Part shown: positions 1 through 64,000 of the stretch, piece by piece
Position numbering within the stretch: the first letter of the stretch is position 1
Layout: each line of letters starts with the position of its first letter
Program-made: the position numbers and the translations under genes
Notes under the pieces: model-generated
Databases searched by the model: none
The model's input: only the letters and a program-made list of their open reading frames with translations
What the model was told of the DNA's origin: nothing
Assembly: GCA_030549335.1 (NCBI GenBank)
Contig: CM060196.1
Span: forward strand, 70,578,139 to 70,642,138
DNA from: Pontederia crassipes
Lineage: Eukaryota; Streptophyta; Magnoliopsida; Commelinales; Pontederiaceae
DNA: 64,000 nt
Direction: 5' to 3'

Positions 1-222
1 CAATGAACAAAGAAGAACGAGAAGATTATAGTGGAATGTTTTATGAACTCCCTAGCACACATTGTTCCCCTTCTTCTACTCCATCATCTAACAGAACATT
101 ACAAAATCAGTCATGTTCCACTTGAAAATCCCATTCTTTGTCCTGCATGTCACTTGGGTGAAACCTGAGCAACATTTAACCCAGGCATTGTATGCAGATA
201 AGTCAACCGTTGACAGCATACC
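1..222. other. No gene seen; probably intron of the malic enzyme gene
   Basis: AT-rich sequence with no recognisable exon of the missing malic enzyme C-terminus on the minus strand. It ends at the target duplication (TGACAGCAT, 211-219) of the LINE that starts at 223. Its place in intron 9 is inferred from the flanking gene. Confidence 0.5.
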
Positions 223-1781
223 TTTTTTTATGAGAAGGAAAGAGATGAGCACCAGAACTTGTGGTTGTCATCCAAGTATATATATCACAATGATCATCAT
301 GTACAAGTGTAAACTCTCAAGAAGAGAGCCAAAAAGGATAGGGGATGTACACCAGCTAACCAAAACCCCACTCCTGAAAAAGAAAAGAAGCGTGAAGTAC
401 AATGTTTCAACCTGACATCACTCTCCACAAAAAATAGTCCGGTTGCTCCCCAAAAAAGTTGGATGGCTCAGGTTCTAGCCAAGAAGGTCGCTAAAAATGC
501 TCTCCAACTCTGCCTCTGTCTGACAAGAGCGTGGAATGGCTGCTAAAGGAAGTGCGCCCACTATGCCCATCCGCGACCAACACTCTTGGGAAACTACGCA
601 CTTGAAGAAAAGATGAGTGATATCCTCCTCTGCCTCACTACACATGGGCATGTCCATGTGAGGGTGCTCATCTCGCCATGTATGCTCTGGTGAGGATTAT
701 GTCAGCCAAACAAAGATCTTGACTTTCAGCGACACCTAGGAGCGCATATGAATTTGCAATCGACCTTGAAAGTGTCCGAGGCTGAAGGAGATGCAAAGAT
801 AGAGACTGTGATATTCATACCCATTTGTCTGACATGGAGGAGTCCAGAATGAATGGAGCAATTCTCCAATACAGTGCCAAGAGATTTGAGACGCATTGAT
901 CTAAGAGCGGAGAGCTGAAGAGGGGCGTCCATGAGACCTGGGTGGCCTCCAACCACGTCTATGCTACTGACGCGTCGGGGTGTGCCACCAAGGCTTATAG
1001 CTTAGGGATGCACGTCAATAAAGGGCCCCAGGTAGCCACTCTTGCTTCCAAAAGGAGAGCCTCCCAATAGATTTGAGACGCATTGATCTAAGAGCGGAGA
1101 GCTGAAGAGGGACGTCCATGAGACCTGGGTGGCCTCCAACCACGTCTATGCTACTGACGCGTCGGGGTGTGCCATCAAGGCTTATAGCTTAGGGATGCAC
1201 GTCAATAAAGGGCCCCAGGTAGCCACTCTTGCTTCCAAAAGGAGAGCCTCCCAAGAGCTGAGAGAGTGGATCATGGGAGGGCACACCCGTGTCACACCCC
1301 TCCAGAAAGATGAAGCCCTGTGTGGTAAAATGATCCTAGACTACCAAGATAGATCACGCTCATAGCAAATGATAAAACTGCATGCCATAGAATGTCCTCA
1401 AGCCTCATGAATCGCCTCACCACCAGACTAGGAGAGTTCAGTTGGTAAAACGAAGGTCGCAAACACCCAAGTCTCCTTGTGAGGTGGGCCAACAAACATT
1501 GTGTCAGTCTACCAAGTGAATGTCTCGTCGGACAGCAATCAATCCATCTCAAGACCTGGGCAAGCATCCGAAGCACCGACATATAATAGATCGAAAGCGG
1601 CGAGAAAACATATCGAAGTAAAATGAGCTGGCCACCCCGTGATAACAATCTCGAACTCCACCCATGAAGTTTGTGCTCCAATCGCTCGGTAATCGAGGTC
1701 CATCCTCGAGAGCCAATGTGGTGGTTGAAGAGGGGAAAATCCAAATAGGTGATCGCCAGGGAACCGATCTGCAGCGAAGGA
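223..1781 (-). mobile_element. 5'-truncated L1-type LINE inside the malic enzyme gene
   Basis: Minus-strand non-LTR retrotransposon. About 1744-1590 encodes the end of a reverse transcriptase domain (motif GWSSRLLSRGGQLILL, then YYMSVLRM, the usual plant L1 pattern). 657-475 encodes the zf-RVT zinc-binding region (CSEAEEDITHLFFKC). A 3' untranslated part follows and ends in a short A-tract (T-run at 223-229 on the plus strand). The sequence TGACAGCAT occurs at 211-219 and again at 1782-1790, as expected of a target duplication, so the copy is cut short at its 5' end near 1781. The coding frames are broken. The same 3' end recurs at 3998-4273. It contains a 187-bp tandem duplication. Confidence 0.82.
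882..1255. repeat. 187-bp perfect-register tandem duplication inside the LINE
   Basis: 882-1068 is repeated at 1069-1255, differing at only about two positions by eye. The duplication lies wholly within the LINE and must be recent relative to the LINE's general decay. Confidence 0.92.
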
Positions 1782-2366
1782 TGACAGCATGCTTCCTTTT
1801 TGCCTCTTTAGAAGTTGATAAAAAAATAACCCGAATATGTATGAAAGCCAAGTAAACTATTAGTTTGACACTTTTGAACTGTTCCAACCTACAAGACCTT
1901 GTTTTTTCATTTGACCCATTGCTGCTCACTAACTTGTGATCAAGCTGATAAAACCAGCAAACACTATTTTGGATCAAGTCACATTTCTTCATCCAAATGG
2001 CTGGTTATTTTATACGATAAATTAACCTGTGTCGAATTGACCTTAACATATTGTATGCCATACAAGGATCCTAAGATATTTTATTCACCTGGAGATTAGA
2101 TCTCATTTTCTGTCCCTCCCCAAATACTTGTCCAGATAAACATTTTTCTTTTATTTTCCAATGATGGTTATTTTGTTTTCAATTGTTGTGTGTCGGGGAT
2201 GATGGTTAAAGCAACACATGTTTTTTCTTCTTAGACAAAACAAGTTTTCCAAGCTATTTCTATGGGGATATTCACACAAGAATTATGCTCCAAAACTGAG
2301 GAGAGAAATAAATATTTGTTTTTGAACTGGAGCAAATAATATACATTAGAGACACATTAAACCTAC

Positions 2367-7311
<4,945 letters not shown>

Positions 7312-8385
7312 CTCCTCCTCCGAAGACTATGGAGAGAATGGAGCGTGGAAAGACTGAGTGGACTGGAGCACCTCGATCGCTTTCTGCTGGTGGTGGAGAA
7401 ACAAAAAAAAAGAAAAACGTTGGTCCGAATCTTGACGGACGCGAGTGTACGACCGACGGCCGTTACTTTTACGGTTTTATTCTCCGTTAATTCCCTGCCG
7501 CGTATTGACGCTTCCGTGGGCCGTGTCGGGTGGTGAAGAAACGGGCCGGACGCACGGACCGCCCGGATTACTCAATATTATCCAATTTTTTATTTCTCAT
7601 TTTTCACCCTCTATATTATACCATAATTTTTCCATTACCTCTTAAATTTTAATATTATCCACTCACTTCCTCCCAACTTTTCAAATACTATAGTCGCTTA
7701 AAATATATTTGCATTTAACCATATTATATTTTTGTCATTATTAGACTTCATATATTTAATTTCAAAATTATTTTTTTATTTTTTAAGTAAAATATATAAA
7801 ATTTAGCATGGTGAAAAATATAAATGCATGATTACTTTTTAAACGAGTGTTTGGATAGTTGAAGGGAGGTAAGTTGTTCATTTTAAAATTTATGAATTAA
7901 AGAGAAATATGATACAATATGGAAGTGGAAATGAAAATTAACAAAACACAAATAAACGGTGACATAATTCCGTGACGAATTACAGTTAATTATTAATCAA
8001 CTTAATAGATAATATATAATGTCAAAAGTAGTTTCTAAGGTATCTTTTAAAATTCTAACTCGATTAACTACCTCTTTTGCATGCAGTTTTTGTACAAAGA
8101 CTTTATGATTCTTTTATTTGAACATATATTAAAATAATTCAAGTTGCTTTTTTATACTTAAACATTTTCACAAATATTATTTTCCTTTCTTCTTTCCCTT
8201 TGTCTATAACCTTTCTCGACTTTGTCCATAGTTATTTGGTCAATAAAAAATAGTCAAACTAAATTCTTTTAGTTATGAAACACAAAAAAAATGTATATTT
8301 CTCGAACGTACGGAGTTGGAGTTATGAAGATGTTGGTACAATAACCAATCTTCTATTAAATGGTACAATGTTTTATCTTAGTTAA
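7312..8385. other. Malic enzyme promoter/5' UTR region, then AT-rich spacer
   Basis: 7312-7560 is moderately GC-rich and should hold the 5' leader and core promoter of the minus-strand malic enzyme; I cannot fix a TATA box. From about 7570 on the DNA is AT-rich with no gene or clear repeat. Confidence 0.4.
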
Positions 8386-10181
8386 TGTTGGATTGTACAC
8401 TCATCGACTTGAGTTATAGCTACATAGAACGACCAGTTTTAATTTCTTTAATTTGTAGTAGTGTTTCCGGTGTTGTAATACCGATTTAGTCCATCTTCTA
8501 TCAGCTAGTATTAGTATAAGTAGATTATTAGAGTTAATTGTAATAGTGCGCCTAATGTAATTCACTTTTCCACTTCAATAGTATTGTCTTTTTCCTTTTG
8601 TCCTCTTGTTCTCTCCTCTACATTTCTCCGTCTTTTCTCTTCCTCCTCCGATCAACTTCAGACGATAATTCGAACTCACGAATCTTGACATGGAATCAGA
8701 GCTAGAGTTTCAGCGATCCGCGTGAGCTTCATTGTCATAGTCTGACGCCCACAAGTCCCGGATGACATAGATCTGGATGATCTTTTCATCATCACTCTTG
8801 ATCTAGTTGTTGACGTTGCAAGAGGGCAAGTAGATGGCTATCGAAGTCGTGTGCTCATAATCGACATCACCAGCATCAAGATCAACAATCGGACACTTCT
8901 TCTTTTTTGTTCCTCTTCATTCCTGGCTTTCTCCTTCCCTGTTTCTTTGTTGCCTCCACGTTTTTCTTTTGGTCATCTTATCTTCTTCATTCTTAGTTTT
9001 TAGCGATCGATCCTTTGTTTTTTCCTTTCTTTTTCTCTGTTTCTCTAGTTTTTGGAGATCGGGAGTTCATTATTGTCACATATCATTTTTGTTTCTTCGT
9101 TTCCATGGTGCTACGATTGTTGTCAATCAGATTGTTCTTTGATTCGGCAATCTTTGTTTGCAATCGATGTCTTCGAGCAATTCTTGGTGCATGGATTCTT
9201 CCTTACTTCTTTAGGTTGAGGATGGGAGAAGTTTTGCCTCCGATCATCCTCCCATGTCCATTTTCACATTCTTTGTTTCTTCTACAATGGCTTAAGGTCG
9301 GGAGACGTCTTGCCTTCGATCGTCCACTAATGTGTTGCTTCCTTCTCCAAGTTGTCGAGGTTGGGAGATCTTCCATAGCTACGATCGTCCATCAATGTCC
9401 TCGGGAGTTCTGTTCTCCTATCGTTCTTATGTTTCCTTCTTTGTTTCCCATCTAAATCATCTTTGTTTCTTTTGTTCTATGTTCTTCTTTCCAATCATCA
9501 TATATGATTGCTCTACTACTTAGTGAAGGGGCATGTTAGAGTTCTTGTAGTATAGTGATGAAGTTTGTCTCGATGTCCAGCCAAGTAGCCATCCTCCAGT
9601 GGCGCTTAGAGTTTTTGTAGTATAGTGATGATGTTCAGCGACAAGCACCATGTTATGCTTTAGCCATTGAAGTGTGCTCGACAGCGTCAAAATATTCAAC
9701 GATCTACATACGCATTCAAAGTGTTCGAAGAATTGTTTCTGACGCACGATCTCTTACAAGTGTAGGATAGGTGTTCGACAAAAGGTTCTCTCTCCTTCAC
9801 AATTTCGATAATGAGTGAGATCTTCAAGTTGCCGCCGTCCACTTTCTTTTCTGGCGTCCACTTGTGGGGATGTGTTGGATTGTACACTTGTCGACTTGAG
9901 TTACAACTGCAGAGAACAACTAGTTTTAGTTTTCTTTTGTAGTAGTGTTTCCGGTGTTGTAATACTGATTTAGTCCATCTTGTATCAGCTAGTGTTAGTA
10001 TAAGTAGATGATTAGAGTTAGTTGCAATGGTAAACCTGATGCAATTCACTTTTCCACTTCAATAGTATTGTCTTCTTCTTTTTGTCCTCTTGTTCTCTCC
10101 TCGGTCCTTTGCATTTCGTCCTCTTTTCTTATCTTCCTCCGATCAACTCCAGGCGATGATTCGAGCTCACGAATCTTGACA
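8386..10181 (+). mobile_element. Non-autonomous LTR retrotransposon (LARD/TRIM-like), 1.8 kb
   Basis: Two direct terminal repeats, 8386-8690 (305 bp) and 9873-10181 (309 bp), both running TGTTGGATTG...AATCTTGACA. A primer-binding site resembling initiator tRNA-Met (TGGAATCAGAGC) follows the left repeat at 8691. A purine-rich stretch precedes the right repeat. The 1.18-kb interior has no gag or pol that I can recognise, so it would depend on another element's proteins. The interior holds three diverged units around GGGAG...GATCGTCC (about 9216, 9294 and 9357) and a short direct repeat at 9534/9606. Flanks GTTAA and TATAA are at best a degraded target duplication. By eye the terminal repeats differ at roughly a tenth of positions, so it is old. 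Superfamily undecided. Confidence 0.85.
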
Positions 10182-10885
10182 TATAAGAATTCAAATATGC
10201 TAGGCAACTAGCTCGTCTCTTAAATTGTATAATCATTTTTACAATGATATTTTTCATTTCCATCCAACAAAATAATGCTTCATTTTCTTGACATTCTCTT
10301 GATTTATATTGAGCATAGTTCTCTCCTTTTATTTATTCTTTTATAGACCAATAATATAGCCCTATTTAGCCAAATTGATAAGCCAATTTAGATTTATTCT
10401 AACAAGACTATATTAAAAATTAAGTTGATTTCATCGAAATCATAAAATTTGGTTCCATATAACTTGGTTTAGGGGTACATTGAATAGGCAGAACGACGTG
10501 GAACTCGACCAAGTTTCACGTCGTCTAGCCCGCGTTTTCTCAAAGAACCACTGCGCCATGTCACCGGGTTTGCCATTGATTTGGGTCATGTTCTCTAGGT
10601 GCTGACATGACGACTTAGAACCCAAGGAGTTCCATAAAACTTTGCTTATGATGTTATCAAAAAAGTCTTTGAAATTCAAGCATTATATTGCATAAATTTT
10701 GATTAAAAATATTATTTTGACAAAAATGAAAACTTAATTAATTAATTAAAGATAAGAACTTAGATTTCCATATTACAAATTGATAAAAATTATTGCATAA
10801 CATGATTTCAAGCATGTTTTGCACAATTTCACTTTGTGTAGCGATGAGTATACCCTCTCCTTTAAAGAAGCATAATTAGTAGTCA
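10182..10885. other. No gene seen
   Basis: AT-rich spacer between two LTR elements. A slightly GC-richer patch at 10480-10640 has a short open frame on the minus strand that resembles no family I know. Confidence 0.4.
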
Positions 10886-10890
10886 CTAAT

Positions 10891-11309
10891 TGATGGGAAA
10901 ATTCGAGAACAAGGAGAGAAGATCGCAGAGAGATTGCAAGAAAAATTAGAGGAGACACACGAAATTACCCAGGTTCACCCTTGAGATTAGGGCTACGTCC
11001 TGCAAAGAAAATCCACTATATCGTTTAGGTTTTCAGCCGCCGCACCAAATTACATCAGAAATTAGGCTATTAATAGCCTCTCCAAACCGGGTTTAAAACT
11101 CAAACAAATAGAGAAAAAACCTAATCCGAACCACACGGGCCGGCTAAACAAAAGTCCAAAACCCGTCGGGGGGCGGGGCCCCCCGAACCCCCCTTTTGTT
11201 CGTACGCCAGCAATACTGTTAATTGGGTAATACTCAGATTCCCCTAAGCTCACGTGGGCGAACCCGGTGTGAGAAACAAGGGGCCCTGAAGTATTCACCA
11301 ACTCTAACA
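10891..11309 (-). repeat. 3' LTR of the Copia element
   Basis: 419-bp terminal repeat, TG...CA ends, matching 15415-15894. Confidence 0.95.
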
Positions 11310-14300
11310 TTCTCCCACTTGGTGGATACTTCACACCAATGAGAGCCTTGCCAGCAACATTCTTCTTCAATCCGACAGCAGTAGAGCACCACTCAAACTT
11401 CACACATGTAACTGCTTTAGTCAAAAAATCAGAACTATTCTCTGTTGTATCAATCTTTTCAAGCTGAACCTCTTTCTTTTCCACCTTTTCCCGAATAAAA
11501 GTGGTATTGGATGTCAATATGCTTTGTGCGTGAGTGAAATGCGGGATTCTTAGCTAACTGAATAGCACATTGATTATCACATCTCACCTCTATAGCACCT
11601 TGCTCAAATCCGAGCTCCAAACACAATCGCCGTAGCCATATGGTCTCTTTTGCAGCATGAGTAAGAGCCATATATTCTGCTTCTGTAGAAGAAAGTGCTA
11701 CCATGCATTGTCTCTTGTTCATCCAACTTAGTGCAGCCCCAAATAATGTAAAAACATATCCGCTAGTGGACTGTCTACTATCAATGTCTCTACCCCAATC
11801 AGCATCTACATGGCCCACAATATCAAGCATCTTTTCTTTTCCCGCACTTTCAAAGCACAAAGCAAAATCTGAAGTTTCACGAAGGTACCTGAAAACTCTC
11901 TTGATAGCATTCCAATGTTCCCTGCCTGGATTAGACATATACCGACTCAAGACTCCAACTGCTTGGGCTATATCTGGACGCGTGCAAACCATGGCGTACA
12001 TCAAGCTGCCCACTGCACTTGCATATGGCACACGGTCCATCTCTTCGGCTTCTTCATCCGTCTTCGGGCATTGCTCTGCAGAAAGTTTGGTTCCTAGAGA
12101 CATAGGAGTACCCACTGGCTTGCAGTCCGACATGTTAAATTTCTTCAACACTTCTTTTATGTACTTCTCCTATCCTAGCCACAACTTTCTCTTCTGACGA
12201 TCCCTTCTAATATGCATACCCAAAATAAAATTCGCTGGTCCCAAGTCTTTCATCTCAAACTTCTTGGCCAACAAACCCTTCACTGAATTCACCATCTTCA
12301 TACTGTTTCCAATCAGCAACATGTCATCCACATACAGTGTAACAATGACAAACTGATCTTCAACTCTCTTCACATAAACACAATGATCTGAATCTGAACG
12401 TACAAACTTGAGTTCGAGCATGCACGTATCAAACTTCTGGTACCACATCCTTGGCGACTGCTTCAATCCATACAAAGAGTTCTTCAATTTGCACACCAAC
12501 TTCTCTTTACTTTGAACCTCAAAGTCTTCTGGTTGTCTCATATATATCTCTTCCTCCAAGTCCCCATGAAGGAATGCCGTCTTCACATCCATCTGCTCTA
12601 CCTCAAGATTATATGTTGTTGTCAGAGATAGAACAAATCTGATTGAAGTCATTTTCGTCACGGGAGAAAAAATCTCATCATAGTCGACTCCCTCAACCTG
12701 AGAGTACCCTTTAGCTACCAGTCTCGCCTTGTACTTCTCTACAAACCCATCCGGTTTCAGCTTTCGCTTGAACACCCATTTGCAACCAATTGTCTTTCTA
12801 TCCTTAGGCAATTTACACAAACTCCATGTTTCATTCTTATCCAGTGACTGCATCTCATCTGTCATAGCAAGCTCCCACTGATTTGCATCATCCATAGACC
12901 TTGCATCTTTTACAGAACTAGGTTCTTCTCCGATGATGCTCAAAGCATGAAACGAACTCAGAGCACTAAGAGAGTATCTCAAAGGTGCTCTTCTTTCTCG
13001 TGTCGATCTCCTGAGAACTGGTATGGTAGTACAAATATCTGGGTCTTCATCTGAATCTGCATCTTCAACTTCATTAACCGAGTCCTCTTGATCCGGTTCT
13101 ATAACAGACTCAACTGAAGTATCTTGTGCATCCATCTCTGAAGTTTCAGAATCAGAATCTTCTTCAAGCACTACTACTTTCTTAGGTTCATCACCTTTTT
13201 GAACTTCAACTTGGGAACGTGATTCACGGAAAATAACATCCCTGCTGTAAACAATAGTCCTTGACTTTGGATTCCACAGTTTGTAGCCCTTGATCCCTTT
13301 CTTGTATCCGACAAATATGTTCTTTTCAGATTTACTATCAAGCTTACCCCGCTTTTCCTTGGGTATATGAACATATGCGTCACATCCGAACACCCGAACA
13401 TGAGACAAATTTGGCTTCTTCCCAAACATTGCCTCATAAGGTGTCTGATCCTTCACTGATGAGGTCGGTGAGCGGTTCTTCAGGTAGTTTGCTGTGGCTA
13501 CAGCTTCTGCCCAGAATTCTTGTCCCAATTCAGCCCAACTCAGCATACATCTGGCCTTCTCTATGAGTGACCGATTTAACCTTTCAGCTACTTCATTCTG
13601 CTCAGGTGTATATGGAGTTATCTTCTGCCTAGCAATACCATTGTCCACGCAGAAATGCTCAAACTTATCTGAACAAAATTCACCTCCATTATCTGTACGA
13701 AGGACCTTGATCTTGCAGCTCAATTGATTTTCCACCAAAACTTTAAATTCTCGAAACTTATCGAATACATTTGATTTATTCTTGATAAAATAAATCCAAC
13801 TGTATCTCAAAAAATCATCTATAAAAGAAATATAGTACCTGGACCCTCCAATAGATGGAGTCGGAGTTGGTCCAAAGACATCACTATGAATCAGTTCGAG
13901 AATCTTCGTTGCTTTTGAACCTGTGTGTTGAAAACTGACTCGGTTCTATTTTTCATGGAGGCAATGTTCACAGAACCCGAAGCCCACAGAACAATCCGAA
14001 ACTCCTTCTACCATCTGACTTGATGCTATAGTGGAGAGTCCTTTTTCACTGATATGGCCTAATCTCCGATGTCACAACATAGATTTGCTGTCTTCATCTT
14101 CTTTGGCCTCTTCAGAAATAAATTCGTAGTCCACAGATATTGTCTCTCCGAGCAACTTGTACAACGTGCCATAGCGAACCCCTCGTGCAATTACAATCGA
14201 CCCTCTGATCATCTTGCACGAATCCTTATCGCAACTGAATATAACACCCGAGTCAGTCATTGTACCAACAGATAATAAACTCCTGCTCATAAGTGGTATA

Positions 14301-15414
14301 TGCATCACATCTGGTAGAGTCTTCATCGTGCCATCATTCATCCTCAACTTCACCCTGCCACGTCCAACAATCTGAACCACAGTGTCATCTCCGAGCATGA
14401 CATCCCCACCATTATACTCATCATATTCACAGAACCAGTGTTTATGAGGCGTCATGTGGTACGAAGCACCAGTGTCGATAAGTCAGACATCTATATCTGA
14501 CTGTGCCGTACATGCAGAAGCCACATACATATCTCCTGTCTCAGCCTCCTTTTTGTCCGAGGTTGACTCAGCTTCTTTCTTATGAACCGGCTTGTTTTTG
14601 CAATCTCGCTTCAGATGGCCCCACTCTTGACATCTCCAGCATTGCACCTTCTTATCCTTACTCTTCGAACGTCCACGAGATTTGGATCTCCCTCTCTGAT
14701 TTTGATTCCTTTCTGGTTGTCTTCCTCTAGCCGCCAGCGCCTCTTTACTAGAACTTACTGATCCCTTTCTCCGTATTTCCTCTGATAACAAGACAGCACA
14801 TACACTTTCATACGAAAGTTCTTTATCCCCGTCACCAATCACAACAATCAGATTGTCCCATGAATCCTGCAGCGAACAGAGCAATGTTATTGCCTTATCA
14901 TCATATTGAAACTTAACACCGATTGATACAAGTTGACTGATCACCGTGTTAAAGTTATAAAGATGGGTAGAAAACGAGTCACCCTCCTGCATCCGAAGAT
15001 TGTACAATTTCTTCCTCAGAAATAACTTGTTAACCAACGACTTACTTTGATATAGGGATTCCAACTTCCTCCACAGATCTCTGGCAGTAGGTTCGTCCAT
15101 CACATTCGTAAGAATTGAATCCGCGAGACACAGCCGAATCAAATCCTTCGCCTTTCTATCAATCCGATCTCACTCTTCGATCGCCTTTGGATCTGCCTGA
15201 CTGGAGGAGGCCTCGTCCGCGACCTTCGCCGCCTCCATGCCTGGTCTCTCCTTCTCGATTACCGTCCAAAGATCTCGATCACAAAGGAGATCCTCCATCT
15301 TCATCTTCCAGAGATCAAACCGTGTTCCATCAAATTTTTCTATCTCGATTCGCGATCCTCCTGACATCTCGAATAAACCCTAATTCTTCGAACAACCTGT
15401 GCTCTGATACCAAT

Positions 15415-15894
15415 TGATGGGAAAATTCGAGAACAAGGAGAGAAGATCGCAGAGAGATTGCAAGAAAAATTAGAGGAGACACACGAAATTACCCAGGTTC
15501 ACCCTTGATATTAGGGCTACGTCCTGCAAAGAAAATTCACTATATCGTTTAGGTTTTCAGCCGCCGCACCAAATTACATCAGAAATTAGGCTATTAATAA
15601 CCTCTCCAAACCGAGTTTAAAACCCAAACAAACAGAGAAAAAACCTAATCCGAACCACACGGGCCGACTAAACAAAAGCCCAAAATTCGTCTAGGTTTCG
15701 GGGGCACTGCCCCCGAACCCCCGTCCGCTCACCGGCGAGCGGGACCGCCGTCGGAGGGCGGGGCCCCCTGAACCCCCCTTTCGTTCGTACGTCAGCAATA
15801 CTGTTAATTGGGTAATACTCAGATTCCCCTAAGCTCACGTGGGCGAACCCGGTGTGAGAAACAAGGGGCCCTGAAGTATTCACCAACTCTAACA
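15415..15894 (-). repeat. 5' LTR of the Copia element
   Basis: 480-bp terminal repeat adjoining the tRNA-Met primer-binding site. It is longer than its partner because of one internal GC-rich length difference near 15690-15760. Confidence 0.95.
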
Positions 15895-15899
15895 CTAAT

Positions 15900-16381
15900 T
15901 ACGTACATGGAACCTCATTATATTTAAATTATTCATAAATGTCGTTGTACATAAAAGCTATCATCACATAGGTGAGACATCTATTTAAAACATTCAAATG
16001 TAAGGTATATTATATTGATTTTTATTCATAGTATAATATTGATCTATTCCATTAATACTCATTCAAAATATAGCATTGATTTCTCATATTGATTATTACT
16101 AATATTTATTATGGATTATGATTATGCTTACTATTGATCCTATTATTGATCTCTTTTTCATTAATAATTGAAAATATTGTACATTGTTCTCTTCATTGAT
16201 CTTATGTCTTCTATTATTAATTATTTATCTGTTGATTTATTATTCACCTATTAAGCATTGTAACTCATTATTTTATTATTTTCTTTACATTGATCTTAGA
16301 GGTAATCGAGACACTAAAGAATGAGCCAAAACGATTGTTATCAATCTTGATAGTAACGTGCACATAAAGTGATCTCACGGT
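15900..16381. other. AT-rich spacer, no gene seen
   Basis: Very AT-rich with many ATTGAT-like words near 16000-16300; nothing coding. It ends in the first target-duplication copy (CTCACGGT, 16374-16381) of the next element. Confidence 0.4.
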
Positions 16382-16632
16382 CAAAGACGAACCCACGTAT
16401 GGGTGAGGGGGCCCCTCAAATTTTTAATTTTTTAATGAATATATATATATATTAAAATATAAAATTTATGATAAAAAAAATTATGTTTGATCTCCTCAAA
16501 TAAAATCTGAATAATATTTCGGCATAAAGGGACACTTGATTTAGTGAAAACTTTGTCTACATTTGAGGTGAGAGGTCTTTAAATTGAACCTGACCCTCTC
16601 ATTTTTTTTGTCTAGATCCGCCTCCGCCCCTG
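16382..16632. mobile_element. Short non-autonomous hAT element (MITE-like), 251 bp
   Basis: The right end read inwards is CAGGGGCGGAGGCGGATC, a well-known plant hAT end type. The left end CAAAGACGAACCCACG is a decayed match. Flanking octamers CTCACGGT and CTTAAGGT agree at six of eight positions, fitting an old 8-bp duplication. No coding sequence. Confidence 0.65.
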
Positions 16633-18377
16633 CTTAAGGTGTTCATTGTCATTGTCATTAATTTCTTTTTTTCATAAATACATGGAATTGTGCTAGCTTT
16701 ATTAAACTTTTACTCTACCCATTTGTGTTTTTGACATTATGTTTTATATTGTAAATTATTTTAAACTTTCGCATTTAGTATTATTTATTTTGTTATTATT
16801 TTAAGTCTTGTGCTTGATACATGTTCTGATTAAAAAAAATGAGTGAAAGCCAATATTTTAATTAAAGTATTATATAATTAGTATGAGGTTAAATCTTGCC
16901 GCATTGTAAAAATGATTTGACGGTGTTACATTAAATTTTATGAACACCCACGCATTCGTGAATATTCTGTCATAAAATATTCTAAATTTTATGTGGTGGA
17001 ACTGCATATGCGGAGGAGTATATTAAGATTTAAGAGATAAAGAGGTTTAAAAGCTTGTGAGGTTGTCATCGTCAACTAACTTTAAGATGAGGCAAATGGG
17101 GTAAGTAATCGTCGACTAAGCTAAGATGAAGCAAGTGGGGGCAAGTAATGCATGTCTGTCACCATTAGGATTTGTGCCTCTTTCTTTATGTTCGTATGAA
17201 TATTTTTCTTAATAACATGTTTGTCCACTCATTATTTTAGGCTGGGTTTAATAATAAGAAGATAAGTTTCTCCGATAAAATTCAATATAATAATAAACAT
17301 TTAAAGTTATTTTGATATGTTGGTTTCATTGAGTGTTTGAATGCAATAACGAGTCATATAATAAAATTATTTTTAAAAAAAATAAAAGTTAAATCAAATT
17401 AGAAAACCATGATGAATATTTTTTATAATAAGAAATTTATTTGAAACTTTTTCGAAAATCATAAGATAATATGAAATAATTTTATTTACAACGTTTTATT
17501 TTATTTTAAATCTCATTCTTATTGTCTAAATTATTTTAAATCTTATAGTTATATATCTTTAATTAAAATTCACTTTGTAAAGCTGTTTTCTAAAAATAGT
17601 TCTTCAATAATATTTCTTTTTAGTCAATTTTGTCTAGAACTTTTTTATGTTGGAAGTTCGTTTTGCTTATTATATTTTCTTGCTTTCTTACAAAATTCAC
17701 TAGTTTTTCTAACACAATATTATTCTGCTATTAATTAGAAAGCAGATTAGTGAAGGATTGATTTAGCAAACGACTGTATTCTTTATTGTATATTATTTTA
17801 GTTGTCATATATTATTCTGCGTAGATAGGTGAGAAAGAAATATCTCGTTTGTAAGAGCTCCATTACAAATTTAATTAAGGGAATACTAATATTATATTAA
17901 ACTAGATAAACCAATTATCCTTATTAAAATTTTAAATTATATTTTTTAAGTATATATTAGGTATAGTCTGTAGACGGATAGATAGATTGTTATCAATTTA
18001 GCGATGGAATGGAAAAGGGGAACGAGACCATTTCTACCAGTTGAGTTATTCTCATATAATTTAAGTATACAGAAAAAAACGTAAGCGGTCGAATTTGGTA
18101 AGAAAAAAAATGTTAGATCGAATTTAGAATATATTATTGTTATAGATTTAACTCTAAACCACACTTAATTTCGATGGAGTAAATCGAGTGCAGTTCCTGT
18201 TATGTGAATCGGTTTGTTTTGACGGATTAAACCAGATACAGCCATTTAACTTGTTCCAATGAAAAAAAATTGATTGGAAAAAAGTCAAACAGGGGAAAAA
18301 AATAAAAAATTGAAATTCAAATGTGAATTAGGATGATTTTTTAAAAAATTAAAATTGATCCATTCAAATTAGGATCC
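16633..18377. other. AT-rich intergenic DNA, no gene seen
   Basis: No recognisable gene. 17040-17130 has a small imperfect direct repeat around CGTCAACTAA...AAGATGA. Otherwise featureless to me. Confidence 0.4.
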
Positions 18378-18815
18378 ATAGGCCACGTTTGGATCGGGAA
18401 TCGGGGTGGGACCGCACCTCGATTCTGCCAAACGCAGCCCCTTTGGTGGAACTGGGAGCTGAAACGAGCGCACGTTATTGCGGTTCCACATTTTTTATGG
18501 AAGTAGAGCCCTGTAATACTTTAGTCATTTTTTTATTTGACTTTTTTTATTTAGTTTTTCTTTTCTTATTTTCTCTCATACACTCTATCCCTGCAAAATA
18601 ATTTATTTATTGTATATAAAATATTTATAATAAAGGATTAATAGAGTATTATTTATGACTTATTATTTTATTAAAAATTTAATATTTTATTAATTATAAT
18701 CAACTCCCTAATTTTTCATCATTATATTTCACTCCATTCAGGAATTAATCTATCAATTCAATTATTCACTAAGAACTTAAGAGGAATCACGATTTGATTT
18801 TTAAACGTAGCCTAT
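18378..18815. mobile_element. Putative MITE with ATAGGCCACGTTTGGA-type ends
   Basis: Left end ATAGGCCACGTTTGGA and the reverse complement of the right end (18801-18815, ATAGGCTACGTTTAA) match over about 15 bases. The interior is AT-rich; its right side (CACTCCATTCAGG) resembles 27440-27510 and, inverted, 34400-34500. The G-rich GTTTGG end suggests a PIF/Harbinger (Tourist-like) origin, but I see no clean 3-bp target duplication. Confidence 0.55.
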
Positions 18816-19322
18816 GATTCATTAAGTCTATTTTTTATTAATAATTATTTTATAAGTCATTAAATATTTTATTATGAATATAATTCTATAGTTAAATATT
18901 TATGTCTCACATTATGGAGTGCTAATTTGATAACTTTGACATTTTAGAACTATATTTTATGTTTAATTATAATATTAATTTTAATTGTTTCATATATTTT
19001 AAAAATATAATTAAATTAAAATTGGGTATAAAAAATCATCCAAAAAATAACCGGTGTTTTTTTATGTAAATGTTAATTCAAATAATAACAAGTGCTTTTT
19101 TTAGCCATCTCTCTCTGTATTTAAAAAGGGATGTCCATTGTCCGAGATCGGTTCATCATTGAACCCAATTAATTCAGTTAAGTCATCATTTATCACATGT
19201 TTCACAATGACAAATGATATTTTATATTCAACAATTTTTTTATATTCACAAAAAAATAAATTCGAAATATTGCTTAAGTCATAATCTAAAAAACCACCGC
19301 ACTCGAATTTCGTTCGCTCGTC

Positions 19323-21047
19323 TGTTGGATATATGACCGTTATGGTCATTAAGAAAAAGATAATTATAATAATTATGGAGCCATTAAGATCATAATGATG
19401 GAATACGTAACGTACGTTTTGGCTACTATATAGTGGCATGGTAGGGGGATGGACTATAGTGGACACACGCTGGTATAGTTCGATGTCGAACGGAATGATA
19501 CTATCTTCGATGATCTTCAAATATTTTCAACCAATTTTTCTTTCATTGATATCAGAGCTGCCGGTCAATCCTCCTCGATGTCATTCCCAGTCGATCATTC
19601 TCGATGTCATTCTGTCATGACTTTTTTGCCACCGGTAAAGCACGACGGGAAGAAGGCGGTCATGCGTTGACTGCTCGCCACAGATGCAACGTCGCCTCCG
19701 TCGACGGCCTCACCAAGCCAACTTCGACGAACTTCGAAAGCCTCACGTCATCTCCAACAATTGCAATCTACGATGATCCATCTCGTCGATGATCAATCTC
19801 TGCCTCCTTGGCATACAACGACAATGACTTGATTTTTCTCCGGACACCCTTCAGCCTTCCATCTTACGACCCTTTTTGTTTTTGGGCAACTTGGCGCCAC
19901 ACTAACCATCAATCAAGCACTCCTTGCAGGAACCAGATTTCCCAGTATCGATAGTTGTCCAACACCTTCGACGATTTCTGCTGACGCAGGGATGTAGAGC
20001 GAATTATCCTTACATCAAACCTTCCTCGAAGATCGAGATCTCTCCTTAACGCGCCAGTGAACGGTACGCTTTCGAAGAAGCCAAACAGTCTTCGTAATTG
20101 TTTTTTTTATCCATAGATTTCTTAATCTGGTCGCATTGCCATCATAAATCCGTTACTTACATACGTTCATGATTTAATTGTAGCCGCTCATTCTTCTGAC
20201 CTTTATAGACGTTTAGTTGTTTTCTTTTTTTTTTTTTTTTGTGGTCATCTGGCATAGTTCTAATATAATTGTCGTTTACAGAAATTTAAAATTATATAAA
20301 GATAAATCGTATTAATTGAGATTAGCAGGTTAGTAAGCATGCGTTTTCCAAAATCAAAATTGTTTTCATTTGGTCATTGATTAGCATGAATCATGGACAT
20401 TAATGACTTTATAATTAACTTATTGCCATAAGTTCGTGCACCATTAATATATTATTATTATGGCATGTCTAAATACCTGTACTATTTCTTCCTCCGTTTA
20501 AGGATAGTTTACAACACATTATTTCCTTCATGCCGGTCCATTTAACTTTATTATCATTCTTATTACTATTTTTGTATAATGATGCTTACAGAATGATAAG
20601 TTATTTCGAATCACTACCCATTAGATTTGAAATATTTTAAACATCATGTCATATGTTTACTAGAGTATTTTTCTTTATTTAGATAATTAACCATTTGTTT
20701 TACTTGTAAAGTTTATATACCAAATACTTACGAATTACAAATTTTTAACTCTAATTTATTTTTTATATGTATATAGAAGTTAACCCGAGAGTTTTTTTTT
20801 GTAATACCACTGCTCTTTATTTATATTTTTATATATTGAATAGTTTACATTTTAGTAAAACAATTAATCAATAAATAAATAAATATATGCTTTATTATGG
20901 TTAAAAGAAGCTTTTGTGCCAGATTATTGCTTGTTTTTCCATACATTTATTAATTGATAAAGTCTGTAAATGCTTATAAGTTAAATAATTTAAATTATCT
21001 GTCCAATTTAAAATAGCAGATTTGATTACGATTAGAAATCCATATTC

Positions 21048-21103
<56 letters not shown>

Positions 21104-24100
21104 CTATTTTGTAAGCTCGTTGTTACTTTTATCATTATATTTTATTAGCATGACATTTACTGTTAAACCAATTGTTATATTAAATTTGATAACTTGCCAT
21201 GATATACTTAGAACAAGTCTAAGAATGTATTCCTGATAATGAATTAAAATTTATCAACTTTTATGTTTGAAACAATTCAGTGGATTGATAGCTTTTGAAT
21301 TTAGAAAGCTGATATCAATCAATGTCATTCATTTTGATATCCTAAAATTTTTCGAGGTTAATGCAAATTGCATATGTGAAAATTTTCAAACAGTGAGAGC
21401 AGAATGACAAAAGTGCTTTCATAATATATATGAAAAATGATCTCAAGAGGATTCTCGATTCCTAATGAGATGACACATTATATATAAAGACGTCATAAGG
21501 GCAATGTGTGATTTCAATATTGAAATCGGTGCATAATTAAGGGCAATGTGTGATTTCAAAATTGAAATCGGTGCACGACTACTTTTACTTAAGAAAAGTA
21601 ATAGATCATGTCAATTGCATAATTGTCATGACCAATAGTTTAGTCATTAAGATATAAGTACTAAAAGAAATATTTTTTTATGAATGATAACATAATATGA
21701 CTTAATGGAATACTTAAGTCAGTAATCAATAGTTATTGGTTGGACTAGAGTCTTCAAAGCTAAGGTGGCTAATGAAGAAGTTCATGAAATACATTATCGG
21801 ACATATCTTAATATCTCAAAGTAGCAGTTAATGAAGTATAATTGAGCTTAATTTGCATGTAAGAATATATTGTGAGACAAAATTATTCTAAGGCAAGAAT
21901 TTTGGACCAGGATATGGTGTCGAAAAAAATGAAAATTCAGACAAGCCTAAGTTACTGCAGTTGTCAAAAAAAATTTATCATGATAGATATCAATAATTTG
22001 TGAAATTCAGTTTCAACAACCCAATATATTGTAAACACCAAAGAAAGGATTGTTAAACTTCAAAAAGTTACAGAAGGAGAATGAAGGGCCTACATAATAC
22101 AACACTTAATTGTTAAAGGCATTGATATTACAGATTACATCAAGGAGTTGGCTTCACCGCATTTCAAGATGTCATGTATGTGTTAGGTTCTATCTAGAAG
22201 TTTGCCTCACAGCACTTCAAAATGTGATATACGTATATAAAGTATGTTGAATCTGATCTCCATCTTCGTTTCTCTCTGCAAAAGAATTGAAGTTATATTA
22301 AATGATCGTGTGTATATTGGAAAGAACAAAAAAGTCTTTTCTATTTTGAAAAAAATTTGTTCCAATGACTTTTGTTCTAATTGGAAGAATAATCAATGCA
22401 CATACTCTATGTCATGTGTCTAATATGAGATTGAGACACATAGTAAACTCATAATTGGAATAAATAATTATGAGCTCAGTATCTAACATATTAAAGTCAA
22501 GGATGATGCTATATGGGCATTATTTGACTGGTAAAAGGACTCGGACATTTTTATTTATAAGGTCGAGGGTTTTGTTAAATAATTATTGAGTGTTGGAACA
22601 CATAGAGATGATGAATATTTGATAATATTCATTGATAATATTTGATAATTATTCTAATTCTTCTATGTCAATCTCTTAAAAAAAGGTATAATTAAATTGT
22701 TTGAATTTTTTTTAAAGAGATGTAAGACAGATGAGAGAAAAAGATTGGGAAAACTAATCAAGTATTAAAGGACTGTAGAGGAGAGAACAGATCTCCCGGG
22801 AATAAGAATTTTGCATTCAAGTAGGGATATGTAAGATATTACTATCGCCTATGCATCACAGTAGATGCGAGAATATAATTTTTAAATGCAATAAGAAGTA
22901 TGTTGTCCCACTCAGATATGGTTAAAGAATTTTTTAGCAGAGACAACTGCGAGTTACATACGAAGTATTTCCACTGAATCCGCAATATTAATGCTATTTG
23001 TTGTGAATAGCAAGAAGCCTAAGTTTAGGTCATCTCTGAAAATCGAGATATAAAATGCACACATTAATTTCTAATCAGTTTTGGACAAACTGGACTTGGA
23101 GATGGTAATGTGCATGTTTATTGGATATTATGATAAGTCCAAAGGGTATATATATTCTTCCACTTGTATAGATGTCTCATATTAAATTGAAATGCTATTT
23201 TTCTAGAAAATGAAAATGGATCATGTAAAAAGGGATGATGATCCTTTAGTAATTTTATGAGACTGTGGAGTCTAACTCAGGAAATGCACTGTGCTATCCA
23301 ACGGTGGGAGTTGAGACTGTATGAGATATTATACCTTTGAAAGTAGTGGAGTAACTCATCATTTCCACGAGTATAATTAGGCAACAAGAGGCGACGAAAC
23401 TTGCACAATTTGAATATACTGTACATGTGCAAAATTTTCGTGTTGCTTCGTCGATGTTGATATAGAAAATTGTATAAATCATATTATTTATAGAAGTAAT
23501 GACTTTCATTGAGTCAGAATCATGGATGATCACCATGAAGAATGAAATGGACTCAATCGAGCGGAACGGAGTATTGGCGCTATGTCACATGCTGGCAAGT
23601 AGGCAATGTACATAGGGTGCTGATGAGAATTCAAAGGAAAGCATCGGATCGATGATACGCTTGATAGCACATAATGAGATTGGTTGCCAAGGATTATACT
23701 CAGTAAGTCAGAATAGATTTTCAAGGAACTTATTCTCTATTGATTAAGATACGTCAAGACAACATTATTAATTGTAATATGTACATGAAAAACTTACTTG
23801 ACGATGAACTGAATAAGTCTGTACATTTGTGAGTATGGTTGTTCAAGAAAAATGATGAAAAGAATAAGGTAAGCTGAAAAGTCATAACTGATTTAAAGAA
23901 ACATCACGTAATGATAGAATATCATGTGATGGCGATCCAATTTCTATTTGATGGAGACAAATAGGATGGACATTATGAGTAGTGAGAGCAAAGTTGAAAT
24001 AGCATCACTATGTGTATGTGACATTTTGCTCATAAAAATGATGTTATAGTGCTCAAGTTGAGTTGAAAATTTGAAATAAGGTTAATAGAAGAAATATCTT

Positions 24101-25356
24101 ATAGTATTTCAAATTATTTATATAGAAACTCAAGGATATTGAGTTAGAGTCGAGTACAGTGTATAATATACTAAAATATTTTTGGAGCACTAAAAATGAC
24201 TTAGTAAAAGTCAATGTCGCAATACAAGTTGAATCCTTTAAAGGAACTCTGCGTATAAGTAGAGTAGGGAGCTTGATGTATGTGATATAATGTATATGGC
24301 CTATATTAGCTTATGCAATAAGCTTGGTTAGCAAATATCAAAATAATCACAGTAAGACTATATGGAGTCATTGTGAATCATTTTGTATATCTGAGAGGCA
24401 TTTTACATTCAATACAAAGTAAGGTCATAAGGTATCTGGATGTGAATTTCAATGACGATATATATATAAATCGAATTTTCACATGTAGTCACTCATTTTT
24501 ATCAGGTGGTACAACTGTTTCTTTAAGTTACAAGAAATAATATGTGTGTTGAAACACACACTAGAGGTTGAGTATATTGTCTATAATAAACAATCACCTG
24601 TGATATATAATTCATATGTTATTTTCAGGAACTAGAGCTCAATCTATTCATGAGATTAATGCGTTGTGATAATCAAGTTGTAACAAACTTGGTACGCAAT
24701 AGAGTCAATAGTTCAAAGAAGAAACATACTGGGTAAGTATCACTATATTAAAGACACAGTGACAATGATCTATATGCCTAACAATAATATGATAGGTGAT
24801 TTCTTACAAGAGAACTAATTACGGGATATTAATCAAACGTGTTAGTTTGATCGGACTCAAACATTATTGAGTCAGATAGAAGTCTTATGGATAGTAGACT
24901 TCGGTATATCATCCTTAATTATCACTTCTTAGAAAGTGAGAATGTTAATATATTGATTAATCATCTTGTAAAGAAAAATTACACTTATGATATTCATCAA
25001 ACATTTATTTGATGAGACTAAAAAATAATTGAGTAAGTGTGAAGTCCTACGGATAGTGGACTTCGGAATAACATCTCTGGTTAAGCACTACATGAATAAT
25101 GGAAGTGTTATATACCATGACCATATCGGTCAAGTGGGAGATGTTGGATATATGACCGTTATGGCCATTAAGAAAAAGATAATTATAATAATCATGGAGC
25201 CATTAAGATGGAATGCGTAGCGGACGCTTTGGCTGCTATATAATGGCGTGGTAGGGGGACGAACGATAGTGAACACACGCTAGTATAATTCGATGTCGAA
25301 CGGAATGATACTATCTCCGGATGATCCTCAAATATTTTCAACCAATTTTTCCTTCA
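19323..25356 (+). mobile_element. Old, heavily broken Copia LTR retrotransposon, 6 kb
   Basis: Terminal repeats 19323-19545 (223 bp) and 25142-25356 (215 bp), both starting TGTTGGATATATGACC. The primer-binding site TGATATCAGAGC follows the left repeat. The purine tract CAAGTGGGAGA precedes the right one. Flanks TCGTC and CCGTC look like a target duplication with one change. The interior is AT-rich and very decayed, with dozens of breaks. Faint Copia RNase H wording near 24710-24760 supports a plus-strand Copia identity. By eye about 18 of 213 aligned terminal-repeat positions differ, which suggests a few million years, clearly older than the element at 10.9 kb. Confidence 0.87.
21050..21102. 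repeat. (TA)n microsatellite
   Basis: Uninterrupted TA dinucleotide run of about 52 bases inside the old Copia element. Confidence 0.97.
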
Positions 25357-26885
25357 CCGTCTCATCCACTCATCATGTTCCATTGAGGAATGATGAGTTT
25401 AATTGTAAAATGGTATAAATAATTGACAGCGCCATTTTTAATATAAGCTAAACATTTTTTTTACTTTTTATATATTTATTTACATTGCCTATTTTATTTT
25501 TCATAATTCAAAGAATGTTACAGTTTTATTATAATGGTAAAGTAGCCATCAGAAATAATAATTTTTATAAAATGACATGTATGAGATTTAAAGATTCTAA
25601 ACTACCTCTTCAATTTCGGTACAAAAAAAATTATTTTGAATAACAAATACGGTAAAGGATGTATATTAACCAAAATATATGTATAAGCTAACTATATTTG
25701 ATAAATGATAAATGATTCTTTGATGTTTAGATAAATAATATTTTAAAATGATGAAATTCAATCACTTGTTATCGTATTCATTAATCGTTGGATCTTGAAG
25801 TACGTTCAACATATTTTCCTACAACTTATTAGTTCAATTCATCCTACAACTTAATGACATATTACTTAATATTGTATTTATAATATCAATAATATAAATT
25901 TCGATCATTAATTATCCAAAAAAATTGTTAAGTTAGAAGAGTCATCCCCAAAAATATCAAATATATCTTTTATCCATGTGCATTTTTTATTTCCATTTTC
26001 TGTAATTCGTTAATGTTAAGTTCATTTGAGAATTGATTTGTGCACAATGGAGTACCACGAAGCTCAACTCCATGCCAAATGACTGCCATCAGATTCCCAT
26101 GGCAATTAATATTGCACGAGTGCAACTTTTGCTTCCGCCTTTCACGGATATTAGAAGTTTTGGTATTTTTGTTAGTGCATTTTGTCCGGTAGCAATATTG
26201 CAATAAACATAAGAAAACAAAATTTTATTTTAAAAACATTAATTTGTTAACCAAGTTCAGCATTATCGCACAAAAACAAAAAAAGGCAAAGAAAAAAATT
26301 TTGAGATTAATGAAAATGAGAGTTCCTTGACCAAATCGAAGGTCATGATAATTTAATGTAGAGCACGTTAAAAAAATGTAGAACACGTGTTTATTATGAT
26401 AGTGGAAAAAGAAGAACCAGGTTCTATATTCACCATTTAAATTCCTCACTATTGCATATTTTCACCAGTCTTTGCATTTTTTAATATATTTTTTCCCATT
26501 TTTACTTGTACTTTTTCTCTTGCTCACCATTATTATATATAGGAGAAGTTGTAGTCACTTTTTAGTTAAGGCATGTAGGCTGTAGCTACAGAATATTTGA
26601 TTTTTTTTATTATGGTTGGAATTTGACTACAGTGCAGTAATATTTTGGAAGAAAAGACAATTAATATATTTGAGAGACAAAATTAAAATATAACTTATTT
26701 TTGGTGCGATATTTCTAATTCTAAATTTTATGTAAGAAAAGACTTAGTCGGAGCAACAGCGTGGAAGCATTGTCTAATTTATATTAAGAAAAGACGTGGA
26801 CTTCATTGGTGACAGCCATATTTTGAATCATAAAATGATTAGTATTTGCGAGCGGGCCAGGAGAAAATGGGGCCCAGCTCCTGTA
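25357..26885. other. AT-rich intergenic DNA, no gene seen
   Basis: No coding sequence or terminal repeats that I can support. Short open frames have no recognisable domain. Confidence 0.4.
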
Positions 26886-27546
26886 GGGCCGTTTGGATAA
26901 TGGAATCGGGTGAGACAATCCTCCTGATTTTATTCGGTTCTTTAAATATGAGTGAAATCGAGATGTTGAAATCAGACACACATATGACCTGATTCTAACA
27001 TCTCGATTTTATCATTTCGGTGGAACTGAAATGGACACCGCTATTTTTTTTATTTTGACCATTTTTTTGGACGTGACGTGTTGCTTTTTTTCCATTTTTT
27101 TCTTTATCATTTTCTTTTACAACATTTCTTATATAAGTTAATTTATTTATTATCTATAAATATAAATAATAAATGAGTCAAATAATATTTTTTATTCTTT
27201 ATTTTTTCATTATAAAATTTTAATATTTCATTAAATATAAATTTTTTAAAATTTATTTTTTATATTTAAATACTATATTTTTTAACAAATTTGTTGACAT
27301 AAATTTTTTTAATATATATTATGTATTTCATTTTTCACAAATTTTATAATATATATTTATAATACATATTTTAAACTCGATCACCCACTAAAATTAATCC
27401 ATCACATCTATTTTTTTCTATCACATCAACTACCTTATTCATCATCATCAAATTTCACTCCATCCAAACACAACTCGAACTAATATGTCAATTCAACTAT
27501 TTACGAGAACTTAGTGGAACGCCTGTTTCCAGTTGTCAAACGGGCC
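26886..27546. mobile_element. Putative MITE with GGGCC(C)GTTTG ends, about 660 bp
   Basis: Left end GGGCCGTTTGGATAATGGAA. The right end reads inwards as GGGCCCGTTTGACAACTGGAA. The interior is AT-rich (27100-27400). Shared words with 18378-18815 and 34340-34892 suggest one family. CTGTA and CTGTG flanks do not make a convincing target duplication. Tourist-like by its ends; inference. Confidence 0.5.
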
Positions 27547-27890
27547 CCTGTGTGTCTCCCGGGCAAGCACGCACAGGGAGGCCGCCTTCCTCCTTTTTTT
27601 TCTCTCTCTCGTGCGGTGTTGGTGAGAAAGAAAAGGGGGCTCACGCCCTCGTGCATCTCCTCTGGCGTCCTCCTTTTCTCTCTTGCCGACGTGGCGTGTG
27701 CATGACGGAGAAAAGGGGGCGTCAGCCCCTACTCGCCAAGCACGCACAAGAGGTGCCGGCCTGTGCATCTCGTCGACGAGCATGCAAGGTGTCGGCATCC
27801 CCCTTTTTTCCCTCGGCGGCGCCACGCGTGCAAGAAAGAAAATAGGGCGCTAGTTGGGAGAGACGCACAGACGACCGAGAGACGTCGTCC
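27547..27890. other. GC-rich island with internally repetitive text, no gene assigned
   Basis: About 340 bases of sharply higher GC content between AT-rich flanks. CAAGCACGCACA occurs twice (27563 and 27738) and GAAAAGGGGGC-type words recur, so part of the sequence is a decayed short-unit repeat. Open frames overlap on both strands, which is expected from GC-rich DNA and is not evidence of a gene. Confidence 0.5.
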
Positions 27891-31779
<3,889 letters not shown>

Positions 31780-32664
31780 ATGAAGTGCCGGCGACACCCC
31801 CACGAGGTCGGCGTCGGCGTCTGCGCCTCCTGCCTCCGCGAGCGCCTCCTCGCTGTCATCGCCGCCCGCTCTGCCGTCGCCTCATCCTCATCGCCGGACG
31901 ATCATCGCCGCCCAGGTTTGAGCTATGTCGAATCCGAGGAGCCGTCTCCGCAGCCCCTCCCAAGGCCCCGATCGGACTTCCCTTACGTTTCCCACCTCCG
32001 ATCCGACGCGTCCGTCGTTGTCAGCTTTCCCGACGCCAATACCGGAAACGCCGTCGATGCGCCGGTCGCCCGCTCCGGGAAGCTCTCCGTTTTCTCGACC
32101 CTCTTCGGTCATCACCGGCCCGATAACTCCCTTCCGGACCCTGACCCGGCGGCGAGAATCCGTCGATCGCGGTCCTGGCTCCCGGCGCTTATCCGAGGCA
32201 GCCTTGTGAAAAGGGGGGACAACAACAACAAGAAGAAGACTATGGCCCGATTCTTCTCCGCGGACGACCCCTATGCGGCGGCGGCTGCCACCGTCGCCGC
32301 ACGGCCGAGGGCGAGGGACCGTGGGATGTCACCCGACAGAGACAACTCCGCTCAGGAGAGCGATTACAACACACCGAGCCCCGGGGGACGGCGCTGGCAT
32401 CAGACTCCGTCGCCGCTTCGACGAGTCACTGCGGAGCACCAGCACCACTTCAGCGGCGGTCTGGCGGGGTTCTCCCTCTGCCTCAGCCCGCTCATGAGGC
32501 CGAGCCCCGCCCGCCGGAGGGGTCATATCGGAGCCGAGGCCTCCGGTGGCGACCTCCCGAGAACGCTGAGCCCCCTCCACCACCACGGACACGCGTCCGG
32601 TGGATGGCCCTCGCTCCGTCCCAACCGGTCGCGAAAACCGGCGGAATCGGGCAAGTTCAAATGA
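31780..32664 (+). CDS. Uncharacterised protein with Cys/His N-terminal motif, OCTOPUS-like start
   Basis: Single exon, 294 aa, GC-rich. I chose the ATG at 31780 because the conserved block begins at once (MKCRRHPHEVGVGVCASCLR). An in-frame ATG at 31573 would add 69 Arg-rich residues that look like translated leader. The motif C3-x2-H6...C15-x2-C18 followed by LRERLLAVI resembles the start of OCTOPUS-like (DUF740) proteins (C-x2-HP...C-x2-CL-x-ERL), a plant family of membrane-associated polarity proteins; the resemblance is to the motif only. The rest is low-complexity, rich in Ser, Pro, Arg and His, with basic-serine clusters (RRSRSWLPAL near 151, SPLMRPSPARRR near 240) that look like phosphorylation or interaction patches. 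No signal peptide or membrane span. Function unknown; a nuclear or cortical scaffold is only a guess. Confidence 0.85.
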   Translation: MKCRRHPHEVGVGVCASCLRERLLAVIAARSAVASSSSPDDHRRPGLSYVESEEPSPQPLPRPRSDFPYVSHLRSDASVVVSFPDANTGNAVDAPVARSGKLSVFSTLFGHHRPDNSLPDPDPAARIRRSRSWLPALIRGSLVKRGDNNNKKKTMARFFSADDPYAAAAATVAARPRARDRGMSPDRDNSAQESDYNTPSPGGRRWHQTPSPLRRVTAEHQHHFSGGLAGFSLCLSPLMRPSPARRRGHIGAEASGGDLPRTLSPLHHHGHASGGWPSLRPNRSRKPAESGKFK

Positions 32665-34339
32665 CGGTATTACCCCCCGCCAAATCCTTGCAATTCTTTT
32701 TTTCACTCTTGCATTTTAAAATCTTCCTGACAAAAAAACAAACCAAAAGAAAAAAAAGACTATTTCTAGAATTCAGAATTGTTTGTACAAACAAAACAAT
32801 TGGTGTAAATAATAAGTTTCGACATGGCTTTAGTATCTTAATTTTGGTTTTAGAGATGAAAATATTTAAATGCCCTCGGAAGTCGAATCCATGGTCGCGT
32901 GGCTTCGGTCGCTGTGGATTGTTGTTTCCATCGATGCTCGACAAAGTAGGACTTTTCTGAGGTAATAATTGTGTCCGAAAAAGGGAAGTTATGATATTAA
33001 ATATTTATTTTGCTTGATTAATCAAAATAATAGAAACAAAAATATGCCTAGTCTGGACGGGGAAGTACTAAATATTAATATCTCAGTTATAATTCTTATA
33101 ATAATATTTCCTCCCGTCGTTATTGCCGTGTGTTCTTTTGCGTTGGCTGTTTGCGCAGCGGCAAATCCAAAGTTTGGAGTCGACTGTTTCGAAATGGGGT
33201 CAAACCATTCATATCAATGTCTATTTATTTTGTAATTCTTTTTCTAATTTACAACTAGCGTGCCATGTGAATTAAGTTTTATCTTAGCTTTAATCAAATA
33301 AAAAGCGACGCATAACTCAAAGGAAATGTGCTAAATAGTGTCAACTTATATGATTGGGTCATTTTAGCTTTTGTTGAGTTTTTTAAGTTTCTTCATATAA
33401 TCATAGCACTAGATTAATCAAGTATTGGTGTCGCCTCCAGCCTTTGAATGACCCACCTTCGAAAAGAAGAAGAAAATACAGAGTTATTAATTCCACACTT
33501 GTTCTCAAGGTTGATGGCTTAAACTAGAGTACGTTCTTATCCAGTGACGCCATCACTAGTATCCTTTGGTTGACTGGTTTTATTCAGCAACGCCAAAATT
33601 GCTAATTAATGCATATAGGTGCTGCATTTGTTATTATACATAAAAAGTTTTTTTTTTTCCTCTGGCGTGCAAACTGCAAGATTGGATTTTGACCTTCGAT
33701 CGTTCAAAATGAGATGTATTTTTATTGTTTCTCTTTGTTTGGATTCGCTTTTCAAGCAATTCAAATGCCAAGAGGCTGGTGGTCTGAGGCAACCGTGTTC
33801 GAAGAATTGAAGTTGAGACTTTGAACAGGTCTTTGGGTGGCCCGTGGCTTTGTTGGAAGGTTAAGGTTTAGCCGATACTTTTCAAAATTTTCCTATCGTA
33901 CAATAATATAATCAAATTTGGTTGACATTAGGTTTCTCGGAGTTACTAGTGTTAAGTTACTTAAAGTTGGTAGTTGGTGTTCTGCTATTTTATTTCGATT
34001 GATTTTGAATTAATCAAATGTCAATAATATTGGACATCTAAGATCTTGCGGGACTATCAAAATGTTGCGGGAATTAATCAAATGTTGCATTCGGAAGAAT
34101 TGTTAATATTCGTGAGATTACTTAAGGGCTGGAAGTAATTTTTATAAGGCTTTAGAATCAAATTCTACAACCATTTATATCCTTTTTCAAATAAATTAGT
34201 TAGGATCAAGTGATTTTTTTGTTATTATAAAAGAAGGACCAACACCCTAATATTTCTTGAGAGCGCCGGGCCTATTGGGAGCTGAGCGCGGCCAATGGAT
34301 GAACGTCGGGGGAGAGTTAACCATTCTTGATGTTATTTT
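32665..34339. other. 3' region of the 31.8 kb gene and AT-rich spacer
   Basis: Presumed 3' UTR followed by AT-rich DNA. No further gene recognised. Confidence 0.4.
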
Positions 34340-34892
34340 TATAGTCCGCTTTGAAAATGAACAGTAATTCTTTTCAAGTTATTGTGAATAATTGAATTGA
34401 TATAATTTGAGATGTATTTGAATGGAGTGAAATTTAATGATAAAAAAATAAAATAGTTGGTATGATAAGAAAAAATAGATATGATGATTAATTTTAGGAG
34501 ATGTTTGAATAAAAAAATAGGTATTATAAATATAAAATAAATTTTATTAAAAATAAAAAATATGAATATGAATTAAAAAATATATTATTTAAATATAAAA
34601 TATTTTTTTAATAATTTATATTTATGAAATGTTAAAATAATAAATAATATTATATTAATACTTTATTATACATATCTTATATGTAACAAACAAATTATTT
34701 TATATAAGAAAAGTAAAAAGAAGAAAATAGTAAAAGAAAAAAAAGTTTACAAAATAAAAAAAAAGTCACGTCAATCCAAAAAAGAAAATGGAATAATTCA
34801 CCAAATTATAGAGCCATCTAATTTTATCTCGAAAATCAAGTCGTTCCCTAATGTTCGGAGAATTATGATTCCCCAACCAAACATGGTTGTAT
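34340..34892. mobile_element. Putative MITE-like element, inverted relative of the 26.9 kb one
   Basis: The right end read inwards is ACCATGTTTGGTTGGGG. The left half (GAATTGATATAATTTGAG, GAATGGAGTGAAATTT) is the inverse of words at 27410-27510. The interior is AT-rich. The left terminus is poorly defined and no target duplication is visible. Confidence 0.4.
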
Positions 34893-37516
34893 AAAATAAA
34901 AGCCTAAAGATGATATCACTTCAGGAACAATGACATTTTTTAGTATTATTTTAGTTTATATATAAGTATAATATATTAATATGAGAAGCATCATTTTTAG
35001 AGTCAACGAGGTTACTGGGGTGGGGGCTGGTATGATATGTATATTAATTAATCTGTTAATATATAACAAGGTAAAAAACAAACCTAAGAAATGGATGCTC
35101 CTGCCTCCTTAATTATTTATATGGGACTTTTCAGGGTTAGTTTGCCTAATACAAAGACAATTTGGGTTACCTTTTAGGTGGGCAATGCTTAAGCAACGGG
35201 TTAGCGCAATGGAGCAGACGGTGGCACGTGGGGGTATCAGCAAAGCGTAATCAATCTTGGTGCGTGGCGTCGCACTGATGGTTTTGGGCACTAATTAGGG
35301 CCAAAATTCTGTCACTATGTCACCCTCGCCCGACCAAATAACTCGAAGGATGTCAACGAATGATGGGGGAAAGGATCAAAGGACAAACCACTAGCGCGGC
35401 CATTGCCTTTCAGGTAGCATTGGATTTGAAACTTGTCTAATGTTCTTTAAAAAAAGAATTTAATTTGATGATACATTACTTTTGAAAGTATTTTATGAAA
35501 GCGTCCGATCCTTTTGTTAAACAAGGTATCACTGTTACACCGAAAAGTTAAAGAAAAAATGTTAGATCATTTATGACAGATTACAAATGATTAAAAGTTA
35601 CGGCTGAACTGCAACTACACCATTTAAAAATTTAGGAGTTAGTTTTATGATGTTAATTTAAAAAAAAATTCACAAATTATTTTGCTTATACAGTTCTCTA
35701 ACTTTGTTTTATAGTAAAATTGTTATTCATTTCAAATCTTTGTACGTTATATCCTTTTCGGAGGGTGAATTTTCTTTAAATGATAACTTATTTTCTGTTG
35801 ATTCAGTCTTTGGTGAAAAAGAAATTGAATACGCATCGACTAGTCAAAACAACAAATTCGTTTTTAATTATTGGAAAAGATGCAATGGATCTTACACACG
35901 AAACTCTACAAATTTTGCACAAATCACAATCTAATTTATTATCTTTTACGTTTTTACAGCAAATACGTGAAGAATGTTTGTCTTACAAAGATCTCCAATA
36001 TTATGTGAAAAATATGGTGGCTTTTGGTCCTTTTTTGTTTTTTTTTCTCTTTCCTGTTTGGTTAAGTACTAAAACCAACACAAATGATGCGATCCAGCTA
36101 CCCGGCCGATAAGGAAACCAAAGGGGGAAAAATCAAAAATAGAAGTTGCCGTCCACCGGGGTCGATTTTTTTTTTATTTCTTCTAACAGATTTGGTATCT
36201 CTGTCCCACAAAAGTTTATATAATGATATGCCAAACACATTTAAACACAATAATATATTATTAATACTAGTACGAATATTTATTAATCATAACATTTTTA
36301 TTATTATTAGCATATCTTTATCCATTCTATTAATTGTATTATTAGTATAATTAATTGATTTATTAATAAATAATAATATTTTATTATTAATTAATGTAGT
36401 TTAATAGTAATTCATAATATTAATCATTATTAATAAGTTTTTTATTATATTTCTATTAAATATAATAAATTGTTTCATAAATTTAAAACTTTTGAGGATA
36501 TAATATGTGTTTCTGATTTAAATTTATAGAATTAAAAAATAAATTGCACGGATGTTTAAATTTATTATTTTATTCAAGAGTATATCTGATAGAAAAATGG
36601 ATATTACTTAGCACATCATTGCTTTATTATAAATAATTCATACGAATGATCAATAAATTAATCATGGGTATTAAACAAAGTGATATATATTATTAATAAT
36701 TTAATAAATAATATTTTTGTAAGAGACAATCAACTAACTTGCAATTGCAATGTAGTGAACCCCCAAAAAGGAAAAGAATAATGCATCGATTAATCGGATT
36801 ATTTTCTAAATTTGATTTTCACTAAAACTAATTGCCCCCGTTTTCTATTTAAACTTTGTCAACAGTTCAAATTAAATAAAAAATTTGCATTTGTCCAAAT
36901 GAAGTTGCTCAATGCTTCGCTTGCAAACATTGGATTATCAAGTAACGTATGGAAAAAGGAAAAAAAATTAAAGAGACTGAGACACCGCCAATTCTTTGAT
37001 TTGTTTCAGCACAAAATGATCCTTCTACTACATGTACTTTTTACCAATCCTATGACCGAGTATATCATGTTTTCTTGTTCTTTACGCTATTGTTTTTATT
37101 TAGACATTAAATATATAAAAATATAAAAAAAATCGTACCTAAACTAAATAAAATTGTAATATAAAATATAGTCAAGTTATATAAAAATTTTAAAATTAGA
37201 GGCTAAAAATTAACAAGCTAAAATAAGGAGCCTCATTTGGGAAGCCATATGTCTCTTCTCTCTCTATCATAGAGAGAGAAATTTTATTCTTTTCTATCAT
37301 TTTCGTGACGAGAGAGATGGAGTGACAGTCACCTTCTTCCGTCATCGTTATATATCGATAGTGAGACCAATGTTGGAAGACCCAACTCGTAGGACGAACC
37401 CGGTCACAACTTGGGGGTGGGTCAAATCATAAAAAATATAAAATGTGAATTAATATAAATACAAATGAATTTTAAAAAAATAGCTACCATTTTTAATGAA
37501 AATGATCTCAACTTTA
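34893..37516. other. No gene seen
   Basis: AT-rich intergenic DNA. Several open frames of 70-110 codons (for example 35780-36112 and 36812-37126) have AT-driven composition and no known domain. Confidence 0.4.
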
Positions 37517-37663
37517 ATTACATCACTAATAAGATATCAAAATATAGAGTGTCCCTCGCGAAAATCATTTATAAGTGAATCAAATTTGATTACATCACTA
37601 ATAAAATATCAAAATATAGAGCGTCGCTCTTTCAAATCGCGAAATTTATAAGTAAATTCACAC
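37517..37663. repeat. Tandem duplication of about 72 bp
   Basis: TTACATCACTAATAA...ATATCAAAATATAGAG at 37517-37588 is repeated at 37589-37663 with a few changes. It lies at or just past the 3' end of the decayed hAT transposase. Confidence 0.8.
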
Positions 37664-38019
37664 TAAATGTTCTAGTAATTTCTTTTTTTATATAAACTAG
37701 TAAATAATTTCGATCTTGTTGTGAAGCTTATTTTTTATATATTCATTACCAAAAAAGATCGCTTTGGTGTTGCCATGTAATTTGAAAGAGTGAGAGTCAC
37801 TCTTTTATATACTAGTTGATAAATGTAAGATTTTCTTATTTTCATCAACCATTGACTTAGTTTAGATATGGTTGAGAGCTTCTTGAAATTTTGAGAATAA
37901 TATTTGCATAGTAATTGATAAATATTATTAATTTTGAATGTTGTCTGCATATCTTTGAATCTAAATCTGAACTAAAAATTAATAGCTTATCATTAAATTT
38001 GTTGTTCAATTATTGTAAC

Positions 38020-39025
38020 CAGTGTTATTAAAGTCTGACAAGCGTGGACCATCACCAACACAATCCATTACGAGCCCCAAAAACAAACCCTTAATCAAAC
38101 CAAATTAAACCGATTCAGACTTGTCGAAATAGGACAAAGAAAATCTAGTTGAACCGCAATTCATGGGCCACCAAAAATTTAAAATTTTTTATTAATATAT
38201 ATTTTGAAAAAGTTTATTATTATAATTTTGGAAAATATCCAAAAATAAACTTTTTTCATAAACAATGATATTGACCCATTAACCTCCTCCCCTATTAATA
38301 TTTGTCACTTTATTCACATCTTTCTTTTATTAATAACGTGGGATTATGTTTGTACACATTACTTGTTCTTTTTCTTTTTATTTAGTCTAGAACTTATTAC
38401 ACTTTGAACTTTAATTTGGATTATAATTTTATTCAATTTTTTAATATCATAAGTATATATTATAATAAGATAATTATATATTTACTATATTAAATAAATT
38501 AGTTAGGGATGAATAGTGCAAATTTCTTTGTTATATGTATATACTTAATATAATATAGTATAATATATATATATATATTTAAATTTTCTTTGCTTTAATA
38601 TGTAATAAGTTCAAATTTAATATCAACAACTAATTATACTATATATTTATTAATAGAATATATGATCTTGTCATAATGTTTTTGGGAAAAAAAATATTTA
38701 TTTGTTACTTCTAACATAAAAAACAAAGACATGAAATACAAAAATTTAAAGAATAGAAAATTTATATATAATAACAGAATTAAATAATATTTAAATTTAT
38801 TAAGTGTGCAATAATTTTAACATCAAATCTTAAAATTTAAATTTATGTTTTACGATTGTTAATTTTCTTTTGTATAATTACATTTTGACATAGGTATATA
38901 ATTATAGAATAACTTGATTTAGTATACCATATTAAATATATATTTTATTACTATTCGGTCAGATCGATTCGATCTGAAATGGACATCTATCTAGATCATT
39001 GTCTGACTCGGTCATGACAACATTG
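38020..39025. mobile_element. Non-autonomous hAT element nested in the hAT transposase, 1.0 kb
   Basis: Ends CAGTGTT... and, inverted, CAATGTTGTC. A perfect 8-bp target duplication ATTGTAAC flanks it (38012-38019 and 39026-39033). The interior is AT-rich with no coding capacity. The duplicated octamer lies inside the transposase reading frame, just after the DSQLQ block. Confidence 0.88.
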
Positions 39026-39442
39026 ATTGTAACTGAGAATCTATCACAACATTAAAAATATCAACTCTACAGTGATGTTCTATTGTTTTGACATCTTGTC
39101 GATGATGAGGACTTCTTCCAACAACATTAGTGACATCTACATTTGGAACCGGTATGTTAATTGTCTCACTGAAATTTTTCACTGTAATAATTAAATCATT
39201 CCATCCACCATCGCTTGCATTTCATTTACAATATTTTGAGATTGATTTTGTAAAGTTTGACATAACAAATCAAAAATGTTAAAAAGTTTTGTCATGAGAT
39301 GCAAAGTGAAAACAAATTCAAAAGATGTTAATGTTTCATATGTCGCATCTGCATTTGGTCGTTGAGTAGAAGTAACATCACCATCAATAATGTTCAACAA
39401 AACTTCACATGTATGGGTTAAATGTATTGATCAAGCTAGAAA

Positions 39443-40141
39443 CAAGGTTGTCAAGTTCGAGTTTCTACCTAAATTCGTTTTAGGGGGGTGAATTTGTATC
39501 GTAAACTCGATACGTAAATACGTAGAATTTAGATACAATATAAATTTAATAATTATTATTCTATAAACAACATCAAATATATTAGTAAATATGAAAAACA
39601 TTAAAATAAAATCAATAATTAGTGAATAAAAATTTACAAATTATAAACTTACATCAAATTAAAATGCAATTTATTTTAAAATTGTCAAGATCCAAAAATA
39701 TATGCAATAATGAACTTAAATCTTATTAGCAATATATTTAGGTACAAATAAATATATAAAAAAATAGTATATTATTTTATAAGATTTTTCCCAATGTATT
39801 ATTAATGAATTAGGGTAAATTGATAAAAAAAATGATGTATAATATATGAATTATGGTGAAATAGTATTAAAAAATGGCTGCTAAGGTTTGAACCTGCAAC
39901 CTTGTCATATGAGACAACAACATCTACGAGTTAACCACATGAGAACATATGTTCTAGAATCGCCGATTTTCTTACTTACTCGTACGAGTGAACCGTTTCT
40001 AACCGTTTCCACCGAACAAAAACGCATTGAAGTCCGATTTCACCCCCATTTCCGATTTTAACTCGAGTCAACTCGTTTTCTGACCCTAGAAACGTAAAAT
40101 CGTAAGTTTTTAAGTACTAAAACTAGTTTTTAACAACCTTG
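39443..40141. mobile_element. Second non-autonomous hAT element nested in the hAT transposase, 699 bp
   Basis: Ends CAAGGTTGTCAAG and, inverted, CAAGGTTGTTAAA. Perfect 8-bp target duplication GCTAGAAA at 39435-39442 and 40142-40149. It is inserted in the transposase just after the RDTRWSSHLRYLSS text. The interior includes a tRNA-like stretch on the minus strand near 39950-39885, with a B-box-like GGTTCAAACC. Confidence 0.9.
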
Positions 40142-41265
40142 GCTAGAAAGATATCTTAAATGTGAACTCCAACGAGTGTCTCTTGATCTTTGCAATATAC
40201 CACTCTGAAATCATCTTTCCACTTTGAATTTAATTAATATCAAGTAAAAAAGCAATATTTACAGTACGAATAACTTTCAGTTGATCATTGCACTTACATG
40301 ATACATCAATCATGTTAATAATGGAGCTTAACTTGGTAAAAAAATAATGAATGTAAAGCACATCTTACAAAGTAGCAACTAATGCTAATTGTCAGTGATG
40401 TGCCATGCAATGAACATAATATGCGTAAGGACATATTTTAAATTAAAGCTTGCTACCCATCCCACTCACCATTCATGTTACTTGCACCATCATAGTCCTG
40501 TCATCGAATATTTTGAATATCAAGATTATGTTGTGATAAGATAAAATGGATATGCATCCCTTAACATAAGTTTCCTAGTCATGTGAAGTTTTAGATTCAT
40601 TATTACCTCTGAAGGCATATCCTTGATATTCATGCCATCTTGTTACATCAATATAAGCCTTTAATATGATTTTATTTTTAGTAATATGTTGAAATGTATA
40701 TCTTTGAATTTGCTTTTGAATATGTGGAGATTGATTAAGAAGATCCTGCTGAGGAGATTTGAGATCTTTTTCAATATGTGCAAAAAATGCACAATTTTTG
40801 CCATCCTTTACCTTTTTCTAATTCGAAATCTATCTACACTAAAAGCCTTTGATCGAGAAGATCCATCTTTCTTGAGAAATATAAAACAAGGAAGATAAAA
40901 TATTACATCTTTAATTAGAGAATATTTCAATCACGATGGAAATAATTTATACTATGATGTATGAAAGGATCTTTGATGTTTTTTCTTCAGATTTTGGATA
41001 TTCTAAAAGGATACATTGATATGAGCCAGCTTTAAATAAGCTCTTCGAATTTCATTTCGCATTTGTATAGGTACTCTCATATTTGTTGCTGTACACTCGG
41101 ATTACGTTCTAATAAATTAATATAAAATGTCTCATAGCAATTTTTTTGAATTTTCGTTGGGTTGCTATTAGAAGTCAAATGATCAACATGGGCGAAAAAT
41201 TGCTCAATTGAATTCCATATTTTAGCATTCTTTCTTTTGCAAAAAGAAGTTGATGTCTTTTTCAT

Positions 41266-42257
41266 CTATAAGAAATAGAAAATTATAAAAAAATAAATAT
41301 GTATATGTGTGTGTAAATATATATATATATATATATATGAAGTTGTAAAATTATTCAACAAATTAAATTATTATTACTTATCTCAACTTTTGTAATAATC
41401 TATTTGGTCAGATGTAATCCTCAATGTATTATGCTTCATTAATAAAAAATTTACAAATGAACAATAAAGACCAAATAAACAAACAACAGAAATCAAATAA
41501 ATGGACAATAAATATTCATGATAGGAAAACTTTCATGCCATTTCTTGCTTACGAACACTTTTTTTAAAATAATAGCAGTTTTCTCTTTGATTATTTACCT
41601 ATTAAAAAATTAAGTAGACACTATTTACTGCCACTAATTGTTTACTTATTTGAAGAATATGAGCTCGAATGATTTAAATGATGAATGGGTCTAAAAATTA
41701 TTTATAAGAGTGGCAAATCCTTAATGATATATGAAATTTACTATTCAAATTTCTTTATATTCATTCAAGGATTCAAAAGATGAAAAAAAAATCACAGTTC
41801 AAAGCCTTGATACTTAATTCAAAAATTCAAGAAAAAATCGAAATACATAAGAAATTACAAAAAAAAAACAAAACTTATTATTTAATCCTTCTCCGATTCT
41901 GACTTGTCTTCTTTCTTTGCACTCCTTCTTACTCCTCCACTAGAAGGCCAACACTGTTTGTCGAACCAACAAACTTCAACCGCTGCCACCTACCATGGGA
42001 TCACATATCCACAAACCCGATTCTTATTTTTATTATTTTCTTCTTTCCGCAACAACTTTAACATTATAATTCATGGAGGTGGAGCCCAAAGGGGGCATTG
42101 AATGGGACCCGGCCATCAATCTGGATTAGTCATCGGGTGAGGTCGAACCGAATCGAACTAGGTAAATCGGACAATCAAATCAGATAATAATAAATTAATA
42201 TAAGATGACTAAATGAATAAATAGTATATTTTTTATGGTTTCTATGTTTATAACAAC
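41266..42257. other. AT-rich DNA, 5' flank of the hAT remnant; no gene seen
   Basis: Includes a short TG/TA microsatellite near 41305-41338. 42110-42180 has GGTCGAACCGAATCG-like text resembling the other flank of the satellite at 42958-43090, hinting that both belong to one element. No clear ends. Confidence 0.4.
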
Positions 42258-42957
42258 ATATTGATGATTGAATTTAACTTTGAATTGAAAAATTAAGATG
42301 AATAATCAAAGAAAAAGTGAAAAGATAAAATCGAATTACTTATTTTAAATTGGAAGCACACATATTTAAAAAAAACAATGGAGGAAACAAATTAGCTCAT
42401 CAAATAATTTATATAAGAAATTAGAAAAGTGAAATTTAAAAGTTAGATTGAGAAGGTTTAACTTTTTAACATTTTATTTTGTTTTCACTATATTGATGAT
42501 TGAATTTAACTTTGAATTGAAAATTTAAGATGAATAATCAAAGAAAAAGTGAAAAGATAAAATCGAATTACTTATTTTAAATTGAAAGCACACATATTTA
42601 AAAAAAACAATGGAGGAAACAAATTAGCTCATCAAATAATTTATATGAGACATTAGAAAAGTGAAATTTAAACGTTAGATTGAGAAGGTTTAACTTTTTA
42701 ACATTTTATTTTGTTTTCACCAGTATATTGATGATTGAATTTAACTTTGAATTGAAAAATTAAGATGAATAATCAAAGAAAAAGTGAAAAGATAAAATCG
42801 AATTACTTATTGTAAATTGAAAGCACACATATTTAAAAAAAACATTGGAGGAAACAAATTAGCTCATCAAATAATTTATATAAGAAATTAGAAAAGTGAA
42901 ATTTAAAAGTTTGATTGAGAAGGTTTAACTTTTTAACATTTTATTTTGTTTTCACCA
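42258..42957. repeat. Tandem satellite, three units of about 233 bp
   Basis: Units start with ATATTGATGATTGAATTT at 42258, 42490 and 42725 and end near GTTTTCACCAG at about 42957. They are nearly identical apart from a few substitutions and a short length change, so the array is young. No open frame of note. Confidence 0.95.
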
Positions 42958-43447
42958 GCGGGGTCACTCAAACTCGATGAGTTGATCGGTTGAAATCAGA
43001 TTTTGATCGAATTTGACCGAGCCAAAGTGAGTCAAATTCTTTTTCGAATTTCAATTGATCCGTGACCATTTTAAGTTCCGGTCCAACTGGTGGAGCCGTG
43101 CACCACTGCAATGATCTCTCAACTCCTTTTTTCTTTAATTTGTTCACGTCATATTGTTCGTACTATGGAGGTGTATGTAGTTTTCAACACATTTGAGACC
43201 GAAAATAATATTTTATATTATTTTTAAAAAAGTAGAAGAAAGAAACATTAGTCGAATCATGAAGATTTTCATTTTGGCATCGAAAAATTAAAACAAAATT
43301 GGAGGAGCATTTGTGGGGGGAAGAAAAGTTGAGTACGCTAGAGGTGTAATAAAGCAATTGGACCATTTATATAAACTGCCCAATGAAATAACGCTCAACA
43401 ACACTCCAGTACACCATTTTTCTTAAGTGATAATAGAGACGTCCGAT
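42958..43447. other. No gene seen
   Basis: 42958-43110 is GC-richer, with words like TCGATGAGTTGATCGG and GTCCAACTGGTGG. The remainder is AT-rich spacer. Confidence 0.4.
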
Positions 43448-43938
43448 ATCGTAAGAAGACTCTAAGAAAAGTCAGAAGTCGTGTGGTGGGATGTTATTAA
43501 TGCAAGAATTGGTGCTTGCTACGATTTGAATAACTGTCGCACCTCATGGAACAACTTGTGCGAACTCGTCCGCTACAAACATAAAACGCAGAACATAACA
43601 CTCGTTAAAATCCACTCCATCAGAAGAAAACATAGTTTCAATTAAAATTTGAGTTATTTTCATAAACCACCTTTAAATTATTCCGATTTAAATTATCGTA
43701 AGAAGACTCTAAGAAAAGTCAGAAGTCGTGTGGTGGGATGTTATTAATGCAAGAATTGGTGCTTGCTACGATTTGAATAACTGTCGCATCTCATAGAACA
43801 ACTTGTGCAAACTCGTCCGTTGCAAACGTAAAACGCAGAACATAACACTCGTTAAAATCCACTCCATCCGAAGAAAACATAGTTTCAATTAAAATTTGAG
43901 TTATTTTCATAAACCATCTTTAAATTATTCCGATTTTC
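43448..43938. repeat. 246-bp tandem duplication
   Basis: 43448-43693 is repeated at 43694-43938 with only a few differences. The last 40-odd bases of each unit are the start of the Mutator-like element's terminal repeat, so the first unit carries a stray piece of it (from 43651). Confidence 0.93.
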
Positions 43939-44400
43939 TACATCTAACTCCGAATTATGAATTTATTTTTTTGAATTCCTAAACTATCACGATTTTTTTA
44001 CTTTAGTCCTTCAGTCTACTTCTATTATGTTACTTTTGATTTTTTCCATTATTAAAAGACTAAATTACCCCTCCCGCCATAACACATCAAATAATAAATA
44101 TAAAAAAATGAAAACAAATCAGGAGGAGGGTAATTTAGTCTTTTTCATAATTGACATTTTTTTTGTTTATCACTTTAATCCTTCCAATGATTTTTTTATT
44201 TTTTATATTTGTTATTTCATATTTTTCTGGATTGAGGGGTAATTTAATCTTTTTATAAATGGAAAAAAGTATAAGTAACGAAAAATGAGAGATTAAAGTG
44301 GAAAGTTATAATAGTTTAGGGATTAAAAAAAATAAATTCATAATTTGAGATTAAATGTGAAAAATCGTAATAGTTTAGAGGAGGTTTATGAAAATAACCC
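43898..44400. mobile_element. Mutator-like non-autonomous element with long inverted ends, 503 bp
   Basis: Terminal inverted repeats of at least 100 bases: left GAGTTATTTTCATAAACC, right (inverted) GGGTTATTTTCATAAACC. Both continue through ...AATTATGAATTTATTTTTTT. A perfect 9-bp target duplication TTAAAATTT flanks it (43889-43897 and 44401-44409). Long inverted repeats plus a 9-bp duplication are the hallmarks of Mutator-like elements. There is no transposase; a short open frame inside (44027-44242) is AT-driven. Confidence 0.88.
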
Positions 44401-44409
44401 TTAAAATTT

Positions 44410-45381
44410 TAAGGGCCCAATACAAAAGCACTAAATCGGTGTTCCATAAAAAAAGGAGACATTAATCGTCGTAATTGTGTCTAATTTGAAACTGAATATG
44501 ATATTATGATTTAAAAATTGAGGTCACTTAATAAGAATTGCTTTCACATCCAAAGTCGTAAGAACTTTTTAAATGCATTCATCTCCAAGAACTTGAATTT
44601 CCCCTCTAGTCGCAGCAGTTAATATGATACAGATCGAGTTGTTGGTGCAGAAATCACGGTTGGTTTTACGCGTCATTTCAACTTCGACTCATCCCAGTAA
44701 TGTTTGGGGTGTGACTGACGGGAATGGTTCATGGAACCATCTATCTGACGTGGCTTTAATTCATCTAATGCTTGAGCAGACCTACGACATTGACAAGAGC
44801 AGTTTCCGGATGGAGTGCAGCAACAGGGTTGCCAGTTGTATTAGCAGATAACAATTGAAATGATCAAATTCGAATAGAATATAACATGATTCACATTGTA
44901 AAAGAAAGAAAACAAAAGCTACCCGTTGACATCAACCATCATATGTTGAGCTTTACGAAAATTATAACAGTGACCAAATTCCAAAATACTTATTGAAAAA
45001 GAAATTGAAAAAACGAATAGGTCGTCCCATTACTTCCACTGGTGACTACATAGCTTCTGGCTCCACAGGGATGCGACTCAGAACTAAACTAACTGCATAT
45101 ACTGATCCAACGAGTCAGATCTAATATTTGCTAATTTCAGCCTAGAGCCCCATCACTTCCCCCTTGTTACCGTCTTAAGGAAACTCTCTAGTTGAATCGG
45201 AAAAGAAAAGGTTATAAACATGCTGGAGACGGTATTCGGTACAGATTTGCACACTGACATGGAAGCTCACATATTTCCACCAGTTTTTCCTTATATGGCT
45301 GCGGCGCTTTAATACAACTTCAGAACTAGATGGAAAGAGAACATAACATCATTCTGAAAGCTGCCTAGAAATCTTCTGGGC
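44410..45381. other. Spacer and 3' UTR of RABH1
   Basis: 45180-45381 should be the 3' untranslated end of the RAB gene. 44410-45180 shows no gene; one open frame at 44624-44851 has no recognisable domain. Confidence 0.4.
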
Positions 45382-51955
<6,574 letters not shown>

Positions 51956-54900
51956 TTAGGTCTCAGGATTGGATACTTGCCTTCCCAACTGGGATAGATC
52001 GGACTCCTCTAGCAGCATCTCTTGCAGCATTCTTGAACTCAAATCCCTGCAATACATGAAAGAAAACTCATGTTAGTTTCCTGCTAGATGGATTACTAGG
52101 AAAGAAGAGGCACAGCACCATAGATAACAGCGCACCTGTGATCTAGGGAAAGTAGCTTATGGTGAACAAGAGAATCTATACCAATATAAGTAACAACAAG
52201 ACTACCAGCATCAGGATGAGGCCAGCTACGAGATGTGGGAAACCTGAGAACAAATGTTCCTGGTTTTTCTTGTCTTCCTCCAGGGGCTTTAAGTGCATTC
52301 TCAGCTTCCTCTTTTGTAATGAAACCTTCTATCCATTTCTCTGTCGGGCATTGCCACATCCTTTTCATTTGATCATTGGACAAAGAGAAAGCTACAGGGA
52401 ATAACCAGTACCACATCCTTTCAAAATCTGTCCGACTCAAACTATCACCACAGCCAGCAATACCCTGTAAGACTTGTAGATCCTGGTTTTTCATGCCATT
52501 AGTACAAGAACATCTATATAAGGTGATAGAATATTAAATGATGAAGGATGCATCACCTGTCCTGACAAAGCCCTACTAGAAGATTGTGCAATGATCATGA
52601 ATCTTCTATTAATCTCAGGAACAGCTTCAGACCAAGAAACCCTTAGCTTGTCTTTAGTTAACAAGTTCCAATCATCAGCTACCTCTTGAATTAGAAGCCT
52701 TGAAAAAAGTATTTGCTTCCTAGATAGATAAAGAATATGAATAAAGAATAGATAGAATTTCCAGGCATGGTTCTTCTTAGGCAAAGGTCTAGATAAGGGA
52801 TTACCGGTGATGGGAACATCCAGTATACAGGCAAACCTGCTCTGCAAATTTTATCATGTCTTCGTCACTGGTAGAAGTTATCATCTCTTTAAGTATTACT
52901 GCACGTTCTTGTGTTCCCCCAATACAGTATCTAAATACGATGGCATCTGAAACTGTCTCTTGGTTCAACTTGAATTCAGAATCTTCAGCATCAGTGCCCT
53001 CAGAATCAGATAGTACATAATCTGTTCCTTCAGAGTATGCTGATCTTACTTCCAGACTGGTCCTAAGTGTCTTTGTCCAAGGAAAGGATTGTCATAAAAT
53101 AATGTCAGTTCCAGAGAAGAGATTTTGAGATTGAAACTGTATCTAAATCAGTCTTACCTGTTTAGCTATTCCATTAGCAACAGTATCTGTTGGCCAGCCT
53201 AGGTCTACTTTAAGACACTTTGATGGTGGAACATTCTTCAATAAACTTTGGTTTCTTTCTTGATGATGACCATTTGCATATGTATCGCAAATTGCATTGG
53301 CATCATTACATTCTATTTGATGAATTTCATCAGGAAGAGGTGCCGAAGAGGTCAATCGCTTCCCAAATCCCAAAGCCCGATTTGTACGATTCCTTGAGAT
53401 GCAACGGATTGGATTTGAGAATGCTTCAAGAAATGGATATCTCTCACCATGCAGCATATAGAAACAAACACGAAAGAGCCTGTTCTCACATTTGGATGAT
53501 AGCTGAAATGATAGAAGAAGGTTAATAAACTCGAGAACTGTACGAATGTTAGTAGATCAATAAAACTTTGTGCCATAGATCTCCAGAGAATTTTTTATTG
53601 ATTCAATCAATGAGACTGTTGAGATATGATTTGCATATCTCTTCATATCTTTCCATATCTTTCCATATCTTCGCATATCTTTGTAATATTAGTTAGGATT
53701 AGTATCCCAAATTTCTTGGGATAGTATCTTAGATATTTAGGGATAATATTCCTGATTTTCTAGAGTAATATTCTCCCTTCTTGTATTGCCTACCTTGATT
53801 ATAAATAGGTGGCACTAGTGTTTGGTCAATTAATAAGAGAAAACATTTTTCTCAACATGGTATCATAGCAGTAACGATCTGATCCTTATTCCTCTCCCTT
53901 CCCTCCTCAATCTAGATGGATGACATGTCTATTCCGACTTAGATTCATAGTTCTCAAGATCGGCGCTTGATCTTTTTCTCCATGGAATCTGTCATGTCCA
54001 ACCATGGCCGATCAGAAAGCTTCATCTAGCAACTCTAGTGTTAAATCCACCCTCAGCACCACTCGGTATCAATATCAAACTTGATGGTATCAATTATCTC
54101 CTCTGGTCCACGACATTTGAGCGCTATGTAGAGTCCCACGGGAAGAAGCATATCCTCATCAAATCTGAAGAACGTACAGAAGATTGGGACGCTGACAATG
54201 ATTGGGTCGCTTCTGTCATGCTCAATAGCATGACTGAATCTGTTGCCAAACAGGTCATGATTTATAGATCAGCCAAGACTATATGGGAGGTACTCCAAAA
54301 ACTTCACTCTCATAAAAGCAATATATCTTACCTTTACAAGAAGAAGATCCTGGATATATGTTCCAAGCTGAGCCTAAATGATATTTACGCTCCAACTTGA
54401 GGGAGAGTGTTGAGATATCATTTGCATATCTCTTCATATCTTCGCATATCTTTATAATATTAGTTAAAATTAGTATCCCAAATTTCTTGGGATAGTATCT
54501 CAGAAATTTTGGGATAATATCCCTGATTTTCTAGAATAATATTCTCCCTTCTTGTATTGCCTACCTTGATTATAATGTTTGGTCAATTAATAAGAGAAAA
54601 CATTTTTCTCAACAGAGACTTAAAAGATCCAATAACATATCTGTACCTTCTCAAAAAAAAAAAAAATAACATATCTGTACATCCCACTGGACCAACTTTA
54701 TCAATAAGTATTAGAGGATTAATTACACATCTGTAGACAGCCTGTTAGATTGAGCATAAAAAAGGAATCATATATTACCAAATGTTTTCAGTGTTTTTTT
54801 AGGAGAAATGTTTTCAGTGTTAAGCACCAAGTTGATGAGGATTTGATCCTTCATTCTCCAATGTATGTATAAAAAGATTTCTTTACATATCTGTACATCC

Positions 54901-57900
54901 GAGTGGACCAACTTTATTGATAAGGATTAGAGAATTGATTATACATCTGTAGACACCCTGTTAGGGGTTGCCCATCACAACCAGCAAGGTACCATTACCT
55001 TCATCCTTTCTCTGATGTATGTACTAAAAGAAGCTGAATTACTGTGCAAATTACCTACCAGTCAAAAAAAGATTGCGGAATCACCTGAGAAATCTTAAGT
55101 TTAAAGGCTGCACGCCCACGAAGAAGCATGACTGGCCTATCGGTGGAAGGATATTCAAGTCCATCACAGCTCATCAACAATGGGGCTTCTGAATCATCCC
55201 TAGTTTTTTCTACGCGAGCTCCACTATCAGCATACAAAAGTGACGCAACAACCTGATAAGAATGGCCGTGAGAAACAAGCATCAGATTCACAGCAGACAG
55301 TAAACAGAACGGATGCAAATATTACTTCCATTTCCCTGTGCACTGATCTGCCAAATGCATCTAATAGCATGACCTCCAACGAGAAATTTCGGCGACAAGA
55401 TGCCTGCACATCGAGAAATTTTTGTATCAGAAGAAATATGTGATAACTTACTTTCCTTCCTTTGTGTGTGTTTTTAGTGAAAAAAGAAAAGAGTAAGCTA
55501 GGAAGCCTTTCTTAGAGGGGATAAGATAGGCAAGTTTTATTTAGTTAGAAAAAAAATAATGCTTCCTTCCTTTATAGTTTTCTGACTCATATCTACAGTA
55601 CTATATGTGAAGCAATATCAATTATCCCTCATCACAATATTTACATAATTTTTCATTTTAAGAATGATAGAGTTAGGTATTACAGTTTGAATTTTTTTCT
55701 GTTGGTAGAATACAGTTAAAATTAAAAAAAAACAAGACATATGACACACAGCGGAAACAGCTGAGTCCTTCAACCTCTGAGGAGTATGCCAAATAGATAT
55801 TTTAATATTATTTCATGTAAAACCCTATATTTGAACTTCTCCAAGAGATTTCTTTCTTCTCTAAGTAAGGATGATTGATGAGATTAGTATTTAATATATT
55901 AATCAGTCATACATAGTAATCTTGCAGATTTTCAATTTGGCGCAGAGTCTAACAAAAATTGGGTGAATAATATGGTTTTGGAGTGTTTTAGCAATATATA
56001 TTTCCAGCATACAAACAGAAGATACTTTTAAATTAGAGGAGAGTGTTTTCTGTATAATTGAATTATCTTTTAGTTACAGCATCATAAAAAGTATGTACTA
56101 CCAAAAGTCAAAGAATAATATCGGCCAACTCCATTTATAGAAAAAATTACCTACCTTGCCACCTACAACGCTCCAAACACCATCCCCTCCTTCTTCAACT
56201 CCATCACATACGCATTTACTGTCAAGAGATAACTTTACTGGGGGTTTCTGTCGTCAAATAAAATTTGTGCGGTTCTTTAATACATGATACTGTAAAATTG
56301 AAAAACTAACTTTATTTAAATATGTTTGTTCACCTTAAAATGATGGTCTCTTATTGATTCTGAAAGTGATAAGACTTGAACATGATATGCATAACCCCTG
56401 ATGTTTTCATCGTTACCGACTAGCGTCAATTTATGTAGGTTATCCTGATTATGCTCTCCAGTCAAGGAACACAAATGCCTCTCTCCGACCAGTTTTCCAT
56501 CAACATGAAGGCGCATGTAATTTGTTGCCACCTGACATCAGTGCAGCATAAAACTACTTAGTCACTACTTCAAAACATGATAATTTTCACAAAGCCAGAT
56601 AATTTTCATAACATAAAAGGTATTTTTGCTATTTGAAGGAAAAGAAAAGATATAAATATAGAAGCATTTACGGAAAGTTAACGAAGTCAAAACTTAGGAA
56701 GTGGATGAATAAGTTTGCTCTTTTATAATGACAAACTATCACCAACCTTCCAATACTAATTGCAATACAGTTAATTTAATATGAGGCCGGAGGGATTTAG
56801 ATTGCAATGTAGGAAGCTCACACGTAACCAAGGGAAAAAATGCACGCACATTTGCATTTTATGGGCCTAAAAGGTTTAGATATTTATACAAGTGGTTTCA
56901 CAGAAAATAACTTGTATAATTGTCTAGTCATTCAAATAATGAAGTCGAACAGCCAAACAATTAATGCATTGATGACTCTTCAAAAAGATAATGCATGACA
57001 AGAGCAAAGTTATTGAATGTATGAGTGATAGATAAGGATTCAATCTTCCTCTTTAAAATTGCAAATATATATTTCATATATCTGATGAGGCATGATTTTT
57101 TATGTCAAATACCTGACATCCAACATGAATCCATTTGTCCAAAGGACAATCAATGTCAACAGCTGTATGAGGCATATCAGTCCTCAGTAACGAATCATCA
57201 GGAGCTTCTTCATGTACTGACAGTAAAGGAAGGAGCATCAATTTGTTTTCCTCACTGAGAGCCAGAAAGGGAACTTCACACATACTTTCTGAACTCATCT
57301 GTACAATTTCGAAAGATAGTGTTATACATCTAAGTGAAGAAATGGCTAATTAAACAACAAGCAACTATTGGAAACACAAACTTCAAACTAAAGTTGGTCT
57401 CTCTGTACAGAGAATTTGTCAATCTAATGTGAAGGGTAGGTTTGGGGATACGTTATTGGGTACTTTTACCTTTGACAGAAAACTTGCGAAAAACTATGTT
57501 TGTTTAGTAAATACAGTTATAAAGTGCTTTTGTGAAATGATTTTCTTCCGAAAACTGTGATTTAAATGCTGACAAGAAAGTCATTTTAACTTTTTTTAGA
57601 AGTAATAACTTTAACTAATGCATTTCAAAATGTGGTTTTGTAAATTTAATTGTAACGTTAAACTCACATTAAACCATTGGTGAACGAACCGAAAGACAGT
57701 GGAAATTAAGGTGTCTCATTTCCTCAATTAAAGGTAATGTGGGAAAATTTTTAAGGACCTATTTTCTAATAGACAAAAATGTATAAGCAGAGCATTCATC
57801 GTAAAACAGGTGTAACACAAGTTTTCCTCATTAGATTAATAAAATAATTATATATTAATTTCTTTTGTTAGCTAGATAATGAATTTGATCATGATCAAAA

Positions 57901-58612
57901 TCATTGGATTATCCAATGATCGTGTTAAGCCATTTTAACAGACTAATTCAATGATCACGGTTCATTTAGGATTGGATGAAACTTTTCGATTGCCAAATTA
58001 ACCCAATAAGTATATATTACTTCATCCATGAGTTCTATGATTAATTTAATCTTCAAATCATAATTGTAAAATTACTCCGATGATAAAGAATAAGTGCTCT
58101 ACTCCTCTGCATATTCATTAATCTCTTTCTAATAATGAAAGAAAATCATATCAAAGAAAAGTAGAAAGAAATCTGTACGCGCATTCCATCTTAACGGCGG
58201 CAAGGATACCGTAAACTAGACATTAACTCTTAAAAAAAACATTATTCCACCAAATCACCCGAACTTCAAAAAATCAAAAAATGCAAAGGAAACCAAAAAC
58301 TGACCAGAGTCACTCATAACATTGCAAGCAAGAGCCAAGCCGCAGAACGCAAAGGAACCCAAAAGAAAAACAAAATAAGTGTTTTTTTTTACAACCAAAG
58401 GGCATAGAATCGACCACCTGCTTGAGGATAACAGAATAAGGCCTGCCCAAACTGGAGAGATACATCCAGAAGCAAAGAGAGAAGCCTCCGACGTCCTCTC
58501 CTTCATCGCCCCCTCCAAATCCTTCTCGATCGAGGGGAATCCTCAGATCCTTTAGCTCCGAGTAGTCGTCCACGCAGCATTGGTTCCAACGCGGCTGCTC
58601 GACGCCCCCCAT
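51956..58612 (-). CDS. Plant SH2-domain protein (SHA/SHB type), complete
   Basis: One of the few plant proteins with an SH2 fold, with a STAT-like linker plus SH2; phosphotyrosine binding is expected from the family, not shown here. Eleven exons: 58612-58418, 57298-57113, 56531-56334, 56247-56155, 55403-55326, 55252-55085, 53502-53158, 53070-52837, 52715-52557, 52482-52136 and 52046-51956, giving about 697 residues. Nearly all junctions are phase 0; the last is phase 2. The N-terminal half (GGFSLCFWMYLSS; then CPLDKWIHVGCQ and MRLHVDGKLVGE) looks like a lectin/laminin-G-like fold. The linker has DDWNLLTKDKLRVSWSEAVP and FERMWYWLFPVAFSLS. The SH2 domain follows with WIEGFITKEEAENAL, the FLVR-like GTFVLRFPTSRSW carrying the key Arg, and GSLVVTYI. 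Exon 10 could instead begin at the nearer acceptor 18 bases downstream, and the exon 9 start is chosen by phase. Intron 6 holds a 1-kb LTR element. Confidence 0.93.
53617..54614 (+). mobile_element. Small gag-only Copia-like LTR element in intron 6 of the SH2 gene
   Basis: Terminal repeats 53617-53857 (241 bp) and 54408-54614 (207 bp), TGTTGAGATAT...CTCAACA, with a perfect 5-bp target duplication GAGAC (53612-53616 and 54615-54619). A primer-binding site like TGGTATCA follows the left repeat; the purine tract GAGGGAGAG precedes the right one. The 550-bp interior encodes only the start of a Copia-type Gag (KLDGINYLLW, then IWEVLQKLHS) and no pol, so it would rely on another element. This is the TRIM/TR-GAG kind of structure. 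The left repeat includes a short run of CATATCTTT-like units. It lies antisense to the host gene. The terminal repeats are close apart from length differences, so it is moderately young. Incomplete by design; whether the short gag is itself intact I cannot judge. Confidence 0.92.
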
Positions 58613-59537
58613 GATCGAACCAGAGAGCTCGAGAGGTTTTTGCGATTTGGGGTTTTGGGAGGAGGAGAGGGAAGGGGGGAAAGAACGAACTCGTTTTTTT
58701 CTTATTTTTAAGACTTCTAATTTGGGGTTCTTTTTTATTGGCTTCGGAGGGGTGTTAGTTAACCGTCTCCCCCGGAGTTAGGTATTGGAGTGTGGAGAGA
58801 ACGGCGGCAGATTAATCCTGTCCGTCCAAACCTCATTTATTTAATCAATTGATGCGGGAACGGTGGATGTCGTGCTCTTGCATGTTGTTTGTACGTTTAA
58901 ATGGGCCGTGGGCTTTGACGGGAAGCTTATGTGGCTAAGATGATTGGACTCATCTAAACATGAAAAGCCTATTGGGGTGACTGAATATGAATTTAATGTC
59001 TAATAAGAAATTTTAAAATTTTATTATTTTATTATAAATAATTTCACATCGTGTCAATAACTAAATAATTCGTACTAAAATATTTATTTTTAAAAATAGC
59101 ATATTACTTATTAAAATTAAGATCGTAATCAATCTCTCTACATATGAAAATATACAACAATAATAACAACAAAGTCTTATCTTAGGGTCGGCTATGAATC
59201 ATACAACACCTACATACGAAAGTATAAAAAAAGAAAAAACCGAACTAATAACCATATATTGTTTGGAAAAATATAGAGGAGTGAACATTTATAGTTATCA
59301 GAATATATTTAAACCCCGTCGCGTTAAAGTCGATATATTCTGAACAGTGGAATCCATGAGAGGATTATAGCATACAAGATTTTATAACACCGTGCAAATT
59401 ATTATGCACTCGAAGAAGAAAGCAGCCGGACGAATTCGCCTGTGATTTGTCCGACAGCTGCGCGAAGAACAATTAATCTCCCTGCACCACACACGCAATG
59501 GTCGCAAACGGAGCTCGTTCCGTAGGTTGTTCATTTC
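58613..59537. other. SH2 gene leader/promoter and intergenic DNA
   Basis: 58613-58850 is GC-richer and should hold the SH2 gene leader. The remainder is AT-rich, up to the probable 3' UTR of the next gene (59340-59537). Confidence 0.4.
59154..59206 (-). mobile_element. Short RTE-type LINE/SINE tail remnant
   Basis: On the minus strand, ATAGCCGACCCTAAGATAAG then ACTTTGTTGTTATTATTGTTG is a worn copy of the tail at 48437. Confidence 0.5.
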
Positions 59538-60278
59538 TTACCGCCCCGGGTTTCCCTTCCTGCCTTTCACCGCAGAAACCGGCGGCATAGGGGACGGGCC
59601 GAGGAAGCCGTCGTAGTCCGAGAAGCTGTCGTCGGCGTCGTCGACATCGTCGACCCCGAAATCGGGCATCGGCCCCGCTCCGATGTCCACCGGCGCGAAC
59701 TTGACCGGCGGCGCCGACGGGGACCTCGCGTCGAAGAGTTTGCTGAAGAGGGTCGCGAGGCTCTTGGCTCTGATGTTCTCATTCTGTAAGGGGTTCTTCG
59801 CGTACTGGCTCTCGAACAGTATGATGTCGCAGTCGTCCGGCATGCTCGTGATCTTACTCATCGCCTCGTAGATGACGGAAAGGTCCCCGCCGGCCTTGAT
59901 CGCCTTGATGGACATCCTGAGGTTATAGTTCATCTCCCTGTAGTACTTCAGGCAGCTCCTGAGGTTATACATCAGCTCCTTGATGGCCGATATGGTCTCG
60001 GAGACGTTGCCACGGGTCAAGTTAGCGGCGATGACGACCAAGTCGAGGGCGTCAGTGGCGTTCTTGCTCCCCGGCGCGCTCTTGAGGGTGTTGATGCAGT
60101 CGTCCTTGTCATCTACGTGGGCGGCCGTGCAGGTCTTCTCGACCAACGAGGGGACGGATGGGGGCGCGGCGGCGCCGTCGGCCAGGGAGGAGCTCTCTTG
60201 TAGGACGAGGACGGCGAGGAGAAGGATGGCCGGGAGGATGGGATGGATGGTGGAAGAGGTCGACGACGGACGTCCCAT
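59538..60278 (-). CDS. Invertase/pectin methylesterase inhibitor-domain protein, secreted
   Basis: Single exon, 246 aa, very GC-rich. Residues 12-34 form a hydrophobic signal peptide (ILPAILLLAVLVLQ) ahead of ADGAAAPP. The inhibitor four-helix fold is marked by Cys50 and Cys61 (first hairpin pair) and Cys109 and Cys150 (second pair), with EKTC...DDC, LRSCLKYY and SMPDDCD at the expected places. Three N-glycosylation sequons (NAT 73, NLT 86, NVS 91) fit export to the wall or vacuole. The family inhibits pectin methylesterases or acid invertases by forming 1:1 complexes; the target cannot be told from sequence. Unusual: after the domain (about 185) comes a Pro/Ala stretch, an acidic run DDVDDADDSFSDYD (210-223) and a basic end KGRKGNPGR. 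Typical members stop near 180-200. Position and frame of the ATG are clear; a TATA box lies upstream. Confidence 0.9.
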   Translation of the reverse strand: MGRPSSTSSTIHPILPAILLLAVLVLQESSSLADGAAAPPSVPSLVEKTCTAAHVDDKDDCINTLKSAPGSKNATDALDLVVIAANLTRGNVSETISAIKELMYNLRSCLKYYREMNYNLRMSIKAIKAGGDLSVIYEAMSKITSMPDDCDIILFESQYAKNPLQNENIRAKSLATLFSKLFDARSPSAPPVKFAPVDIGAGPMPDFGVDDVDDADDSFSDYDGFLGPSPMPPVSAVKGRKGNPGR

Positions 60279-60364
60279 TATTGCGGGGTTAAGAGGCGAA
60301 GGGATGCTGCTGTACTGATGGAGTTTGGAAGAGAGCCAAATGCAAGTCGAGAGCTCTGCGGGGG

Positions 60365-60371
60365 ATTTATA
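60365..60371 (-). promoter_or_regulatory. TATA box of the inhibitor gene
   Basis: TATAAAT on the minus strand, 87 bases upstream of the ATG at 60278, inside GGCTATAAATCCCC, a canonical plant TATA context. A leader of about 55-60 bases is implied. Confidence 0.75.
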
Positions 60372-60499
60372 GCCAGGTCATTGCTAAAGTTACGTGGGGG
60401 CGGGCGCAAGTGCAGGGACCAACAACCAATTCTTTGTTGTGGACCGCATGATTTGAGAGGTGCGCCGTGTACGTAGTTCTTTGTGCTAACGGTTATTAG

Positions 60500-61209
60500 C
60501 AATGTTTTAAAAACCGAACTGGACCGGCCGGTTCAATCGGTTCAATCGTGAACCGGCTTGTGATTCGGTCCGGTTAAAGTGTAAAACCGGTTTTGATATT
60601 GAACCGGCCGATTGGACCGGGCCGATTGAATCGGTTTAATTTGGTTCAATTCAAATTTTGAAAAAAAAATTTAAAATAATGACACAAATAGGAAAGTTGA
60701 AAAGAAAAAAAAAAGAAAGAAATATAAGAAAGGAAAGAATATGACAGATGTAATATTAAATAGGAATGAAAATAAAAAAAGTAATCATTTGAAATTATTT
60801 AGTATTAAAATAGAAAATTATTAAAAGACAAATAAAGGAAATAAAAAAGAAAGTATTAAAGAAAAAAGAAATAAGAATAATTTAAGATAAACTTTATTAA
60901 TATAGCATTTATATCATTAAATAATAGATATTAAATTAATAATAATCTATTTATATTTAAATGTTAATTATTATTATTTATCATTATTAAAACTTTTAAC
61001 AAATTAAAATTATGTTATATTAATTTTTAATATTATTAATAGGTTATTAGTACAATATTAATATATTACATCATATAATTTATATTATATCTCTATAATT
61101 ATTATAAATAATATTATTTTAATAAAATCCGATTCAATCCGGTCGAATTCGATCGGACCGGTCCAACCGTGATCCGATAAGAAATCCGGTCCGGTTCCGA
61201 AAACATTGG
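60500..61209. mobile_element. Non-autonomous hAT element, 710 bp
   Basis: Left end CAATGTTTTAAAAACCGAAC and right end, inverted, CAATGTTTTCGGAACCGGAC, both running into GGACCGG text. Flanking octamers GTTATTAG (60492-60499) and GTTATTAC (61210-61217) match at seven of eight. The subterminal parts are GC-rich with many CCGG/CGGTT words; the core is AT-rich and non-coding. It starts about 130 bases upstream of the inhibitor gene's TATA box. Confidence 0.85.
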
Positions 61210-61600
61210 TTATTACAATGGCAAGAAATAGTGTCTGTGTTTGAAGATTCGGATTTGCAATTTTTTTATCTTTTGATTTCTTTATTAGCATTTTGGTAAT
61301 TGGAAGAATTGTCATTTTTCTACTTATATTACACATCCGAAATAAGATGAAAGGAGGATTTAAAAAGATGTTGTTATACTCATTCACCTTGACTTTGAAT
61401 TAGTTGTTAACAAAATTTGTACACTGAAGTTTTCAAGTGGATATCCAAAGGAAAAGACATCCATTAGTTTTACTAACAAAAATCCCTTTTGGAATCTCAT
61501 GTTAAATAATTTTAACCCATGAATCGAATTGTGGAAGAAGAAATTTAATTATGACTACACGAGTAGAGTTACTTCTCAATTTTAAAATGGCTCCTTAAAT

Positions 61601-62080
61601 TAGGGGTCAACAAACTCGATTCCGAGACCGGATCTCGATCGATTTGGTTTGCTCCGAGTTTCCGAAAAAGAAGATCCGGCCACAGACCCGATCCCGACCG
61701 GATCCGGGACCGGGACGTTCCGGTCAAATAGGGACAAAAATTAAGAATTCTCGATTGTTTCGATTTGATCATAAAAAAAGTAAAATAATAAATAAATAGT
61801 AAAAATTAATATTATTACATAAATATGATAATTATTAATTAAATTATATACGATAATATAATAGAATGTATATTTAATATATATACCAAATACAATATAA
61901 TTTTTTATTAAAATAAGCATAAATATACTATTTAAAAATAATTTAATATTAATATAATATATTTAATCAGGTCGGGATCGGGTTCGAATTTTAATAACAA
62001 TCGGGTCGAAAAAAATTCTAAAAAATTCGAGTTGGGTCGAGCCGGGGCGATCGGGTCGTCCCAGGCCGTGCTCACCCCTA
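61601..62080. mobile_element. Non-autonomous hAT element with TAGGGGT ends, 480 bp
   Basis: Left TAGGGGTCAACAAAC; right, inverted, TAGGGGTGAGCACGGCC, a well-known plant hAT end. Perfect 8-bp target duplication CCTTAAAT (61593-61600 and 62081-62088). Subterminal GATCCGG/GGGTCG words, AT-rich core, no coding. Confidence 0.9.
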
Positions 62081-62329
62081 CCTTAAATAACTGATGGTGT
62101 GATAAAATTTGACTATTTTTCATCATTCAATAAGAAAATTATGTTTTTAAATCAAACGCAAGGATTAAATATACTCTTTTATTTCTATAGAACAATACAT
62201 TTTATAGAATAGTAATTCTTTTTATCTTATTTTAAATATTCTTAGTCAATAATGTGATTATTGGAAAAAGAGCTATTTCTTTTCTATCTTTCTTTAAAAT
62301 AGAACTAGTTATCTATATATTAAAATGCA

Positions 62330-62740
62330 AAAATTGGAGGATGTCCTTAGGAGGAACATCCTCCCACAAGAGATCAAAATGAGTCGGACAATCGTGATTC
62401 GCTAACCAATCGACCATGACATTTGTCTTTCTATAACAATTTTACATTTTGAAATAGGTGAATGTACAAGCACAATGCCAAAATTCCTTCAATATACTCC
62501 AAAGCCTTCAAGGACATTTGATTTTTCGATTGTTTATTTGCACAATGACACTAGATATCTCCCTAGAGGCAAAGGCTACAACATCTTTGAATTCCCTCAA
62601 GTGCTCCCCTTGCTTCTGTGATCAGCATTAAATCATCAGAATGTCGTAAGGCACCTACAGCCAAGCAAGTTCCATTAGCAGTACATATAATATAACCCGC
62701 ACCACTAATCTCAATGGGTGACAGAGAAGGATCTATCAGT
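62330..62740 (-). mobile_element. LINE fragment with RNase H-like (RVT_3) domain
   Basis: The minus strand reads GAGYIICTANGTCLAVGALR then DDLMLITEARGALEGIQ, and after a break NVMVDWLANHDCP. This is the RNase H-like domain at the end of plant L1 elements (G-x-G...S/D-x-x...EA-x-A-x-x-x-G...N-x-V-A-D-x-L-A). Stops and frame shifts are present. Only this 3' part is seen. Confidence 0.8.
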
Positions 62741-64000
62741 GTTGATCTTCACTCAAGAGCGGGATGGTGGCTTCCACCATATCTAAAGTGGATCTTGGGG
62801 GTGTGATGCCTCAAGTAAGTGGTACCGCAAGCACTCTATTCATTCAGCCAAAGCTTTAGACCAAATCACAAAAGTAATTGTTTGTCTTGAATTGAAGTGG
62901 ACATCATTTATGTGCATGTAACGCGCTGAGATCTACGTGACTTTCACATGTCCAGAGTCGTTCGCGCTACAATATCTTCTATAAAATAATTTTTAAAGAA
63001 ATATAAACTATAAAATGGGAAAAGAATAATAGCAACATCTAAAAATTCATAATGTCAAAGGAGCTCGAACATCTATAACTCTATAGTACTAAAGTGCGGA
63101 AAAGTAATAATTAATAAATAAATCTAGCATGACACAATCATACATCATATGCAACATCACTATCACTAAGCATCACCACCTGCATTACCATCTTCTATCG
63201 TCAACTCATCTGCATGAATCTAGATGTAAGGGGAAAACTTATGAGTATAAAAAAATACTCAGACGTAGGTCTAAAATAATCAATAATCAATTGTTCTCGA
63301 TAAAATAATTAACAATATGATACAATAAATAATAAAGCACCTAGAGCAATAAAGTAAGAGCTCAAATGAATCAATAGATCAATGTAGCCATAAATTAATG
63401 AAGATGGTCGGGAAAGAGGTCGAAAAATCAATCAATATCAATTAACAATTAAAAATAATCAATTATGTCTGATCACTATGGCACTATCTAATTAATAATT
63501 TTCAATTCAATATCAATATCAATAGTCATTGGTCAAAAACAATTTTCATCCGATTCAATGGGCAGAGCCAATGTCTGTCAATGTCAATATTCGAATGACC
63601 ATGATTCAATTCAATTTGATTCAATTCTCATTATATTCAATTCAATTCAATATAGTTATCCAATACAATAGGGAGCGCTTAGTCAATCAAGAAAAACTTC
63701 ATATCTCTTTCGTGTAGGTGAGTGGGGATCAAACCACGACAAGTCGCCCTCCAATAATAGCGCTAAACAATAATTCATGATGGCGGAGAACCATGACCAA
63801 TCACAGGACAATCGCTTCCCTAAAGGATGACGTCTCAAATCTCTTGGTATATTATGTGTCTCGTACAATATAATAATAATATAGCTTATGGGGCTTAGAG
63901 ATAATTGAAGAACATAGAGACCCAACACTTTTCATCTTTTATCTTGTTTACCTAACAAACCTATTTTTAACAATTTAATTTGGATTAAACAAGGACCCAA
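62741..64000. other. Repeat-like DNA at the right edge, not classified
   Basis: No gene. 63440-63680 is low-complexity (AATTCAATTC and ATCAATATC words). The layout and texture (ACTAAAGTGCGGAAAAGTAA near 63090) recall an LTR or its interior, but no second terminal repeat is inside the window. Confidence 0.35.

Follow-up and report, generated by a model that had tools for sequence, protein, structure and literature searches.

A dead hAT element of Pontederia crassipes with two non-coding hAT-like inserts on either side of a segment duplication in time

According to the available excerpt of a description of the superfamily (PMC3942097), hAT elements range from 2.5 to 5 kb and show TIRs of 10-25 bp and an 8-bp TSD. 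Nesting has been surveyed in MULEs: the available part of PMC3903597 gives nested insertions in 36% of the candidate coding MULEs of maize and in 41% of those of rice (about 24% in rice when copies of a single event are left out), two or more of them in over half of the affected maize MULEs, and cites work in which MITEs inserted into LTR or other DNA elements are far rarer than other elements inserted into MITEs. Going by these excerpted figures, insertions into transposase genes are to be expected, and the nesting of a MITE in a transposon may be less common, not new. The locus described here shows the same situation as the maize and rice MULEs of that excerpt, a transposase-bearing DNA transposon hit by inserts, and differs from them in that all three elements, host and inserts, are hAT, not Mutator, LTR or Tourist. 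It is an ordinary nested-transposon history and, since nested transposons are common, it has little biological weight. Its use is as a clock: a copy of the locus on another chromosome (contig C13) separates, in one dead element, an insert that precedes the split of the two copies (A) from a younger one (B). The same comparison also shows that the dead element took an insert of a different class on that other chromosome.

The window, which is the whole 64-kb stretch analysed, corresponds to positions 70578139-70642138 of contig C14, in a genome of 1.13 Gb and 43 contigs. By homology, its minus-strand blocks at about 37.4-42.1 kb read as one hAT transposase of the DUF4371/Dimer_Tnp_hAT type, in order (Table 1). 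When 58 open stretches taken from 30 of the genome's DUF4371 loci were compared by tblastn with the whole window, 128 of the 131 matches were found at 36-43 kb, all of them on the minus strand and collinear with the transposase, which bears out the first-pass annotation in placing the outer blocks in order in a single transposase. That annotation gave the gene a span of 37600..41265; the blocks in it are real, and the element is larger, with a degraded left TIR near 37389 and the right terminal ~10 bp gone near 42106. Compared with an intact hAT, the window copy is dead: its right end is truncated, a large stretch is missing, and stops and frameshifts interrupt it; block 1 in particular contains many stops and frameshifts and lacks ~0.3 kb at 40564/40582. 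In alignments with the relatives L041 and L042 the residues are continuous across both insert junctions, and against the window the closest relatives run through block 1 up to DTRWSSHLR... and then into block 2, while DSQLQ at 39021 resumes at 38018. The Pfam profile check proposed at first pass was borne out in part. One piece of block 1 matches PF14291 (DUF4371) with an E value of 8.3e-6 and 26.3 bits, which does not reach the curated cut-off of 32.1 (scores among the genome relatives go up to 292.6 bits), and the DUF4371 stretch of L042 finds block 1 by tblastn with an E value of 1.6e-23. L042 also contains PF05699 (Dimer_Tnp_hAT, E 6.4e-13), and thus shares DUF4371 and the hAT C-terminal dimerisation domain with hATs that have a DUF4371 transposase; its PF05699 stretch aligns to block 3. 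Since Pfam scans of the window's own block 3 pieces matched no hAT family, Dimer_Tnp_hAT included, the C-terminal assignment of this block rests on the relatives. The window scans also gave sub-cut-off matches to unrelated families, DUF5847 (E 0.0048) and Syntaxin-18_N. The N-terminal part of the outer element may resemble a TTF-type zinc finger (zf-TTF); Pfam scans of window pieces and of relatives' stretches outside the N-terminal part gave no zf-TTF match. In C6a and C16, the two relatives whose termini were both read, the short inverted ends are CAGGGA-like and the flanking 8-bp duplications match, by eye, at 7 of 8 positions in each, which fits the excerpted description of the hAT superfamily (PMC3942097).

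Table 1. Position of the outer hAT element, its coding blocks and the two inserts with their target duplications in the window
Feature	Position	Strand	Basis
Outer hAT element, dead	37389..42106 (ends approximate)	-	Homology to relatives and their termini
Host block 3, C-terminal, counterpart of the L042 Dimer_Tnp_hAT part	37555..38019	-	tblastn, L042, E 9.5e-15
Target duplication of A, left, ATTGTAAC	38012..38019		Read from sequence
Insert A, non-coding hAT-like element, 1006 bp	38020..39025		Ends, TSD, other copies, same site in C13 copy
Target duplication of A, right, ATTGTAAC	39026..39033		Read from sequence
Host block 2, middle of transposase	39026..39442	-	tblastn to L046, up to 65% identity
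Target duplication of B, left, GCTAGAAA	39435..39442		Read from sequence
Insert B, non-coding hAT-like element, 699 bp	39443..40141		Ends, TSD, C7 copy, empty C13 site
Target duplication of B, right, GCTAGAAA	40142..40149		Read from sequence
Host block 1, N-terminal part and DUF4371 region	40142..41265	-	Pfam PF14291, tblastn to relatives

Each of the two gaps in the minus-strand transposase is filled, just as the first-pass annotation described, by a hAT-ended element with a perfect 8-bp duplication: the ends are exact, and the duplications match at 8 of 8 bases at A and at B. The ends are CAGTGTTATTAAAG.../CAATGTTGTCATGA... in insert A and CAAGGTTGTCAAGT.../CAAGGTTGTTAAAA... in insert B, and both pairs differ from the ends of the host family. 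None of the stop-to-stop stretches in insert A or insert B is longer than 66 aa. By test, insert B is a non-autonomous element of hAT type, with TIRs, an 8-bp TSD, no coding sequence and many copies, and insert A shows the same features, its TSD being perfect in the window copy. Both resemble hAT-type MITEs in that they lack coding capacity, have CA(G/A)(T/G)GTT ends and 8-bp duplications, and are dispersed, and both differ from them in being long, the usual size of a MITE being below 699 and 1006 bp. The genome search for the two inserts, also proposed at first pass, shows both families dispersed: at least 44 matches are listed for A and at least 64 for B, pieces and the window copy included, and the matches listed for A contain at least 39 further places beside the window copy. 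Both ends are present in five B copies, that of the window among them, and all five have 8-bp duplications, perfect in four and matching at 7 of 8 in one; three further B loci in the sample are fragments without ends. B is 97% identical to a copy on C7, and its K2P distance to the nearest copy among the matches listed is 0.026. Seven other A loci were examined: L003 to L007 have two recognisable ends, with duplications that match at 7, 6, 7, 5-6 and 6 of 8 positions, respectively, and in L002 and L008 two recognisable ends were not seen. Because the duplications of these other copies are eroded, the assignment of A to hAT draws mainly on the window copy. On C3, the region 13637119-13654139 (L014-L016) contains six listed B fragments (about positions 14-461) at ~2.8-kb steps, one of them doubled, which resembles a tandem array with a B fragment as part of its unit; the sequence beside the B fragment in L014 is 71-74% similar to the solo-LTR-like insert of the C13 copy.

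The first-pass annotation proposed that hAT-into-hAT nesting reflects either a preference of these elements for related DNA or a safe landing zone. A preference would mean that the transposase or the chromatin context steers A and B into related elements; two hAT-type inserts of different ages inside one element are in its favour, and an unclassed gap of 577 bp in the C22 relative could be a further hAT insert. However, the ends of the host family differ from those of each insert. Co-location was assessed on the start coordinates of the listed places, with neighbours within 3 kb merged (the omitted rows, for B the 22 lowest of 64, are second pieces of places already listed), and the sets contain at least 40 A places, at least 37 B places, 154 DUF4371/outer-family places and 150 Dimer_Tnp_hAT places; since the hAT places are a best-scoring subset, 150 of 375 and 150 of 1545 candidates, the power is low. 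With the window locus and the C13 copy left out, none of 38 A places and none of 36 B places falls 5 kb or less from any of the listed DUF4371/outer-family or Dimer_Tnp_hAT places. About 0.1 is expected by chance at this distance for each family, so the test could catch strong preference alone. At 20 kb, two of 37 B places are near a listed Dimer_Tnp_hAT place (0.20 expected), at distances of ~7 and 19 kb that are not nesting. No hAT reading-frame match at E 1e-3 was found in 13 other A or B copy loci, some of them not independent of one another, searched together with flanks of 1.5 kb; at the DNA level, L003, L005, L007 and L008 share short matches of 31-111 bases with outer-family relatives, and a longer match links L014 to the LTR-like insert of C13. 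Across the 14 other relatives of the outer family, B gives no match and A gives matches of 34-43 bases, nothing longer. The host family has also been struck by inserts of other classes. In a small survey of five insertion-like gaps in relatives plus the C13 insert, two could be classed: the C13 insert, which is solo-LTR-like, and a 692-bp insert of the C10 relative, ending in GGCTCTGTTTG/GGTTCTGTTTG and flanked by a duplicated TAA, which we take to be Tourist/Harbinger-like; the gaps in C22, C2 and C13c and a second one in C10 were left unclassed. The co-location null and these other insert classes together rule out a strong preference, which is all that such small tests exclude, and a preference of A and B for related DNA is not supported; we regard it as very unlikely. 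Slightly less probable still is a broader reading in which certain families of hAT MITEs in this genome insert into dead hAT elements several-fold above chance, this locus being one case, and we would give equally little credit to its accompanying route, a shared chromatin state or sequence context. As for a safe landing zone, nothing was found beyond the tolerance of insertions that is to be expected of dead transposon DNA in general.

The best DNA relative of the element among the matches listed is C13:62175373-62181696. It is contained in a region, C13:62165490-62192471, that is collinear with positions 28100-52000 of the window (~24 kb), on both sides of the element and with roughly 80-95% identity, so the two regions are most likely homoeologous parts of a duplicated chromosome segment. 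The C13 copy carries A at the same site, where A's right end and right duplication are deleted; A is therefore older than the C13/C14 split. At the B site the C13 copy has a single GCTAGAAA and reads AAGCTAGAAAGAT, with no footprint, and B is therefore younger than the split. The K2P distances agree with this order: between C13 and C14 they are 0.095-0.109 for the host blocks, 0.130 for A and 0.066 for the left flank, and B stands at 0.026 from its nearest listed copy. hAT elements excise, and B might have been present before the split and then lost from the C13 copy; but this candidate was rejected on its footprint-free site, and the identity of B to its C7 copy also contrasts with the 9-10% difference between the two host copies, which makes excision a highly improbable account. 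The ~0.3 kb of transposase gone from the C14 copy is found in C16, C22, C6b, C17, C5, C2, C13c, C12 and C11b, and corresponds at the protein level to ~110 residues missing between 40584 and 40551 with respect to L041. Checked directly, the C13 copy runs straight over the point of this loss. Since the stretch is missing in both copies, the transposase gene is, on this comparison, placed as dead before the split and before B, and the loss is not orderable against A. To call the gene broken open, as was done at first pass, is thus right as regards hAT-in-hAT nesting at two independent points and misleading for B, which found ~0.3 kb already lost. The insert proper to the C13 copy is 2.25 kb long, with TGTAAC...GTTACA ends and a 5-bp duplication AGTAT, ~90 bp from the B site; by its structure it is probably a solo LTR.

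Empty sites were sought in 14 DNA relatives of the outer family, as the first-pass annotation had advised, and were found for both inserts. At the A site, nine of the 14 show matches on both sides and A is absent in all nine, the matches joining across the site with an overlap of 5-10 bases. At the B site, eight subjects join cleanly with an overlap of 8-10 bases, exactly 8 in five of them; we count the C13 copy among them. B is absent from C22 and C2 too, with a less clean junction, and C10, C11a, C13b, C13c and C14b show no match at the insert sites and are uninformative for either. Overlaps of this size at the joins are the signature of empty sites. A chance reading of the duplications is ruled out by the 8 of 8 bases at both sites together with the empty relatives. 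That A and B are ordinary internal parts of the outer family, introns or spacers, would suit non-coding sequence placed between coding blocks, but the empty sites rule it out and the exact duplications and the copies elsewhere in the genome also oppose it, so its probability is practically nil.

With high confidence, the locus is read as a dead hAT that received A before the duplication and B, like the LTR element on the other copy, after it, with no special targeting. An autonomous hAT of the DUF4371 type would have inserted here long ago and then decayed, and the non-autonomous hAT element A would have jumped into the C-terminal coding block of this host. A duplication of the region, most likely by polyploidy, would then have produced the copies on C13 and C14. 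The dead element on C14 would later have received B, a younger hAT MITE unrelated to A, and on C13 an LTR element would have landed nearby and been reduced to the present solo LTR. Each hAT insert would have duplicated 8 bp of its target in the usual hAT way; A and B were probably moved in trans by other hAT transposases, and their landing may have been random. Because dead transposon DNA is under no selection, rich in AT and long, it accumulates insertions, and special targeting need not be invoked.

The segment collinear with C13 is useful for dating every insertion in the window. Just outside the outer element, positions 42257-43141 appear to contain a ~233-bp unit in tandem (42257-42488, 42489-42721 and 42724-42955), of which the C13 copy, according to the match table, seems to have one. 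The stretch at ~43651-44401 has no C13 counterpart, and the C13 matches on either side of it abut with a 9-base overlap. Within it, about 0.5 kb at 43889-44412 has many listed copies on both strands and is probably a palindromic element. Over 340-655 bases, positions 48438-49094 match places on C15, C7, C3, C12 and C9 at 97-99% identity; this stretch is mostly without a C13 counterpart and is likely a recent dispersed insertion.
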